In this document: positions 1 through 64,000 of the stretch, in pieces
How the letters are laid out: every line of letters begins with the position of its first letter
Numbering within the stretch: position 1 is the stretch's first letter
Origin: Rhizobium anhuiense
GTDB lineage: Bacteria; Pseudomonadota; Alphaproteobacteria; Rhizobiales; Rhizobiaceae
Assembly (NCBI RefSeq): GCF_003985145.1
Contig: NZ_ML133521.1
Coordinates: forward strand, 1,116,001 to 1,180,000
Direction of reading: 5' to 3'
DNA: 64,000 bases
Translations under genes and position numbers: made by a program
Notes under the pieces: generated by a model
Seen by the model: the letters and a program-made list of their open reading frames with translations, nothing else
Database searches by the model: none
What the model was told of the DNA's origin: nothing

Positions 1-581
1 TCCTGCGGCTGAAGATCAGCAAGGATCTTTTCCATCAGGCTGCCATCGACCTCGGACGCGATCCCGCGGAAGCGATGGCGCCGAAATTTCAGCTCCGCGA
101 TCAGCGGCTCGAGGCAATCGCCTGGGCCTTGAAAGCGGAGCTCGAAGCGGACGAGCCGTCCGACCATCTCCATGCCGATACGCTGGCAACAGCCTTGGCG
201 CTCCGTCTGGTCGAGGCCGGCAGCGGCAGTTCTCGCCCGGCGGATGCCGGTAGAGCGCTCTCGCCCCGGCAGAAGCGGATACTTACCGACTACATCGAGG
301 ACAATCTCGACGCGCTGCTTTCGCTTGCCGAACTTGCCGGTCTTGCCGGACTCAGCCTCTCGCACCTGAAGACGCAATTTCGAAATAGTTTCGGCATACC
401 GCCGCATCAATATGTGATGCAACGCCGGGTCTCGCGCGCCGAGGCATTGATTCGGACCTCCGGCCTGCCGCTGAGCCAGATCGCGCTGGCGGCAGGCTTT
501 GCGCATCAAAGCCATATGGCAAACAGCATGAAGCGGCTGCTCGGCATCAGCCCAGGCACCATCGCCCGCTTGGTCAATTGA
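1..581 (+). CDS. AraC-family transcriptional regulator, C-terminal part
   Basis: The frame is open from the window edge (first full codon at base 3), so the N-terminus lies upstream. The visible 190 or so residues end in a typical AraC/XylS DNA-binding domain. The first helix-turn-helix lies around LSLAELAGLAGLSLSHLKTQ and is followed by the conserved FGIPPHQYV turn. The second helix-turn-helix lies around LPLSQIALAAGFAHQSHM, and the protein stops shortly after. The effector domain is missing, so the inducer cannot be guessed. The gene lies about 100 bases upstream of, and in the same direction as, the NmrA-like oxidoreductase gene and could control it; that link is inference. Confidence 0.88.
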   Translation, partial: LRLKISKDLFHQAAIDLGRDPAEAMAPKFQLRDQRLEAIAWALKAELEADEPSDHLHADTLATALALRLVEAGSGSSRPADAGRALSPRQKRILTDYIEDNLDALLSLAELAGLAGLSLSHLKTQFRNSFGIPPHQYVMQRRVSRAEALIRTSGLPLSQIALAAGFAHQSHMANSMKRLLGISPGTIARLVN

Positions 582-682
582 CGAAAAATGGCCGATCCTG
601 CAACGGATCGGCCGAATGCGCAGGCCAGATCCACGACATCAAGGCATCCTCTTTCGATAGCGAACAAGCGAAGGAGAGAACC

Positions 683-1621
683 ATGTTTGTCATCTTCGGC
701 GCCACCGGCAAGGTCGGCAAGGCAACGATAACAAAGCTTTCGGCCGAGGGCGCTCCCGTCAGGGCGGTGCTCCGTGATCCCGGCAAGGCTGCACCACTTG
801 CAGCACTCGGATGCGAGATCGCCATTGCCGAGATTGGCGATGCCGATGCCATGGCCGGCGCGATGAGGAATGCGACAGCCGTCCAGCTCATCTGCCCAAT
901 CAATCCGCATGCTGCCGATGTCAGACGCCAGATGCTGCGATCAATCGAGCGGATGGCGGACGCGATCGACGCCGCCCGGCCGCCGCGCGTCCTGGCGATC
1001 TCGGATTACGGCGCACATCTGACGATCGATACCGGCATTACCAGCCTGTTCCATGCGATGGAGGAACGGTTCCGGCAATGCGCTACCGAGATGGTCTTTC
1101 TGCGCTCGGCCGAACATATGGAAAACTGGGCACGCTACCTGAAGATCGCTGGCGAGACCGGCATAATGCCGAGCATGCACCAGCCGCTATCGCGGCCTTT
1201 CCCGACGGTCTCCGCCGCCGATATTGGCGGTATGGCAGCCGACCTTCTGCTGGCCGGCGAGGAACACGGACATTCGCCGCGGATCGTCCATGGCGAGGGG
1301 CCGCGCGAATACACGGCGCTCGAGATCGCTGCGGCCTTGGGGCGGTTAATGACCCGGAGCGTCGTCGCACGCGAACTGCCGCGTGCCGATTGGCCGGCAA
1401 CGCTGACGCGCGCAGGACTTTCGTACAATTACGCCGATCTGATCGTCAGGCTCGCCGATGTGCACAATAAAGGCCTGATCGGAGTGGAAGCCGGCGACGG
1501 CGAAATCCGCCGCGGCCGCACGGACCTTTCCGCTGCTCTTGAACTGTTTCTTCCCCATGCTCCGCGGGCTGAGGTAGTCGATCATGTCAGGCGTGGAGAG
1601 GAGCCCAACCAGGGATGGTAG
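683..1621 (+). CDS. NmrA-like NAD(P)-binding oxidoreductase/epimerase family protein
   Basis: This is a 312-residue atypical short-chain dehydrogenase. The N-terminus MFVIFGATGKVGKATI carries the GxxGxxG Rossmann nucleotide-binding motif of the NmrA/HSCARG group. The fold continues with alternating strands and helices, and the classical YxxxK active site is not obvious, as is usual for NmrA-like proteins that sense or bind NAD(P). The ATG at 683 was chosen because it follows an AAGGAGAG ribosome-binding site by a normal distance. The frame stays open upstream, but that part has no domain content. Relatives include quinone reductase-like and redox-sensing proteins; substrate unknown. Confidence 0.8.
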   Translation: MFVIFGATGKVGKATITKLSAEGAPVRAVLRDPGKAAPLAALGCEIAIAEIGDADAMAGAMRNATAVQLICPINPHAADVRRQMLRSIERMADAIDAARPPRVLAISDYGAHLTIDTGITSLFHAMEERFRQCATEMVFLRSAEHMENWARYLKIAGETGIMPSMHQPLSRPFPTVSAADIGGMAADLLLAGEEHGHSPRIVHGEGPREYTALEIAAALGRLMTRSVVARELPRADWPATLTRAGLSYNYADLIVRLADVHNKGLIGVEAGDGEIRRGRTDLSAALELFLPHAPRAEVVDHVRRGEEPNQGW

Positions 1622-1637
1622 GTTCCGATGATCTCTA

Positions 1638-2546
1638 TCAGCCGACCAGCCATTTCTTGGCGACACGGCATGCCATCGTATAGGCCGGATCGAAGACGTT
1701 GCCGACGTCATAGCGCACCACCTGGCCGAGCAGATGGCTGGCCGCCGTCCTGTCCAGGCCATAGTCCGATGCCAGCCAGGTCAGCATTTCGCTGGTCGCA
1801 TGCTGGAGCGCCTGATCGAGGGGCCGGGCATTGCCGATGGTGAAGATATCGTCGGCGGTTTCCCCGCGCGGCCAGACCAGGCCGGCCTTCTTCTCCACCG
1901 TCAGCCGCACCGTGACGTCGAAGGTGGTCTCGACACCGGTGCCGACGATCTCGCCATCCCCTTGCACCGCATGGCAGTCACCGAGAAAGAACAAGGCGCC
2001 GGGCGCCGCGACCGGGAAGCGGACCGTGGTGCCCGGGCCGAACAGCCGATAATCCATGTTGCCGCCATATTCGCCGCTGGTCGCGGTCGATATCGCCTGG
2101 CCGAGGCTGGGCGCCACGCCGAAACAGCCGATCATGGGGGCGAGAGGCAGAACGAAATTTTCGAGGCCGGAGACGGGCTCGGAAAGCCGGACGGTCAATG
2201 CCTCGCGGTCGATCGCCCAGATGGCGACATCGCGCGGCGGCAGGTCACGAACCGCTTCGGGATCGACGACATTGGCGGCAACGACGCTGCGTGTAAAACC
2301 CGTATCCCTGGTCGGGGTCATGCTGATGATCTCGACTCGCAACGCATCTCCGGGCTCAGCCCCTTCCACGAAGATCGGGCCGTTCATCGGATTGCCGCCA
2401 GGCGCCTGCTTGATACCGTCCTTGTCATGCCCGGCAGCGTCGAGCGTCTCGGTGACGACCGTATCGCCGTCGGCAATATGCAGGGCCGGCTGAAGAGAGC
2501 CGATGACATTGTGAAAGCTTGTCGGAATGAAGCGGTGCGTGGTCAT
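1638..2546 (-). CDS. Acetamidase/formamidase family protein
   Basis: The 302-residue protein matches the FmdA_AmdA family throughout. It opens with a beta-rich N-terminus containing LHIADGDTVVTETLDAAGHD, then an NPMNGPIFVEGAEPGDAL segment, an acidic and histidine-bearing core (FFLGDCHAVQGDGE) and a helical tail. Members are soluble metal-dependent enzymes that hydrolyse formamide or short amides to ammonia and the acid. The DCHAVQGDGE stretch is a family hallmark near the active site. The gene stands alone, convergent with the NmrA-like gene (16 bases apart). A role in nitrogen scavenging is likely, but the exact amide is not shown. Confidence 0.85.
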   Translation of the reverse strand: MTTHRFIPTSFHNVIGSLQPALHIADGDTVVTETLDAAGHDKDGIKQAPGGNPMNGPIFVEGAEPGDALRVEIISMTPTRDTGFTRSVVAANVVDPEAVRDLPPRDVAIWAIDREALTVRLSEPVSGLENFVLPLAPMIGCFGVAPSLGQAISTATSGEYGGNMDYRLFGPGTTVRFPVAAPGALFFLGDCHAVQGDGEIVGTGVETTFDVTVRLTVEKKAGLVWPRGETADDIFTIGNARPLDQALQHATSEMLTWLASDYGLDRTAASHLLGQVVRYDVGNVFDPAYTMACRVAKKWLVG

Positions 2547-2665
2547 GAGAATACAGCTCTCGCTCGTTTCGAATATCAGGAGCCTGCGGCTGGACTGCCC
2601 GGCGGAGAGAGTTCGAGACTAGATCAGAGATTGCCTGCAATGCCAATATTCGCACACCAGGAGAT

Positions 2666-2697
2666 GATCACGCCTCAACCGATGTCGAGGCGTGATC
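2666..2697 (-). terminator. Perfect 11-bp stem hairpin after the outer-membrane protein gene
   Basis: GATCACGCCTC at 2666-2676 pairs exactly with GAGGCGTGATC at 2687-2697 across a 10-base loop. It begins 11 bases past the stop codon of the omp gene on the minus strand. No U-run follows, so it may be an mRNA-stabilising 3' hairpin or a weak terminator. Confidence 0.55.
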
Positions 2698-2707
2698 GGA
2701 TCGACGT

Positions 2708-3325
2708 TCAGAATTTGAAGCTGGTGCCGACCGTGACCTTTTGCTGATTGACCTCGAAATCGCCAAGCGCCGAGCCGAAATCCTTGCGTCCGAAGTCGTC
2801 ATAACGATATTCGGCGCGCATCACTATATTGTCGGTCAGGGCATGTTCCACGCCGCCGCCGGCTGTCCAGCCGATCAGAATGTCGTCCTTCTTGCCAACG
2901 CCGGGCACGTCGACTTCTCCACCGGCCGCGGCCAAACCTCCGGTTCCGTAGATCAGTGTACGGTCCAAGGCATATCCCACGCGCCCGCGCGCCGAGCCGT
3001 CCCATTTGAGGGAAACGTCGCTCCCGTCCTTCCAGTTGTAGTTGAAGTCATTCTCGATACCGAAGACGAAGGGACCGTGCTGGAAATTATATCCACCATA
3101 GATACCCGTCGAACCTCCATCCAGATCCTGCTCGGAACCGTTGAGATAGCTCGCATGTGTCGAGGTGTATCCGCCTTGAAGCCCGAGATAAAATCCCGAC
3201 CAGTCGAAGGCCGACTGGGTCTGTGCCTGCTGGATGTAAGCGGGATCTTGAACCACGGCATCGGCGGCAAAAGCCGGCACGGCCGAGAAAGCCACGGCGG
3301 CCAGCGTGATTATCTTTGTGTACAT
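2708..3325 (-). CDS. Outer-membrane beta-barrel protein (Omp25/RopB-like)
   Basis: This 205-residue protein has a clear Sec signal peptide, about residues 1-20, ending PAFA before ADAVVQ. The mature part begins with the FDWSGFYLGLQGGY signature of alpha-proteobacterial Omp25/Omp31/RopB-type porin-opacity proteins. It then alternates glycine and aromatic strands and ends in KVTVGTSFKF, the terminal phenylalanine typical of barrels inserted by BamA. It probably forms an 8-stranded barrel contributing to envelope integrity. It is monocistronic, with a hairpin downstream and an AT-rich stretch upstream (about 3490-3540) that may hold its promoter. Confidence 0.87.
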   Translation of the reverse strand: MYTKIITLAAVAFSAVPAFAADAVVQDPAYIQQAQTQSAFDWSGFYLGLQGGYTSTHASYLNGSEQDLDGGSTGIYGGYNFQHGPFVFGIENDFNYNWKDGSDVSLKWDGSARGRVGYALDRTLIYGTGGLAAAGGEVDVPGVGKKDDILIGWTAGGGVEHALTDNIVMRAEYRYDDFGRKDFGSALGDFEVNQQKVTVGTSFKF

Positions 3326-3728
3326 TAAAGTGCCTCGTCATTTCGATGATTGGAAAGGGCGTCAGCAAACCGGCAAGTCGGCTGGGAGCGATGCATTATG
3401 CTGCGGTTCGGTGTTGCGGTTTGCGCTTTATTGTTGCGATATGTTGTGACGGGGAGCGTCTTGGAACGCGGGGCGGCCGCGCGCGATTTAATACAAGCTA
3501 TTGTAATTTAAAATATATTTTAGTTCCATAACATGCATTATGCAACTTTTTCATGTAGCGGGGTGGGTTCCAGGATGAAGTGCGACCCATCGGATGTCGC
3601 TTCACCCGCGCCCTCGCCGCTTGTCAAAATCTGCTCCGCGCAGGAACTCCCTCGTCGCCCATTTGTTTTACAGTCTGCACCATCAGGACGTTTGCCCAAG
3701 GTGCAATCGGCGACAGTGGAGCTGATCC
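3326..3728. other. Intergenic region between omp and the methyltransferase gene
   Basis: About 400 bases with divergent genes on either side. The stretch 3485-3550 is clearly AT-rich against a GC-rich background and is the likely place for promoters. I found no convincing small gene or strong hairpin. The open frame at 3533-3871 has no domain content and overlaps the start of the methyltransferase. Confidence 0.4.
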
Positions 3729-4961
3729 GTGGACATGACGCGCATCCGAGAACGCATGGTGGAGCACCACGTAACCGGTCGTGGTATTCGCGATCAAAAC
3801 GTCACCAGGGCAATGCTCATGGTGCCGCGCGAAAAATTCGTCGCTCCGGGCTCCGAGGAGTTCGCCTATGAGGATGCGCCGCTGTCGATTGGCGAAGGCC
3901 AGACAATTTCGCAGCCGTTCATCGTGGCTCTGATGCTCGAAAAGGCCGATCTGGATGCCGGCGACAAAGTGCTCGAGGTCGGAACGGGCTCCGGCTATGC
4001 TTCAGCCCTGATGAGCCGGATAGCAGGCCACGTCTATTCCATCGAGCGCCATGAAAGACTGGCGCTTCAGGCCAAGGAACGCTTCGAGAAGCTGGGATAC
4101 CGCAACATTGACGTTCGCGTCGGCGACGGCAGCAAAGGCTGGGCGGAAGCCGCTCCATTCGATGCCATTATCGTTTCTGCGAGCGCACCCGAGGTGCCAA
4201 GCGCATTGAAAGAGCAGTTGGTCCTCGGAGGACGGCTCATCGTCCCGGTCGGCCGCGGTGAAGCGCAACGCCTGAAACGCCTCACGCGTACCGGAGCCGC
4301 CGCATTCGAGGAAGACGATCTCGGCGGGGTGCTCTTCGTTCCCCTGATTGGCGAAGACGCCTGGACTGCTACACACCCAATGTACACGGCGACGGCCCCG
4401 TCATCGCCGGAAACTTTTGCGTCCGAGCCAAACTCTCCGCAAGACGCAAAGGCAGGAGGCATGGGAAAGATCCTCCCATTGCCCGCATTACCGGAAGGTG
4501 TTCTCGATCATAGCGAATTTCAGCGACGGTTCTGGGCTATTCAACGTATTTCCTGGATCGTGTTCACGCTTCTTCTGGTTACCTGCTTGCTGGGTTTGCT
4601 GGGACGAGGTGGTCCGCTTTCACGGCAAACACTTCTGTTGCCGGACGGCTCCGTGGACTTTCCGGTCATCTCCCGATGGAATGCTCCGGAGTATATGACC
4701 GTGAACTTCACGCCGTCATCCGACGACAGGATCTTCACGATCGATGCGGCCTTTCTTCAAACCTTTTCGATTGAGGGCGTCGATCCGCCTCAAAAGGCGA
4801 CCTTCGCGCGCGCGGGCCGAATAGGCTACGTGTTCCCCGCTGACCCGGCAGGACCGACGCAAATCGTGTTCCGTCTGCAAACGCAACTCCCCGGCCCTCT
4901 TCGCGCCACCATTGGCATGGGCGGGGAGATCCGCAGCCAATCCACTTTCATCTTTCCATGA
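3729..4961 (+). CDS. Protein-L-isoaspartate O-methyltransferase fused to a C-terminal membrane module
   Basis: The first 220 or so of 410 residues are a complete PCMT: the GQTISQP signature at 57-63 and the SAM-binding motif VLEVGTGSGY at 81-90, followed by the acidic ribose-binding residue in SIERHE. It would methylate isoaspartyl residues in damaged proteins. A linker rich in Pro, Ser and Asp (about 215-244) leads to a second module of 166 residues starting at Met245. That module has one membrane span at about 274-292 (ISWIVFTLLLVTCLLGLLG) and a beta-rich tail. Ordinary PCMT ends near residue 215, so this is a fusion. GTG 3729 follows GGAG at 3718-3721 by 7 bases; ATG 3735 is the alternative. 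DUF421 follows after 10 bases. Confidence 0.85.
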   Translation: MDMTRIRERMVEHHVTGRGIRDQNVTRAMLMVPREKFVAPGSEEFAYEDAPLSIGEGQTISQPFIVALMLEKADLDAGDKVLEVGTGSGYASALMSRIAGHVYSIERHERLALQAKERFEKLGYRNIDVRVGDGSKGWAEAAPFDAIIVSASAPEVPSALKEQLVLGGRLIVPVGRGEAQRLKRLTRTGAAAFEEDDLGGVLFVPLIGEDAWTATHPMYTATAPSSPETFASEPNSPQDAKAGGMGKILPLPALPEGVLDHSEFQRRFWAIQRISWIVFTLLLVTCLLGLLGRGGPLSRQTLLLPDGSVDFPVISRWNAPEYMTVNFTPSSDDRIFTIDAAFLQTFSIEGVDPPQKATFARAGRIGYVFPADPAGPTQIVFRLQTQLPGPLRATIGMGGEIRSQSTFIFP

Positions 4962-4971
4962 GGACGGCACG

Positions 4972-5424
4972 GTGGATGCGGTATTACGCGGACTGGCAAT
5001 CTATTTCACCCTGCTCGTGATCATCCGCCTGTCGGGAAGACGGACATTGGCGCAGATGACGCCGTTCGATCTGGTCATCGTGCTGGTGATCTCGGAAACC
5101 ACGCAGCAGGCGATGCTCGGCGATGACTTCTCGATCACCAACGCCGTCATCTTGATCTTGACGCTGTTTACGACCGACATCGGCCTGTCCTACGTCAAGA
5201 GGTGGTGGCCTCGCGCAGCTCATATCATCGATGGCGTTCCGACCGTTCTGGTGACGGATGGCGTCTACGACGAACGCGCGCTCAAAGGAGCCCGGCTGCA
5301 GAAGGAAGATGTCATGCAGGCAGCGCGAAGCCAGGAAGGTATCGAGAGCGTGACGGAGATAAAATTTGCCATCCTCGAAGTGAGCGGCAACATCAGCATC
5401 ATCAAGAAGCAGAAATCCGGCTGA
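4972..5424 (+). CDS. DUF421 (YetF-like) membrane protein
   Basis: This 150-residue protein has the DUF421 layout. The first hydrophobic segment is LAIYFTLLVIIRLSG and carries the conserved RLSGRRTLAQMTPFDLV motif. Two more spans follow, then a small soluble C-terminal domain (VLVTDGVYDERAL onward, ending in the VSGNISIIKK strand). Start: the GTG at 4972 lies about 8 bases after an AGGAC ribosome-binding site and immediately precedes the first membrane span. The gene is 10 bases downstream of the methyltransferase fusion and almost certainly co-transcribed. DUF421 proteins have no settled biochemical role; YetF-like members are linked to envelope and sporulation phenotypes. Confidence 0.85.
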   Translation: MDAVLRGLAIYFTLLVIIRLSGRRTLAQMTPFDLVIVLVISETTQQAMLGDDFSITNAVILILTLFTTDIGLSYVKRWWPRAAHIIDGVPTVLVTDGVYDERALKGARLQKEDVMQAARSQEGIESVTEIKFAILEVSGNISIIKKQKSG

Positions 5425-5459
5425 CTCATTTCGAGCGTTTAGCCGCTTGGGGATGCGCT

Positions 5460-6224
5460 TCAGAAGGACAGGTCAAGCACCCTGCCCTCGAACAGGCGGT
5501 CCCGGGAGCCTTCGAGATGCGCCTTCATCAGCCTCTGCGCATCGTCAGGCCGGCCATCGGCGATCGCCTTGTAGATGGCGTTGTGCTCTTCATAGACCTG
5601 TTCCAGCCCCTGGCGGGGACCGAGCAGGGAGAGGCCGTGGAGATGCATGCCGACGGCGATATGGGCCTTCAGCGCATCGATCGAGGCCGTGTAATAGTGA
5701 TTGTTGGCGGCTTCGGTGACGGCACGATGGAACATGAAATCGGCGTCGGTGCGGTGAAGCTGATGGCTGGTCGCTTCACGCAGATCCGCAAGCGCGCTGG
5801 CGATCTTCTGGATCGCCTGTTCATTGCGCCGCTTGGCAGCGAAATAGGCCGCCGCCGGCTCGATCGTCAGGCGGAATTCGTAACAGCGCTGAATATCGGC
5901 GATCGTCTTGACTGGCGAATAGGCAAGCTGCGTCGTCGGCGATCCATGCGCGCTGACGAAAGTGCCGGCGCCCTGCCGGGCATAGACCATGCCCTGATCG
6001 CGCAGGCGTGCCAGCGCATCGCGGACGATCGGCCGCGACACACCCAGCATCGAGGCAAGCTCATGCTCGCCGGGAAGGCGTGAATCCGGCGGATAGTTTC
6101 CGCCGCGGATACGCTCGAGCAACTGGTCGAAGACGCGATCGACCAACTTGACGGCCTTGCCGCGTTCCGGCTTGCCCGGCGGGCCGGCTTCCGCGTTCAA
6201 AGATTCGCCATTCACTTCAGCCAC
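5460..6224 (-). CDS. GntR/FadR-type regulator of the acid-sugar island
   Basis: In this 254-residue protein, residues about 25-95 form the winged helix (SRLPGEHELASMLGVSRPIV, then a GTFVS wing). The rest is an FCD ligand domain with spaced histidines (ADFMFHRAVTEAANN) that bind metal and a carboxylate effector in this family. It is the last gene of the left arm of the island, 85 bases past the DUF1537 kinase, with a palindromic repeat between them. FadR-subfamily regulators usually repress sugar-acid or hydroxy-acid catabolism until the substrate binds. The divergent promoter region at 13053-13373 is the natural target; this is inference from context. Confidence 0.88.
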   Translation of the reverse strand: MAEVNGESLNAEAGPPGKPERGKAVKLVDRVFDQLLERIRGGNYPPDSRLPGEHELASMLGVSRPIVRDALARLRDQGMVYARQGAGTFVSAHGSPTTQLAYSPVKTIADIQRCYEFRLTIEPAAAYFAAKRRNEQAIQKIASALADLREATSHQLHRTDADFMFHRAVTEAANNHYYTASIDALKAHIAVGMHLHGLSLLGPRQGLEQVYEEHNAIYKAIADGRPDDAQRLMKAHLEGSRDRLFEGRVLDLSF

Positions 6225-6250
6225 GTCATTCTCCCCGGCGGTATCTTACT

Positions 6251-6300
6251 AGAGCATGATGCCGAAAAGCGTGAGCCGTTTTCTGACGACATCATGCTCT
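6251..6300. repeat. Rhizobial palindromic intergenic repeat
   Basis: AGAGCATGATG at 6251-6261 is an exact inverted match of CATCATGCTCT at 6290-6300. The inner part (CCGAAAAGCG...CCGTTTTCTG) is also near-complementary, giving an almost full 50-base hairpin. A diverged copy, about 80% identical by eye, lies at 47391-47440. The form resembles the short palindromic RIME-like elements of rhizobial genomes. Confidence 0.75.
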
Positions 6301-6309
6301 CATCCTGTT

Positions 6310-7374
6310 CTATGCCGCCCGATTCCAACGAACCAGTCTTAGCAAACTATCGGGCTTGCCGAAGCCCCCGGACTTCACGGCGCACCGAAAATGCCGACCA
6401 TCGGCGGCCGTGACATCGAACCATGGCACGCCGGCTTCGATCTCGCCCTTCGGGGCGAGCACCCTGACCCCGAGCGCATGGAAAACGGCAAGCGCCGTGT
6501 CGCCACCCCCGAGCATCAGCATGTCAGGCCCGGTATCGTCGATAACCGTTTTGACGCCTGCCGCAAAACGGTGGGCGACCAGTGTTGCATCGGCTGCCAT
6601 ATCGCCGGAGCAGCGCAGCAGCGCCGGCAGCGCCATGCCCTCCCCGCCTTCGATCTCCCCCATCGGCGCGTCCACCACCATGCGCAGGACGCCCGAAGCT
6701 TCGAGCCGGTCCATCTGGGCTATGGTAATCGGGTCGCGCGAGCCGAAGGCAAATAGCGTACCTGGGGTCGCTGCAAATTCCGGCATTGGCTGTCGCTCCT
6801 CTTCGCCAAGCCGGCGGGCAAGTGCGGCGCCGAGACCCCGGGCGCCCACCGCAAGTGTCAGCCGCCAGTCATGATCGGCAACGATCTGGTCGAGATCCAT
6901 GTCGTCCTCCGCATCGGCAACGGCAACATTGCCCGCGCGGCCGTTGAACAGATCGGCGATCGGCAGCGGCCCGTCGACGCCGCGGCCGACGACGCAGCCC
7001 CGGTAGGTCACGCGCTCCTGATCGGGAATGGCGGGCGCCACGAGAATGGTCTCCAGGCCGAGCACCTCCGCCAGCGCCAGGCTTTCCGCCGCGACATTAC
7101 CCTTCAACCGGGAGTCGATCTTCTTCATGACGATATCAGGCTTTGCGCCGCGAAGCGCCCCAGTCGCGTGGCGCACCCTCTCGGCAGCTTCGCGCTCGCC
7201 AATGGCGCGCGATGCAGTATTGACGACGACGACATCACAACCGGTGGCGACCGCATCCTGAGCAGCCTCGACATCGACGGCGACCGAAACCGAGAGGCCG
7301 GCTTCGACGAAGGGCGTGCCGGTATCGAGCGCACCCGTCAGATCATCGGCGATGATAACGGCCTTCAGCGTCAT
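6310..7374 (-). CDS. Four-carbon acid sugar kinase (DUF1537 / DtnK-OtnK family)
   Basis: The 354-residue protein begins [19 protein letters not shown], the diagnostic N-terminal motif of the family. It ends with the nucleotide-binding region (MLMLGGGDTA, then VKSGGFGKPD). Characterised members phosphorylate the terminal hydroxyl of D-threonate, L-threonate or D-erythronate, feeding a PdxA- or aldolase-type partner. It is shorter than the roughly 420 residues common in the family. Start: ATG 7374 overlaps the TGA of the upstream ATPase gene as ATGA; the frame extends further upstream only as a shadow. Its PdxA partner lies on the other arm of the divergent island. Confidence 0.88.
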   Translation of the reverse strand: MTLKAVIIADDLTGALDTGTPFVEAGLSVSVAVDVEAAQDAVATGCDVVVVNTASRAIGEREAAERVRHATGALRGAKPDIVMKKIDSRLKGNVAAESLALAEVLGLETILVAPAIPDQERVTYRGCVVGRGVDGPLPIADLFNGRAGNVAVADAEDDMDLDQIVADHDWRLTLAVGARGLGAALARRLGEEERQPMPEFAATPGTLFAFGSRDPITIAQMDRLEASGVLRMVVDAPMGEIEGGEGMALPALLRCSGDMAADATLVAHRFAAGVKTVIDDTGPDMLMLGGGDTALAVFHALGVRVLAPKGEIEAGVPWFDVTAADGRHFRCAVKSGGFGKPDSLLRLVRWNRAA

Positions 7375-8362
7375 GCGGTCTGTCCGGTGTTGACGGCGTG
7401 GCAGGCGACGAGATGGCCGGGTTTCGCCTCCTTCCACGCGGGAATGATTTTGCTGCAGACATCCATGGCGATCGGGCAGCGCGTGTGGAAACGGCAGCCC
7501 GACGGCGGGTTCAGCGGGCTCGGCACGTCGCCCTGCAGGATCTGGCGCTGACGCGTGCGCTCATGCTCCGGATCGGTATCCGGAACGGCCGACAGCAGCG
7601 CTTTGGTATAGGGGTGCAGCGGGTTGTCGAAGAGTTCCTCGCGGGTGGCAAGTTCGGCCAGCCGCCCAAGATACATGACGCCGACGCGGGTGCTGATGTG
7701 GCGCACCACGGCGAGGTCATGGGCGATGAAGAGATAGGTCAGCCCATATTTCTCCTGCAGATCCAGCAGCAGATTGATGATCTGTGCCTGGATCGACACG
7801 TCGAGCGCCGAGATCGCCTCGTCGCAGACGATGAATTTCGGCTGGCAGGCGAGCGCGCGGGCGATGACGACGCGCTGGCGCTGGCCGCCGGAAAGCTCGT
7901 GCGGGTAACGTTGGGCAAATCGCTTGGGCAGGCCGACATCGGTGAGCAGCGTCGCCACCCTCTCCTTCAGCTCCGCCTTGGTGCAGAGCTTGTGGAAGAG
8001 GATCGGCTCGCCGATCGCTTCGCCCACCGTCATCCGCGGATTGAGCGTCGAATACGGATCCTGGAAGACGATCTGCAGGTCGCGGCGGAAGGGCCGCATC
8101 TGCTTTTCGTCGAGCGTCGCGAGATCCTGACCCTTGTAGACGACCTTGCCGCTGGTCGCCTTGTAGAGGTTGAGGATGGTGAAACCGGTCGTGGACTTGC
8201 CGCAGCCGGATTCACCGACAAGGCTCAGCGTCTCGCCTTCCATGATGTCGAGGTTGACATTGTCGAGCGCATAAACGGTCGCCGAACGCTCCCCGAAGGC
8301 GCCGAGCTTGACGTGGAAATGCTTGACCAGGTTTTCGACCTTGAGCAGCGGTTCGGCACCCA

Positions 8363-8366
<4 letters not shown>
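7371..8366 (-). CDS. Peptide/oligosaccharide-type ABC importer ATPase (OppF/DppF class)
   Basis: 331 residues. The Walker A motif GESGCGKST, the signature [16 protein letters not shown] and the Walker B/H-loop region ([24 protein letters not shown]) are all intact. The C-terminal extension with [17 protein letters not shown] is the OppF/OppD hallmark. It would pair with the OppD-like ATPase on the inner face of the membrane to drive uptake. The start ATG at 8366 overlaps the upstream stop (ATGA), and the downstream kinase start overlaps its own stop, so translation is coupled along the operon. The kinase and lyase context suggests a carboxylated sugar rather than a peptide. Confidence 0.92.
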
Positions 8367-9366
<1,000 letters not shown>

Positions 9367-9370
<4 letters not shown>

Positions 9371-10326
9371 TTGCTGCCCCGCGGATTGAGCGCGTCGTTG
9401 AGGCCGTCGCCGAGGAAGCTGAAGGCAACCGAGGCAAGGCCAAGCACGGCCGCCGGAGCGGCGAGAAGATGCGGATAATGCTGCCAGACGCGAAGCCCGT
9501 CCGAGATCATGTTGCCCCAGCTGGGCGTCGGCGGATTGACACCCACGCCGAGGAAGCTGAAGGCGCTTTCCAGCACCATCGCCGTGCCGAGACCGGCGCT
9601 GACCGAGACGATCAACGGCCCCAGCGCATTCGGAATGACATAACGCTTGATGATGATCCAGTTCGACAGGCCGAGCGCCTGGGCCGCGGTGATATAGGGC
9701 CGGCTGCGGATCGACAGCACCTGGGCGCGGACGAGACGGGCATAGGGCGGCCAGGAGATCAACGCCATCGACCCGAAGACGAGGATGAAATCCACCCATA
9801 TCGTCTGGCGGTAGAAGGGATTGAGGGTCTCGAGGTAGCGCGCCTCCATCCATTTGCTGATCGGCGATTTCAGCGAGGCGTTGATGACGACGACGAGCAG
9901 CAGGTTGGGAACCGACATCGTCACATCGGTCAGCCACATGATGGCGCGATCGAAGGGATTGCCGAAGAAACCGGCCACCGCGCCGAGCGTGAGGCCGATC
10001 ACCACCGCGAAAAAGGTGACGATGACGGCGACGAGGAAAGCGGTGCGCGTGCCGAAGACCACACGGCTGAAGACGTCGCGGCCGAGATCGTCGGTGCCGA
10101 AGAGGTGGCTCATCGACGGCAGTGCGTTGCGGGCGTTGAGGTCCTGGCTCAGATAGTCGTAGGGCGTGAGATAGGGCCCAAAGATCGCCGTGAAGGCGAG
10201 GATCAGGACGACGACGAGGCCGAAGATGGCAAGCTTGTTGCGCTTCAGCCGGTACCAAGCGTCGCGCCAGAGGCTGACCGGCGGCTCCTCGATGGTTTCA
10301 GCGGTGGAAAGAGGGACGGCGGACAT
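9367..10326 (-). CDS. ABC importer inner-membrane permease (OppC/DppC class)
   Basis: 319 residues. A short cytoplasmic N-terminus precedes the first span (KLAIFGLVVVLILAFTAIFG) and the periplasmic segment containing FGTDDLGRDVFSR, diagnostic for OppC-type permeases. About five further spans follow, with the EAA-type ATPase-docking loop near AAQALGLSNWIIIKRYVIPNA (position about 215). It forms the channel with the OppB-like permease. It starts 2 bases after the OppB stop and overlaps OppD by 4 bases, so subunit synthesis is tightly coupled. Confidence 0.92.
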
Positions 10327-10328
10327 GG

Positions 10329-11291
10329 TCAGCGGCTCCTTCTTGAATCATTGGCGCGTGGATCGAGCAGCGGGTAGAGCACATCCACCAGCAGGTTCGA
10401 CACCATCACCAGGAACGATCCGATCAGCGTGATGGCCAGAATGACCGGATAATCGGAATTGATCAGCGCCTGCACGGTCAAGCGGCCAAGGCCCGGCAGG
10501 CCGAAAACGAGTTCGACGAAGATCGCGCCGTTGACGATGGTGATCATGATCAGGCCGAGCTGGGTGACGACGGGTGTGAGCACCGGCCGCAGGATATGGC
10601 GCAGCGCCACGACGATCTCGGGCACGCCCTTGGCGCGGGCGGTCCGGACGAAATCCTCAGACAGCACCTCGATGACGGCGGCGCGCGTCTGCCGCACGAT
10701 CAACGCGATCGGCTGGAAGGACAGGACGAGCAGCGGCAGCAGTATCCGGACATCGAATATGCCGCCCCAGCCGTAGGGCACGCTTGCACCCGGCAGCAGC
10801 ACGATGAGGCCGACCATCAGCAGCGGACCGGCGACATAGGCCGGGATCGCCCAGAGGAAGAGCGCCGAGCCCAGAATGGCATAGTCGATGCGCGAATTCT
10901 GGTTCAGCGCCGCGATCATGCCGAGCGGAATCGCAACGACGGCTGTCAGGATGATCGAACAGAGAGCCAGCTGGAAGGAGACGGGTGCAGCCGCCGAAAC
11001 CATTGCCCAGACGGAGCGGCCCGAGGTCAGCGAATTGCCGAACTGGCCGTGCAGCAGGTTCCAGATGTAAAGGCCGAACTGTTCGATGAAGGGCTTGTTG
11101 AGGCCGGCACTTTCGCGAATGGCTTCGATGCGCTGCGGATTATAGGCGACATCACCGGGCGCGCGCAGGAAGATCAGCTTGATCGGATCGCCGGCGCCAT
11201 AGAAGGCCAGCGCATAGACGGCCAGCATCACCACCAGAACCGACGGAATCCAGATGGCAAACCGGGTTAGCACGTAGCGCAGCAAGGCCAC
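10329..11291 (-). CDS. ABC importer inner-membrane permease (OppB/DppB class)
   Basis: 320 residues beginning with the OppB-type membrane span (RYVLTRFAIWIPSVLVVMLAVYALAF is the region at about 5-30). The EAA docking loop (YVRTARAKG-like, here FVRTARAKGVPEIVV) is at about 215-230, and six spans are predictable. It follows the substrate-binding protein gene after 123 bases containing a perfect hairpin (11357-11382). That arrangement probably lets the binding protein be made in excess over the membrane parts. Confidence 0.92.
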   Translation of the reverse strand: MALLRYVLTRFAIWIPSVLVVMLAVYALAFYGAGDPIKLIFLRAPGDVAYNPQRIEAIRESAGLNKPFIEQFGLYIWNLLHGQFGNSLTSGRSVWAMVSAAAPVSFQLALCSIILTAVVAIPLGMIAALNQNSRIDYAILGSALFLWAIPAYVAGPLLMVGLIVLLPGASVPYGWGGIFDVRILLPLLVLSFQPIALIVRQTRAAVIEVLSEDFVRTARAKGVPEIVVALRHILRPVLTPVVTQLGLIMITIVNGAIFVELVFGLPGLGRLTVQALINSDYPVILAITLIGSFLVMVSNLLVDVLYPLLDPRANDSRRSR

Positions 11292-11356
11292 CTCCCACCT
11301 GTTGTTCGATGCGTTCCCGCTTTTGGCTGCGATCGCATCTCTTCTTCTTGAAACTT

Positions 11357-11382
11357 GCGCGAAGGCCTTGCAGCCTTCGCGC
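11357..11382 (-). terminator. Intergenic hairpin between binding-protein and permease genes
   Basis: GCGCGAAGGC at 11357-11366 pairs perfectly with GCCTTCGCGC at 11373-11382 around a 6-base loop. No U-run follows in the minus-strand direction. This suggests partial attenuation or 3'-end protection of the binding-protein mRNA rather than full termination. Equivalent hairpins occur after three other binding-protein genes in this window. Confidence 0.65.
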
Positions 11383-11414
11383 GGGTTAGTGCCGACAGGG
11401 ACGGTTTCCGCCGA

Positions 11415-13052
11415 TCAACCGATGGAAATGTTCCAGGGTTCGACCACCTGCCAGTCGAGGTTCTTTTCCAGGCCCTTGACGTCCTTGGTGGCCCAGCGCG
11501 ACATCGCCTGAGAATACCACGGGATGAAGGCCCAATCGTCGCGGAACGCCTTCTGGGCTTGCTGGGCGAGAGCGATGCGCTGCGGATCATCCGCAGCCTT
11601 GGTCGTCGCTTCGGCAAGGGCGCTGTCGACCTTGTCGTTCTTGTATCCGCCGAGCTTGTTCTGTGCGTTCGACGAGGTCGAGGCGATGGAGCCCGCGAGA
11701 TAAGAGACCGCATCGGGCACCCGGGTGCCGACGTCGTCGCGGAAGATCTGGACCGAGTTCTGGTCCGGACCGGCATAGGAGTCCTGCTGCGGCTTCATGT
11801 CGACGGCCGTGATGCCGAGATTCTGGCGCCACTGCTCGGCAATGAACTGGGCGGCGGCTTGAATGGCCGGCCCCGAGATGCCGACGAACAGGATCTTCGG
11901 CAGGCGCTCCGGCCCGCCATAGGTCGATTCCGCAAGCAGCTTTTTTGCGCCTTCCGGATCATAGGGATAGGGCTCGAAGCCGGAATTGTCAGCGCCCGGA
12001 ACCGAATTGAGGATCTGGTCGGCCTTCTTGTGCGGCCCATCGGGATAGGACGCCTTGAACAGCCCGTCGCGATCGACCGCCATGATCAGCGCCTGGCGAA
12101 CCTTCGGATCGTCCATCGGCGCACGGGAGATGTTGAACCAGAAGTGCTGGCTCGTCGGAATCAGTGGTCCTGCCGAGAATTCCGGGCCGAGATCCTGGAT
12201 GATGGTCGAGGTGATGAGTTCGGTATGGGCGTTGAACTCTCCCGACTTGATCAGCGACGTCGCGCTGACATTGTCTTCGATCGAGGTGATGTCGATGCGT
12301 GCAAGCTTCGGCTTCGGCCCGAAGAAATTCTCGTTCGGCTCGAAAGAAAGCTTGCCGGCGTCGATATCGAGGCTCGTCAGCTTGAAGGGGCCGGAGAAGA
12401 CCGGCTTACTATCCGGCTTGTACCAGTCGATGATCTCCTCGCCGTCGCTGCCGCGCGATTGCGATGCCTTGGTGATCGGCGCGATGTGGTTTGCGAGCCG
12501 CATGAAGAAGATCGGATCGGCGGCCGCCAGCGTCACGACGACCGTTCCCTCGTCGGGCGTTGCGACACCCGTCAACTCGTTGCCGGAACCGGCGGCGATT
12601 TCGGCATAACCCTTGACCTTGCTCAGCACCTGGTCGGCGCGCTGGTTCTTGGTGTTCGGCATCGAGGCGACTTCCCACGATCCCTTGACGTCGGCCGCGG
12701 TGATCTTGCTGCCGTCGGAGAAGACGGCCTTGGGGTCGATCTTGAAGGTCCAGACGGTGTTGTCGGCCGATTCCCAGCTGGTGAAGACGTAAGGCTTGAT
12801 ATTGCCTTGGCTGTCGAAATACATCGGCGAGGCCCACCAGATCGAATTCCAGCGGAATGTCCTGCCGCCGCCGCGCAATGGCGACCAGTCCTGGTCGAAG
12901 GCCGGATGCGCGACCTTCAACACCTGGCCTTCATCGGCCATCACGATGCGGGCATTCATCCCGAACACGGTCAGGCCGACGCCGGCCGCAAGGCCGAGCT
13001 TCAGCGCGTTGCGACGCGATAGATTGGTTTTATCCGTTTGGTCAAAAGACAT
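11415..13052 (-). CDS. ABC importer substrate-binding protein, family 5 (peptide/oligosaccharide type)
   Basis: 545 residues. A twin-arginine signal (LSRRNALKLGLAAGVGLTVFG) at about residues 12-32 indicates folded export by Tat, common for rhizobial binding proteins. The mature part is a full-length SBP_bac_5 protein (for example SDGSKITAADVKGSWE, RQALIMAVDRDGLF, IPWYSQAMSRW). Family members bind peptides, nickel, opines or plant oligosaccharides. ATG 13052 was chosen because a strong GGGAGGGA site precedes it by about 5 bases; the in-frame ATG 15 bases upstream falls inside that site. It is the first gene of the left arm of the divergent island, so its promoter lies in 13053-13373. Confidence 0.9.
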   Translation of the reverse strand: MSFDQTDKTNLSRRNALKLGLAAGVGLTVFGMNARIVMADEGQVLKVAHPAFDQDWSPLRGGGRTFRWNSIWWASPMYFDSQGNIKPYVFTSWESADNTVWTFKIDPKAVFSDGSKITAADVKGSWEVASMPNTKNQRADQVLSKVKGYAEIAAGSGNELTGVATPDEGTVVVTLAAADPIFFMRLANHIAPITKASQSRGSDGEEIIDWYKPDSKPVFSGPFKLTSLDIDAGKLSFEPNENFFGPKPKLARIDITSIEDNVSATSLIKSGEFNAHTELITSTIIQDLGPEFSAGPLIPTSQHFWFNISRAPMDDPKVRQALIMAVDRDGLFKASYPDGPHKKADQILNSVPGADNSGFEPYPYDPEGAKKLLAESTYGGPERLPKILFVGISGPAIQAAAQFIAEQWRQNLGITAVDMKPQQDSYAGPDQNSVQIFRDDVGTRVPDAVSYLAGSIASTSSNAQNKLGGYKNDKVDSALAEATTKAADDPQRIALAQQAQKAFRDDWAFIPWYSQAMSRWATKDVKGLEKNLDWQVVEPWNISIG

Positions 13053-13373
13053 GGCATTCCCTCCCACGGTGAATTCGGCAGCGCTCTCCCTGCACCTGCC
13101 AGGCGCAGCACAATCCGTCCCGTATCGTTCTCTCGTTATTGTAAATATGTCAACAAAAAATCGTTATTTTGATCCGAACAAAATTTCGTTGTAAAAATAT
13201 ATAAACAATAACAGATAGATAAGTTTTCTAATCTGCACCGCAGCACTTTGTCTTCTTGACAAAATGGCCGCAATGGAAAAGTTCTTTGCACTCCATCACG
13301 ACAGATGAATGACATTTCCATGCGCCATCGGGCGGTTCATCGCCCCCAGACAGGACGCGCCGAGGAGGGCGAA
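13053..13373. promoter_or_regulatory. Divergent control region of the acid-sugar island
   Basis: About 320 bases separate the outward-reading binding-protein and lyase genes. The stretch 13130-13215 is strikingly AT-rich. It holds GTTATTGT (13135-13142) mirrored by ACAATAAC (13205-13212), a TTGT-N10-ACAA pair at 13139-13156, and a palindrome AACnAAATTTnGTT at 13177-13190. These are plausible operators for the island's FadR-type GntR regulator, which usually recognises short interrupted palindromes. Both promoters presumably lie here; I could not fix -35/-10 boxes with confidence. Confidence 0.5.
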
Positions 13374-14279
13374 ATGAGCCATCACAGGATTACAGGCGTT
13401 TTCAGCGCATCGGCAACGCCGCTGACGGCAGACAATACACCTGATCTCGCCCTTTTCACCGATCATTGCCGGCAGTTGCTGGCCGAGGGATGTCATGGCG
13501 TGGCGCTGCTCGGCACGACGGGCGAGGCCAATTCCTTCTCCGCAGCCGAGCGCCGCACGATTCTGGAAGCGGCATTGAAGGCCGGCATTCCGGCCGACAG
13601 GCTTTTGCCGGGCACCGGTGTCGTCGCCATCCCCGAGACCGTGGAGCTGACCCGGCACGCGCTGTCGCTTGGCGTGACCAAGGTGGTGATGCTGCCGCCC
13701 TTCTACTACAAGGGCGTCACCGACGATGGGCTCTTCGCCGCCTATTCGCAGGTGCTGGAAAAAGTCGCCGATACCCGCCTGCAGGTCATCCTCTATCATA
13801 TCCCGCAGGTCTCCGGCGTGCCGCTCTCCCTTCCGCTGATCGGCCGGCTGATTGCCGCCTTCCCGGAAACGGTCGTCGGCATCAAAGAATCTGCCGGTGA
13901 TTTCAACAACATGCAGGCAATCATCGCCGCCCATCCCAGTTTTTCGGTGCTGGCGGGCGCCGATCCGCTGCTGCTGCCGCTCTTGAAGGCGGGCGGGGCC
14001 GGCTGCATCACCGCCACCTCCAATCTCGTGGCGAATTCGCTGCGCACTGTCTACGACCATGTCCATGACGAGACGCGTGCTGGCGATGTCGAGGCGGCGC
14101 AGGCCCGCATCAACGCCTATCGCACGCTGTCCAATTCCTACGTCCAGATCCCCACCATCAAGGCAATGGTGGGGCTGAAAACCGGCAATCCCGCCTGGAG
14201 GCGCACGCGCGCGCCGCTGATGCCGCTCGGCGATGCCGACTATGCCGCACTCGCCGATAGCTACGCCAAGCTGCCTTGA
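13374..14279 (+). CDS. DapA/NanA-family Schiff-base lyase or aldolase
   Basis: 301 residues with every hallmark of the class I pyruvate-dependent aldolase superfamily: the GTTGE carboxylate-binding loop at 47-51, active-site Tyr141 (ILYHIP), and Schiff-base Lys171 in VVGIKESAGD. Relatives include dihydrodipicolinate synthase, N-acetylneuraminate lyase and 2-keto-3-deoxy sugar-acid aldolases. The catabolic context makes a sugar-acid lyase releasing pyruvate much more likely than lysine biosynthesis. ATG 13374 follows GAGGAGGG by 4 bases; the longer upstream frame lacks a ribosome-binding site. It is the first gene of the right arm, with the BNR protein 11 bases after it. Confidence 0.87.
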   Translation: MSHHRITGVFSASATPLTADNTPDLALFTDHCRQLLAEGCHGVALLGTTGEANSFSAAERRTILEAALKAGIPADRLLPGTGVVAIPETVELTRHALSLGVTKVVMLPPFYYKGVTDDGLFAAYSQVLEKVADTRLQVILYHIPQVSGVPLSLPLIGRLIAAFPETVVGIKESAGDFNNMQAIIAAHPSFSVLAGADPLLLPLLKAGGAGCITATSNLVANSLRTVYDHVHDETRAGDVEAAQARINAYRTLSNSYVQIPTIKAMVGLKTGNPAWRRTRAPLMPLGDADYAALADSYAKLP

Positions 14280-14290
14280 GGAGATCCGTC

Positions 14291-15475
14291 ATGCGTTTTA
14301 CCGGCCTGCCTCCGGAAGCCGTTCCTGCCCTGATGACAGGGGCCATCGCCCCTCACCCCACGATCGAGGGCCGCGCCGAGGCCTACCTGCCCTCCCCTTG
14401 CATCCAGAACCATGCGGCCAATCTTGCCTTTCTGCCAGACGGCACGCTGACCTGCGTCTGGTTCGGCGGCACCATGGAGGGCATGGGTGACATCTCGATT
14501 TACATGTCGCGGCTGGCGCCCGGCTCCGAGTGCTGGTCCGCACCGGAAAAGATGAGCGACGATCCGCAGAAATCCGAGCAAAATCCGTTGATTTTCAATG
14601 CTCCGGACGGAAAGATCTGGCTGCTCTATACCTCGCAGACCTCGGGCAATCAGGACGGTTCGATTGTCAAATGCCGGATTTCAAGTGATGGCGGCCGGAG
14701 CTTCGGCGCTGTCCGAATCCTCTGCGACAGCCCCGGCACCTTCGTTCGCCAGCAGATCGTCGTCAACGGCAGGGGCGACTGGCTGCTTCCGGTCTTCCGC
14801 TGCGTCGGCCTGAACGGCCAGCGCTGGAGCGGCGATGCCGACACGGCTGCCGTGCTGATATCGCGCGATGGCGGCGCGAGTTGGCAGATGCGGGATGTTC
14901 CGGACAGTCTCGGCGCCGTACATATGAACATCCTGCCGCTCGGCGGCGACGAAATGATCGCCTTCTATCGCAACCGTTTCGCCGTAAACATCCTGTCGAG
15001 CCGATCTTCCGATGGTGGCGAGAACTGGAGTGCGCCCGAACCCACCGACCTGCCGAACAACAATTCCTCGATTCAGGCCACGATCCTGAATGATGGAGCA
15101 ATCGCAATGGTTTACAACCATTCGAATGCCGGCATGTCGGATGCGCGGCGCCAGTCGCTCTATGATGAAATCGAGGATGGCGCTGCCGGCGAGACCGTCG
15201 TTGCAGCCGATGGCGGCCGCAAAGCCATTTGGGGTGTTCCGCGGGCGCCGCTGAGCCTGGCGATATCGTGGGATGGCGGCAAGAGCTTTCCACACCACAT
15301 CGATCTCGATACCGGCGACGGCTTCTGCCTCAGCAACAATTCGAAGGATTCGCTGAACCGCGAATTCTCCTATCCCTCGGTCCTCCAGGGTCGCAACGGC
15401 ACGCTCCATATCGCCTACACCTACTACCGGCGCGCCATCAAATATGTCAGCCTCGCCCCGCAATCCCTGCCGTGA
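14291..15475 (+). CDS. Sialidase-like BNR-repeat protein
   Basis: The 394-residue beta-propeller has four Asp-box repeats (SxDGGxxW/F) at about residues 130 (SSDGGRSFG), 191 (SRDGGASWQ), 239 (SSDGGENWS) and 326 (SWDGGKSFP). This places it in the BNR/sialidase superfamily of glycoside hydrolases and related lyases. No signal peptide is visible (it starts MRFTGLPPEA), so it should act in the cytoplasm on imported material. The start follows a GAGGAG site. It is co-transcribed with the lyase. Members cleave sialic acids, related ulosonates or other uronic-type linkages. True sialic acid use is unlikely, since no nanE/nanK partners are present. Confidence 0.82.
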   Translation: MRFTGLPPEAVPALMTGAIAPHPTIEGRAEAYLPSPCIQNHAANLAFLPDGTLTCVWFGGTMEGMGDISIYMSRLAPGSECWSAPEKMSDDPQKSEQNPLIFNAPDGKIWLLYTSQTSGNQDGSIVKCRISSDGGRSFGAVRILCDSPGTFVRQQIVVNGRGDWLLPVFRCVGLNGQRWSGDADTAAVLISRDGGASWQMRDVPDSLGAVHMNILPLGGDEMIAFYRNRFAVNILSSRSSDGGENWSAPEPTDLPNNNSSIQATILNDGAIAMVYNHSNAGMSDARRQSLYDEIEDGAAGETVVAADGGRKAIWGVPRAPLSLAISWDGGKSFPHHIDLDTGDGFCLSNNSKDSLNREFSYPSVLQGRNGTLHIAYTYYRRAIKYVSLAPQSLP

Positions 15476-15818
15476 GCAAAGCGGCAGCCGGAAAATTGTA
15501 AACCTGCGTCCAATCGCATGCGAAAAATGCAGGATACAACGGCCGTCGACCGGCAGCGGGATGGTAGTTGACAACAGGATCGGATTATTCATCGCCGTCG
15601 GCGTGGCGGCCGGCCCTTTGCGCCGAACTGCAGTCGCCATCGATATAGACTCAATAACCCACTGATATATTTATTGATACTGATACGGAGCCCCGTCTCA
15701 AGGCGCAAGCAAGCCCATATCTGCCGATAAAAATCTCCACCCTTTGGAATGCCGGCTTGACATTGATCTTACAACTTTACATTAAAGAGAGGGACGATAT
15801 TGCAGGGAGGACTGGTTC
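15476..15818 (+). promoter_or_regulatory. Intergenic region before the alcohol dehydrogenase; possible promoter
   Basis: 343 bases without a gene inside an otherwise tight arm. A consensus TTGACA stands at 15757-15762, but the downstream spacing is imperfect (TACATT after 15 bases, ATTAAA after 18). A GGGAGG ribosome-binding site precedes the ATG at 15819. The gap suggests that the dehydrogenase and PdxA genes have their own transcription start in addition to read-through. Confidence 0.35.
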
Positions 15819-16952
15819 ATGGCCAGCTTGGGTTCGCCAATCACGATCGTTCGGCCGCATCTGATCGAATTCGGCGTCGGCACGGCGGGAAAGCTCGGCA
15901 AATGGGCCGCCGATAAGGGCTATCGGCGCACACTTGTCATCTCCGATGCCTTCAACGCCTCGCGCATCGACGTGCTGGAGCTGAAGGGTGAGGTGGCAGT
16001 CTTCTCCGATGTGATGCCTGAACCGGATACGGCCAATCTCGAAAAGGTCCTGGCGGCGGCAAACGCCGCCGATGCCGAGCTGGTCGTCGGCTTCGGCGGC
16101 GGCAGCGCCATGGATCTGGCAAAACTGGCGGCCGTGCTTGCCGGCTCCACGCAGACGCTGCATGAGGTCGTCGGCCCGAACAGGGTGCATGGGCCGCGCA
16201 AGGTCGCTCTCGCCCAGGTGCCAACGACATCGGGCACCGGCAGCGAGGCCGGCATCCGCGCGCTGGTCACCGATCCCACCACGAAGGCAAAGCTTGCGGT
16301 GGAAAGCCTGCACATGCTGGCCGATATCGCCGTCATAGATCCGGCTTTGACGTTCAGCGTACCCGCCCGTACGACGGCCGCCACCGGCGTCGACGCGATG
16401 GCCCATTGCGTCGAGGCCTTCACCAACCGCAAAGCCCATCCGATGGTCGATATCTATGCGATCGAGGGAACGCGCCTCGTCGGCAAATATCTCGCCCGTG
16501 CTGTCAAGGACGGCAACGACACCGAAGCGCGCGCCGGCCTATCACTCGCCTCGCTATACGGCGGCCTTTGCCTGGGCCCGGTCAACACCGCCGGCGGCCA
16601 TGCGCTCGCCTATCCCCTCGGCACCCGCTGGCATGTGGCCCATGGCGCGGCCAATGCGCTGATCTTCCCGCATGTGCTCGCCTTCAACACGCCGGCTGCC
16701 CCGGAAAAGACGAAGGCGGTGATGGACGCGCTCGGTTATGAGACCTCGGAGAACACCGCATCCGTCTTCGATGCGGCTTACGCTTTCTGCGCCGAGCTCG
16801 GCATCGAAATGAAGCTCTCCGGCCTTGGCGTGCCGGAGAGCGATCTCGATGCCATGGCCGACGACGCCTTTGCCATTCGCCGTCTGCTCGATAACAATCC
16901 GCGCGACCTCTCGCGCGCCGACATTCGCTCGATTTACGCCGCCGCTTTTTAG
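15819..16952 (+). CDS. Iron-type (group III) alcohol dehydrogenase
   Basis: 377 residues. The NAD(P)-binding GGGSAMDLAK is at about 93-102 and TTSGTGSEA follows it. The metal ligands are present as GVDAMAHCVEAF (Asp and His), GGHALAYPLG (His) and HVAHGAANA (His). The protein is therefore an intact Fe2+-dependent dehydrogenase. The family includes lactaldehyde reductase, maleylacetate reductase, 4-hydroxybutyrate dehydrogenase and other aldehyde/alcohol oxidoreductases. Between a sugar-acid lyase and a PdxA partner, reduction of a C4 semialdehyde released by the lyase is a reasonable proposal. It starts after a GGGAGG site and ends 30 bases before pdxA. Confidence 0.9.
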   Translation: MASLGSPITIVRPHLIEFGVGTAGKLGKWAADKGYRRTLVISDAFNASRIDVLELKGEVAVFSDVMPEPDTANLEKVLAAANAADAELVVGFGGGSAMDLAKLAAVLAGSTQTLHEVVGPNRVHGPRKVALAQVPTTSGTGSEAGIRALVTDPTTKAKLAVESLHMLADIAVIDPALTFSVPARTTAATGVDAMAHCVEAFTNRKAHPMVDIYAIEGTRLVGKYLARAVKDGNDTEARAGLSLASLYGGLCLGPVNTAGGHALAYPLGTRWHVAHGAANALIFPHVLAFNTPAAPEKTKAVMDALGYETSENTASVFDAAYAFCAELGIEMKLSGLGVPESDLDAMADDAFAIRRLLDNNPRDLSRADIRSIYAAAF

Positions 16953-16982
16953 GCGGCAAAGTTTTCAGAAGGGACTCGCTCG

Positions 16983-17969
16983 ATGGACAGGAATGCGAAA
17001 GTCGCCGTGACGCTGGGCGATCCGGCCGGCGTCGGCCCCGAAGTGATCGTCAAGGCCTTGGCAGCTCTTCCGATCGAAGAGCGCCGCGATTTCGTCATCG
17101 TCGGCAATGTCGAAGCGTTGGAGCGCGCCGACCGCGCCACCGGCGCCGGGCTGAAATTCGGCCCTGCAGATGCCGCCGGCAACGACAGGATCGCCGTCGA
17201 CGAGGTGCCGCTCGGCGCGGCCCTGCCCGAAATCGGCAAGATCAGCCCCGTCGCCGGCGATGCCTCGGTGCGCTATATCACCCGCGCCGTCGATCTCGCC
17301 ATGTCGGGCCAAGCCGATGTCATCGTCACCGCGCCGATCAACAAGGAGGCGATGAACCTCGCCGGCCATCACCATGACGGTCATACCGGGCTGCTTGCGC
17401 ATCTCACCGGCTCGAAAAGCTCCTTCATGCTGCTCGCTTCCGAGCGGCTGAACACCATCCACGTCTCCACCCATATCTCGCTGAAGGGCGCGATCGAGCG
17501 CGCCAAGACCGAGCGGGTGCTGGCGACCATCGAAGCCGGCCACAGGCACTTCCTGCGGCTCGGCCGCAAGGCGCGCATCGCCGTCGCCGGCCTCAATCCG
17601 CATTGCGGCGAAAACGGCCTGTTCGGCACCGAAGACATGGAGTTTCTCGCGCCCGCCGTCGAGCAGGCGCAGGCAAAAGGCATCGACGTCGTCGGGCCGA
17701 TCTCGGCCGATACGGTGTTTGCCCGCGCCTATAACGGGGCTTTCGATCTGGTCATCGCCCAGTATCACGACCAGGGCCATATCCCGATCAAGCTCGTCGC
17801 CTTCGAGACTGCGGTCAACGTCTCCCTCGGCCTGCCGATCGACCGCGTCTCCGTCGACCACGGCACCGCCTTCGACATTGCCGGCACCGGCAAGGCCAAC
17901 CATGTCAACATGCTGTCGGCCATCGCCTATGCCAGGCTGATGGCCCGCTCGCCGCGGCGGGAGGTGTGA
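16983..17969 (+). CDS. PdxA-family 4-phospho-tetronate/hydroxythreonine dehydrogenase
   Basis: 328 residues with the complete PdxA motif set: [10 protein letters not shown] at 11-20, TAPINKEAM at 116-124, the metal-site GHTG at 133-136, [23 protein letters not shown] and [11 protein letters not shown]. The true PdxA oxidises 4-phospho-hydroxy-L-threonine in vitamin B6 synthesis. PdxA2 paralogues encoded with a DUF1537 kinase oxidatively decarboxylate 4-phospho-D-threonate or -erythronate to dihydroxyacetone phosphate. The DUF1537 kinase on the opposite arm and the absence of other pyridoxine genes favour the catabolic role. I therefore give no gene symbol. Confidence 0.9.
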
Positions 17970-18034
17970 TTGCGGCAATCCGGGAGAAATGCTGCGCCGG
18001 TCGTCACCGAAACGTTGATTGCACCCTCAACCCT

Positions 18035-18517
18035 TCAGATGCCGAACAGACGGCGATCCCAGAAGACGGGTTGGTGGAGGCTCGCGGTGATCGAGGGGAA
18101 TTCCGGGTGGGCCGGGTTGATCAATATGTTGCGGTCGACGCGGGCGACGACGCTTGGCACCAGCAGGATGACGCTGCGTTTTTCCTGGCACCATTTTTCG
18201 CCGAAAGCCTTGCTGACAACAGCCGGCATGCTGTCCCAGCCGGGCAGCGCGGGCTCGGAGAAGACCTCGTAGCTTAACCCACGCGGTATTGTGATCGTCA
18301 CATAGTGCTGGTTGGGCGGCAGCCGCCCGCTGCCGTGGACGAGCTTTTCGAGCAGCGCCGTCGAATAATGCTCGCTGGTGTAGATGATCGGGCTGCCCGA
18401 TGTGTTCCACCGTCCCGGCGCGATGGTCGAGCCGGTGGCGTCGAAGATCGGATAGGTTCCGGCGGGATCGCCGATGCGGACGGATGTCAACGTCCGGTCG
18501 AGATGCTGTGCGCTCAC
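18035..18517 (-). CDS. RES-domain toxin (NAD-degrading type)
   Basis: 160 residues spanning a RES domain named for its conserved Arg, Glu and Ser. Arg14, the GRWN motif at 35-38, Tyr46 (IIYTSE) and Glu57 (ALLEKL) are in the expected order. Characterised RES toxins deplete NAD+ and halt growth, and are held inactive by an Xre-type antitoxin encoded just upstream. Here the start ATG overlaps the antitoxin stop by four bases. The length is normal for the family and nothing looks broken. It is convergent with the PdxA gene. Confidence 0.9.
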   Translation of the reverse strand: MSAQHLDRTLTSVRIGDPAGTYPIFDATGSTIAPGRWNTSGSPIIYTSEHYSTALLEKLVHGSGRLPPNQHYVTITIPRGLSYEVFSEPALPGWDSMPAVVSKAFGEKWCQEKRSVILLVPSVVARVDRNILINPAHPEFPSITASLHQPVFWDRRLFGI

Positions 18518-18951
18518 GCAGCGCTGCCGTATTTCAGGCTTCCGAGGATATCGAGTACCAGCTCGCCGCCGATCTCGCTCTGGATGACCACGTCGATCGG
18601 CCGCCTGTCCTCCAACATTGCATGCGGGCGAAACAGGAAGTCGCGCGCCTCAGCCTCGCTCTGCCAGACATCGAGTGCCAGGCCCCAGACACGGGCAAGA
18701 CGGGCGAGCTTTATGCCCTCGTCGGAAGAGAGCCGATGCTTGGACTTGCGCCGCTCATAGGTGGCCTTCGGAACGAGGCGGTATTTGAACTGGACATCAT
18801 CGGGCGCCAGAAGCAGCGCCATGCGATCGAGCGCCTTGACCGGCAAACCTTCTTCGATGCTGGAGAGCAGGCCGAAGGCCGAACGCGATGCCGGTTCCCT
18901 GGCAGGCAATCCGAGAACATCGGCGATGAGCGCAAATCCCATCATGATCAT
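18514..18951 (-). CDS. Xre/MbcA/ParS-type antitoxin of the RES pair
   Basis: 145 residues matching the antitoxin layout that goes with RES toxins. An N-terminal helix-turn-helix part precedes the C-terminal toxin-binding domain (RLARVWGLALDVWQSEAEARDF region, ending LGSLKYG). It would neutralise the toxin and repress the operon. Three in-frame ATGs (18951, 18945, 18942) sit behind AAAGGA; the later two give better ribosome spacing, so the true N-terminus may be 2-3 residues shorter. Confidence 0.88.
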   Translation of the reverse strand: MIMMGFALIADVLGLPAREPASRSAFGLLSSIEEGLPVKALDRMALLLAPDDVQFKYRLVPKATYERRKSKHRLSSDEGIKLARLARVWGLALDVWQSEAEARDFLFRPHAMLEDRRPIDVVIQSEIGGELVLDILGSLKYGSAA

Positions 18952-18960
18952 GGATCCTTT

Positions 18961-19002
18961 TCACTTGAGGTTATATTTAGTCTCAAGTGATACAATGTTC
19001 AA
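18961..19002 (-). promoter_or_regulatory. Promoter and palindromic operator of the RES/Xre operon
   Basis: TCACTTGAG (18961-18969) is an exact inverted repeat of CTCAAGTGA (18982-18990) with a 12-base spacer. Read on the minus strand, TTGAAC (18997-19002) and TAAATA (18974-18979) form a -35/-10 pair with 17-base spacing, so the palindrome overlaps the -10 box. This is what an autorepressing antitoxin would need. Confidence 0.65.
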
Positions 19003-19104
19003 TAGCGCCGATCCGGCTTATCTTCGATAGCTGCCAAATATCTGCGTCTGCGTGATCGGCATCTGGACATGAGTTCGGACTGGTGGTTCGTTCGTACCGG
19101 GGCT

Positions 19105-19875
19105 TCAGCTTTGCCCCTGATGCAGCCGACGGAAAATCCGCTCGATCTGGGCAACGACGGCGAAAAAGACGATGCCGGAGAGAGAAGCGAGCACGACGGC
19201 GGCAAAGAGCCTTTCCGCCTGATAGTTGAATGTCGACTGGATGATGACAGCACCCAGCCCCTGGTTCGAGCCGATCCACTCCCCGACGATCGCGCCGATC
19301 ACACAGGTGGTTGCCGAAATGCGCAATGACGCAAAGAGCAAGGGGGCGGACCGTGGTGCGCGCAGGCGCCAGAACGTTTCCCATCCGCTCGCCGAAAGCA
19401 CATGCATCAGGTCAAGCTCGCTCGCAGTCGCCAGATTGAGGCCCCGGGCGGTATTCACCAGGGTTGGGAAGAAGCAGATGAGAGCGGCGATGATGATCTT
19501 CGGAAGCATGCCGAGGCCGAAGATGAGGATGATGATCGGCGCGAGCGCCAGCACCGGGATGGTGTTGAAGAGCAGGACGACGGGAAAATAGGCGGCCTGG
19601 AACCGCGGATTATAGACAAAGGCAATCGCCATGATCACGGCGAGACCGTTGCCCAGGAGGAAGCCGAGACCCGCCTCCCCCCATGTCGGAACGGCATTCG
19701 ACAGCAGGAAGCGCCATTCGATGCCAAGCGTGCGCAGGATCGCCAGCGGCGTGGGAACGATATAACTGGGAATACCGAGAGCCGGCACCAGCCATTGCCA
19801 GGCGAGAAGCAATGAGAGGGCACCGATAACAGGAAGGCCGATCGCCTCGATGATGGATAACGGACGGTGCGTCAT
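19105..19875 (-). CDS. NitT/TauT-type ABC importer permease
   Basis: 256 residues with about six membrane spans (first at 13-34). The EAA-like docking loop is around LMHVLSASGWETFWRLRAPR, typical of SsuC/TauC/NrtB permeases. It overlaps the ATPase gene by 4 bases and is the last gene of a five-gene minus-strand set. The substrate is unknown: the family carries nitrate, sulfonates, taurine, thiamine precursors and aromatic acids. Confidence 0.88.
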   Translation of the reverse strand: MTHRPLSIIEAIGLPVIGALSLLLAWQWLVPALGIPSYIVPTPLAILRTLGIEWRFLLSNAVPTWGEAGLGFLLGNGLAVIMAIAFVYNPRFQAAYFPVVLLFNTIPVLALAPIIILIFGLGMLPKIIIAALICFFPTLVNTARGLNLATASELDLMHVLSASGWETFWRLRAPRSAPLLFASLRISATTCVIGAIVGEWIGSNQGLGAVIIQSTFNYQAERLFAAVVLASLSGIVFFAVVAQIERIFRRLHQGQS

Positions 19876-20672
19876 GCAGCCGAACTCCCCTCCTGCAGCA
19901 ATTGGCGCAGACGGGCGGCGGTCTCCTGGACATCGAGGCTCTCACGCCGACAGAGGCCGCGCTCGTCTTTCAGCGGCGCAAGGTCGATCAGCGCCTGGAC
20001 GCGGCCCGGATTGGCGGCCAGGACCAGCACGCGTCCGCCGAGATAGATCGCCTCGATGACGCTGTGAGTGACGAACAGGATGGTCGTGCCGGTCCGGCGC
20101 CAGACGTCCAGAAGCTCGTCGTTCAGTCGTTCGCGGGTGATCTCGTCGAGCGCACCGAAGGGCTCGTCCATGAGCAGGATATCCGGCTCGCATTGAAGCG
20201 CACGCGCTATGGCGACGCGCTGGCGCTGTCCGCCGGACAATTGATGCGGATAGCGGTCGGCCAGATGCGACAGGCCGACCAGCTCGATCCAATGGTTGGG
20301 CCGCGGATCGACCAAGCGCGAGACGCTCTTCTTCCCCACCTGGAGCGGCAGCGCGACATTCTCCCTCACGGTCCGCCAGGGTAACAGCGTTGCGTCCTGA
20401 AAGACGAAGGCGACCTCGCGCCGCCGGCGCGCCTCCGAAGCTGTCCTGCCGAGCACCGACAGCCGCCCGTCAAGCGGCGGAAGAAGATCCGCCACCGCAC
20501 GCAGGAAGGTCGACTTGCCACAACCGGAAGGGCCGAGAATGGTCAGAAACTCACCCCTGCCGACGCTGAGGTCGACGCCGGACAGAATGCGGGTCGTCTC
20601 GACAGCGCCGGCATAGCCGATAGCCAGATCCTTGGTTTCGATGGCCGCTGCTTCAGGCAAATCCGCTCTCAC
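19872..20672 (-). CDS. NitT/TauT-type ABC importer ATPase
   Basis: 266 residues with Walker A GPSGCGKST, signature [16 protein letters not shown], Walker B ILLMDEPFGALD and H-loop FVTHSVIEAI, all intact. Start: a GTG at 20672 forms a GTGA overlap with the stop of the binding-protein gene, which is why it is preferred to the ATG 54 bases upstream. It drives uptake together with the permease that follows. Confidence 0.88.
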   Translation of the reverse strand: MRADLPEAAAIETKDLAIGYAGAVETTRILSGVDLSVGRGEFLTILGPSGCGKSTFLRAVADLLPPLDGRLSVLGRTASEARRRREVAFVFQDATLLPWRTVRENVALPLQVGKKSVSRLVDPRPNHWIELVGLSHLADRYPHQLSGGQRQRVAIARALQCEPDILLMDEPFGALDEITRERLNDELLDVWRRTGTTILFVTHSVIEAIYLGGRVLVLAANPGRVQALIDLAPLKDERGLCRRESLDVQETAARLRQLLQEGSSAA

Positions 20673-21715
20673 GCAATCTTCGGGCGGTCGCCCGCCGTCA
20701 TGTCCAGTATCTCCGTCGTATAGCAATCCTCCAGCTTCGGAGCGCCGCTCTTGAACTGACCGATCTTGTCATAGACGGAAATCTGCTCGGCAAGCGCGGC
20801 TGGATCGAAGCTGCCCCAGCCATCCTTGCCGGTCGCAGAGTCGAAGCTCAGCGACAATATACGCGGCACCGTCTTCAGCTCTACGGCAAGATCGAGCTGC
20901 GGATAGGCCTCGACTGTCAACTTCACCGCCTCTTCGGGATGTTCATGCGTCCAGGCCCAGCCCTTGGCGACGGCACGCAGCACCTTTGCCAGCGTCTCGG
21001 CGTTGCCGCTCACGGCATCGTCGGTGGCGAAATAGACATTGGCATAGGATGGCAGGCCCGTGTCCTTCATCATCAGATCGATGCGGTCGGGGCCGATGAC
21101 GGAAAGGGCCTGCGTGTTGGTGATCCATCCGGTGACCGCATCCACCTGGCCGGTCATCAGCGACGTCATGTCGAAGCCGATATTGGTGATGGTCAGGCTC
21201 GAGGGATCGATATTGTTCTTCAGCAGGATGGCATCGAGCACATAACGGGCCGTCGGCTGGATGCCGATGCGCTTGCCGACCATATCCCTGACGGTGCGGA
21301 TCGGCGCTTTGGGCAGCGAGTAGAAGGCGAAAGGCGCCATGCGGAAACCGCAGGCGAAGATCTTGATCGGCACGCCGGATGACCTGGCAAGAAGAAGCTG
21401 TGCTGAATCCGAGAATTGGCCGAGCTGCGCATCACCGGTGATCACAGGCGGCACCGTTGCCGAATTGGGACCGCCAGGGGAAAACTCGACGTCGAGACCC
21501 TCGGCCTCAAACAGGCCTTGCTTGACGGCAACGATATCGCCGATCTGTCCGTTGCTCATCAGCCAATCATATTTGATGACGACTTTGGATGCCGCGGCGT
21601 TCGAATGACGCGGTACGAATACGCTGATCCCCGCCGTCGCCGCGGCGAGAGCAAAGGCTCCGCCCTTCAGGACGGTACGCCTGCCGACCGCGATTTGTTT
21701 GTCATCCCCGTTCAT
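20669..21715 (-). CDS. NitT/TauT-type substrate-binding protein (NMT1/SsuA-like)
   Basis: 348 residues. A twin-arginine signal (VGRRTVLKGGAFALAAATAG) occupies about residues 9-30, with cleavage near SNAAA. The mature type II binding fold starts VVIKYDWLMSNGQ and contains the GLFEAEGLDVEFSPGGPNS segment typical of NMT1/THI5-like proteins. ATG 21715 is preceded by a purine-rich AAGGGGAAGG site; the much longer upstream frame has no domain content. Unlike the other importers here, its gene is joined directly to the ATPase gene with no hairpin. Confidence 0.87.
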   Translation of the reverse strand: MNGDDKQIAVGRRTVLKGGAFALAAATAGISVFVPRHSNAAASKVVIKYDWLMSNGQIGDIVAVKQGLFEAEGLDVEFSPGGPNSATVPPVITGDAQLGQFSDSAQLLLARSSGVPIKIFACGFRMAPFAFYSLPKAPIRTVRDMVGKRIGIQPTARYVLDAILLKNNIDPSSLTITNIGFDMTSLMTGQVDAVTGWITNTQALSVIGPDRIDLMMKDTGLPSYANVYFATDDAVSGNAETLAKVLRAVAKGWAWTHEHPEEAVKLTVEAYPQLDLAVELKTVPRILSLSFDSATGKDGWGSFDPAALAEQISVYDKIGQFKSGAPKLEDCYTTEILDMTAGDRPKIA

Positions 21716-21771
21716 TTGCTTGCCTTCCCCTTGTTGGTTTATCGGACGGCTGGCTGGGCCGCTTATGCTCG

Positions 21772-22209
21772 TTACTGCGGGTCGATGTCGCCGATCGGGC
21801 CGCCTTCGGACCACGCATAGATCTCCCAGAGATTGTCGTCGGGATCGGCGAAATAGCAGCATCGCGCATTCCAGACGTAATTCTGCGGCGGCGCGTGGAA
21901 GAGCACGCCCGCGGCCTTCAGCTCCGCATAGGCAGCATCGACCTGCTGTGGCGAGGCAAGCTCGATGGCCGCGCAGGCCTTGTGCACGCCCGGAGGCGCC
22001 CGGCGGTTTGAGACACCGGTATTCTCGGCGATATGCGCGATCTCCCAGAGCGCCAGCGTCACGCCCGCGCCTTTGAAATCGGCAAAGCCGGGAGCGCGGC
22101 GGCGCGGCTTGAAGCCAAGCCGCTCGACATAGAAGGCAGATGCTCTTTCGATATCCTCGACCAAAAAACAGATGTCGGTAATCGGATTGGTTTGGGCAAA
22201 AGCGGTCAT
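21772..22209 (-). CDS. VOC-family (glyoxalase/dioxygenase-fold) protein
   Basis: 145 residues with the paired beta-alpha-beta-beta-beta modules of the vicinal-oxygen-chelate fold. The first begins TDICFLVEDIERASAFYVE. The second ends in CYFADPDDNLWEIYAW, supplying the usual acidic metal ligand. Members are lyases, dioxygenases, epimerases or antibiotic-binding proteins. It lies 56 bases upstream of the binding-protein gene and downstream of an AraC regulator on the same strand, so it may act on the imported compound. Its exact function cannot be read from sequence. Confidence 0.8.
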   Translation of the reverse strand: MTAFAQTNPITDICFLVEDIERASAFYVERLGFKPRRRAPGFADFKGAGVTLALWEIAHIAENTGVSNRRAPPGVHKACAAIELASPQQVDAAYAELKAAGVLFHAPPQNYVWNARCCYFADPDDNLWEIYAWSEGGPIGDIDPQ

Positions 22210-22316
22210 ACGGGCCTCCTGATGGGAAAAGCCTCGCAGACCGCAGCCTCAAGAGATTTCAAATTCGTGCGGTTATCTTTCGCAAAATTGCTGATTTGCC
22301 ATCGGCGGGCGCCGGC

Positions 22317-23180
22317 TCAAAGACGGACCGAACGCTGGTATTCCTTCGGTGTCGCCCCCATCAGACGCCGAAAGACGCTGGAGAAATGCGCCTGGCTGGA
22401 AAAGCCTGTGGTATAAGCGATGTTTGCAAGCGTCTCCTTGCCATCGGCAAGGTAAAGTCGCGCCCGCTCGATCCTGCGTTCGAGGACGAAGCGATGCGGC
22501 GCCATGCCCGCCGCCCGTTTGAATTCCCGACTGAAGTGAAAGGGGCTCATATGGGCCACACCGGCCAGCTCCTCAACACTCAAATCGGATTTGCCAAGCA
22601 GGTCCTCGATGTAATCGATCACGCGCCGGAGATTCTCCGATGTCAGCGGACGATCGCCGGCTTCAGGTTTGGCGCCCAGCAGTTTTACAACACAACAGGC
22701 GAGCGCCATTCCCAGATGCTGCATCAAAAGCGGGTCGTCGCGCCCGGTCTTCTCGGCGGCAAATGCAAGAGAAAGCGCAACCTGCAGCGTTGTCGGATCC
22801 GTCGTCGCGCTCAGCGCATCACTATCCCAATGCTCGGGATCGAAGCGAGAACCCCCGATGCCGCTGTAGAGCGCCGGTGACTGGAAGATCGAGATATAAT
22901 CCGCCGCATCGCCCTCGACCTCAAGGACCGTGGCAGCCGGTTGAAATCCCAGAGTGAAGGGCGGCCTCTCAACTTTGCAGAATGCCCCGCTTCCAAACCG
23001 ATAGGCATATTTGCCGTGCGCCGTACGGTTGATCGAAATTCTATGAAGCGAGCCCCTTGAAACCATTTGCCCCGCGGCACTGCGATAGGTCTCGACGATC
23101 ATGTCGCGTTGAACGAAGGCCTTGTAGCCTCCGAGGGATGGCCGGCTTATTGAGAAAATCTGCGGATCGATATCGGGCAT
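22317..23180 (-). CDS. AraC-family transcriptional regulator
   Basis: 287 residues. The first 175 or so form a cupin-like effector domain. Two helix-turn-helix units follow (LSVEELAGVAHMSPFHFSRE and ETLANIAYTTGFSSQAHFSS), then the PKEYQRSVR tail. It heads the minus-strand VOC-ABC group but is also divergent from the sugar importer at 23610. It could therefore regulate either, acting from the 429-base gap. I favour the VOC/NitT group because of shared direction and close spacing. Confidence 0.88.
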   Translation of the reverse strand: MPDIDPQIFSISRPSLGGYKAFVQRDMIVETYRSAAGQMVSRGSLHRISINRTAHGKYAYRFGSGAFCKVERPPFTLGFQPAATVLEVEGDAADYISIFQSPALYSGIGGSRFDPEHWDSDALSATTDPTTLQVALSLAFAAEKTGRDDPLLMQHLGMALACCVVKLLGAKPEAGDRPLTSENLRRVIDYIEDLLGKSDLSVEELAGVAHMSPFHFSREFKRAAGMAPHRFVLERRIERARLYLADGKETLANIAYTTGFSSQAHFSSVFRRLMGATPKEYQRSVRL

Positions 23181-23609
23181 TGTTTCATTCTCCCTGACAG
23201 GGAGAGAGGCAAGTTGCGCGCCAAATGGAAGCCAAGCTTCGCGCTGGATATCAACGTCGTGGGATAAAACCCGACCGCGCCCATGTAAATCGTGATTTTA
23301 TGACTGCTGTCGCGCCACACGGCACCACGGCCTGGCAGGCGTTCACCCTCGGCAAATCTGGTCGCATGCGCAAGAATTATGCAGTGCGTGTTTCTTCCTG
23401 ATCGGTGGCTGTGGACTGTCGACTCATCTGATCGCTCTCAAAACCGCCGAGACATCCGAAATCATTCCCGGTCATGGGAAACCGCAGCCAGGGATCAGCT
23501 TTCGTTCCCTCCACTCTTTTCCCCGGAGATCGTTCTTTTGGAAATTCGTTCCTCCTCATCCGCATTAATCCATTTAATCTATAGACATAATTAATTGGAG
23601 AGAATGGCA
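23181..23609. other. Divergent intergenic region before the sugar importer
   Basis: About 430 bases between the AraC gene and the sugar-binding-protein gene. The last 60 bases are AT-rich (ATTAATCC...TTAATCTATAGACATAATTAATT) and likely hold the importer promoter. No convincing gene, hairpin or repeat was seen in the remainder. Confidence 0.35.
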
Positions 23610-24620
23610 ATGAGCATCGAAAAATCCGGAAGCGGTCTCGGAAGACGAGACCTGTTGAAACTGTCCGCCGCGGCCGGGGTTGCCGTCGCCGGTGCCTCCC
23701 TCATCGGGCAGAAGCCGGTTTTTGCAGCCGAAGAGCTGTCGCTGAAAGGCAAGCGCATAGCCATCAGCGCCACCGGCACCGATCACTTCTTCGACCTGCA
23801 GGCCTATAATGCCCAGATCGAAGAGGTAAAGCGCCTCGGCGGCGAGCCCATCGCCGTCGATGCCGGGCGCAATGACGGCAAGCTGGTTTCGCAATTGCAG
23901 ACGCTGATCGCCCAGAAGCCGGATGCGATCGTCCAGATCCTCGGTACGCTCAGCGTCATCGATCCCTGGCTGAAGAAGGCGCGCGATGCCGGGATCCCGG
24001 TTTTGACCGTCGACGTCGGCTCGACCAATTCGATCAACAACACGACTTCCGACAATTGGGGCATCGGCAAGGACCTGGCGCTACAGCTCGTCTCCGATAT
24101 CGGCGGCGAAGGCAATATCGTCGTCTTCAACGGCTTCTACGGCGTCACCCCCTGCGCGATCCGCTACGACCAGCTGGTCAATGTCGTCAAATATTTCCCG
24201 AAGGTGAAAATCCTCCAGCCGGAACTGCGCGACGTCATCCCGAACACCGTGCAGGACGCCTTCACGCAGATCACGGCCATCCTCAACAAATATCCGGAAA
24301 AGGGTTCGATCAAGGCGATCTGGTCGGCCTGGGACATTCCGCAGCTGGGCGCGACTCAGGCTCTGACGGCCGCCGGGCGGACCGAGATCCGCACCTACGG
24401 CGTCGACGGCAGCCCGGAAGTGCTGCAGCTCATCGCCGATCCGAATTCGCCGGCCGGCGCCGATGTCGCCCAGCAGCCGGCGGAAATCGGCCGCACCGCC
24501 ATCCGCAACGTCGCCAAGCTGCTCGCCGGCCAGACCCTGCCGCGCGAAACCTATGTTCCGGCGCTGCTCGCCAACAAGACCAATGTCGGCGAAGTCACCA
24601 AGAAACTCGGCATCGGCTGA
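23610..24620 (+). CDS. Ribose-type sugar ABC importer, substrate-binding protein
   Basis: 336 residues. A Tat-type signal (LGRRDLLKLSAAAGVAVAG) precedes a type I periplasmic-binding domain. Features include IAISATGTDHFFD, the hinge region around GIPVLTVDVGSTNS, and GIGKDLALQLVSDIG. Such proteins deliver pentoses, hexoses, polyols or autoinducer-2. The start was placed at ATG 23610 because GGAGA lies 8 bases ahead; ATG 23604 is too close to it. It heads a four-gene operon with no catabolic enzyme nearby, so the sugar is unknown. Confidence 0.87.
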   Translation: MSIEKSGSGLGRRDLLKLSAAAGVAVAGASLIGQKPVFAAEELSLKGKRIAISATGTDHFFDLQAYNAQIEEVKRLGGEPIAVDAGRNDGKLVSQLQTLIAQKPDAIVQILGTLSVIDPWLKKARDAGIPVLTVDVGSTNSINNTTSDNWGIGKDLALQLVSDIGGEGNIVVFNGFYGVTPCAIRYDQLVNVVKYFPKVKILQPELRDVIPNTVQDAFTQITAILNKYPEKGSIKAIWSAWDIPQLGATQALTAAGRTEIRTYGVDGSPEVLQLIADPNSPAGADVAQQPAEIGRTAIRNVAKLLAGQTLPRETYVPALLANKTNVGEVTKKLGIG

Positions 24621-24630
24621 CACTGAACAC

Positions 24631-24659
24631 GAGCGATCCGGCCCTGCCGGATCGCTCGG
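24631..24659 (+). terminator. Intergenic hairpin after the sugar-binding-protein gene
   Basis: CGAGCGATCCGG (24631-24642) pairs perfectly with CCGGATCGCTCG (24648-24659) around a 5-base loop: a 12-bp stem without a U-run. It sits between the binding-protein stop and the ATPase ribosome-binding site, so it probably trims and protects the binding-protein message. Confidence 0.7.
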
Positions 24660-24684
24660 AATCTGCCCGCCCGGAGAGATCGAC

Positions 24685-26235
24685 ATGACGGCCATTTCGT
24701 TGAAGCAGCCGGTCACGGCACGCAACGACATCATCCGCTTCGAAGGCATCGTCAAGCATTTCGGCGGGGCGCAGGCGCTTGCCGGCGCGTCGCTGATCGT
24801 CAGGCGCGGCACCATCCACGGTCTCGTCGGCCAGAACGGCGCCGGCAAGTCGACGCTGATCAAGCTGCTGGCCGGTCTTCACCAGCCGGATGGCGGCCGG
24901 ATCGAGATCGAAGGGCGTACATTCGACAGGCTGACGCCGCATCTTGCCGAAGAGCTCGGCATCCACTTCATTCACCAGGATCGGCTGCTGGTGCCGACCT
25001 TCACCGTCGGCGAAGCCCTGTTCCTCGGCCGGGAACCGCGCATATCTGGCACGCCGTTCCTCGACCGGCGACTGATGCAGCGGCGCGCATCCGACATTCT
25101 CAACGACTATTTCGGTATCCGCTTGCCGAACAGCGCGCTGATCGGCGAATTGTCGACCGCCGAAAAGCAGATCGTGCAGATCACCCGCGCCCTCCTCAAT
25201 CAGCCGAAAGTGCTCGTCTTCGATGAGCCGACCGCCGCCTTGGTGCGCCGCGAGGCCGATATCCTCTTCCAGCTGATCCGTCGTCTGCGCGACGAGGGCG
25301 TCACCATCATCTATATCTCGCATTACCTGAACGAAATCGAAGAGCTCTGCGACCACGTCACCGTGCTGCGCAATGGGCTTGATGTCGCCTCCCTGCCGAT
25401 CGGGGACACCTCGGCCGGTGCGATTGCGCGGCTGATGGTCGAGCGCGACATCAAGGAGATGTTCCCGAAGCCACAGGTGACGCCTGGCGAGGAAATCCTC
25501 AAGGTCGAGCAACTGTCGGCGCCGGGGAAATATAGCGACGTCAGTTTCACGCTTCGCCGCGGCGAGGTGCTCGGCCTCACCGGCCTGCTCGGCTCCGGCG
25601 CCAAGGAGCTGGTCCGCGCGCTCTTCGGTCTGGAGACAGCGGCGTCCGGCCGTATCGAGGTCAGCGGCAAGGCTGCCCGTTTCACCAATCCAACGCAGGC
25701 GACCGGGCGCGAGATCGCGCTGGTGCCGGAAGACCGGCGACGCCACGGCATCGCGCTCGACCTCAGCGTCGCGGAAAATATCAGCCTTTCCAGCCTTGGC
25801 CGTTTCACCCGTTTCGGCTTTCTCGATCGCAAACGCGAACGGGACGAAGCCGATGCCCTGATTAGTCGGCTGCAGGTGAAAACCAATGGGCGCGATGCCC
25901 TGCTGCGCACGCTTTCAGGCGGCAACCAGCAGAAGATCGCCATCGCCAAATGGCTGAGCCGCCGCTCCGAGGTCTATCTCCTCGACGAGCCGACGGTCGG
26001 CGTCGATATCGGCTCCAAGGTCGAGATCTATACGCTGATCGGCGAACTCGCGGCGCGCGGCGCCGGTGTGATCGTGCTGTCTTCGGATCTGCCCGAACTC
26101 GTCGGCATCACCGACCGCATCCTCGTGCTCTTCCGCGGGCGGGTGGTGCGGGAATTCATCTCGTCGGAGACCACGGCGGATGCCGTGCTGGCGCAATCGA
26201 CCGGATCATCCGAGGGACAACGCCATGTCGGCTGA
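24685..26235 (+). CDS. Ribose-type sugar ABC importer, double ATPase (RbsA-like)
   Basis: 516 residues with two ATPase halves. The first has Walker A GQNGAGKST and a LSTAEKQ signature. The second has the degenerate Walker A GLLGSGAKE, usual for RbsA/MglA proteins, and a canonical LSGGNQQK signature. ATG 24685 follows GGAGAG by 6-8 bases; the upstream open frame is the shadow of the binding-protein gene. It overlaps the first permease gene by 11 bases. Confidence 0.92.
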   Translation: MTAISLKQPVTARNDIIRFEGIVKHFGGAQALAGASLIVRRGTIHGLVGQNGAGKSTLIKLLAGLHQPDGGRIEIEGRTFDRLTPHLAEELGIHFIHQDRLLVPTFTVGEALFLGREPRISGTPFLDRRLMQRRASDILNDYFGIRLPNSALIGELSTAEKQIVQITRALLNQPKVLVFDEPTAALVRREADILFQLIRRLRDEGVTIIYISHYLNEIEELCDHVTVLRNGLDVASLPIGDTSAGAIARLMVERDIKEMFPKPQVTPGEEILKVEQLSAPGKYSDVSFTLRRGEVLGLTGLLGSGAKELVRALFGLETAASGRIEVSGKAARFTNPTQATGREIALVPEDRRRHGIALDLSVAENISLSSLGRFTRFGFLDRKRERDEADALISRLQVKTNGRDALLRTLSGGNQQKIAIAKWLSRRSEVYLLDEPTVGVDIGSKVEIYTLIGELAARGAGVIVLSSDLPELVGITDRILVLFRGRVVREFISSETTADAVLAQSTGSSEGQRHVG

Positions 26236-27244
26236 AGTGGAATTCGCGCCTTCCGGTTTGTCTGCTGCGGAACCGCCTCCCCGGCCGGCCGGCAATATTG
26301 CAGCGGCCGCGCTACGCTTCGGATCGTTGATCGCCTTCGCCGCCATTCTGATCGTCTTCTCGCTGACTGCGCCCTATTTCCTCAGCATCGGCAATATCGG
26401 TAATGTGCTTGGCCAATCGGCCATCTCAGGCGTGCTTGCCATCGGTCTGACGATCGTGCTGATCGCCGGCGGCTCCAATGTCGTCACCGGCGGCATCGAC
26501 CTGTCGCTCGCCGCCAATATGGGTCTCAGCGCCGCAGTCTATGCGAGCCTGACGCAGCTCGGCTACGGCGACGCGACGGCGATTGCGGCGGCGATCTTGA
26601 CCGGGGCGCTAATCGGCACGGTGAATGCCATTGCCGTCGTCTATGCCGGCATCGTGCCACTGCTTGCCACGCTTGCCGTCATGAACGTCGTCGCCGGCCT
26701 GGAATTGGTGCTGACCGGCAATACCGTCCTGCCGGCCTCGACGCCCTTCCTCTCAGCGCTTTCGGCCTCGGATCCTTTCGGCATACCGGTTCTTGCCTAT
26801 GTGCTCCTCGGCTTCACGGCGATCGCGACGGCGATCGTGCAATATACTCCGCTCGGCCTGCGTCTCTATGCTGTCGGTGAGTTTCCGGATGCGGCGCGTG
26901 CCGCCGGTCTGCCGCTTCGCCGGCTACTATCAGGTGCCTTCGTCGCCAGCGGCGTTTCCGGCGGCATCGCCGGCATCCTGTCCGTTTCCTATCTGAGCGG
27001 CAGCACGACCGGCGCCGGCGAGATGCTGCTGCCCGTCGTCGTCACCGCCCTGCTCGGCTCGGTCTTTTCGCGCCGGCTGGTTCCGACAGTCACCGGGACG
27101 CTGCTTTCGGCCCTTTTGGTCGGCTTCCTGGTCAACGGTTTCCAGTTGCTGAATATTTCGAGCACCCTGGTCAGCGGCGTCCAGGGCGTGCTCATTCTCA
27201 TCGTCGTTTCCGCGACGACACTGCTGCGCCGGCAGGAGGCCTGA
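26225..27244 (+). CDS. Sugar ABC importer permease 1 (RbsC-like)
   Basis: 339 residues with eight to ten hydrophobic segments. The BPD_transp_2 features include TGGIDLSLAANMGLSA and the loop ARAAGLPLRRLLSGAF that docks the ATPase. The ATG at 26225 lies inside the end of the ATPase gene (11-base overlap). It is followed after 2 bases by a second, distinct permease, so the channel is probably a heterodimer rather than the RbsC homodimer. Confidence 0.9.
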   Translation: MSAEVEFAPSGLSAAEPPPRPAGNIAAAALRFGSLIAFAAILIVFSLTAPYFLSIGNIGNVLGQSAISGVLAIGLTIVLIAGGSNVVTGGIDLSLAANMGLSAAVYASLTQLGYGDATAIAAAILTGALIGTVNAIAVVYAGIVPLLATLAVMNVVAGLELVLTGNTVLPASTPFLSALSASDPFGIPVLAYVLLGFTAIATAIVQYTPLGLRLYAVGEFPDAARAAGLPLRRLLSGAFVASGVSGGIAGILSVSYLSGSTTGAGEMLLPVVVTALLGSVFSRRLVPTVTGTLLSALLVGFLVNGFQLLNISSTLVSGVQGVLILIVVSATTLLRRQEA

Positions 27245-27246
27245 CC

Positions 27247-28248
27247 ATGTCGCTCCATATCCCTACCCCCGCCACGACAGGCTTGCCGCGTCTGATCGCC
27301 GGCGGCCTGGTGCGTTATGGGCTGATCCTCGCCCTGGTTGCGGTATTCGCCGCCTTTTCCCTGACAACGCCGACATTCACAACGCTGGCGAACCTGCAGA
27401 GCATACTGGTCAACAATTTCACGCTGCTTGCCATCGTCTCCATCGCCATGACCTTCGCCGTCGCCTCGGGCGGCATCGATCTTTCCGTGGGAACGGCAAT
27501 GGATTTCGCCAGCTTCGCTTTCGTTTCGCTGGTTCTCGCCGGGCAGCCGGTGGCACTCGCCGCGCTGGCGGGACTGGCAGCCGGAGCGGTCGTCGGCGTC
27601 TTCAACGCGCTCTTGATCTCCGGGATCGGGGTGTCGCCGTTCCTCGCCACGCTCGGCACGCTGTTCATCGGCCGCAGCGTTCAACAACTGCTGACCAATG
27701 GCGGCAATCCGGTCTATCTGCCGCCGAACGGCGTGCCGGAGGCCTTCCGCTTCCTCGGCCACGGCACGGTCGCCGGCTTTCCGGTGCCGCTGGCCGCGGC
27801 CATCATCGTCATCGCAGCCGCAGCGGTGGTTTTTGCCCGCACGCGTTTCGGCCGTGTCATTCTGTCGATCGGCATCCAGCCGGGCGTCGTGCGCTATTCC
27901 GGCATCGCAGCGCCGGCCCATGTAACGGTGACCTTCATCCTGGTCGGGTTGATCGCGGCCATCGCCGGCCTGATCCTGACGGCAACCGTCACCACCTACA
28001 TTCCATCCTCCGGCAATGCCTTCCTGCTCAATGCCATCGGCGCCACCTTCATCGGCACGACGCTCAGCCCGCTCGGGCGGCCGAATGTCGGCGGGACCGT
28101 CCTCGGCGCGCTGCTGCTCAGCGTCGTCGCCAACGGGCTGCTGCTGACAGACCTGAACTTCTATTGGCAGCAGGTCGGCACGGGAACGCTGATCTTTGCC
28201 GTGCTGGCCCTGAGCTTCATCAACAGAAAGGCTGCCGGCGGTGCGTAA
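27247..28248 (+). CDS. Sugar ABC importer permease 2 (RbsC-like)
   Basis: 333 residues, about nine membrane spans, with the family motif ASGGIDLSVGTAMDFAS and GVVRYSGIAAPAHVTVTF at the cytoplasmic docking loop. It is only moderately similar to permease 1 by eye, which argues for divergence rather than a recent copy. It ends 15 bases before the convergent glpK stop, leaving no room for separate terminators. Confidence 0.9.
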   Translation: MSLHIPTPATTGLPRLIAGGLVRYGLILALVAVFAAFSLTTPTFTTLANLQSILVNNFTLLAIVSIAMTFAVASGGIDLSVGTAMDFASFAFVSLVLAGQPVALAALAGLAAGAVVGVFNALLISGIGVSPFLATLGTLFIGRSVQQLLTNGGNPVYLPPNGVPEAFRFLGHGTVAGFPVPLAAAIIVIAAAAVVFARTRFGRVILSIGIQPGVVRYSGIAAPAHVTVTFILVGLIAAIAGLILTATVTTYIPSSGNAFLLNAIGATFIGTTLSPLGRPNVGGTVLGALLLSVVANGLLLTDLNFYWQQVGTGTLIFAVLALSFINRKAAGGA

Positions 28249-28263
28249 GAGCCGGAAGCGGTT

Positions 28264-29766
28264 CTATCCCGCCGAGGCGTCCGAAATCATTCTGGAGACG
28301 GCATTCTTCCAGCCGATGATCTTGGTCTGCCGCTCGGTCTCCTCCATCGAAGGGCTGAAGCGGCGGTCGCAGGCCCAGGCCTGCGCAAACTCCCGCCTGC
28401 CGGGCCAGATGCCGGCTTTCGAGCCGGCAAGCCAGGCAGCACCCAGCGCCGTCGTCTCGCGGATCGCCGAGCGGTCGACGGGGTTCCCCGTCATGTCGGC
28501 GAGGCACTGCATGGTCCAATCCGAAGCCGCCATACCGCCATCGACACGCAGCACCGTTTCCAGCTGGTTGACCCCCCAGTCCTTCTTCATCGCCACCAGC
28601 AGATCGAGTGTCTGGTAGGCGACGGATTCGAGCACGGCGCGGGCAAATTCCGCCGGCCCGCTGTTTCGGGTCAGGCCGAAGATCGCGCCGCGCGCGGCCG
28701 GATCCCAATAGGGGGCGCCGAGGCCGGTGAAGGCCGGAACGATATAGACCTGCTGTCCGGGATCGGCCTTGGCCGCAAGCACCCCCGCCTCCGACGCCTG
28801 ACCGATGATGCCGAGACCATCGCGCAGCCATTGCACGGCGGCGCCGGCGATGAAGATCGAGCCTTCGAGCGCATAGGTCGTCTCGCCGTCGAGCCGGTAG
28901 GCGATCGTCGTCAGCATCCGGTTGGAGGAGGAAACACGATCCCGGCCGGTGTTCAGCAGGGCAAAGCAGCCGGTGCCATAGGTGGATTTCATCATGCCGG
29001 GCTCGAAGCAGGCATTGCCCATCGCCGCCGCCTGCTGGTCGCCGGCAACGCCGAGGATCGGAAGCTCCGCACCGAGCAGCGCCTTGTCGACGCGGCCGAA
29101 ATCATCGGCGCATTCCCTGACCTCGGGAAGCACCGCAGGGGGAATACCGAGAATGCCGAGAAGCTCCTCGTCCCAGGCACCGTCATCGATATTGTAGAGC
29201 AGCGTTCTCGATGCATTGGTCGCATCGGTGGTATGCACACGGCCGCCCGTCAGATTGTAGATCAACCAGCTGTCGATCGTGCCGAAGCAGACATCGCCTG
29301 CCTCCGCCTTCTCACGCAGACCGTCGACATTGTCGAGCAGCCAGCGCAGCTTCGTTCCGGAGAAATAGGGGTCGAGCAACAGCCCGGTCTTGGCGCTGAA
29401 CAGCTTCTCGTACCCGTCGGCCTTCAGGCTCTCGCACATTTCAGCCGTGCGCCTGTCCTGCCAGACGATCGCGCGATGAAGCGGTGTTCCGGACTTGCGA
29501 TCCCAAACGACCGCCGTCTCGCGTTGGTTGGTGATGCCGATCGCGGCAATGTCGCCGGCCTGTATGCCGGCATCTGCAATCGCCTTGCGCACCGTGTCGA
29601 TCACGGACAGCCAGATCTCCGTGGCGTCATGTTCCACCCATCCGGGCTGCGGATAGTATTGGGTGATCTCCGCCTGCGCGGAGCCGGCCATTTTCATGTC
29701 GCCGTCGAAGATGATCGCGCGTGAGGACGTCGTGCCCTGGTCGATTGAAAGAATATAGCCGCTCAT
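28264..29766 (-). CDS. glpK: Glycerol kinase
   Basis: 500 residues, the usual length. It begins [20 protein letters not shown], the phosphate-binding motif of FGGY kinases. It carries [13 protein letters not shown] and the second FGGY signature region around [16 protein letters not shown]. It phosphorylates imported glycerol to glycerol-3-phosphate in the cytoplasm. ATG 29766 was chosen by homology of the N-terminus; an ATG 63 bases upstream only adds residues without domain content. It is the last gene of the glp operon, separated from glpV by two hairpins. Confidence 0.95.
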
Positions 29767-29846
29767 ATCCGTCTCCGGCTCGCACGAAACCGCTCCGCCC
29801 GGCAAGGAGGGCAGACGCGGAGGTTTCATGAGAGAAAGATTGTGGG

Positions 29847-29905
29847 TGCCACCGGCCGTAGCCGGTGGCAGGAAGTGATGGCCGGAAGCTTTGTCGCCTC
29901 CGGCC
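29847..29905 (-). terminator. Tandem hairpins between glpV and glpK
   Basis: TGCCACCGGC (29847-29856) pairs perfectly with GCCGGTGGCA (29861-29870) around a CGTA tetraloop. A second stem is GGCCGGA (29880-29886) with TCCGGCC (29899-29905). Neither has a U-run. They lie directly after the binding-protein gene and may stabilise its mRNA and lower glpK expression relative to glpV. Confidence 0.65.
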
Positions 29906-29915
29906 GAGGTCCGCC

Positions 29916-31640
29916 TTACTTCGACTGCCAGCTCTTGACGAGTTCGTCGTAGTTGACAGTGACCGGCTTTTCCTTCTCATTCTCGATCTTCAGCTGCGGT
30001 GCAAGGTTGCCCTTCTTCACCGCATCCGCGTTCCAGTAAGCGAGGTCATGCTCTTCGGCGAGTTTCGGGCCGATATCGCCCTGGACACCCGATTTCTCGA
30101 TACGGCCCATGACCTTCTCCTGCTCGCCGCAAAGAGAGTCCATGGCTTCCTGCGGTGTCTTGGCGCCGGCAGCGGCGTCACCGATGGCCTGCCACCAAAG
30201 CTGAGCCAGCTTCGGATAGTCGGGAACGTTGGTGCCGGTTGGCGACCATTGAACACGGGCCGGCGAACGATAGAACTCAATCAGACCGCCGAGCTTCGGA
30301 GCGCGCTCCGTAAAGCTCTTGTCGCGAATGGTGGATTCGCGGATGAAGGTGAGACCGAGCTGGCTCTTCTTCACGTCAACAGTCTTGGAGGTCACGAACT
30401 GTGCATAGAGCCAGGCAGCTTTCGCGCGGTCCGTCGGGGTCGACTTCATCAACGTCCACGAGCCGACGTCCTGATAACCAAGCTTCATGCCGTCTTTCCA
30501 GTAAACGCCATGCGGGCTCGGTGCCATGCGCCATTTCGGCGTACCGTCCTCATTCATAACAGGCAGGCCAGGCTTGACCATGTCTGCGGTAAACGCCGTG
30601 TACCAGAAGATCTGCTGCGCGACGTTACCCTGTGCCGGCACCGGACCGGATTCCGAGAAGGTCATGCCCTGAGCTTCCGGCGGTGCGTACGCCTTCAACC
30701 AATCGAGATACTTCTGGATCGAATAGACCGATGCCGGGCCGTTAGTATCGCCGCCACGCGCGACGCACGAACCGACTGGACGCGAATTCTCGTCGACCTT
30801 GATGCCCCATTCGTCGACCGGAAGACCGTTCGGCAGGCCCTTGTCGCCGTTGCCGGCCATCGACAGCCAGGCGTCGGTGAAGCGCCAGCCGAGCGACGGG
30901 TCCTTCTTGCCGTAGTCCATATGGCCGAAGACCTTCTTGCCGTTGACGTCACGGCCGGTAAAGAATTCGGCAATGTCTTCATAGGCCGACCAGTTGACCG
31001 GAACGCCGAGATCGTAGCCGTATTTCGCCTTGAAATCGGCCTTGTTCTTCTCGTCGTTGAACCAGTCGTAGCGGAACCAATAGAGGTTGGCGAACTGCTG
31101 GTCGGGAAGCTGGTAGAGCTTCTTGTCCGGCGCGGTCGTGAACTTGGTGCCGATGAAGTCGTCGATATCGAGGCCGGGGTTGGTAACGTCCTTGCCTTCG
31201 CCGGCCATCCAGTCGGTCAGATTGCGGACCTGCTGATAACGCCAGTGCGTACCGATCAAGTCGGAGTCGTTGACCCAGCCATCATACAGGTTCTGCCCGG
31301 TCTGCATCTGCGTCTGGATCTTCTCGACAACGTCACCCTCTTGAATGACGTCGTGCGTGACCTTGATGCCGGTGATCGCAGTGAAGGCCGGAGCCAGAAC
31401 CTCGGACTCATACTTGTGAGTGGTCAAGGTTTCCGAAACAACCTTGATGTCCATACCCTGGAAAGGCTTCGCCGCATCGACGAACCATTGCATTTCCTTT
31501 TCCTGGTCGGCACGAGAGAGCGTCGACACGTCGCCGATCTCTTTGTCCAGGAAAGTCTTTGCCTCGTCCATGCCGGCATAGGCCGACCCGGTCATGGCCA
31601 GCAGTACCGCTGCTGTCGTCGTCAATAAATGCCTTCGCAT
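29916..31640 (-). CDS. glpV: Glycerol ABC importer, substrate-binding protein
   Basis: 574 residues, longer than most type I sugar-binding proteins but typical of GlpV. A Sec signal [22 protein letters not shown] is followed by a mature start GMDEAK. The extracellular solute-binding fold follows ([35 protein letters not shown]). ATG 31640 follows GGGAGGAT by 4 bases. It is known in R. leguminosarum as part of the glycerol transporter needed for competitive nodulation. It sits in conserved order between glpU and glpK. Confidence 0.92.
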
Positions 31641-31721
31641 GATATCCTCCCAGGGTTTTGCGATTGCAGTCTTCACGTCTCAGGCGGCCAGAAAAACCCC
31701 GGCCATCTGCATCAGTTTGCC

Positions 31722-32018
31722 TCACACGTAACGGAATACGCCGACGGCGTAGACAACGGAGAGAGCGAGAGCCCACCAGAGGCTTGATCCCGCGAGACCA
31801 AGCCAGGCAAGATGGATAAAGGCGCTGCCGAGCAGCGAAAGGAAAAGCCGGTCACCGCGCGTCGTCTCGAAGCGCAGGATTCCGATCCGCGGGTTGCCGC
31901 CCGGCACGGCATACTCCCAGACCCCCATGCCGATCAGCAGCAATGCGATAACGATGAAGAACGCGGCCGTCGGCCAGGTCCATGCCATCCATGAAAAATC
32001 GGGAAGTGAAAAGCCCAT
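31722..32018 (-). CDS. glpU: Small membrane protein of the glycerol importer (DUF2160)
   Basis: 98 residues with two or three hydrophobic segments (WPTAAFFIVIALLLIGMGVW; then LSLLGSAFIHLAWLGLAG; then WWALALSVVYAVGVF). The start overlaps the GlpQ stop as TGATG, so translation is coupled. DUF2160 proteins occur only with this type of transporter; their role (channel accessory or stability factor) is not established. Confidence 0.9.
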   Translation of the reverse strand: MGFSLPDFSWMAWTWPTAAFFIVIALLLIGMGVWEYAVPGGNPRIGILRFETTRGDRLFLSLLGSAFIHLAWLGLAGSSLWWALALSVVYAVGVFRYV

Positions 32019-32929
32019 CAAACCCTCCCCAGGGCGAAGCCCTTGGCGATGTAATTGCGCACAAACCAGATCACCAGCGCCCCTGGGATCAAGGTCAGAA
32101 CACCCGCGGCGGCGAGCAAGCCCCAATCCATGCCGGATGCGGAGACGGTACGGGTCATGGTGGCAGCGATCGGCTTCGCGTCGGTAGTCGTCAACGTTCG
32201 TGCGATCAGCAACTCGACCCAAGAGAACATGAAGCAGAAGAAGCAGGCGACACCTATGCCGCTCGCAATCAGCGGCGTGAAGATCTTCAGGAAAAACCGC
32301 GGGAACGAATAGCCATCAATATAGGCCGTTTCGTCGATTTCCTTCGGCACGCCGGACATGAAGCCTTCAAGGATCCAGACCGCAAGCGGCACGTTGAAGA
32401 GGCAATGCGCCAATGCCACGGCGATGTGCGTATCGATCAGTCCAAAGGCTGAGTAGAGCTGGAAGAACGGCAGGGCAAAAACCGCCGGCGGCGCCATCCG
32501 GTTCGTCAGCAACCAGAAGAAAAGATGCTTGTCACCAAGGAACCGATAACGGGAAAAGGCATAGGCCGCCGGCAGCGCAGCTGCCACCGAGATCACCATG
32601 TTGATCACGACATAGGTGATTGAATTGATGTAGCCGGAATACCACGCCTTCTCCGTGAAGATCGTCACGTAATTGGCGATCGTCGGGTTATGAGGATAAA
32701 GCGTCAGAGAATTGACGATTTCCGCATTGGTCTTGAAGCTCATATTGACGAGCCAATAGATCGGCAGCAGGAGCACGATGATATAGATCGTCGGAACCAG
32801 CCACCACCAGCGCGATTCCTCGCCGCGCCGGCGCATCAGACGGCTTACTTCATCGGAGGAGAGACCGCTTGCGACACTGGTAACGCCTGAGATTTTTCGG
32901 CTCGCTGTCGTTTCGTTGGAGGCGCTCAT
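32018..32929 (-). CDS. glpQ: Glycerol ABC importer permease
   Basis: 303 residues. A polar N-terminus of about 45 residues precedes the first span (VPTIYIIVLLLPIYWLVNMS). Six spans are predictable, and the EAA loop is around GVPKEIDETAYIDGYSFPRF. It belongs to the MalG-like group of sugar permeases and pairs with GlpP. It is 1 base from GlpP upstream and overlaps GlpU downstream. Confidence 0.92.
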   Translation of the reverse strand: MSASNETTASRKISGVTSVASGLSSDEVSRLMRRRGEESRWWWLVPTIYIIVLLLPIYWLVNMSFKTNAEIVNSLTLYPHNPTIANYVTIFTEKAWYSGYINSITYVVINMVISVAAALPAAYAFSRYRFLGDKHLFFWLLTNRMAPPAVFALPFFQLYSAFGLIDTHIAVALAHCLFNVPLAVWILEGFMSGVPKEIDETAYIDGYSFPRFFLKIFTPLIASGIGVACFFCFMFSWVELLIARTLTTTDAKPIAATMTRTVSASGMDWGLLAAAGVLTLIPGALVIWFVRNYIAKGFALGRV

Positions 32930-32930
32930 T

Positions 32931-33797
32931 TCAATTCTCCGCGTCGTGGCTTGTCATGACGGTGTAGAACACCCACGAAAGCAGCAGGATGATCAGGAAA
33001 TAGATCAGCGACATAGCAGCGGCCGGACCGAGGTCAAACTGTCCGAGGGCGGTCTTGACCAGATCGATCGACAGGAAAGTGGTCGCGTTGCCGGGACCGC
33101 CGCCCGTGACGACAAAAGGCTCGGTGTAGATCATGAAACTATCCATGAAACGCAGCAGCACGGCGATCAGAAGAACGCGTTTCATCTTTGGCAGCTGGAT
33201 ATAGCGGAATACCGCCCAACGAGACGCACCGTCGATCTTGGCTGCCTGATAGAAAGCATCCGGAATGGAAACGAGGCCGGCATAGCAGAGCAAAACGACC
33301 AGGCTCGTCCAGTGCCAGACGTCCATGATGATGATCGTCACCCAGGCGTCGAGCGGATCCTGCACATAGTTGTAATCGATGCCGATGGCATTGAGGGAAT
33401 AGCCGAACAAACCAATGTCGTTGCGGCCGAACACCTGCCAGATCGTGCCGACAACGTTCCACGGGATCAGTAGTGGCAGCGCCATCAGAACCAGGCACAC
33501 CGGCACGCCGATGCCCGATTTCGGCATGTTGAGCGCAATGAAGATACCGAGCGGGATCTCAAGAGCGAGAATGATCAACGAAAAAACCAGATTTCGCTGC
33601 AGGGCGGCCCAGAAACGGTCGGAATGCAGGATTTGGGTAAACCAGTCCGTTCCGTTCCAGAAGAACTGGTTGTTTCCGAAAGTGTCCTGAACGGAATAGT
33701 TCACAACCGTCATCAAGGGAATGACGGCCGAGAATGCCACCAGCACGAGGACCGGCAGGACCAGAAACCACGCTTTGTTGTTCCAGGTTTTTTCCAT
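32931..33797 (-). CDS. glpP: Glycerol ABC importer permease
   Basis: 288 residues, MalF/UgpA-like, six spans starting AWFLVLPVLVLVAFSAVIPL. The EAA loop is IPDAFYQAAKIDGASRWAVF. ATG 33797 is preferred because it starts 2 bases after glpT and directly before the first span; the longer frame overlaps the glpT coding region. It forms the translocation channel with GlpQ. Confidence 0.92.
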   Translation of the reverse strand: MEKTWNNKAWFLVLPVLVLVAFSAVIPLMTVVNYSVQDTFGNNQFFWNGTDWFTQILHSDRFWAALQRNLVFSLIILALEIPLGIFIALNMPKSGIGVPVCLVLMALPLLIPWNVVGTIWQVFGRNDIGLFGYSLNAIGIDYNYVQDPLDAWVTIIIMDVWHWTSLVVLLCYAGLVSIPDAFYQAAKIDGASRWAVFRYIQLPKMKRVLLIAVLLRFMDSFMIYTEPFVVTGGGPGNATTFLSIDLVKTALGQFDLGPAAAMSLIYFLIILLLSWVFYTVMTSHDAEN

Positions 33798-33799
33798 GA

Positions 33800-34870
33800 T
33801 CAAGCCTCCGGTCCGGCGCGCCAAGAGTCGGCATAGATACTGATACCCGACGGTTCGAAGGTCACCCGGGGATCAGCCGGAATTTCCCCGTCTTCAGGGA
33901 CGACGATCGCGATCGGCTGGCCGGCAAACTGGGCGCGGACGATCTTCTGCCGGCCGATATCTTCCACCTTGCTGACGGTTACAGGCATGCCCTCGCGGCC
34001 GACCCTGATAAACTCGGGCCGGATTCCAAGCTCTACCTTGGCCGCTGCCGCAGTCTTTGGCGCATAGTCGAGCGTCAGCGCGTGCTCGCCGACCCGAACC
34101 GTGCGGCCTTCCACCTTGGCTGGCATGAAGTTCATGCCTGGAGAACCGATGAAGTAGCCGACGAAGGTATGGCTCGGACGCTCGAAGAGCTCGGCCGGCG
34201 TGCCGATCTGCACGATCTCGCCATCGTACATCACCACGACTTTGTCGGCGAATGTCAGCGCCTCCGTCTGGTCATGCGTGACATAGACCATCGTAAAGCC
34301 GAACTGCTTATGCAGCCGCTTCAGCTGCGACCGCAGCACCCACTTCATATGCGGATCGATAACGGTGAGCGGCTCATCGAAGAGAATCGCGTTCACATCC
34401 GAGCGCACAAGGCCGCGGCCGAGCGAAATCTTCTGCTTTTGGTCCGCCGTCAAACCGCGCGCGCGCCGCTTGGCCCAGTCTGAAAGATCAATCATCTCCA
34501 GTATTTCGCGGACACGACGATCAACATCAGGCTCCGCGACTCCGCGGTTGCGCAAGGGGAAAGCCAGATTGTCATAGACGGTCATCGTGTCGTAGATCAC
34601 CGGAAACTGGAATACCTGCGCAATATTTCGCTGCTGCGTCGGCAGGTTCGTAACATCCTGTCCGTCGAAGAGAATTCGCCCTTCGGACGGTTGAATAAGG
34701 CCGGAAATGATATTGAGCAGCGAGGTCTTTCCGCAGCCTGAAGGTCCGAGCAGTGCATAGGCACCGCCGTCGTTCCACTCGTGGTGCACTTCCTTGAGAG
34801 CGTAGTCCTTCTCGCTCTTCGGGTTCGGCCCATAGGCATGTCGAATATGATCGAGGGTGATACGTGCCAT
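33800..34870 (-). CDS. glpT: Glycerol ABC importer ATPase with altered signature motif
   Basis: 356 residues, MalK-like with a C-terminal TOBE-type regulatory domain (about 240-356). Walker A is GPSGCGKT at 42-49 and Walker B ILFDEPLTVID is present. The ABC signature, however, reads LTADQKQKISLGRG in place of LSGGQ. The partner GlpS has a normal LSGGQ. The two subunits therefore likely form an asymmetric ATPase with one weakened site. It is 9 bases downstream of glpS and 2 bases before glpP. The odd signature is seen directly; the functional meaning is inference. Confidence 0.93.
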   Translation of the reverse strand: MARITLDHIRHAYGPNPKSEKDYALKEVHHEWNDGGAYALLGPSGCGKTSLLNIISGLIQPSEGRILFDGQDVTNLPTQQRNIAQVFQFPVIYDTMTVYDNLAFPLRNRGVAEPDVDRRVREILEMIDLSDWAKRRARGLTADQKQKISLGRGLVRSDVNAILFDEPLTVIDPHMKWVLRSQLKRLHKQFGFTMVYVTHDQTEALTFADKVVVMYDGEIVQIGTPAELFERPSHTFVGYFIGSPGMNFMPAKVEGRTVRVGEHALTLDYAPKTAAAAKVELGIRPEFIRVGREGMPVTVSKVEDIGRQKIVRAQFAGQPIAIVVPEDGEIPADPRVTFEPSGISIYADSWRAGPEA

Positions 34871-34879
34871 GATCTTCTC

Positions 34880-35959
34880 CTAGCCCCTCTGCCCGGCAAT
34901 GGTGATCGCCCGGCCGTCCGCGCCGAACGCCATCAGGTGGCGCGTATCGATGAAAACGGAGAGGTCCGTGTCCGGATCGATATTGTGGATGCCGTGCGCA
35001 AGCATCACCCAGCGGGTGCCGGCAAATTGTAGATGCACGAAACTTTCCGATCCCGTGATCTCCGAAATCTGTGTCCGTGCTATCAGCTGCGCCGAATCAG
35101 CCGTCTGGGCGGTTGGTGCAAGATGATGCGGGTGAAACGCGATCGTTGCCGGCCCGTCCGGCACGTTCTGAAGATGCGGCGGCACGGCAAAAATCACGGC
35201 GCCATCGCGCAGGAAATTGCCTTCCGATTTGACCAGATCAATAAAATTCAGCGGCGGGTCGGCAAAGGTTTTCGCCGTCGTCAGATCGAGCGGATTGCGA
35301 TAGACCTCGATCGTCGGGCCGAACTGCGTGATCCGGCCCTCGTTGAGCGCTGCCGTATTGCCACCCAGCAACAAGGCTTCGGAGGGTTCCGTCGTGGCAT
35401 AAACGAAGATCGCGCCGGACTGGGCGAAGATGCGCGGCAATTCCTGCCGCAGCTCTTCACGCAGCTTGTAATCGAGATTGGCGAGCGGCTCGTCCATCAG
35501 CACCAGGCTGGCATTCTTGACGAGGGCGCGCGCCAGCGCCGTGCGCTGCTGCTGGCCGCCCGACAGATTGAGCGGCGTGCGGTCGAGATAGGGCGTGAGC
35601 TTCAGGAGCTCGGCCGCCTTGCGCACGTCGCGGTCGATCGTGGCGGCATCCTTGCCTGATATGCGCATCGGCGAGGCGATGTTCTCGTAGACGGTCAGCG
35701 CCGGATAGTTGATGAATTGCTGGTAGACCATGGCAACGTTGCGCTTCTGCACCGGCATGCCGGTGACATCGACGCCGTCGAAATGGACGGAGCCGCCCGT
35801 CGGCCGGTCGAGGCCGGCCATCAGCCGCATCAGCGACGTCTTGCCCGACAGCGTCGGCCCGAGCAGGACGTTCAGCGTGCCTCGCTCGAGGACCAGATCG
35901 GTCGGATAAATGTGATAGTCCGCGCCCACCATCTTGGCGGCGTTCCGCAGTTCCAGCAT
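34880..35959 (-). CDS. glpS: Glycerol ABC importer ATPase
   Basis: 359 residues with Walker A GPTLSGKT at 34-41, canonical signature LSGGQQQRTALARALV, Walker B LVLMDEPLANLD and a C-terminal TOBE region. Start: ATG 35959 begins the recognisable MLELRNAAKM. The longer frame upstream is the antisense-frame shadow of glpD. It pairs with GlpT. Confidence 0.93.
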   Translation of the reverse strand: MLELRNAAKMVGADYHIYPTDLVLERGTLNVLLGPTLSGKTSLMRLMAGLDRPTGGSVHFDGVDVTGMPVQKRNVAMVYQQFINYPALTVYENIASPMRISGKDAATIDRDVRKAAELLKLTPYLDRTPLNLSGGQQQRTALARALVKNASLVLMDEPLANLDYKLREELRQELPRIFAQSGAIFVYATTEPSEALLLGGNTAALNEGRITQFGPTIEVYRNPLDLTTAKTFADPPLNFIDLVKSEGNFLRDGAVIFAVPPHLQNVPDGPATIAFHPHHLAPTAQTADSAQLIARTQISEITGSESFVHLQFAGTRWVMLAHGIHNIDPDTDLSVFIDTRHLMAFGADGRAITIAGQRG

Positions 35960-36000
35960 TCCGATTCCCGTGCCTCCACGCAGCGGGGACCACAGGGCTC

Positions 36001-37545
36001 CTATCCGGCCATCGCCGGCATGGCAGCCATGTACTCCTCCAGTGACTGAGCCTGCTCCTTCGAAAGGCGCAGGCCATCCTTTGTTCTCCTCCACAGCACG
36101 TCTTCGGCGTGCCGGGCCCATTCCTGTTTAACGAGATAGGTGACCTCCGCCTCGTAGAGATCACCGCCGAACAACCGTCCGAGATCGTCGATGCCGCGGG
36201 CATCGCCGAGCAGCACCTCGGCCCTGGTGCCATAGCGGCGCACCAGGCGGCGGGCATGCTGATCGGCGAGGAACTGATAACGCCGTTTCAGCTTGTCAAC
36301 TTGTGCCTCATAGCCGCGGACCGGGAAGTCGCCGCCCGGCAGATGGCTTTTGGCCGTCCACGGGGCGCCCTTGACGCCGATCGCAGCACCGATCTTCTCC
36401 AGCGCATGTTCGGAAAGCCGGCGATAGGTGGTGAGCTTGCCGCCGAAGACGTTGAGCAACGGTGCGGCACCTTCGCCTTCCAGCTTCAGCACATAGTCGC
36501 GCGTCGCCTCCTGTGCCTTCGAGGCACCGTCGTCATAAAGCGGCCTGACCGCCGAATAGGTCCAGACGATATCTTCCGGCTTGACCGGCTCTTTGAAATA
36601 TTCCGACGCCGCATTGCAGAGATAGACGGTCTCCTCCTCGGAGATCCTGACATCCTTGGGATCGGCGGTATAGTCGCGGTCGGTGGTGCCGATCAGCGTG
36701 AAGTCGCCCTCGTAGGGGATGGCGAAGATGATGCGGTTGTCGGGGTTCTGAAAGAAATAGGCTCTCACATCGTCGAACTTCTTTTTCACGACGATATGGC
36801 TGCCTTGGACGAGGCGGACATGATGGGCTTCGTTCTGGCCGAAGGCGGAACGAATGACATGGTCGACCCAGGGACCGGCGGCATTGACCAGCATGCGGGC
36901 CTGATGGCTGTCATTGCGGCCGGTGACCGTATCGGTGGTCTCGATATGCCACAGGCCCTTCTCGCGCCTTGCCGACACGACTTTGGTGCGCGGCATGATG
37001 GTCGCCCCCTTGTCGGCGGCGTCGCGGGCGTTCAGCACCACCATGCGGGCATCGTCGACCCAGCCGTCGGAATATTCGAAGGCCTTGGCAAACAGCGCCT
37101 TCAGCGGCTTGCCGGCCGGATCGCGGCGCATGTCGAGCACCGAGGTCGGCGGCAGCAGCTTGCGGCCGCCAAGGTGGTCGTAGAGGAAGAGGCCGAGCCG
37201 GATCAGCCAGGCCGGACGGATGCCGCCCTTGTGATAGGGCAGCACGAAGCGCAGCGGCCAGATGATGTGCGGCGCCATCGCCCAGAGGATTTCGCGCTCC
37301 ATCAGCGATTCGCGCACCAGGCGGAATTCGTAATGCTCGAGATAACGCAGGCCGCCATGGATCAGCTTGGTGGCGCCCGACGAAGTGCCCGAGGCGAAAT
37401 CGTTCATCTCCGCCAGCGCCACCGAATAGCCGCGCCCAACAGCATCGCGCGCAATGCCGCAGCCGTTGATGCCGCCACCGATGACGAATATGTCGTGAAT
37501 CTCCCGGCCCAATATCCCCTCCGAGCCCCGCTGCAGATTTCGCAT
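36001..37545 (-). CDS. glpD: Aerobic glycerol-3-phosphate dehydrogenase
   Basis: 514 residues. The FAD-binding motif FVIGGGINGCGIARDAVGRG lies near residue 20, and SGATKLIHGGLRYLE and LVQGSHIVV are characteristic of GlpD. It oxidises glycerol-3-phosphate to dihydroxyacetone phosphate at the membrane, passing electrons to quinone. ATG 37545 gives the usual N-terminal length; a GTG at 37578 would add 11 residues. Neither has a strong ribosome-binding site. It is first of the structural glp genes, downstream of three operator-like repeats. Confidence 0.94.
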   Translation of the reverse strand: MRNLQRGSEGILGREIHDIFVIGGGINGCGIARDAVGRGYSVALAEMNDFASGTSSGATKLIHGGLRYLEHYEFRLVRESLMEREILWAMAPHIIWPLRFVLPYHKGGIRPAWLIRLGLFLYDHLGGRKLLPPTSVLDMRRDPAGKPLKALFAKAFEYSDGWVDDARMVVLNARDAADKGATIMPRTKVVSARREKGLWHIETTDTVTGRNDSHQARMLVNAAGPWVDHVIRSAFGQNEAHHVRLVQGSHIVVKKKFDDVRAYFFQNPDNRIIFAIPYEGDFTLIGTTDRDYTADPKDVRISEEETVYLCNAASEYFKEPVKPEDIVWTYSAVRPLYDDGASKAQEATRDYVLKLEGEGAAPLLNVFGGKLTTYRRLSEHALEKIGAAIGVKGAPWTAKSHLPGGDFPVRGYEAQVDKLKRRYQFLADQHARRLVRRYGTRAEVLLGDARGIDDLGRLFGGDLYEAEVTYLVKQEWARHAEDVLWRRTKDGLRLSKEQAQSLEEYMAAMPAMAG

Positions 37546-37584
37546 CGCACAAAACTTGCGCAATTGCGAAAGTGACACCAGTTA

Positions 37585-37615
37585 AAACGAAAGAAATACG
37601 AATGTCAAACGAATG
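37585..37615 (-). promoter_or_regulatory. Three 11-bp-spaced repeats, candidate GlpR operator upstream of glpD
   Basis: On the plus strand AAACGAAAG (37585-37593), ATACGAATG (37596-37604) and AAACGAATG (37607-37615) recur exactly every 11 bases, one helical turn. The same motif, in the other orientation relative to the gene, lies before glpR. DeoR-type repressors often bind such short TTCGTTT-like repeats. Confidence 0.7.
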
Positions 37616-37746
37616 TTTCGGAGATCACCACCTTGATCTGGACGATTTTTAGGCCGGATCAGGATAAAATGAGAATTGTCATCTGAATCAAAGGCATAGA
37701 GCATCGTGCGCTTTCGAAAGGCGCTGACGCTTTTCAGCCCTATCCG

Positions 37747-38520
37747 CTAGCGCGATCTGCCGTTCGTTTCGATCAGCTTCACATTGTTTTCGAGGCAGAG
37801 ATTGCGGATCGACGCCACCGGACAGTGGTCGGTGATGAAGGTATGGACCTGCGAAAGCTGGCCGATCCTGACCGGTGCAGTGCGTTCGAACTTCGTCGAA
37901 TCGGCAACCAGGATGACATGCCTGGCATTGGCGATGATCGCTTGAGCCACCTTCACCTCGCGAAAATCGTAGTCGAGAAGCGCGCCGTCCACGTCGATCG
38001 CCGACGCGCCGATCACGGCGTAATCGACCTTGAACTGACGGATGAAATCGACGGCCGCTTCACCGACGATCCCGCCGTCCGAACCACGCACGACCCCGCC
38101 GGCGATCACCACTTCGATCGCCGGAAAGGAACGCAACCTATTGGCAACGTTGATATTATTGGTGATCACCATCAACTCGTGGTGATTGGCGAGCGCCTCG
38201 CCCACCGCCTCGGTCGTCGTTCCGATATTGATGAAGAGCGAGGCGCCGCTCGGGATCAGCTCGACCGCGGCAATGCCGATCGCCTGCTTCTCGGAAGCGG
38301 CGATCTGGCGGCGCGCCTCGTATTTGACGTTCTCGGTGCCGCTCGGGAATGTGGCACCGCCATGAATACGTGTCAGCACCTGTGCGTCGCAGAGATCGTT
38401 CAGATCCTTGCGAATCGTCTGCCGCGTCACGGAAAAGCGAGAGGCAAGTTCCTCGACCAGAACCCTGCCGCTCGATTTCGCAATCGCCACGATTTCGGTT
38501 TGCCGGTCGGTCAAGAACAT
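37747..38520 (-). CDS. glpR: DeoR-family repressor of glycerol genes
   Basis: 257 residues. The N-terminal winged helix includes RQTEIVAIAKSSGRVLVEEL and the DeoR signature VTRQTIRKDLNDLCDAQVL. The C-terminal sugar-phosphate sensor (DeoRC) contains FINIGTTTEAVGEAL and VDYAVIGASAID. It probably binds glycerol-3-phosphate as inducer. It is encoded directly upstream of glpD in the same direction, with about 200 bases between, and has similar operator repeats before both genes, consistent with autoregulation. Confidence 0.92.
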   Translation of the reverse strand: MFLTDRQTEIVAIAKSSGRVLVEELASRFSVTRQTIRKDLNDLCDAQVLTRIHGGATFPSGTENVKYEARRQIAASEKQAIGIAAVELIPSGASLFINIGTTTEAVGEALANHHELMVITNNINVANRLRSFPAIEVVIAGGVVRGSDGGIVGEAAVDFIRQFKVDYAVIGASAIDVDGALLDYDFREVKVAQAIIANARHVILVADSTKFERTAPVRIGQLSQVHTFITDHCPVASIRNLCLENNVKLIETNGRSR

Positions 38521-38530
38521 GGGCGCATAC

Positions 38531-38551
38531 CTTTCGTATCTGCTTTCGTTT
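38531..38551 (-). promoter_or_regulatory. Candidate GlpR operator upstream of glpR
   Basis: CTTTCGTAT (38531-38539) and CTTTCGTTT (38543-38551) are 12 bases apart and are the reverse complement form of the glpD-proximal repeats (AAACGAAAG is identical). They lie 11 to 31 bases upstream of the glpR start. Confidence 0.6.
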
Positions 38552-38618
38552 TAAAGAAAGCGAAGGGCAGCGCAATGCCTATCTGTTACCAGTTCGCCCT
38601 CGCGGCTCGAATCTCACG

Positions 38619-39524
38619 CTATCGCTTCCGCATCACGTTGACGATGAGCACACCGAGGATTGCCATGACGCCACCGACCGCACCGAGCACCGTTGGCGTT
38701 TCGCCCAGCCAGACAAAACCGATTAGCGTGGCGACCGGCGGAACGCCGTAGAGGAAATTCGAAGCGCGGGCGGCCGTCAGCCGCTTCAACGCGATCGCCC
38801 AGGTGAGATAGCCGATCACAGTGGGGAAGATGACGAGATAGGCAACGCCCCAGTTCACTTCGGCCGGTGCGGCCGCGAGCGCCTGGATTGTCGCCGGGAC
38901 GGCCGGAAACAGCGGCACGGAACCGATGAGCAGGATCCAGGCGGTGACGGCAAGCGCCGGCAGCCGTCCAAGCAGCGGCTTCTGCAGCACGCTGGCGATC
39001 GCCGAGCAGAGCGCTGCACCAAGGATCATGACCGCATTTGGATCGAGCTTGAAACCGTCGTCGGAGGCGACTGCAATCAGCGCTACGCCGCCGAAGGAAA
39101 CCGCGGTACCCGCCCAGCCCCAGCGGCCAAAGCGCTCGCCGAGCGCGAATGTGGCAATCAGGGCAGTGAAGACGGGCATGGTGTTGATGATGAAGCTCGC
39201 CGGCCCTGCCGCAACCGTCTGCTCGCCGGTGTTCAACAAAACCGCATAGGCGGCGATGAAGAGCACGGCGGCAATGGAGAGGCGGAGGAAATCGCGCCTT
39301 TCCGGCATCGGCCGGTAGATGGCGAGGTAGACGAGGGCGATGGCGCCGGCTGCCACATAACGCGCCGTCGCCAGTTCGATCGGCGTCAGCGGTCCGAGAC
39401 AGATGCGGATCACCACGAAGGAGGACGCCCAGAAGAGGATGGTAACGAGGATCGCCGCAAAGGCCACCATATCGAACCCGCCTTGCTGTTTCGCCGTAAC
39501 CGGTGCGCTTGCCGCCATGCTCAT
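38619..39524 (-). CDS. EamA/DMT-superfamily transporter
   Basis: 301 residues with ten hydrophobic segments in two EamA repeats (first begins AAILVTILFWASSFVVIRICL; second AVMILGAALCSAIASVLQKPLLG). These are drug/metabolite exporters of amino acids, nucleosides or other small metabolites. ATG 39524 sits 5 bases after GGAGG; the upstream ATG at 39536 overlaps that site. It is divergent from a LysR regulator 84 bases away, which likely controls it. Confidence 0.85.
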   Translation of the reverse strand: MSMAASAPVTAKQQGGFDMVAFAAILVTILFWASSFVVIRICLGPLTPIELATARYVAAGAIALVYLAIYRPMPERRDFLRLSIAAVLFIAAYAVLLNTGEQTVAAGPASFIINTMPVFTALIATFALGERFGRWGWAGTAVSFGGVALIAVASDDGFKLDPNAVMILGAALCSAIASVLQKPLLGRLPALAVTAWILLIGSVPLFPAVPATIQALAAAPAEVNWGVAYLVIFPTVIGYLTWAIALKRLTAARASNFLYGVPPVATLIGFVWLGETPTVLGAVGGVMAILGVLIVNVMRKR

Positions 39525-39608
39525 TTTCGCCTCCATCTGTTTCTGTGAAATGGATTAGGCCTTCGATCCGTGCTTGAAAAGCATCGCAATCGATGATCAA
39601 ATGTGCGT

Positions 39609-40538
39609 ATGGTTCACAGCTCGCCCGTGCTTCCGCCCCTCGACACGCTCGAGACCTTTGCCCGCGCCGCCCGGCTCGGATCGTTTTCGGCCGCGGCCGA
39701 GGAAAGCGGCATCACCCATGGCGCGGTGTCGCGGCAGGTCTCGCGCCTGGAGCGCTGGATGGGCGTGCGGCTGTTTGCCCGCGAAGCCCGAGGTGTGCGC
39801 CTGACGCCGGAAGGTATGCGGTTTTTCGCGCGGGCGGAGGAAGCGCTGGCGCTGCTCGGCAATAGTGGCGAGCGCTGGCTGCCCCGCCGCAACAAGGCGG
39901 TAGTGCGCCTCTCGGTAACACCCTCCGTCGCCTCGCTATGGCTGTTTCAGCGCCTGCCGAAGCTTGAGGGAAACGAGTTGCATGTCGAGTTGACGCTCGA
40001 ACACCGGCTGGCGGATTTCGGCGAAGGCACGGATCTTGCCATCCGCTGCGGAAAGGGGCCGTGGGCGGGCGTGCGCGCCCTACCGCTCTGGCAGGAGAAA
40101 TCGTGTCCGATCGCTGCCCCTGCGCTGGCGGACCGGCTCGGACAGCGCTCAGATGCCTTGTCGCTGCTCGAACTGCCGATCCTGCACGATTCGAACATCG
40201 AAGGCTGGCGCCGCTGGCTCGCCCGCGAGGGTGTCGACTATACGCCGCGCGGCCATGACCGGCGCTTCGAAGACTATAATCTGGTGATCGACGCCTGTGC
40301 GCAGGGGCTCGGCATCGCGCTGGCGCGACCGCCGCTGTCGGATGCGGCGCTGGCGGCCGGGCGCGTCGTCACTGTCTCGGAACGGACGCTCGATTATCAC
40401 GTGGCCTTTCACCTGATCCGCCCGGACGATGCGCTTCGAAGCCCCGCCATCGAATTTGCCAGCCGCTTCCTGCGTGAGGCCGGCCAAGACGCGGCGACGA
40501 TCGCCGCCTTTATCGCACCCGGCCGGCCAAAGACGTAA
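39609..40538 (+). CDS. LysR-family regulator (GcvA-like)
   Basis: 309 residues. The helix-turn-helix is RLGSFSAAAEESGITHGAVS at about 25-45, followed by the dimerisation helix and a type II periplasmic-binding-like effector domain. This order is that of GcvA-type LysR proteins. It is divergent from the DMT transporter gene. The start at ATG 39609 is slightly preferred over the GTG two codons upstream. Confidence 0.88.
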   Translation: MVHSSPVLPPLDTLETFARAARLGSFSAAAEESGITHGAVSRQVSRLERWMGVRLFAREARGVRLTPEGMRFFARAEEALALLGNSGERWLPRRNKAVVRLSVTPSVASLWLFQRLPKLEGNELHVELTLEHRLADFGEGTDLAIRCGKGPWAGVRALPLWQEKSCPIAAPALADRLGQRSDALSLLELPILHDSNIEGWRRWLAREGVDYTPRGHDRRFEDYNLVIDACAQGLGIALARPPLSDAALAAGRVVTVSERTLDYHVAFHLIRPDDALRSPAIEFASRFLREAGQDAATIAAFIAPGRPKT

Positions 40539-40544
40539 GCGGAA

Positions 40545-40564
40545 GATGCGGCACCGGCCGCATC
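40545..40564. terminator. Small hairpin between convergent LysR and acetyltransferase genes
   Basis: GATGCGGC (40545-40552) pairs with GCCGCATC (40557-40564) across a 4-base loop in the 33-base gap between two convergent genes. No U-run on either side; a bidirectional terminator is plausible but weak. Confidence 0.4.
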
Positions 40565-40571
40565 CGGGTCG

Positions 40572-41063
40572 TTATTCCTCCGGGAACCTCAGGCGCATTT
40601 CCTTCGCCAGTTCGAAACCGGCAGCCCTATAAACGGGTTCGCCGGCATCCGAGGCATGGATGACGACCGTCGTGCAGCCGATCGATTTCAGATAATCGAC
40701 GGCCTTGTTGGTCAGCGCCAATGCGATGCCGCGCCGACGGAAGGCGTCGGCGACATAGACGGACCAGATATAACCGAACAGCCGCTGTTCCGGACGGATG
40801 ACCTCCGGAAACGGCGATTGGTGCAGCTGGCAGGATGCAGAACCGGCGATTTCACCGTCGACGATCGCAAGGAACGAGGTCAGGCGGCGCTCTTCGCGAC
40901 CGCTTCTGATGAAAGACAAGATCCGCGCCGCCGCATCGGAGCTGTAGTGTTCCGGTGGTGTGCCGTAGCTGTCCCAGATCTTCAGATAGTGCCCCACCAG
41001 GACCTCGTCCTCGTCGGGCGTTGCCATTCGAATATCCATCATGTCGTGATCCGGCTTGGGCAT
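40572..41063 (-). CDS. GNAT-family N-acetyltransferase
   Basis: 163 residues. Acetyl-CoA-binding motif A is visible as SVYVADAFRRRGIALALTNK (R-x-x-G-x-A form), preceded by the core strands (FLAIVDGEIAGSASC). The protein ends YRAAGFELAKEMRL, typical of motif B. Substrate unknown. It stands alone between the LysR gene and DUF992, with a hairpin upstream. Confidence 0.82.
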   Translation of the reverse strand: MPKPDHDMMDIRMATPDEDEVLVGHYLKIWDSYGTPPEHYSSDAAARILSFIRSGREERRLTSFLAIVDGEIAGSASCQLHQSPFPEVIRPEQRLFGYIWSVYVADAFRRRGIALALTNKAVDYLKSIGCTTVVIHASDAGEPVYRAAGFELAKEMRLRFPEE

Positions 41064-41093
41064 GCGAGGGCGCGAAATCGCTCCTCAGAAGAG

Positions 41094-41130
41094 TTGGCGC
41101 CTCCCCACCGCCATGGGCAGGAGGCGCCAA
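41094..41130 (-). terminator. Hairpin after the DUF992 gene
   Basis: TTGGCGCCTCC (41094-41104) pairs perfectly with GGAGGCGCCAA (41120-41130) over a 15-base loop: an 11-bp stem, 9 bases past the DUF992 stop. The U-run lies on the wrong side for minus-strand termination, so it may act mainly as a 3'-end protector. Confidence 0.5.
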
Positions 41131-41139
41131 AAAAGAACA

Positions 41140-41661
41140 TCAATTCGCTGCCGTTAGCGTCATCGAGGCGCTGCCTGCCGCAACGTTGAGGCCGAGCTGG
41201 CCGGTCAGGCTGACCGTCTGCAGATGGATCGAGCCGGAGGTACCGCCGACCAGGAGATTGGCGCCCACACCGGCGCCGAGCGTGGCTTCGGCGCTAGCGC
41301 CGACATAGAGGCCGGCGAGCGAGCCGCGGTGATAGCCGGCGGTCGGCGCAAACACGGCCCAGATCAGGCGGCTGCGCGTGGTGAAACCAAGGTCGATGCC
41401 AAGTTTTCTCACTTCGCCGGTATAACGATCCGAAAGCTCGTTGCCGACGGTCGACTGGAAGATGCAATCGGCTTCCTTGGATGAACCGAGCACATAACCC
41501 GTGCCGCCGCCGATATCGCAGGTGAGATAACCGATCTTCACGCCATTGCGCAGGTCCGGCTCTTCATATGTCCTGGTGGCGAGGTCGGCGGCATTGGCCA
41601 CCCCCGCTCCGACAAAGGTCAACGATACCGCGGCAAAGGCCGTCGCAAGAATTTTGTTCAT
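41140..41661 (-). CDS. DUF992 secreted protein
   Basis: 173 residues with a Sec signal peptide (MNKILATAFAAVSLTFVGAGVANA, cleavage near residue 24). The mature domain has the DUF992 pattern: GVKIGYLTCDIGGGTGYVLG, a pair of cysteines (TCD and DCIF), and a glycine-rich repeated tail. ATG 41661 follows GGAGAG by 5 bases. Periplasmic or secreted, common in rhizobia; no function is known. Confidence 0.88.
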   Translation of the reverse strand: MNKILATAFAAVSLTFVGAGVANAADLATRTYEEPDLRNGVKIGYLTCDIGGGTGYVLGSSKEADCIFQSTVGNELSDRYTGEVRKLGIDLGFTTRSRLIWAVFAPTAGYHRGSLAGLYVGASAEATLGAGVGANLLVGGTSGSIHLQTVSLTGQLGLNVAAGSASMTLTAAN

Positions 41662-41996
41662 AAGTCTCTCCTTCTCAAATCGTGACGGGAGCATACCCGG
41701 CTACTCGCCACCAGATTCGGCAACAGATAACGGACGGAACCGCAAAACGATCCCGAACCGGCATCATTTACGCATCGCATGTCAAAGCGCATGGGAAGGC
41801 GCAAGCGACAAACAAGCCTACGGTTCAGCCCCCATTGGGACATTTCGAAGGCACCTTTTCGCGGCATTCGATTATTTCATGATCTTATCCGGAATGGTTG
41901 CCAGAAAGGCACATCGATCTCCAACCGGTGACATCCGGCTGAGCGGACGGTGACCACAAGGCTCGGTCCGGCCGCCTCTGTTCATTTGCGGCGCTA
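41662..41996. other. Intergenic region upstream of DUF992
   Basis: About 335 bases between the DUF992 start and the MFS stop, both on the minus strand. Short open frames exist on both strands but lack ribosome-binding sites and domain content. No repeat or hairpin seen. The DUF992 promoter should lie near 41670-41780. Confidence 0.35.
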
Positions 41997-43295
41997 CTAT
42001 TTCTGCCGAAGCCAGAGTGTCAGGAAACCGGCAACGACAGCGGCAGCCGCGCTGAACAGTATGGGGCCCAGATAGCTACCGGTTTTATCGAATACGAGCC
42101 CCGCCATTGTTGGCCCCAGCAAAGCAGCCACACCCACGGCCGTATAGAGATAGCCCAGTATCGTTCCGATATGACGGGTGCCGAAGAGATTGGCGGCGAC
42201 GGCCGGATAAAGGCCGACGCAGCCACCATAACTCGCCCCGAACAACAGGGCGAAAAGCACCATCATGGCCATGCCGTTGGCAGCGGACCACAGGACGAAT
42301 GAGCCGGCAACAGCAAAGGTAAGAATTGTCAAAAGGCGCAAGGAACCGATGCGGTCGCCCAAACCGGCCAGCACGAGACGCCCAAAGATGTTTCCGACGC
42401 CGATGAGCGCTATAAGGATTGTACCGCTTTCAAGCGACAGACCCATGTCATGCGCTGCCGGGACGATATGCACATAGGGAATGAATGTGCAGAACGACAC
42501 CAAGAGCAGCATGACGTAGAACAGGCTGAAACGGCCATCGCGCCATACGGTGAAAGGGCTGGGCCGGTCGCTGGATCGCAGTTCTGCAGGAATGCTGTTG
42601 TCTTGGCGTCTACGCACGAGCATTGCCGCCGGCAGACCGATTGCGGCTATGACGGCCGCCAAACCGATGAAACATCCACGCCAACCAAGCCCGGAGACAA
42701 GCCGGCCGATCGTAAACGGCAGCAACAGCGTGCCGAGGCCGAGGCCGGCCGTAGCAATGCCTGACGCGCGGCTCCGCTTGAGGATAAACCAAGACTGCAC
42801 AGCTCCAATCGCCGGAACATAAGAGAGGCCGATTCCAAGCCCCACTCCGGCTCCGTACCAAACGTAGAGCGAGGTCAGTGACTGTGCCTGGCTGGCTCCG
42901 GCGTAACCGATGATCATTGCCACCAAACCCGTCGCTATGACGGCGCGGGACGACCAGCGATCGGCAAGCGGGCCGGCGATTGCGCCCAGCGAATAGAACA
43001 CCAAAGCCGAGATGGAGAAGACAAGCGCGATCTGGCCACGCGATGCCGCGAATTCCTCGGAAAGACCGGGAAACACAGCGGAGAAGGCGTAGGCTGATCC
43101 GAAGGTTACAGCTGTCAGCGCATGCGCTCCACCGACGACCCACCATCCGCTTGGTGAGTCTGCGTCGTCGGACAGTGAAACAGGTGAAAATATGGATGGC
43201 AAAATCAATCGGCCTTTCAGATATTTATCGCTCGGAGTATTGCGCAGTCCCGCACCGACGCAAGCCGCAACGCAATGCCTGCATGACTTTCTCAC
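41997..43295 (-). CDS. Major facilitator superfamily transporter
   Basis: 432 residues, twelve spans. Motif A is seen in the second-third span loop (GAIAGPLADRWSSRAV) and its repeat in the C-half (GRLVLAGLGDRIGSLR). The layout and the RXXGIATAG segment after span 5 resemble monocarboxylate or oxalate-formate type MFS carriers. The N-terminus is uncertain: the first 50 or so residues are not typical, and a later start is possible, though no good ribosome site was found. Confidence 0.82.
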   Translation of the reverse strand: MRKSCRHCVAACVGAGLRNTPSDKYLKGRLILPSIFSPVSLSDDADSPSGWWVVGGAHALTAVTFGSAYAFSAVFPGLSEEFAASRGQIALVFSISALVFYSLGAIAGPLADRWSSRAVIATGLVAMIIGYAGASQAQSLTSLYVWYGAGVGLGIGLSYVPAIGAVQSWFILKRSRASGIATAGLGLGTLLLPFTIGRLVSGLGWRGCFIGLAAVIAAIGLPAAMLVRRRQDNSIPAELRSSDRPSPFTVWRDGRFSLFYVMLLLVSFCTFIPYVHIVPAAHDMGLSLESGTILIALIGVGNIFGRLVLAGLGDRIGSLRLLTILTFAVAGSFVLWSAANGMAMMVLFALLFGASYGGCVGLYPAVAANLFGTRHIGTILGYLYTAVGVAALLGPTMAGLVFDKTGSYLGPILFSAAAAVVAGFLTLWLRQK

Positions 43296-43397
43296 GCGCG
43301 AGTTGTCACACCATCTGTAACGATAAATTCCTCGCGCAGGTCAGCGGTTCATGCGATGCAAGAAATCGACGGGAGGGCAGCGGATCGCAATTGGGTG

Positions 43398-44033
43398 ATG
43401 GCTATGGAAACTGTTGAAAAATCGAATAATTCCAATCCACATTTGCCCGTGGGATATTCTTTGGTCCCCAAGGGTAAACTTGCAAATGCCGTCACCTGTC
43501 TGGAGATGACGGAGAAGCCGGCCTCCAGGGAAGCCAACCTTATTCCTGGGATCTCTCTCGAGCGGATGAAAGCTCCCGATCTTGTGGCATATCGGCAGCT
43601 TTTCCGGCTGGTCGGAGAGGACTGGATGTGGGTTTCACGCTTGGTCATGCCCGATGACAGACTGACGGCCATTCTCCAAGACCCGCTGGTGGAAATATAC
43701 GTGCTGCTGGCGGAAGGAAGGCCGTCCGGCATGCTGGAGCTTGATTTCCGGCAACATGGTCAGTGTGAACTGGTTTTCTTTGGAGTTGCCAAAAGTTCGA
43801 TCGGAACCGGCGCGGGGCGCTATCTCATGGACAAGACGTTATCGATTGCCTGGGCGCATCCCATCGAACGGCTTTGGGTCCACACCTGCCATTTCGATCA
43901 TCCGAATGCATTGCCGTTCTATCAGCGGTCCGGCTTCAAGCCATATGCTTTCATGGTCGAAGTGACGGATGACCCAAGACTGAACGGCGTGCTGCCAAGG
44001 ACGGCAGCCCCTCATATCCCAATCCTTGGCTAG
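43398..44033 (+). CDS. GNAT-family N-acetyltransferase
   Basis: About 211 residues. The C-terminal acetyltransferase domain includes ELVFFGVAKSSIGTGAGRYL, where GTGAG takes the role of the CoA pyrophosphate loop. HPIERLWVHTCHFDHPNALPFYQRSGF is the region of motif B. The N-terminal 60 residues are family-specific (GYSLVPKGKLANAVTCLEM). The start could be 43356, 43398 or 43404; the later ones match where the conserved region begins. Substrate unknown. Confidence 0.78.
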   Translation: MAMETVEKSNNSNPHLPVGYSLVPKGKLANAVTCLEMTEKPASREANLIPGISLERMKAPDLVAYRQLFRLVGEDWMWVSRLVMPDDRLTAILQDPLVEIYVLLAEGRPSGMLELDFRQHGQCELVFFGVAKSSIGTGAGRYLMDKTLSIAWAHPIERLWVHTCHFDHPNALPFYQRSGFKPYAFMVEVTDDPRLNGVLPRTAAPHIPILG

Positions 44034-44175
44034 GTGCCATTTATCGCAAAACGGCAACCAGACGCATTGCGAAGCTCGTTCCTGACGCGCATGATGGCCT
44101 GGGCAATCCGTGGTCATGTTTCATTCTGCCTTAGCGCAGAATTTTTAACTGCCCGCATCCCGGCACCAGTAAAAG

Positions 44176-44207
44176 AAAAACCCGGCGATGAGTTTCGCCG
44201 GGTTTTT
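44176..44207. terminator. Strong bidirectional intrinsic terminator
   Basis: A 13-bp perfect stem: 44176-44188 (AAAAACCCGGCGA) with 44195-44207 (TCGCCGGGTTTTT) and a 6-base loop. A-runs and T-runs flank it on both strands. It can end both the acetyltransferase transcript and the convergent DUF1328 transcript. Confidence 0.9.
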
Positions 44208-44225
44208 CTACTTGATCTGTCCGCG

Positions 44226-44390
44226 TTATACTTTTCGCATTAGGCGCATGACGATCGATACGACGAACAGCACCAGGAAAATGAAGAACAGAACCTGGGC
44301 AATGGAAGCTGAGGCCCCTGCGATGCCGCCAAATCCGAGGACGCCGGCAATCAAAGCCACAACGAGAAACACCAGAGCGTAATAAAGCAT
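44226..44390 (-). CDS. DUF1328 small membrane protein (YtjA-like)
   Basis: 54 residues, two hydrophobic segments: [20 protein letters not shown] and [18 protein letters not shown], followed by a basic RLMRKV end. This is the full DUF1328 family pattern and length. An AAAGGAGA site lies 7 bases ahead of the ATG, and a strong terminator follows 19 bases after the stop. It is easily missed because of its size. YtjA-like proteins are inner-membrane, often stress-related, with no defined activity. Confidence 0.9.
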
Positions 44391-44489
44391 CGCAATCTCC
44401 TTTTACGTTGCTGCGGAGATAACGGAGGCCGCCCCATTTGGTTCCCGTCGGCCTTGCCGCGGGTAGATGCACCGTCGCGCCGACCCCAT

Positions 44490-45017
44490 TCAGCCGAGAT
44501 GAAAGACGCCGTTATATGTCCGATCACCTTCATTCGGTTCGGGAGGTTCGGCCGCATCGAGATAGGCCTTGAGCGGGCCGGTCAATACGAACCAGATGCT
44601 TGCTCCGAGCATGAAATAGGCTCCCACCGGATCGTCGATGCGGGCGATGAACGGAAGGCAGGCGGATGCGAACAACACGATGATGCGCACCGACCACTCC
44701 GCCTCGCGTTTGGCGATGGCGCGCGCTCTCAGCGACTTGTATTCCCGTGCGCCGTAACCGCCTCCCCCTGCCTTTACCGCCGAAAGCAGCTTTCGCACGG
44801 AGGGCAGCGCCAGCATGACCAGTGCGGCAATGCTGAGCGCGAAAGGCTTGCCGGACACGACCTGCCCGCTCGCGATCAGCAGAAAGGAGAGCACGACGAG
44901 ATTCCATGTCGGCTCCAGCAGCTCCGGCGGTTGCCGCGTGCGCAGATGCCAACTCCGCAGCAAGCCCGCCGCGCCGTGCAGTAGCGGCTGATCGATATAG
45001 CGATTGATCCAGTCCAT
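44490..45017 (-). CDS. Hypothetical membrane protein
   Basis: About 175 residues with at least four hydrophobic segments (NLVVLSFLLIASGQVVSG, LSIAALVMLALPSVRKLL, IIVLFASACLPFIARI, YFMLGASIWFVLTGPLKAYL). A basic stretch RARAIAKREAE separates two pairs. It matches no family I recognise. The start is uncertain: ATG 45017 begins the MDWINRYI segment, but no strong ribosome site is present. It is encoded between DUF1328 and a VOC protein in the same direction. Confidence 0.65.
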   Translation of the reverse strand: MDWINRYIDQPLLHGAAGLLRSWHLRTRQPPELLEPTWNLVVLSFLLIASGQVVSGKPFALSIAALVMLALPSVRKLLSAVKAGGGGYGAREYKSLRARAIAKREAEWSVRIIVLFASACLPFIARIDDPVGAYFMLGASIWFVLTGPLKAYLDAAEPPEPNEGDRTYNGVFHLG

Positions 45018-45183
45018 GCCGATGCGCCCGTCCCCGATTGCATGAAGAGGGCTCCGAACACCACGGAATTTGGTCATCATCGTGGCGATAGCCGCCGAAT
45101 CTGTTCTTCGCGTGAACGAAACTTGCCGAGACGCATCACAGTCGCAAAATCTGAAGGCGACCTCGGAACGCGGCGACACCAGC

Positions 45184-45576
45184 TTAGCGCAACTCCTGCG
45201 CGACCTCCCAGACATGGCCCGACGGATCCGCAAAGGCCGCCGTCCGGCGGCCCCATGGACGATCGACGGGACCATTGAGCAGCGTTACCCCGAGTTTGCG
45301 CAGTTCTGCGCAAACTGCATCGACATCATCGACCTTGATCGTCAGCAGTACGCGTGCCCCCGAACCGGGGGGCGACACGGCGGATGGCTCGACCAGCTGA
45401 GGCGCTTGCGCAGCATCGAGCAAGTTGATCATCGTTCCCGAGAATTTCAGCACGCAGGATACTGCGTCCTGATAGACGACATCAGGTGCAAAGACCTTTT
45501 GGTAGAAAGAGTTGGCCTCGTCGATATCATCGACGAACAGGGTGACGACTTCGATCCGATCCAGCTGCATAGGCAT
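45184..45576 (-). CDS. VOC-family protein
   Basis: About 130 residues with one VOC domain: RIEVVTLFVDDIDEANSFYQKVF at the start, and AAFADPSGHVWEVAQEL at the end supplying the acidic ligand. It resembles glyoxalase/bleomycin-resistance proteins. ATG 45576 directly follows GGAGGAGA; ATG 45570 has better spacing. Function unknown. Confidence 0.82.
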   Translation of the reverse strand: MPMQLDRIEVVTLFVDDIDEANSFYQKVFAPDVVYQDAVSCVLKFSGTMINLLDAAQAPQLVEPSAVSPPGSGARVLLTIKVDDVDAVCAELRKLGVTLLNGPVDRPWGRRTAAFADPSGHVWEVAQELR

Positions 45577-45676
45577 TTCTCCTCCGTTGCTCCAAGCGGC
45601 CAACGATATCGCTAGCCAGCTCTTCACTGGTCGTTTCGACGCCGACGGTTTCGACATGCCGGGGCAAAAATACCGG

Positions 45677-47299
45677 TCAGCTTCGCAGGCCGGGCGCCTC
45701 CTGGCCGGTGCGCGCCACATATTCGGTATAGCCGCCGCCATATTGATGGATGCCGTCGGGCGTCAGCTCCAGCACCCGGTTGGAGAGCGCGGCCAGGAAA
45801 TGCCGGTCGTGCGATACGAACAGCATCGTGCCCTCATATTGCGACAGCGCCTTGATGAGCATTTCCTTGGTGTCGAGGTCGAGATGGTTGGTCGGTTCGT
45901 CGAGCACGAGCAGGTTCGGCGGGTCGAACAGCATCATCGCCATGACGAGGCGCGCCTTCTCACCACCTGACAGCACGCGGCACCGCTTCTCGACATCGTC
46001 GCCGGAGAAGCCGAAACACCCGGCCAGCGCGCGCAAGGGCCCCTGCCCCGCCTGAGGAAACCGGTCTTCCAGCGCTTGGAAGACGGTATGCTCGCCGTCG
46101 AGAATATCCATGGCGTGCTGGGCGAAATAGCCCATCTTGACGCTGGCGCCGAGAGCCACACTGCCTTGGTCAGGCTCGGCGGTGCCCGTCACCAGCTTCA
46201 GCAGCGTCGATTTGCCGGCGCCGTTGATGCCCATGATGCACCAACGTTCCCGCCGCCGCACCATGAAATCCAGCCCCTCATAGATGCTTCGACTGCCGTA
46301 TTTCTTATGCACGTTCTTCAGGTTGACCACGTCCTCACCGGATCGCGGCGCCGGCTGGAACTCGAAAGAGACGGCCTGGCGGCGCTTGGGCGGCTCCACC
46401 CGGTCGATCTTCTCCAGCTTCTTGACGCGGCTCTGCACCTGCGAGGCATGCGAGGCGCGGGCCTTGAAGCGCTCGATGAACTTGATTTCCTTGGCGAGCA
46501 TTGCCTGCTGGCGCTCGAACTGAGCCTGCTGCTGCTTCTCGTTCTGCGCCCGCTGCTGCTCGTAGAATTCATAATCGCCGGAATAGGCCGTCAACGTGCC
46601 GCCGTCGATCTCGATGATCTTGGTGACGATGCGGTTCATGAATTCGCGGTCATGCGAGGTCATCAGCAGCGCGCCCTCGTAACCTTTCAGGAACTCCTCC
46701 AGCCAGATCAGGCTTTCCAGATCCAGATGGTTGCTCGGCTCGTCGAGCAGCATGACGTCAGGACGCATCAGCAGGATGCGGGCGAGCGCCACGCGCATCT
46801 TCCAGCCGCCCGATAGCGCGCCGACATCGCCGTCCATCATCTCCTGGCTGAAGCTCAGGCCCGCAAGCACTTCGCGGGCGCGGCCCTCGAGCGCATAACC
46901 GTCCAGTTCCTCGTAGCGCGCCTGCACCTCGCCGTAGCGCTCGATGATCTCCTCCATATTGTCGGCCTGTTCGGGATCGGCCATGGCGGCTTCGAGCTCG
47001 CGCAATTCGCCGGCAACGATGCTGACGGGACCTGCGCCATTCATCACCTCGGCAACGGCGCTGTGGCCGGCCATCTCGCCGACATCCTGGTTAAAGTAGC
47101 CGATGGTGACGCCCCTCTCGACGGAGACCTGCCCCTCATCGGGCTGCTCCTCGCCGTTGATCATCCGGAAGACGGTCGTCTTGCCGGCGCCGTTCGGACC
47201 AACCAGGCCGATCTTCTCGCCTCGATTGAGGGCCGCGGACGCCTCGATGAAGAGGATACGGTGGCTGAGCTGCTTGCTGATATTTTCGATACGGATCAT
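45677..47299 (-). CDS. ABC-F family ATPase (translation-associated)
   Basis: 540 residues, two ATPase domains with no membrane spans. Domain 1 has GPNGAGKTT and LSGGWKMR. Domain 2 has GINGAGKST and LSGGEKAR. Between them lies the ABC-F linker rich in Arg, Lys and Gln (about 240-310). Such proteins act on ribosomes. ATG 47299 begins MIRIENISKQ; the longer frame adds residues without support. It is single and housekeeping-like; whether it is nearer EttA, Uup or YheS cannot be settled by eye. Confidence 0.92.
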   Translation of the reverse strand: MIRIENISKQLSHRILFIEASAALNRGEKIGLVGPNGAGKTTVFRMINGEEQPDEGQVSVERGVTIGYFNQDVGEMAGHSAVAEVMNGAGPVSIVAGELRELEAAMADPEQADNMEEIIERYGEVQARYEELDGYALEGRAREVLAGLSFSQEMMDGDVGALSGGWKMRVALARILLMRPDVMLLDEPSNHLDLESLIWLEEFLKGYEGALLMTSHDREFMNRIVTKIIEIDGGTLTAYSGDYEFYEQQRAQNEKQQQAQFERQQAMLAKEIKFIERFKARASHASQVQSRVKKLEKIDRVEPPKRRQAVSFEFQPAPRSGEDVVNLKNVHKKYGSRSIYEGLDFMVRRRERWCIMGINGAGKSTLLKLVTGTAEPDQGSVALGASVKMGYFAQHAMDILDGEHTVFQALEDRFPQAGQGPLRALAGCFGFSGDDVEKRCRVLSGGEKARLVMAMMLFDPPNLLVLDEPTNHLDLDTKEMLIKALSQYEGTMLFVSHDRHFLAALSNRVLELTPDGIHQYGGGYTEYVARTGQEAPGLRS

Positions 47300-47390
47300 G
47301 ATTTGCGCGGCGCCTGGAGAAGGAGATTTTGGCGCGCTTATGCCATGCAAGGAAACCGCAGGATAGCCCTGTTTCCTGTCCTCTCGATCA

Positions 47391-47440
47391 AGAGTACGAC
47401 GCCGAAAAGCGAGAGCGGATTTCGGACGGCATCTTGCTCA
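47391..47440. repeat. Second copy of the palindromic intergenic repeat
   Basis: Aligns with the element at 6251-6300: AGAGnACGACGCCGAAAAGCG and GGACGGCATCTTGCTC correspond to the same positions, about 80% identical by eye. The arms no longer pair perfectly. Both copies are followed by a similar (n)ACAGGATT or CCTGTTC tail. Confidence 0.65.
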
Positions 47441-47503
47441 CCTTCTTTAATTTGGTACAGGATTGGATATTATCGGAACTCACGCCAACGGAGACCTGTG
47501 CCA

Positions 47504-47833
47504 ATGAGCGTTCGTCCGCCGCAGTCCTTCCGACAATCCCAGCACGATAAAAGCGGCTTCAACGTCCTCGAATACGAGCTGATGTCGGAACGCGCGGATT
47601 CGCTCGGACGTCACGGGCTGAAGGTGGAGGCGACACTTGCCGCCCTGAAGGCCTGGGCTCCCGATCACCAGACCGCTGAGGAACGCGAGAGGCTTCTCAA
47701 TGAAGCATCCGACGCCGTCTGGGCATTCTTCATCCAGCGTGAGATATGCGGGTTGCGGAACAACCGTGACGCTATTCAGCGCTACGGCATTCCGAATGAA
47801 GTGATCGCGAGATTAGGCGCGGTGCGGAAATAA
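47504..47833 (+). CDS. DUF6665 family protein
   Basis: 109 residues, helical, no signal or membrane span. Diagnostic stretches are NVLEYELMSERADSLGR, an AVWAFFIQREICGLRN centre and the YGIPNEVIARLG end. ATG 47504 follows GGAGA by 10 bases. The family is common in alpha-proteobacteria and uncharacterised. Confidence 0.82.
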   Translation: MSVRPPQSFRQSQHDKSGFNVLEYELMSERADSLGRHGLKVEATLAALKAWAPDHQTAEERERLLNEASDAVWAFFIQREICGLRNNRDAIQRYGIPNEVIARLGAVRK

Positions 47834-47952
47834 GCACCGCGACGGCACTTCTATTGTCATCGTGGCTGCCGTCCCGCCTCTCTCTATGGGGTGGAAATAC
47901 CCGGTGCGGAAGGGTATGGCTTGGTGCCGCACCAATGCGAAAGGGAGCCGCG

Positions 47953-48822
47953 ATGCCAAGCTCAATCCGGATCGGGAATCAAGATCTCGCCGTCGAAGTC
48001 TCCTCGCTCGGCGCCGAGATGCAGGCGCTGACGACAAGCGACGGACGCTCGTGGTTATGGACCGGCGATGCGGCCTTCTGGACCGGGCGGTCGCCGATCC
48101 TGTTTCCGATCGTCGGCAAGGCGCCGGACGACAAGATAGCGATCGACGGCGCGGTCTATCCGATGTCCCAGCATGGCTTTGCCCGCCGCAGCGAATTTGC
48201 GCTTGCGGCATCCACCGCAACGATGTGCCGCTACGAACTCATCGCCTCGGAGGCGACGCGGGCGGTTTATCCCTTCGATTTTCAGCTGGCTCTGGTGCAT
48301 GCGGTGGAGGGCCGGGCGTTGACGGTGACGACGGAGGTCACCAATCGCGATCAGAAGCCAATGCCGTTCGGCCTCGGGTTCCATTCGGCTTTCGCCTGGC
48401 CGCTGCCCGGTGCTGCCGGGCGCAACCATATCGTGACGCTCGACAATAAGGGGGAGCCGGGTCTTGTGCGGCTGGCGGGTGGCCTGATCAACCCTGCGCC
48501 TCTGCCCTCGCCGTTTGATGCCGGCCGGCTGGTGCTGGATCACGCGATGTTCGAGCAGGATGCGATGATCTTTCCGAGTGGGGCTGGCGAAGGCTTGAGT
48601 TATGGCGCCGAAGGCGGGCCGGCCATGCAGTTCCATTTCGAAAACCTGCCCAATCTCGCGCTCTGGACCAAGCCGGGTGCGCCTTTCCTCTGCATCGAGC
48701 CCTGGCATGGAACGGCCGCGGAAGCTGGAGCATCGCGCGAGCTTTCGGCGAGGCCGTCCACCACGATACTGGCGCCGGGCGCTGTGGCCCGCTTCGCCTT
48801 TACGGTCGAAATTCCGCAATAG
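47953..48822 (+). CDS. Aldose 1-epimerase-like protein
   Basis: 289 residues of beta-sandwich mutarotase fold, LacX-like. It has AEVSSLGAEMQ-type N-terminal strands (here VEVSSLGAEMQAL), PILFPIVGK, the catalytic-histidine region PMSQHGFARR, then GLGFHSAFAWP and LCIEPWHG. These enzymes interconvert anomers of free sugars. ATG 47953 follows AAGGGAG by 5 bases, so the upstream ATG (47935) is rejected. It is convergent with the efflux gene; no sugar-specific neighbour shows the substrate. Confidence 0.88.
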   Translation: MPSSIRIGNQDLAVEVSSLGAEMQALTTSDGRSWLWTGDAAFWTGRSPILFPIVGKAPDDKIAIDGAVYPMSQHGFARRSEFALAASTATMCRYELIASEATRAVYPFDFQLALVHAVEGRALTVTTEVTNRDQKPMPFGLGFHSAFAWPLPGAAGRNHIVTLDNKGEPGLVRLAGGLINPAPLPSPFDAGRLVLDHAMFEQDAMIFPSGAGEGLSYGAEGGPAMQFHFENLPNLALWTKPGAPFLCIEPWHGTAAEAGASRELSARPSTTILAPGAVARFAFTVEIPQ

Positions 48823-48826
48823 TGAG

Positions 48827-48856
48827 AGCGCTCGCCGGGAAGGCGGGCGAGCGCTG
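48827..48856. terminator. Hairpin between convergent epimerase and efflux genes
   Basis: AGCGCTCGCC (48827-48836) pairs with GGCGAGCGCT (48847-48856) across 10 bases in a 39-base gap. It lies 4 bases past the epimerase stop and 5 bases from the efflux stop on the other strand, so it could serve both genes. Confidence 0.6.
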
Positions 48857-48861
48857 TCGTT

Positions 48862-50451
48862 TCAGTGAGCGCCGGCGCCACCACCGGCACGCGGTTTTTG
48901 GGTGAGCAGCAGGGCGACGGCTGCGATGGCAAGAACCACGCCGATAACGGCGAAGGTATCGCTGAAACCCATGATCAGAGCCTGGCGTTTGACGACCTGA
49001 CCCAGCGCCACGACGGCCTTCTGGGCTGCGACGGCATGGTCGGAGACGCCGTGCGACAGGAAGTAGCCTGTCATCTGGTCGAGGCGATTGCGGACTTCGT
49101 CGCGGCCGAGCGTCACCGACTGGCCGATGATGTTGGAATGGAACTGCTCGCGTTTGGTCAGCACCGTGCCGAGTGTCGCCGTGCCTACGGCGCCGCCGAG
49201 ATTGCGCAGCATGTTGGTCAGGCCGGAAGCGGCGGCGGCATCTGCAGGTGCAATGCCGGCAGTGGTGATGGCGGTGATCGGGGTCAGCACCAGAGCCTGG
49301 CCGATGGCGCGGACAATGTTGGGGATCCAGAACTGATCGCCCGCGGTATCGGCCGAAAGCATGATGTTCATGAAGCAGCTGATCGCAAAGATCGAAATGC
49401 CGAGGAAGCCGATGTAGCGGGCATCGAAGCGCTTCATCATCATCGGCACGAGCGGGATCAACAGCAGCTGCGGCAGGCCGGTCCAGGCCAGCACGTTGCC
49501 GATCTGCTCGGCATTGTAGCGCTGCACCTGGCCGAGATATTGCGGCAGGATATAGACGGTGCCGAAAAGGGCGACGCCGACCAGCACGTTGACCGCAACG
49601 CCGATGCCGAAATTGCGCTGCTTCAGCAGGCTGAGCTTGACCAGCGGCTTCTTCACGGTGAGCTCGATCCAGATGAAGGCGACGAGGAAGACGACGGCGA
49701 GGATGCTGAGCTTGACGATAAAGGGCGAGGAGAACCAGTCCTCCTTGTTGCCTTCTTCAAGCACCGTCTGCAATGCCGACAAACCGATTGCCATCGTGAC
49801 GATGCCCGGCCAATCGCCTTCCCTCAGCAGGCCGAGCTGCATCGGCTGCTTGTCGAGCGTCAGGGCAAGGGCGACTGCCATGATGGCACTCGGGATGGCG
49901 TTGATAAAGAAGATCGTCTGCCAGCCGTAATTTTCGGTGAGATAACCGCCGATGGTCGGGCCGATTGCCGGCGCGAAAGTGACCGAAAGCGCGAAGATCG
50001 CCAAGCCGAGCGGCTGCTGGTTCTTCGGCAGCTTGGTCAGCACCATGGTGAAGGCCATCGGGATCAGCACGCCGCCGGCAAAACCCTGCAGACCGCGCAG
50101 CAGGATCATCGTGCCGAGATCATGGGCGAAGGCGCAGGCGATCGAAAACAGCGGGAAGAGGATCGAATTCACCAGGATATAGCGGCGGAACGAGAAGACG
50201 TTGCTGAAATAGGCCGTCAGCGGAATGACGACGATCTCGCCGATCAGATAGGAGGTGGAAATCCAGGCGCCGTTGTCGACGCCTGTTCCGATCCCGCCCT
50301 CGATGTTGAGAAGCGAGGCATTGGTGATCTGAATGTTGAGGATCGCCATGAAGGCGCCGATCATGCCTGCGAGAACGGCGATCCAGTCCCGGGTGCTAGC
50401 CCCGGTCCTTTGTTGCGGAACGGCGATGGCTGTTGCTGTGATGGTGGACAT
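48862..50451 (-). CDS. EmrB/QacA-type multidrug efflux MFS (DHA2)
   Basis: 529 residues with fourteen hydrophobic segments, as in the 14-span DHA2 family. It includes the GAWISTSYLIGEIVVIPL segment with motif D1-like features and GFAGGVLIPMAFTMV (motif C-like region). It forms a tripartite pump with the HlyD-type adaptor 23 bases upstream and an outer-membrane channel elsewhere. Likely substrates are hydrophobic or plant-derived toxic compounds. It is controlled by the divergent TetR regulator. Confidence 0.92.
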   Translation of the reverse strand: MSTITATAIAVPQQRTGASTRDWIAVLAGMIGAFMAILNIQITNASLLNIEGGIGTGVDNGAWISTSYLIGEIVVIPLTAYFSNVFSFRRYILVNSILFPLFSIACAFAHDLGTMILLRGLQGFAGGVLIPMAFTMVLTKLPKNQQPLGLAIFALSVTFAPAIGPTIGGYLTENYGWQTIFFINAIPSAIMAVALALTLDKQPMQLGLLREGDWPGIVTMAIGLSALQTVLEEGNKEDWFSSPFIVKLSILAVVFLVAFIWIELTVKKPLVKLSLLKQRNFGIGVAVNVLVGVALFGTVYILPQYLGQVQRYNAEQIGNVLAWTGLPQLLLIPLVPMMMKRFDARYIGFLGISIFAISCFMNIMLSADTAGDQFWIPNIVRAIGQALVLTPITAITTAGIAPADAAAASGLTNMLRNLGGAVGTATLGTVLTKREQFHSNIIGQSVTLGRDEVRNRLDQMTGYFLSHGVSDHAVAAQKAVVALGQVVKRQALIMGFSDTFAVIGVVLAIAAVALLLTQKPRAGGGAGAH

Positions 50452-50474
50452 GACACAAACTCCTCGCCGCTGGC

Positions 50475-51659
50475 CTAGCTGCGATCGTTCTTGGTATTGA
50501 TATCAGGCTGAACGGACATGCCGGGGCGCAGATCGCCGTTTGCGGCGGCATCGCCGTCGAGCAGGATCTTCACCGGAATGCGCTGAACGACCTTGGTGAA
50601 GTTGCCGGTGGCGTTATCGGGCGGCAGCAGCGCGAATTCCTGGCCGCTTGCCGGAGCGAGGCTGTCGACATGGCCGTGATAGGTGCGGCCGGGGAACATA
50701 TCGACCTCGATCTCGACCGGCTGACCGGCCCGGACGTCGGTCAACTGCGTTTCCTTGTAGTTGGCGATGACATAGGCAGCCGTCGTCGGCACGACCGACA
50801 TCAGCTGAGTGCCGGCCTGGACATATTGTCCGACGCGCAGCGTCCGATTGCCGACGGTGCCGTCGACCGGGGCTGTTATCGTCGCATAGGAAAGGCTGAG
50901 CTCGGCCTGGCGCTGGACGGCCTGGCTGCGCGCAAGAGAGGCCCTCGCCTGGGCAAGCTCGGCATTGAGAAGATCGACCTGCTTGACGGCGGCATCGAGC
51001 GAGGCGCTGTCGCGCACGATGGTGGCCTGAGCGGCGGCGATCTGCGAGGCGGCCTGCTGGGCGGTCTGGACCGGGGCATAACCGCTGGTGGCAAGGTTCG
51101 AATAACGCTTGTTGTTCTGCTCGGCGAAGGTCTCGTTGGCGCGATCGACGTCGACGGTCGCGCGGGCCGCAGCGATCGTCGACTGCTGAATCTCGAGCGA
51201 CGCCTGCTTGGCGCTGACGGTAGCTTCCGCGGCAGCGACATCGGCCTTGGCCTGATCGAGGGCCGCCTTGAAGTCGCGATCGTCGATGCGGGCAAGCGGC
51301 TGGCCTGCCTTGACGGTCTCGTTGTCCATGACGAGGACCTCGGCGAGATAGCCGGAAACCTTCGGGGCAATCGTGCTGTTGTCGGCCTTCACATAGGCAT
51401 CGTCGGTCGAGATATGGAAGCGGCCGACCGTCCAGTAATCATGGCCGTAATAGGCGCCGGCGGCGATCAACACCAGTGCGGTGGCGCCAAGTAGCAGCGA
51501 GCGGCCGCCGCGCTTGCGGGCGGGCTTTTCCTCGGCAATCGGAGCGGCGGCTTCGGCGATGCGCGGCCGCTGGCCCGCGTCCAGGCTGGCCGGGGCGGCT
51601 TCGGCGACGGTTTCGGGAGCAGCGTTGTTGTTGAGGGCATGCAGCGTCTTGATGGTCAT
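50475..51659 (-). CDS. EmrA/HlyD-type membrane-fusion adaptor
   Basis: 394 residues. One N-terminal span (about 55-75, LLLGATALVLIAAGAYYG) follows a cytoplasmic stretch. The lipoyl/biotin-like hairpin part (GYLAEVLVMDNETVKAGQPLARI) and a long coiled-coil (about 130-260) come next, then the beta-barrel portion (ITAPVDGTVGNRTLRVGQYV). It bridges the inner-membrane EmrB-like pump to an outer-membrane channel. First gene of the operon, transcribed away from the TetR gene. Confidence 0.92.
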   Translation of the reverse strand: MTIKTLHALNNNAAPETVAEAAPASLDAGQRPRIAEAAAPIAEEKPARKRGGRSLLLGATALVLIAAGAYYGHDYWTVGRFHISTDDAYVKADNSTIAPKVSGYLAEVLVMDNETVKAGQPLARIDDRDFKAALDQAKADVAAAEATVSAKQASLEIQQSTIAAARATVDVDRANETFAEQNNKRYSNLATSGYAPVQTAQQAASQIAAAQATIVRDSASLDAAVKQVDLLNAELAQARASLARSQAVQRQAELSLSYATITAPVDGTVGNRTLRVGQYVQAGTQLMSVVPTTAAYVIANYKETQLTDVRAGQPVEIEVDMFPGRTYHGHVDSLAPASGQEFALLPPDNATGNFTKVVQRIPVKILLDGDAAANGDLRPGMSVQPDINTKNDRS

Positions 51660-51720
51660 TGTCTTTCTCCGGATGACGGTCGCCGTCTCTTGGGCTGCGG
51701 CCTCTGAAGTCAGGTGGAAT

Positions 51721-51790
51721 CCTAATTAGGAAACTTGATATTTTCCAAAATATGCTCTATAAAATCGATGTCAACAAGAATTTGGAAAAT
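51721..51790. promoter_or_regulatory. Candidate TetR operator in the divergent efflux promoter
   Basis: CCTAATTAGG (51721-51730) is a perfect 10-base palindrome. ATTTTCCAAA (51740-51749) is exactly inverted at 51781-51790 (TTTGGAAAAT). The region is AT-rich and lies between the efflux adaptor and the regulator start, so one or both palindromes are likely regulator sites. The second inverted copy also overlaps the regulator's ribosome-binding region. Confidence 0.6.
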
Positions 51791-51794
51791 TGCG

Positions 51795-52442
51795 ATGGTC
51801 CAAAATCAACAAATCGAGAAGAGGCCGCGCGGCAGGCCGCAGATACGCTGTGACGACGACACCAAGGGTCTGATCATCAAGGCAGCAAACACCCAGTTTC
51901 ACGAGAATGGCTACGCGGCGGCAAGCATCGCCACGATCGCCCAGGAGGCTGGTGTTTCCACAAAGACCCTCTACCGGCTGTTTCCGACCAAGGCCGATCT
52001 CTTCGCCAGCATGATCTCCGAGCGTATCGTCGGTTTCCTGCTTGCGCTCGATCCCGCAACGCTCGCCACTGCAGACCTGAGGGACGGGCTGGAGCGCATG
52101 CTGATGGCCTATGGCATGCTGTCGCTCTCGAACGAGACGGTCACCATCATGCGCCTCGTGATCGGCGAATCGGACCGCTTTCCGGAGATCGCCACGTCCT
52201 TCTACGAACAGGCGATCCTGCGCACCAATGAGCTGATGGAGGACTGGCTGCGCCGCCAGGTCGAGCGCGGCCTCATTGCGCTCGACGATCCGCATTTGGC
52301 CTGCGGCATGCTGCGCGGCATGATGGCCATGGAGCCGCAGCGTGCGGCGATCCTGCGCCAGGAACCGCCGCCCAAGATCGAGGCGATCCAGGCGCGGGCA
52401 AAGATGTGCGCCGATCTTTTCTTGAAGGGTTGCGCGCTCTGA
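51795..52442 (+). CDS. TetR/AcrR-family repressor of the efflux operon
   Basis: 215 residues. The helix-turn-helix at about 35-60 reads YAAASIATIAQEAGVSTKTLYR and the C-terminal part is a typical TetR ligand domain. The start at ATG 51795 gives the usual N-terminal arm with basic residues (EKRPRGRPQ) and follows GGAAAA. The divergent position next to emrAB-like genes strongly suggests it represses them until the toxic ligand binds. Confidence 0.9.
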   Translation: MVQNQQIEKRPRGRPQIRCDDDTKGLIIKAANTQFHENGYAAASIATIAQEAGVSTKTLYRLFPTKADLFASMISERIVGFLLALDPATLATADLRDGLERMLMAYGMLSLSNETVTIMRLVIGESDRFPEIATSFYEQAILRTNELMEDWLRRQVERGLIALDDPHLACGMLRGMMAMEPQRAAILRQEPPPKIEAIQARAKMCADLFLKGCAL

Positions 52443-52467
52443 AGCGTCCTTCGGGCTTCAGAGCGCG
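52433..52467 (+). terminator. Hairpin overlapping the TetR stop codon
   Basis: CGCGCTCTGAAGC (52433-52445) pairs perfectly with GCTTCAGAGCGCG (52455-52467), a 13-bp stem with a 9-base loop. It covers the TGA of the regulator and faces the convergent uxuA gene. No U-run follows, but the stem is strong. Confidence 0.65.
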
Positions 52468-52508
52468 ATAATTTCCGCCGAAGGGCGCTGCGCGAACAGG
52501 GGACGCCC

Positions 52509-53696
52509 TCAGTTCGGCGGGGCGCCCAGCGCATGCAGGATGCCGCGCAGCTCGGCAAGGCCGCGCATGCGGCCGATGGCGGGGTAGCCTGGTGTGACGA
52601 CCTTGTCGAGATCGTCGAGCATGCGGTGGCCATGGTCCGAGCGGAAGACAATGGTGTCCTGCGCGCTGCGGCGGCGGTCTTCCGCCACCAGTTCCCGGAG
52701 GACCGCGACCATATCGACGTCGCCTTCCAAATGCGCGCTTTCATGGAACGTCCGGCCGTCGCCTTCGCGCGTCGTGGCGCGCAGATGGGCAAAATGAATG
52801 CGCGAAGCAAAACGCCGGGCGATCGCCGGCAGATCGTTTTCGGCGCGCACGCCGAGACTGCCGGTGCAATAACACATGCCGTTCGCCGCCGATGGCACCG
52901 CATCGAAAAGAGCGGCATAATCATCGGCCGTCGAGGCGATGCGCGGCAGGCCGAACAGCGAACGCGGCGGATCATCGGGATGCAGCGTCAGCTTGACACC
53001 GCGCGCTTCGGCAGCCGGCGTCACCGCCTCCAGGAATTCGATCAGGTGCCGGCGCAGCCTGGCGGCATCGATACCGCTATAGGCGACCAGCTTTTCGCGG
53101 AAGGCCGGAATGGTCAGAGGTTCGGTGGTCGAGCCAGGCAGAGCCGAGGCGATGATACGGGTGATGTCGGCGATCTCGTCGTCCCTCATCGCCTCGAAGA
53201 CGATACGCGCCCGTTCGCGGTCCTCCGCGGAATAGTGCTGCGCCGCATCCGGCCGTTCCAGAATGAAGAGATCGAAGGCCGCGAAGCGCTCGTGGTCGAA
53301 GCGCATGGCGGTGGCACCCGTCGGCGTCACGAAATCGAGTTCGGTGCGGGTCCAGTCCACCACCGGCATGAAATTATAGCAGACAATCGGAATGCCGCAG
53401 GCGGCCACCGCTTCGAGGCTGGCGATCCACGCCTCGATTTCGGCTTTGGCCTCCCCGCCCTTGCGTTTGACCGCGTCGGGGATCGGGATGCTTTCGACGA
53501 CCGACCAGACGAGCGGCGAACGGTCGCCAGGCGTCGTCTCGATCAGAGACTGGCGCTCGCGCACTTCCGTTTCCGTCCAGGCCCTGCCGATCGGCACCTG
53601 ATGCAGCGAAGAGACAATATTCGTCGCACCCGTCTGTCGGACGTCATCCAGCGTCACCGGCGCTTCCGGTCCGAACCATCTCCAACCCTGTCGCAT
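52509..53696 (-). CDS. uxuA: Mannonate dehydratase
   Basis: 395 residues with the UxuA signatures GWRWFGP at the N-terminus, VCYNFMPVVDWTRT, GMCYCTGSLGVRAEND (metal-ligand Cys) and IHFAHLRATTREG (His), plus FRSDHGHRMLDDL near the end. It dehydrates D-mannonate to 2-keto-3-deoxygluconate in glucuronate use. It is translated from a normal start directly after the GntR regulator (43 bases). No uxuB, uxaC or kdg gene is nearby, so the rest of the pathway is elsewhere. Confidence 0.94.
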   Translation of the reverse strand: MRQGWRWFGPEAPVTLDDVRQTGATNIVSSLHQVPIGRAWTETEVRERQSLIETTPGDRSPLVWSVVESIPIPDAVKRKGGEAKAEIEAWIASLEAVAACGIPIVCYNFMPVVDWTRTELDFVTPTGATAMRFDHERFAAFDLFILERPDAAQHYSAEDRERARIVFEAMRDDEIADITRIIASALPGSTTEPLTIPAFREKLVAYSGIDAARLRRHLIEFLEAVTPAAEARGVKLTLHPDDPPRSLFGLPRIASTADDYAALFDAVPSAANGMCYCTGSLGVRAENDLPAIARRFASRIHFAHLRATTREGDGRTFHESAHLEGDVDMVAVLRELVAEDRRRSAQDTIVFRSDHGHRMLDDLDKVVTPGYPAIGRMRGLAELRGILHALGAPPN

Positions 53697-53739
53697 CCTT
53701 CTTCCTTCCCTCGCCTTTTCGTTTCATGTTGGCCTGCCG

Positions 53740-54462
53740 TCAGCAGAAATAATCGGGGTAACGTGCGCGCAGTTCGTCGACATCGGGAATGACGGCGCTC
53801 AGGTGATGGGTCATCGCGCTGCGTGCCGCCACCGCATCATGGGCGGCGAGCGCATCGCGGATGATCATATGTTCGTGCACCACATTGTCCATGCGCCCGA
53901 GAACCGGCAGCGTCAGCCGTCGTGCTCGGTCGAGCTGCACCTTGACCGTTTTCAGGGTCGCCCAGATGCCGGGATAACCGGAGATCTGTGCGATTGCCTC
54001 GTGAAAGGCCTCATCGTCCTCATGGAAATTCGAGGCATTGCCGGCCGCAGCATGGGTCTGCTGCCGCGCGATGATGGCGTCGAGACGGGCAATGTCTGCG
54101 GCGGTGGCGGTAAGGGCCGCGGTCTCGACAGTCGCGCCTTCGAGCGCCTTGCGTACGACGACCGCCTCGGGGATCGCCGAAACCGGCACCCGCGACACGA
54201 CGGTGCTCGACTGCGGATAGATATCGACCAGTCCGCCTTCGGAAAGCCGGAGCAGCGCCTCACGGACCGGCGTGCGGCTGACGCCGAAATCATCGGCGAT
54301 CCGCTTTTCCTGCAGCAGCATGCCGGGCGGCATTCGCAATGACACGATGTCGGCATGCAGGCGCTCGTAGATTGCGCCGGCCGCGGTGATACGGCGCAAT
54401 CTGCCGGCAACCTCTTGCGGGGCCGGGACGACCAAAACTTCGGTTTCTGATGCCTGCCGCAT
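53740..54462 (-). CDS. GntR/FadR-type regulator of mannonate use
   Basis: 240 residues. The winged-helix part (ADDFGVSRTPVREALLRLSEG) lies at about 50-75 and the FCD-type ligand domain follows, with the metal-binding histidines seen as EAFHEAIAQISG. It is co-directional with uxuA and 43 bases upstream, so it probably regulates it in response to a hexuronate or mannonate. Confidence 0.88.
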   Translation of the reverse strand: MRQASETEVLVVPAPQEVAGRLRRITAAGAIYERLHADIVSLRMPPGMLLQEKRIADDFGVSRTPVREALLRLSEGGLVDIYPQSSTVVSRVPVSAIPEAVVVRKALEGATVETAALTATAADIARLDAIIARQQTHAAAGNASNFHEDDEAFHEAIAQISGYPGIWATLKTVKVQLDRARRLTLPVLGRMDNVVHEHMIIRDALAAHDAVAARSAMTHHLSAVIPDVDELRARYPDYFC

Positions 54463-54628
54463 AACGATACCGGGACGCTGAACCTATCTGGCATACTAGT
54501 ATATTAGTTTTATCCCCATGCCAAGACTCACTGCGGTCGAGTGACGGCATGAACCTGACGAAATCAGAAGCAAACTTTGTTTGGAACTTAGGTCGGTCGA
54601 GTTGGTTGAGAAATCCAAGGAGGCGCTC

Positions 54629-55033
54629 ATGAAAAACCCAGCACGACGCAAGATACGCGAAAGCGCGACCGACGGTGACCGGCCGGAAGTTCCGTCCGCG
54701 ACGAAAACAAGCGGACGGAAGATGGCTCGGCGAGCCGCAACCGATATCAACAAGCAGAGCGTCGCGTCGCCGGCAGCCACCCGCGAGGAGGAGATCCGAA
54801 AAAGGGCCCATTCTCTGTGGGAGAAGGAAGGAAGGCCGGACGGCAAACATCAGCATCACTGGAGCCTGGCTGAACATGAACTCGATGCACAGCAGGGCGA
54901 GGCTGACAATCCTCCAAGCCTTGCAGCATTGCGAGAGGCCTCACGCGAACATACGGATGCATTCCTCGTCAAGACGGATCTCGAAGACGCGGATCAACGC
55001 GAAGCCTCCCCCGGCACACGCGAGCAGGATTGA
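54629..55033 (+). CDS. DUF2934 domain protein
   Basis: 134 residues, highly charged. Residues about 50-80 contain the DUF2934 core (REEEIRKRAHSLWEKEG, then HHWSLAEHEL). The N-terminal third is basic and the C-terminal third acidic. ATG 54629 follows AAGGAGG by 5 bases. DUF2934 proteins are frequent in rhizobia and have no assigned activity; the composition suggests a small stress-related soluble protein. Confidence 0.82.
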   Translation: MKNPARRKIRESATDGDRPEVPSATKTSGRKMARRAATDINKQSVASPAATREEEIRKRAHSLWEKEGRPDGKHQHHWSLAEHELDAQQGEADNPPSLAALREASREHTDAFLVKTDLEDADQREASPGTREQD

Positions 55034-55072
55034 ATTTTCTGCTTCGCGCCACTCTCAGGAAAGGTCCTCGAC

Positions 55073-55324
55073 ATGGCCGACAAACAGAACTTGAACGCCG
55101 GATTCACCGGCACGCCCACCGAGCAGCCGGAGGGATTGACCAAGGTCGCGAAGTCGGCCGCCAACGAGGTGAAGCGCGAGGTCTATGCCGTCGCCTCCGG
55201 CGCGAGGGATCACCCGCAAGCAGCAAGCGCATTGTTGCTCGCCACCGGCATGCTGGCATTCGGCCTCGGTTACCTCCTCGGTCGATCATCGGCGGAAAGT
55301 TCGACTCGCGCATACTGGCGATAA
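55073..55324 (+). CDS. Small single-span membrane protein
   Basis: 83 residues. A polar, partly coiled N-terminal half (LTKVAKSAANEVKREVYAVA) is followed by one span (ALLLATGMLAFGLGYLLG) and a short basic tail. The layout is like ElaB/YqjD ribosome-tethering proteins, but I see no specific signature. An AGGAAAGG site precedes the ATG. It is 39 bases downstream of the DUF2934 gene and likely co-transcribed. Confidence 0.7.
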   Translation: MADKQNLNAGFTGTPTEQPEGLTKVAKSAANEVKREVYAVASGARDHPQAASALLLATGMLAFGLGYLLGRSSAESSTRAYWR

Positions 55325-55461
55325 TAACGGACAGGTCGATGAAGCACATGCATTGGCTCTTCAGCTAGCCCACTCGGCTGTCCACAACGGCTTTCCGACC
55401 GTGGGAACAACACCGGCGTTCGCGGCTGAGCGTCTGGCAGCCGGACGAGCTGCCGGATGTC

Positions 55462-57456
55462 TCAGGCGGCCGTAGTGGTTTCGGCACCGGTGAACGCGAG
55501 ATCCGAGACCTCGCCCGTTGATGAATAGCCAGAGACGAGCTCCGCCAACATCGACCGCGCTGCGGTCATATCGTTCCGATCCAAGACGACATTGAGTGAG
55601 GTGAGCTTTTTCGAAAGCTCCGGCCAGAAGAGGAAATCCTCGCGCGCCTTCATGATCCGGGGATGTTCGGTCGTTTCTGGATTATCCCCGATCAACAGTT
55701 CTTCATAGAGTTTCTCGCCGGGCCTGAGGCCGGTGACGGAAAGCTCGATGTCCCCTTCGGCATTGTCCTCGTCGCGAACCGTCAGCCCGGAAAGCTCCAC
55801 CATCTTGCGGGCGAGATCTGCGATGCGAACGGGCTCACCCATGTCGAGCAGGAAAACATCTCCGCCCTCGGCCATCGCGCCAGCCTGGATAACGAGTTGC
55901 GAGGCTTCCGAAATGGTCATGAAATAGCGGGTTATATCAGGGTGTGTCAGCGTCACGGGACCGCCTTCCTTGATCTGCTGCCTGAAAAGCGGCACGACCG
56001 AACCGGAGGAGCCAAGGACGTTTCCGAAACGCACCATGGAGAAATTCGTTTGCAGTCTGTCAGTCGTCGACTCTGCTGCGAGCGCCTGCAGAACCATCTC
56101 CGCCAGCCGCTTGCTGGCGCCCATCACATTTGTCGGACGCACGGCCTTGTCGGTGCTGATCAGCACGAAATTCGAGACGCCGTTCTTGTTCGCCGCGCGT
56201 GCCGTGACCAGCGTCCCCATGACGTTGTTCTTGATGCCTTCCACGGCATTATGTTCGACAAGAGGCACATGCTTGTAGGCGGCGGCATGATAAAGCGTCT
56301 GAGGTCGCCAGCTCTGCATGATATGCTCGATGCGATCCTGATCACGGACGGAACAGAGAATCGGGACAATCTGCAGATTTTCATGCTTGTACAGTTCGGC
56401 CAGCTTCTGCAGCTCGGCATGGATATTATAAAGCGCAAACTCATTCTGATCGACGAGGATCAGGCTGGAAGGGCTATTACGCAAAATCTGACGGCATAAT
56501 TCGCCGCCGATCGAGCCGCCAGCACCCGTGACCATCACAACCTTGTTGCGCATCGCCTTGTCGAGCAAGGCCTGCCGCGGCGCAACCGCTTCTCTTCCGA
56601 GCAGATCTTCGATCTCCAGTTCACGGATGTCGGAGACGGCGATACGCCCCTGAGCCAGGGCCGTAAGATCCGGCAATGTGCGAACGTTCACCCTGGCTGT
56701 GCGAATATGCTCCAGGATTTCGTTGCGGCGCTGCCGCGATGCCGATGGAAGAGCAAGAAGCACATTGTGCACGCCAAGCGTTTCGGCGATCACCGGAAGA
56801 TCCGAGGGATCGTAGATCGGCAGGCCGCCCATGATACCGCCCTTGAGGCGCGGATCATCGTCGAGATAGCCGACAACATTGAGTTCGGCACTGTTCGTCA
56901 GGGCACCCGCCAGCTGCCGCCCGGCACTCCCTGCCCCGTAGATCAGCACCTTGGCGACCGTATTCTTGTTAAGGATGCGCTGGTAGGCATCCCCGAGCCA
57001 GTAACGGATACCCAACCTCGACAGGCCGATCCCGATCAGCAGCAGGAAGGGCTGGAGAATGCCGACGGTTCTCGGAACGCCCGGGACGCTGAGCGCCGTA
57101 AATATCGTCATGAAGGCGACGCCGTAGATGGCAATGGCCTTCAGAACCGCGATGAAAGCCGCCAGGCCGGCATAACGGAAGATCGCCCGATACATGCCCA
57201 TGACGATGAAGATCGGAAGTGCCATGCACAACGAAACAAAGACCGGCAACCACTGCACGCCGGTCAGCACCGTCCATTCGTTCAGGCGGAAGCAATAGGC
57301 GAGCCAGATCGTCAGAATGCAAAAGCAGGAATCCACCAGCAAAGCCAGTGCGCGTTTGGCAACACGCGGCATCGCCAGGAGAGGAGCGACGAGCGCTTGC
57401 ATCGGCAGTAACAACCATCCTGAGCGCGGCGTCCCAGCGGGGGTATTTTCAGGCAT
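55462..57456 (-). CDS. Membrane-bound nucleotide-sugar 4,6-dehydratase/epimerase (WbpM/CapD-like)
   Basis: 664 residues. Four or five N-terminal spans (about 30-150) and a CoA-binding-like segment (VLIYGAGSAGRQLA) precede the SDR catalytic domain. That domain has VVMVTGAGGSIGGEL as its GxxGxxG motif and STDKAVRPTNVMGASK, where Met replaces the usual catalytic Tyr, as in other members of this large membrane class. It makes an unusual sugar for O-antigen, capsule or exopolysaccharide. A sugar transferase is encoded upstream on the same strand. Confidence 0.93.
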   Translation of the reverse strand: MPENTPAGTPRSGWLLLPMQALVAPLLAMPRVAKRALALLVDSCFCILTIWLAYCFRLNEWTVLTGVQWLPVFVSLCMALPIFIVMGMYRAIFRYAGLAAFIAVLKAIAIYGVAFMTIFTALSVPGVPRTVGILQPFLLLIGIGLSRLGIRYWLGDAYQRILNKNTVAKVLIYGAGSAGRQLAGALTNSAELNVVGYLDDDPRLKGGIMGGLPIYDPSDLPVIAETLGVHNVLLALPSASRQRRNEILEHIRTARVNVRTLPDLTALAQGRIAVSDIRELEIEDLLGREAVAPRQALLDKAMRNKVVMVTGAGGSIGGELCRQILRNSPSSLILVDQNEFALYNIHAELQKLAELYKHENLQIVPILCSVRDQDRIEHIMQSWRPQTLYHAAAYKHVPLVEHNAVEGIKNNVMGTLVTARAANKNGVSNFVLISTDKAVRPTNVMGASKRLAEMVLQALAAESTTDRLQTNFSMVRFGNVLGSSGSVVPLFRQQIKEGGPVTLTHPDITRYFMTISEASQLVIQAGAMAEGGDVFLLDMGEPVRIADLARKMVELSGLTVRDEDNAEGDIELSVTGLRPGEKLYEELLIGDNPETTEHPRIMKAREDFLFWPELSKKLTSLNVVLDRNDMTAARSMLAELVSGYSSTGEVSDLAFTGAETTTAA

Positions 57457-57579
57457 TGCTTACCAGCGTCTCGCAGATCAATCAGACAACCACCTTCTTG
57501 TCACTTTCTCCAACGAGCGCAACTGAAATAATCGGAAATCAAGGCCTTCTGCACCGCTAGTCTATCAGAAGTAGGTAAC

Positions 57580-58146
57580 TTAATGCCTGATACCCTTGCG
57601 GCGAATGACCTTCTCGGCGGTCAAGAACAGGATGCGCATATCGAAGCCGAATGAGCGCCGCTCGAGATATTCGACATCGAATTTCACCTTCTCCGGGATC
57701 GGCAATTCGTCGCGCCCGTTGATCTGCGCCCAACCCGTCAATCCAGGCAGGAGCTTGTCGACACCGTGCGCCGTGCGCAACTCCATCAGATCATATTGGT
57801 TGTAGAGCGCCGGCCGCGGACCGACGAAGCTCATCTTCCCCTCGAGAATGCACCAAAGCTGCGGCAGTTCGTCGAGGCTGGATTTGCGCAGAAACGAGCC
57901 GATGGGTGTCAGAAACCGATCCGGATTGTCGAGCAGATGCGTGGCAACCGTCGGCGTGTCGACACGCATGCTCCGGAATTTCGGCATCAGGAAGATCTGG
58001 TTGAAACGACCGATCCGTTTTGACCAGTAGAGAACCGGTCCTGGCGAGGTTAAGCGAACACAAAGAGCGACGATCAGGATCGGAACGAGCAGGACCACCG
58101 ATGCAAGCAAAGCCAGGAAAAAATCCACCGCCCGTTTCAAACCCAT
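57580..58146 (-). CDS. Undecaprenyl-phosphate sugar-1-phosphate transferase (PglC/WcaJ C-terminal type)
   Basis: 188 residues. One N-terminal membrane helix (FLALLASVVLLVPILIVAL) precedes the catalytic domain with KFRSMRVD, FLRKSSLDELPQL (the Asp-Glu catalytic dyad), FVGPRPALY and LLPGLTGWAQING. It is the short monotopic form that starts polysaccharide repeat-unit assembly on the lipid carrier. ATG 58146 gives the usual MGLKRAVDFF start; ATG 58179 would add 11 residues. It probably works with the downstream dehydratase. Confidence 0.9.
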   Translation of the reverse strand: MGLKRAVDFFLALLASVVLLVPILIVALCVRLTSPGPVLYWSKRIGRFNQIFLMPKFRSMRVDTPTVATHLLDNPDRFLTPIGSFLRKSSLDELPQLWCILEGKMSFVGPRPALYNQYDLMELRTAHGVDKLLPGLTGWAQINGRDELPIPEKVKFDVEYLERRSFGFDMRILFLTAEKVIRRKGIRH

Positions 58147-58477
58147 GCTCCGCAGCTCTTCCGCCCCACCGACGACCATCCGCCATTTGCGATTTCGCCC
58201 TGCCGTATCGTCAAAAAGCGTTTCGCGTCAACTGCGGGACGCAGTGTTTCCGCAGTTTGTGGCGGCGGGCAGTTGGGCGATTGCCCGCATAGGTGCGGTC
58301 AATTCGGCTCTGCTAATCATCGGTGGCCAGATGGTCAGGCGGCGCGAAGGCGGCGGCACGCAATAGCCAAGCGCCATGCCGCGATTCCGGTGCCATTGCT
58401 GCGGCAATTTCATCGGCCGGTCGCAAGTCACGGGGACGGATGGACGGCGGGAAGGCCTCCCGGCCGCATTTGCTCTT
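58147..58477. other. Intergenic region between sugar transferase and amidase genes
   Basis: About 330 bases; the genes on both sides run on the minus strand. Only short, unsupported frames are present and no clear hairpin stands out. The promoter for the sugar transferase should lie near its upstream end. Confidence 0.35.
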
Positions 58478-59638
58478 TCACTCAGCCCTTAATCGCCCGG
58501 CCACATTCATAAGCGTCCTGTCGGCGCTCCTTGCGCCTAACAAGGAAAGCGAAACTTTCCCCAGGTAACCGGCAATTGGAAAAGCCAGTTGCGGACAGCC
58601 GCTAAGGCCCGAAAGACACAGAAGCTCGATGCAGGCGGAACGGAATCTAGCGAAGCTTTCTGCGCCGGCATCGCGCGCTGGCGGGCTCATGGCCAAGGTC
58701 GGAAGAGCGACAATCACATTTTCGCACAGCAATCGGTCGATCTCCGCGGAAAAGAGCTTGGCGATCGCACGTGCCTCACGCACCTCCTCGTCATCCAGAC
58801 GAGATCCTGACAGAAGGCGCGCAGCAATATCGGGAGCAATTGCTTCAGGGCTCCGCTCGAAGAGTGTTTTGTTGCTGTCCCAGGCTTCCCTTTGCAGGAT
58901 GGTGATGAACGCCGAAGCAAGGTCGGCGAGGCTGAACGAGGAGATCGCATCTATCCTGCGGACAGGTATGGCCGCCGATCGAAGGCCGGCGATCATCTCG
59001 TCGGCAACCGCGTCGTCGATGGTTGCGAAGATATCCGCGGAAATGAGGATAGATGATGGTCGGTCATCTGCCGCGGGCATGCCGACGGCGCTCATCACCG
59101 CAGCCATTGGTTCCAGGCTTCTCGTCATGAAACCCGGCACGTCAAAGCTTGGCGCCAGCGGACGCAGTGCCTGGTTGTCGAGGCTTCCATGTGTCGGGCG
59201 CCAGCCGATGAGGCCGTTGACGGCGGCCGGCAGCCGGATGGAGCCGGACGTGTCTGTTCCAAGCCCGATATCCGCAAGGCCCGCGGCAACCGCGACGGCC
59301 GAGCCGGACGACGACCCGCCGGGGATGAGATTGGGATCGCGCGGATTGATCGGCATACCGAAATGGATGTTGCCGCCGATCAGGGAATAGGCGAGCTCAT
59401 CCGTATTGGTTTTGCCGACGAAGCAGGCGCCGGCATCGAGCAGCGTCCGGACCAGAGGCGCCGTCGATGTCTTGATGCCGGAGGCAGCAAGTACCGTGGC
59501 GTTGCCGGCCGCTGTGGGATAGCCGGCAACGTCGAAAAGGTCTTTGACCGCCAGTCGAAGGCCGGAAAGCGGGCCGATGGACGCGTGCCCGACATCTGCA
59601 TCCGGATAGGGTATAAAAGCGCTCCATGGGTCTCGCAC
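58478..59638 (-). CDS. Amidase-signature-family hydrolase
   Basis: 386 residues, somewhat shorter than most members. The Ser-Ser-Lys triad is recognisable: Lys32 in LAVKDLFDV, the cis-Ser near 109 in PGGSSSGSA, and the nucleophile near Ser133 in GTDTSGSIRLPA. It hydrolyses an amide; the substrate cannot be deduced. It begins 12 bases after the LivF-like gene, which runs the same way, so it is the terminal gene of an amide-uptake and hydrolysis operon. Confidence 0.9.
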   Translation of the reverse strand: MRDPWSAFIPYPDADVGHASIGPLSGLRLAVKDLFDVAGYPTAAGNATVLAASGIKTSTAPLVRTLLDAGACFVGKTNTDELAYSLIGGNIHFGMPINPRDPNLIPGGSSSGSAVAVAAGLADIGLGTDTSGSIRLPAAVNGLIGWRPTHGSLDNQALRPLAPSFDVPGFMTRSLEPMAAVMSAVGMPAADDRPSSILISADIFATIDDAVADEMIAGLRSAAIPVRRIDAISSFSLADLASAFITILQREAWDSNKTLFERSPEAIAPDIAARLLSGSRLDDEEVREARAIAKLFSAEIDRLLCENVIVALPTLAMSPPARDAGAESFARFRSACIELLCLSGLSGCPQLAFPIAGYLGKVSLSLLGARSADRTLMNVAGRLRAE

Positions 59639-59650
59639 TTGCGCCGGCCC

Positions 59651-60358
59651 CTAGATCTTCAGATGTTGCAGGACACGGGCGCGGCTCTCCGGACCATTGA
59701 GGCTTTCGTCTTCGATCGCCCCGAGTTTGAGAATGGCCCAGCGGTCCGCCACCGAAAGGGCAAAATCCAGATTCTGTTCGACCAGCAGGATGGTCGTGCC
59801 GCGCTTTTCGCGGTCGTCCCTCAATGCCTTGGCGATGTTCTGAACAACGGAGGGCTGCAGACCTTCGGAGATTTCGTCGATCAGCAGCAGTTTCGGACGC
59901 AGCATCAGCGCCCGCGCGAGGATCAGCATTTTCTGCTCCCCGCCCGACAGCGTGCCGGCTTTCTGTGCCAGCCGATCCCTCAGGAACGGGAAATAGGCGT
60001 AGACCCGCTCCAGGGCAGATGCCAGATCCCGATCGCCTTTGAGCGCGAGGCGCAGATTGTCGCGGATGGAGAGGTCCTGAAACAACGGCAATTCCTGAGG
60101 GGCGTAGCCGATGCCGGAAGCGATCAACTCGGCGGGCTTCCTGTCGGTGATGGCAGCGCCATCGACCTCGATCTTGCCCTTGCCGACGCGCAGGAAGCCA
60201 AGGATTGTCTTCAGCAGCGTCGTTTTGCCCATGCCGTTCTTGCCCATGAGGGCGAAGATTTCGCCGGGCCGGATGGCAAGCGACACGCCATTGACGACAT
60301 CCACCGCGCCATATCCGCTCGATACGCCGCTGAGTTTGAGTTTGAACGCGTCAGCCAT
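59651..60358 (-). CDS. Branched-chain/urea-type ABC importer ATPase (LivF/UrtE class)
   Basis: 235 residues, the usual LivF length. Walker A is GKNGMGKTT, signature LSGGEQKMLILARALM, Walker B LLLIDEISEGLQ, and the FLVEQ-type H-loop is LLVEQNLDFAL. ATG 60358 overlaps the preceding fused gene by 8 bases. Paired with the neighbouring fused permease-ATPase, it completes the two nucleotide-binding sites. Confidence 0.92.
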   Translation of the reverse strand: MADAFKLKLSGVSSGYGAVDVVNGVSLAIRPGEIFALMGKNGMGKTTLLKTILGFLRVGKGKIEVDGAAITDRKPAELIASGIGYAPQELPLFQDLSIRDNLRLALKGDRDLASALERVYAYFPFLRDRLAQKAGTLSGGEQKMLILARALMLRPKLLLIDEISEGLQPSVVQNIAKALRDDREKRGTTILLVEQNLDFALSVADRWAILKLGAIEDESLNGPESRARVLQHLKI

Positions 60359-62108
60359 GGGCGCCTCCTGCGTAGATGGTGCGAACCGTTTCGGAATTGA
60401 CCACGTCATTCACCGTGCCGTCGAGAACGAGCTTGCCCTGGTGGAGAACCACGATGCGACTCGATATGTCGCGCACGAAATCCAGATCGTGTTCGACCAG
60501 GATGGCGGCGAAACCCATCTCGTCCGTCAGTTTCTTGAGGATGGCTCCGATGGTCATGCGCTCGGTCTTGGTAAGACCCGCCGTCGGTTCGTCGAGAAGA
60601 ATGATGCGTGGTTCTAGAGCGACGACCATCGCCAGTTCGAGAGCCTGCCTTTGACCATGCGACAGCAGCAAGACCGGCTTGTCCAACATGTCGGCCATGC
60701 CGGTGAGCGTCAGGATCTCAGCTGCAGCGGCCGGCAGCATGATCTCGGCGAGCGATCGCATCGGACTGGGTGTCTCGCGGCTGAAACGCGCCATCTTGAG
60801 GCATTCGCCGATGGTCATGCTGTCGAAGATGCTGGCAACCTGGAATTTGCGGCCGACGCCGAGAGCGACGATCCGTTCCGGTGCATGACCGGCGATATTC
60901 GTGCCGATGATATCCACTTGACCTTCGATCTGCTGGGTACCGTCCGACAGGCAACGCATCAGCGTGGTCTTGCCGGCGCCATTGGGGCCAACCAGGCTGA
61001 CGAGTTCTCCGGCGCCGATTTCAAGGTCGATGCCCTTGAGGACGGAGAGGCTGCCATAGGACTTGCCGAGACCGCGGATCGACAGAAGGCTTTTGCCTGC
61101 CAACGGACCGTCCTCGGCGACGATGCGCGTCGGCAAGGACTTCAGAGTGCTGCTGGAGTTGGCCGACTGCAGGAATCGCGTCACCAGGGAAGCGAGGCCG
61201 CCCGGCAAAAGGATGATCATGGCGACGAAGAGCGCACCGATGATCAATTGCCACAGGAAGGGCAGATCGCCCGAAAGGCTGGCGCTCAGATAGTCGATGC
61301 CGATTGCGCCGAACAAGGGTCCGATGATCGTTCCCCGGCCACCGAGCGCCGTCCAGACGACGAGTTCGGTTCCGAATACGAAGCCGGTATTCTCGGGTGC
61401 GGCGACACCGGATGCGTTGGCATAAAGGAAGCCGGCCAGGCCGCATACGCCAGCCAGAACGGCCGTCAGGACGATCTTCAGCCGAGCGGGGTTCATGCCG
61501 AGATAGGCGATGCGGGCTTCGTTGTCGCGAATTGCAACCAGCAGACGGCCGGCGTCCGACCGGACGAAGACGATGGCAAGAACGGCCAAGACCAGCAGGC
61601 ACGCGCCCGACAGGCGAAAATAGCCGGGAAGCCCGAGCGGGAGGGTTTCGTAACCGACAAGGCCGCTCGACGAACCGGTCCAGGTGCCGCCGGAAAAGAT
61701 GAGTTGGGTGACGACGATCGGCACCACGAGCGAGATCACGGTGGCATAGAGCGGTGTCGATCCGTGATAGAACGACAGCCAGCCGACGGCGAAGCCAAGC
61801 ACGAGCGGAACGAACACGGCGGCGACAAGGGCGACGACGAAAAGCGCCGGGCTTGCGCCGATATGGGTGAGAACCATGGCGGTGGCATAGGCGCCCACGC
61901 CAAAGAATGCCGCCTGCCCGAAGGTGAGAACGCCCGTATAGCCCCAGAGCAAGTCGACGGTAATCGCCAGCATGGCGTAGATCATCGAACGCGTCAGCAC
62001 GTTAAGGCTGAAGCGGCCGAGAAACATCGGTCCGATGACGATCAGCAGGAGAGCCGCGAGCGCCAGCGTCAGAAGAAGGACAAGCCGGAGTTTTTGTCTA
62101 TTAGGCAC
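60351..62108 (-). CDS. Fused permease-ATPase of a Liv/Urt-type ABC importer
   Basis: 585 residues. Residues about 1-340 are a LivM-type permease with eight or so spans (GYTGVLTFGQAAFFGVGAYA motif). A short linker joins this to a LivG-type ATPase: Walker A GPNGAGKTT at 374-382, signature LSHGQ at 482-486, Walker B ILLDEPTAGL. LSHGQ is a feature of urea-type UrtD subunits. The start is GTG 62108, overlapping the stop of the other permease by 8 bases; the longer ATG frame is unsupported. No stop or frameshift separates the two parts, so it is a real fusion. Confidence 0.9.
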   Translation of the reverse strand: MPNRQKLRLVLLLTLALAALLLIVIGPMFLGRFSLNVLTRSMIYAMLAITVDLLWGYTGVLTFGQAAFFGVGAYATAMVLTHIGASPALFVVALVAAVFVPLVLGFAVGWLSFYHGSTPLYATVISLVVPIVVTQLIFSGGTWTGSSSGLVGYETLPLGLPGYFRLSGACLLVLAVLAIVFVRSDAGRLLVAIRDNEARIAYLGMNPARLKIVLTAVLAGVCGLAGFLYANASGVAAPENTGFVFGTELVVWTALGGRGTIIGPLFGAIGIDYLSASLSGDLPFLWQLIIGALFVAMIILLPGGLASLVTRFLQSANSSSTLKSLPTRIVAEDGPLAGKSLLSIRGLGKSYGSLSVLKGIDLEIGAGELVSLVGPNGAGKTTLMRCLSDGTQQIEGQVDIIGTNIAGHAPERIVALGVGRKFQVASIFDSMTIGECLKMARFSRETPSPMRSLAEIMLPAAAAEILTLTGMADMLDKPVLLLSHGQRQALELAMVVALEPRIILLDEPTAGLTKTERMTIGAILKKLTDEMGFAAILVEHDLDFVRDISSRIVVLHQGKLVLDGTVNDVVNSETVRTIYAGGAHG

Positions 62109-62934
62109 GGGCAAATCCCTTCGGACGTATGCGCAGTGTGATCGCGCAGAGGACGGCCACGGTGATGCCGCCGAGGATTGGGCTGAAATAGGTGCTGACG
62201 AGCACTTGGGCGGCCCCGAAGATGAGGCAGGCGGCAGCAAGCGCAGTGAAAGAAGAGCCTGCGACCATCACCAGCATGAAGGCGCCCGTCAGCCAGGCGA
62301 CGCCCATATTGGGATCGACGCTGGTCAGCGGCGCGAGCAGCACGCCGGCAAGGGCCGCAAGGCCGGTGCCGATCATGAAGGTCGCGAGCCGCACCTTTTC
62401 GGTATCGATACCGAGCCCGCGCGCCAGGGTTTCGTTCATGATGACTGCCCGGGCGGAGAGACCAAGCCTTGTCCCATCGAGCAGCAAGGTGAAGCCGAGA
62501 CCCAGACAGATGGCGGCGACAATGGCGAAAAGACGGTAGGCCGAGTAGCCGGTGCCAAAGAGATCGAAGGTGCCCGGCAGCAGCGCCGGCGTGAACTGCA
62601 CGTCGCGGCCAAACCACAGCGTGATCAGCTGGCCGATGACGATGCCAAGGCCCCAGGTTGCAAGAATGGCGTCGAGCGGGCGGCGATAGAGAGGCCGTAC
62701 GATGAACCGTTCGGCAACACCGCCGAGGATCGCGCCGACCAGAAACGCAAAGGGGATGGCAAGCCATGGATTGAGACCGAACCCGCTGACGACAACAGCG
62801 CAGTAAGCCCCGATGGTCAGCCATGCGCCATGCGCGAAATTGATGATCTTCAGCACGCCGAAGATCGCAAGCAGCCCGGCGGCAACGATGAAGAGAATGG
62901 CCGCAGTGCTGACGATATCGAGAAAGAGCGTCAT
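62101..62934 (-). CDS. Liv/Urt-type ABC importer permease (LivH/UrtB class)
   Basis: 277 residues with about eight spans. Family motifs include LLAIFGVLKIINFAHGAWLTIGA near the N-terminus and the central GIDTEKVRLATFMIGTGLAALAG. It forms the membrane channel with the permease half of the fused protein. The start follows the binding-protein gene after 51 bases with a hairpin. Confidence 0.92.
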   Translation of the reverse strand: MTLFLDIVSTAAILFIVAAGLLAIFGVLKIINFAHGAWLTIGAYCAVVVSGFGLNPWLAIPFAFLVGAILGGVAERFIVRPLYRRPLDAILATWGLGIVIGQLITLWFGRDVQFTPALLPGTFDLFGTGYSAYRLFAIVAAICLGLGFTLLLDGTRLGLSARAVIMNETLARGLGIDTEKVRLATFMIGTGLAALAGVLLAPLTSVDPNMGVAWLTGAFMLVMVAGSSFTALAAACLIFGAAQVLVSTYFSPILGGITVAVLCAITLRIRPKGFARA

Positions 62935-62955
62935 TTCTAGAACTCCGATGCTGGA

Positions 62956-62976
62956 GGCGGGGCGCCCTGCCCCGCC
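62956..62976 (-). terminator. Intergenic hairpin after the amide-type binding-protein gene
   Basis: GGCGGGGC (62956-62963) pairs with GCCCCGCC (62969-62976) around a 5-base loop. It lies 9 bases after the binding-protein stop and before the permease, the same arrangement as in the other importers here. Confidence 0.6.
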
Positions 62977-62985
62977 ACGCTGGTT

Positions 62986-64000
62986 TCAGAGATTCGGGCA
63001 CTGATCGCCGGGATCGACGTCCTTGAAGCTATCGACGACTGCAACGCTGCCGTCGTCCTTGACCTGGCCAAGATACATCGTCAGCGGCGCGTGGTGCTGC
63101 TTGTTCATGGAGATCTTGCCGCGCGGACCGGTGAAGGAGACGTCAGGAAGGGCTTTGAGCACGTCCGCCGTATCCGTGTTGCCAGCCTTTTCGACGGCTG
63201 CCTTGTAAAGGTAGATCGCTTCATATTGCGGCACGGAGAGATCGTTCGGCGTGCGCAGTTCCTTGCCGAACTTCTTGTCCATGGCCGAGAGGAAAGCCTT
63301 GTTTTCCGGGCTGTCGATGCCGGTGACGTAGGAGGCCGAAAGGAAGATGTCCTTGGCATCCGCGCCCATGCTCTTGGCGGTGCCTTCGTCGACCGCGAGA
63401 TTGCCGTAAGGCAGGGTGACGCCAGACGAACGCAACTGCTTGGTCAAGGTCACGTTCGGTGCGCCGCCGGCCGTCGAGGTGATGATCGCATCGGCGCCGG
63501 AGGAGCGGACCTTGGAGATGATGGCCGTCCAATCGCTGCCGTCGATCGGCAGATATTCCTCGCCGACGATCTGAGCACCGGCTTTTTCGATATAGCCCTT
63601 GGCGAAGGTCAGCATGCCGCGTCCGAAGGCATAGTCCGAACCGATCAGGAAGAACTTCTTTGCGCCCTGTTTGCTGATGAAATTGTCGACGACAGGCGGC
63701 ACCTGCTGTTCTGGAACCCAGGCATCGACGAAAAGATTGGCGTTGCAGGATTTGCCTTCGTAGAAGGACGTGTAGATGTATGGCACCTCACCCTTGGAAA
63801 CGATCGGCAGGCCGGCATTGCGCGCAGCACTCGTCTCCATGGAGATGATGACGTTCACCTCCTTCTGGAAAACCAGGGAATCGAAGGCCTTCTGCGCGCC
63901 GGCCGCCCCTGATGCATCGTCGGCGATCTCAAGCTCCAATGGCCGCCCGAGCACGCCGCCTTTGGCATTGATTTCTTCGACGGCGAGCTCCGCAGCTTGG
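62986..64000 (-). CDS. Liv/Urt/amide-type substrate-binding protein, N-terminus missing
   Basis: The frame remains open to the window edge; 338 or so residues are visible, lacking the signal peptide and first strands. The visible part is a type I receptor-ligand fold: GGVLGRPLELEIADDASGA, YIYTSFYEGKSCN, and FFLIGSDYAFGRGML. This is the pattern of Leu/Ile/Val, urea and short-chain amide binding proteins. The downstream amidase suggests an amide or urea-like ligand. Confidence 0.9.
   Translation of the reverse strand, partial: QAAELAVEEINAKGGVLGRPLELEIADDASGAAGAQKAFDSLVFQKEVNVIISMETSAARNAGLPIVSKGEVPYIYTSFYEGKSCNANLFVDAWVPEQQVPPVVDNFISKQGAKKFFLIGSDYAFGRGMLTFAKGYIEKAGAQIVGEEYLPIDGSDWTAIISKVRSSGADAIITSTAGGAPNVTLTKQLRSSGVTLPYGNLAVDEGTAKSMGADAKDIFLSASYVTGIDSPENKAFLSAMDKKFGKELRTPNDLSVPQYEAIYLYKAAVEKAGNTDTADVLKALPDVSFTGPRGKISMNKQHHAPLTMYLGQVKDDGSVAVVDSFKDVDPGDQCPNL

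Follow-up and report, generated by a model that had tools for sequence, protein, structure and literature searches.

What is a protein isoaspartate methyltransferase doing in one reading frame with a membrane-anchored module, directly upstream of a DUF421 gene, and how did it get there? The question is raised by a 64,000-nucleotide stretch of the Rhizobium anhuiense genome (contig NZ_ML133521.1), called the window below. PCMT, Ere and DUF421, the three families met in the answer, are known; the module, called MOD here, has no name. We consider it probable that a two-domain PCMT-Ere protein and a separate MOD-yetF gene pair were turned by a single deletion into a membrane-tethered PCMT-MOD protein, in which MOD stays the partner of YetF and PCMT is carried along as a passenger.

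The fused reading frame

The frame (3729-4961; all features given here lie on the forward strand) is open over 410 codons for 410 amino acids. It starts with GTG at 3729, and a second possible in-frame start, ATG, lies at 3735. It opens with a PIMT-like methyltransferase domain (PCMT, residues 1-212, 3729-4364), which a linker connects to a single membrane span and a module predicted to be a beta-sandwich. The first part is matched above cut-off by PF01135 of Pfam (residues 8-209; 211.4 bits against 20.3) and by NF001453, the NCBIfam equivalog for PIMT (247.2 bits against 188). Residues 213-245 make a low-complexity linker rich in P, S and A, 82% of which is P, S, T, A, G, Q, N, E or D. MOD runs from Met245 to Pro410 (166 amino acids, 4461-4958). 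Its single membrane span, placed at residues 274-292 (4548-4604), is given by helix 17-48 of the MOD model and by hydropathy, with hydrophobic windows confined to residues 268-297 of the fusion; a C-terminal sandwich, possibly Ig-like or cohesin-like, is predicted by the AlphaFold2 model for residues 299-407 (4623-4949). An earlier note on this DNA had PCMT ending near residue 215 and passing through a low-complexity linker into a beta-rich module of 166 residues with one span, and the Pfam match, the hydropathy and the model bear this description out.

Might two genes have been joined by an error of sequencing or assembly? Some relatives do carry frameshifts of 1-2 nt within the frame, in a few cases at the junction, which is the pattern that the earlier note named as pointing to such an error. 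Junction frameshifts were seen in a minority (L092, L101, L164, L159 and L160), and the frame is intact in 25 loci including the window, in genomes as well as plasmid records, at 403-410 amino acids and with like make-up. For the group as a whole the number of separate records refutes the artefact, to which we give practically no chance. Since such frames recur in 25 loci, the fusion is confirmed as real, neither a chance frame nor a sequencing error. Plasmid records matching the whole stretch number 54; PCMT is annotated under the match in 45, a PCMT annotation is absent there in 8, and 1 record is unannotated. Among relatives the locus is carried by Rhizobium leguminosarum, R. sophorae, R. 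laguerreae, R. beringeri and others, and the R. leguminosarum group are root-nodule bacteria of clover and pea. The window copy begins with GTG (VDMT) and the other 24 rows of the intact-frame set with ATG; L165, nearest to it on the PCMT tree, also has V.

Is this the housekeeping methyltransferase of the genome? A search of the genome (7.12 Mb, 44 contigs) finds the window PCMT away from surE, beside which the canonical gene stands. Because the only surE match (C11:127384-127932) adjoins another PCMT match (C11:128202-128780) on a different contig, the window PCMT is an extra copy and not the surE-linked pcm. It is like canonical PIMT (Pcm) in scoring above the equivalog cut-off; the fusion differs from it in location and in adding a linker, a membrane span and a beta domain.

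MOD and its DUF421 neighbour

What kind of protein is MOD? Alone it has no Pfam or NCBIfam match at E<=1; 15 family members scanned against Pfam reach at best E 0.17, and the best match to PDB sequences is a ribosomal protein at E 0.11. The AlphaFold2 model (mean pLDDT 74.9) has one long helix and ten strands. Its best structural matches (Z 8.6) are tied among unrelated Ig-like domains, and Foldseek gives query TM-scores up to 0.42 among the matches listed; a function was sought from these fold searches and none was read, the matches being only generic Ig-like. The arginines before the span (R266, R267, R273) outnumber those after it (R293, R299), a charge pattern by which MOD would be a subunit of the inner membrane whose N-terminus faces inward, and the modelled sandwich would lie outside the inner membrane. 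A prediction for the whole fusion was set aside, its mean pLDDT of 38.1 being too low.

The short DUF421/YetF membrane protein gene (4972-5424, GTG start, 150 amino acids, its start set as annotated in L167) begins 10 nt past the fusion stop. In 148 genomes of the genus, 54 have a MOD match, fragments counted, and there are 53 DUF421 matches, 44 of them covering residues 6-151 or more. MOD lies directly upstream on the same strand in all 44 of these full-length cases, with match ends -2 to 15 nt apart; one of the 44 neighbours is frameshifted (G036) and the match of another begins at residue 49 (G133). The other nine DUF421 matches are partial and were left out of this count; partial ones without an adjoining MOD match occur in G089, G130 (two), G114 and as the second one of G058. 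By architecture the 44 divide into 17 intact fusions, 1 frameshifted fusion, 3 in which MOD comes after PCMT-Ere, and 23 with MOD and no PCMT within the upstream flank of about 1.1-1.6 kb. MOD is rare beyond the genus (2 genomes of 297, 3 of 385 and 13 of 297 in three searched sets), and DUF421 follows at most about 220 nt downstream in 17 of 18 loci, the sole exception, L190, being a partial MOD. The search for the module as a stand-alone gene beside DUF421, which the earlier note had proposed, is thus strongly positive. In alphaproteobacteria the unnamed MOD is a near-obligate companion of a short DUF421/YetF gene, and its tie to DUF421 is older than the fusion. In R. leguminosarum WSM1325 and one Sinorhizobium meliloti pSymB the pair is annotated as a hypothetical protein and YetF/DUF421.

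Two side observations belong here. WSM1325 (G033) has an eroded fusion locus (L092) together with a separate MOD-YetF pair (L026/L192) near alkB and a sigma factor gene. Long frames around MOD at L185, L187 and L189 were considered as further fusions and rejected: a search with PCMT, MOD, Ere and DUF421 found no PCMT or Ere in them, nothing was recognised on reading, and their extra parts are taken as chance GC-rich frames.

The DUF421 protein of the window scores 50 bits with PF04239 (cut-off 23.6) and 29.9 bits with PF20730, YetF_N (cut-off 26.5). The YetF C-terminal region is described as two subdomains (PMC10126465), and here the match to the C-terminal domain takes in positions 3-71 of 129, the first half only, with no Pfam match to the second subdomain. 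The window protein is thereby like Bacillus subtilis YetF (PDB 3c6f; phmmer E 0.0026) in YetF_N and the first C-terminal half. It differs from the YetF/DUF421 family in its length of 150 amino acids, in lacking the second half and in having MOD as a constant neighbour.

Probable origin of the fusion from PCMT-Ere

Where did the methyltransferase come from? We examined 61 PCMT loci in the genus, namely the window and 60 relatives, with eight of the 69 PCMT rows at E<=1e-70 (frames of 225-241 amino acids) and all rows at E>=1e-45 left out. In 27 of them PCMT is joined to an erythromycin-esterase-like domain (Ere) with no MOD nearby, 3 have PCMT-Ere together with MOD-DUF421, 18 are intact fusions and 13 are eroded. 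The three in the second class, all Rhizobium genomes (L043/L103 of Rhizobium sp. J15, L050/L114 of R634, and L122), keep what looks like the state before the fusion: a PCMT-Ere frame of 659-660 residues, separated by a 79-87 nt spacer from MOD, with DUF421 next. The Ere domain is identified by PF05139 (413 bits in L043), a profile with no match in the fusion or anywhere else in this genome. Since PCMT-Ere is the commonest form in the genus and a full-length match is found in 19 of 249 genomes of the wider order, PCMT-Ere is the old form and the fusion young.

The junction is consistent with this order of events. The PCMT of the fusion shares 83-86% identity with its counterpart in the three PCMT-Ere/MOD genomes, and the start of the linker is alike; the fusion differs from these two-domain proteins of Hyphomicrobiales (PF01135 plus PF05139) in that Ere is deleted and the membrane module is joined on. 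Aligned with L103, L114 and L122, the first part of the linker (residues 213 to about 226, 4365-4406) corresponds to the start of the old inter-domain linker of PCMT-Ere. The second part (about residues 227-244, 4407-4460), which aligns with the spacers of the same three loci, from about 4409 on, would be the former leader of MOD, presumably untranslated then and coding now. About 19 codons of the fusion thus read through what in the PCMT-Ere/MOD strains is spacer. The L103 spacer has a TAG in the MOD frame, where fused rows have CAG, AAG, GAG or GAA. Because the left flank aligns with the PCMT-Ere linker and the right flank with the MOD leader, we infer that the fused frame lacks about 1.3 kb, comprising Ere with its stop codon and a piece of the spacer, with a putative scar at 4404-4410.

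The separate MOD genes of L103 and L114 start at the position of Met245. A separate gene upstream of DUF421 joined to pcm, as the earlier note claimed, is therefore what we find, with Met245 and its GGAGG-like leader marking the old start. The join stands; the origin by loss of an erythromycin-esterase-like partner of PCMT had been missed. The following path is proposed. The ancestor would have had a PCMT-Ere protein encoded upstream of the separate two-gene unit MOD-yetF. In the ancestor of the R. leguminosarum group one deletion would have removed the 1.3 kb, and PCMT with a stub of its linker would then have been read in frame through the old leader into MOD.

Apart from this path, Ere has been lost independently in L120 and L123, which lie outside the fusion clade among the PCMT-Ere rows and have PCMT frames of 230 and 228 amino acids; L123 keeps an Ere remnant. 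At G220:C13:5454-7465, Ere and PCMT are two adjacent matches in separate frames, possibly a split PCMT-Ere.

Did the fusion arise once? A PCMT tree of 74 rows groups all 42 fusion rows, intact or eroded, on a single branch with support 94/96. With five distant rows removed the support is 95/96, and the passage from PCMT-Ere to fusion takes one change of state. In the MOD tree and the MOD+DUF421 tree the three PCMT-Ere/MOD rows fall among the fused ones; L105 was left out of the second tree, and of one dN/dS comparison below, because its DUF421 match covers residues 1-43 only. Forcing a single fused clade costs 7.7 log units with MOD and 6.7 with MOD+DUF421 and is not rejected (p-AU 0.131 and 0.126), making the conflict with the PCMT tree a mild one. 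The aligned junction is also present in L116, L128 and L133, early branches of the MOD trees, which fits a single origin.

One chain or two

Is MOD still made separately from its old start? The region has the form AGGAGG, C and ATG (4454-4463). The earlier note's GGAGG-like sequence just ahead of Met245 is indeed present as AGGAGG at 4454-4459, and the ATG is at 4461. Internal initiation there could give a separate MOD, in addition to the long chain or as the main product, and PCMT and MOD would then act apart, as in the ancestor. This second reading can appeal to the ATG and AGGAGG retained in the window, to the ATG kept in 20 of the 25 intact-frame rows, and to the MOD of L103 and L114 starting at that very codon. 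Against it, the gap between AGGAGG and ATG in the window is only 1 nt, close for an efficient ribosome site, the usual spacing being 5-9 nt. Met245 is absent from 5 of the 25 rows, being replaced by ATC in the near-copies L087, L170 and L174, by GGG in L168 and by GCG in L173; L172 has lost the leader codons by an in-frame deletion, and several other leaders are degenerate. L087 (G030) lies on a contig of R. leguminosarum USDA 2370, whose MOD begins with Ile in L037 too.

Because those five rows do without Met245, initiation at this codon would not be required in general, and Met245 itself appears to be a relic start, the ancestral start region of stand-alone MOD. We consider separate products quite improbable. 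The product is most likely one chain of 410 residues anchored by the MOD helix, in line also with the purifying selection on both domains, and PCMT is likely tethered to the membrane: it would sit in the cytoplasm, joined flexibly to a single helix that crosses the inner membrane with its N-terminal side inside, and the beta-sandwich would lie outside.

Selection and erosion

Which parts of the fusion are held by selection? Pairwise dN/dS over 23 fused rows (L170 and L174 left out as near-copies of L087) is 0.21 for PCMT, 0.14 for residues 213-225, 0.88 for residues 226-244 and 0.21 for MOD; DUF421 has 0.06 over 22 rows, without L105. PCMT and MOD are thus under purifying selection, and the part of the linker derived from the leader drifts almost neutrally. 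In neutral simulations from five starting linkers, this linker was free of stops in all tips in 28, 22, 31, 16 and 3 of 300 runs, for rows that had been chosen beforehand for an open frame, a choice that biases the comparison, and the keeping of the frame is only modestly beyond chance. For MOD, dN/dS is 0.197 in fused rows against 0.123 in the three PCMT-Ere/MOD rows and, when it stands alone, 0.101 (5 rows, synonymous sites near saturation), 0.247 (2 rows) and 0.275 (6 rows including those 2). Since the fused value lies at 0.20 against 0.12, 0.10, 0.25 and 0.28, the fusion would have brought MOD neither clear relaxation nor clear tightening.

Is the fusion kept once it is made? The fusion clade has 29 genome rows: the fusion is intact in 18, MOD is broken or lost in the other 11, and there are at least six changes of state. 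Only genome rows enter this count, since the plasmid rows are biased to lesions: 13 of the 54 whole-stretch records were read, five of them chosen for absent PCMT annotation, together with three partial records. The PCMT frame is open in all 11 eroded rows, at 235-359 residues. L094 has a frameshift in MOD and a whole DUF421; in the other ten, deletions have removed MOD partly or almost wholly and DUF421 partly or wholly. Two genome rows (L092, L101) and L164 lack 1 nt immediately ahead of ATG245, and each has further lost MOD in part or almost entirely and DUF421 almost entirely; the loss of 1 nt immediately past Met245 shifts the frame in L159 and L160, plasmid rows taken for their absent PCMT annotation. 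Further plasmid rows so chosen have two frameshifts in MOD (L162), one in PCMT (L161), or lesions in PCMT and DUF421 (L163). In L105 MOD is intact and the DUF421 match ends at residue 43.

With 11 of 29 genome rows lacking a whole MOD, the fusion is dispensable. As a rule MOD and DUF421 disappear as a pair and PCMT remains, a pattern suggesting that MOD is tied to DUF421 rather than to PCMT. The functional link between protein repair and DUF421 that the earlier note read from the fusion finds no support in these losses, ten of the 11 involving DUF421, or in a MOD-DUF421 tie that predates the fusion.

The end of PCMT is also a repeated point of chimera formation. In the eroded loci L104, L126 and L165, PCMT is in frame with the C-terminal half of the DUF421 protein (359, 312 and 320 amino acids), with part of MOD kept between in L104; the joins correspond to window positions 4395-5183. 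In L119 the PCMT-MOD frame breaks off past the membrane span and continues, in frame, with the apparent downstream gene of L043/L050, ending with the tail DDFNKQYHSDKEAAHEDAVDLLKR and a stop. We take that gene to be DUF4142.

Then why was the fusion made at all? One explanation is adaptive, that it was selected because it lands isoaspartate repair at a membrane containing YetF. Purifying selection on both PCMT and MOD and the 18 intact rows agree with this, as do reports that YetF-type proteins of Bacillus spores alter the properties of the inner membrane and increase resistance to wet heat (PMC10126465; PMC12548441). Against it stand the repeated cases in which MOD and DUF421 were lost and PCMT was not, and a fused MOD that by dN/dS is not clearly better conserved than the unfused forms. 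We regard selection for such a tether as rather unlikely. The fuller picture, in which loss of the antibiotic-esterase-like Ere and conversion of leader to linker would have made PCMT a membrane-tethered subunit of a MOD-YetF complex, repairing aged membrane proteins locally in root-nodule bacteria, seems likewise rather unlikely.

Meaning of the finding

The passenger model, a single deletion followed by tethering, remains the one we prefer. On this model MOD would continue as the dedicated partner of the adjoining short YetF-like protein, physical contact between the two being presumed, and PCMT would be a passenger tethered at the membrane; if active, it would work next to the membrane, and it may still repair isoaspartate there. 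The surE-linked pcm would keep the housekeeping role. In the open-licence literature, covered mostly at the level of listings, we found no description of the PCMT-MOD architecture, of the pairing of MOD with a short YetF or of the path from PCMT-Ere, and a paper dealing with erythromycin esterase and isoaspartate does not, in the part available, describe the two enzymes as fused.

The locus offers a natural case in which a new multidomain protein would have come from one deletion, with the state before it (PCMT-Ere, MOD, DUF421) persisting in close relatives. A leader seems to have become coding and to serve as a linker, drifting almost neutrally where the domains on either side are constrained, and a fossil start codon is decaying in it. 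For the DUF421/YetF family, studied in Bacillus spores in the papers covered, MOD gives a handle. And if the tether works, isoaspartate repair would be placed at the membrane.
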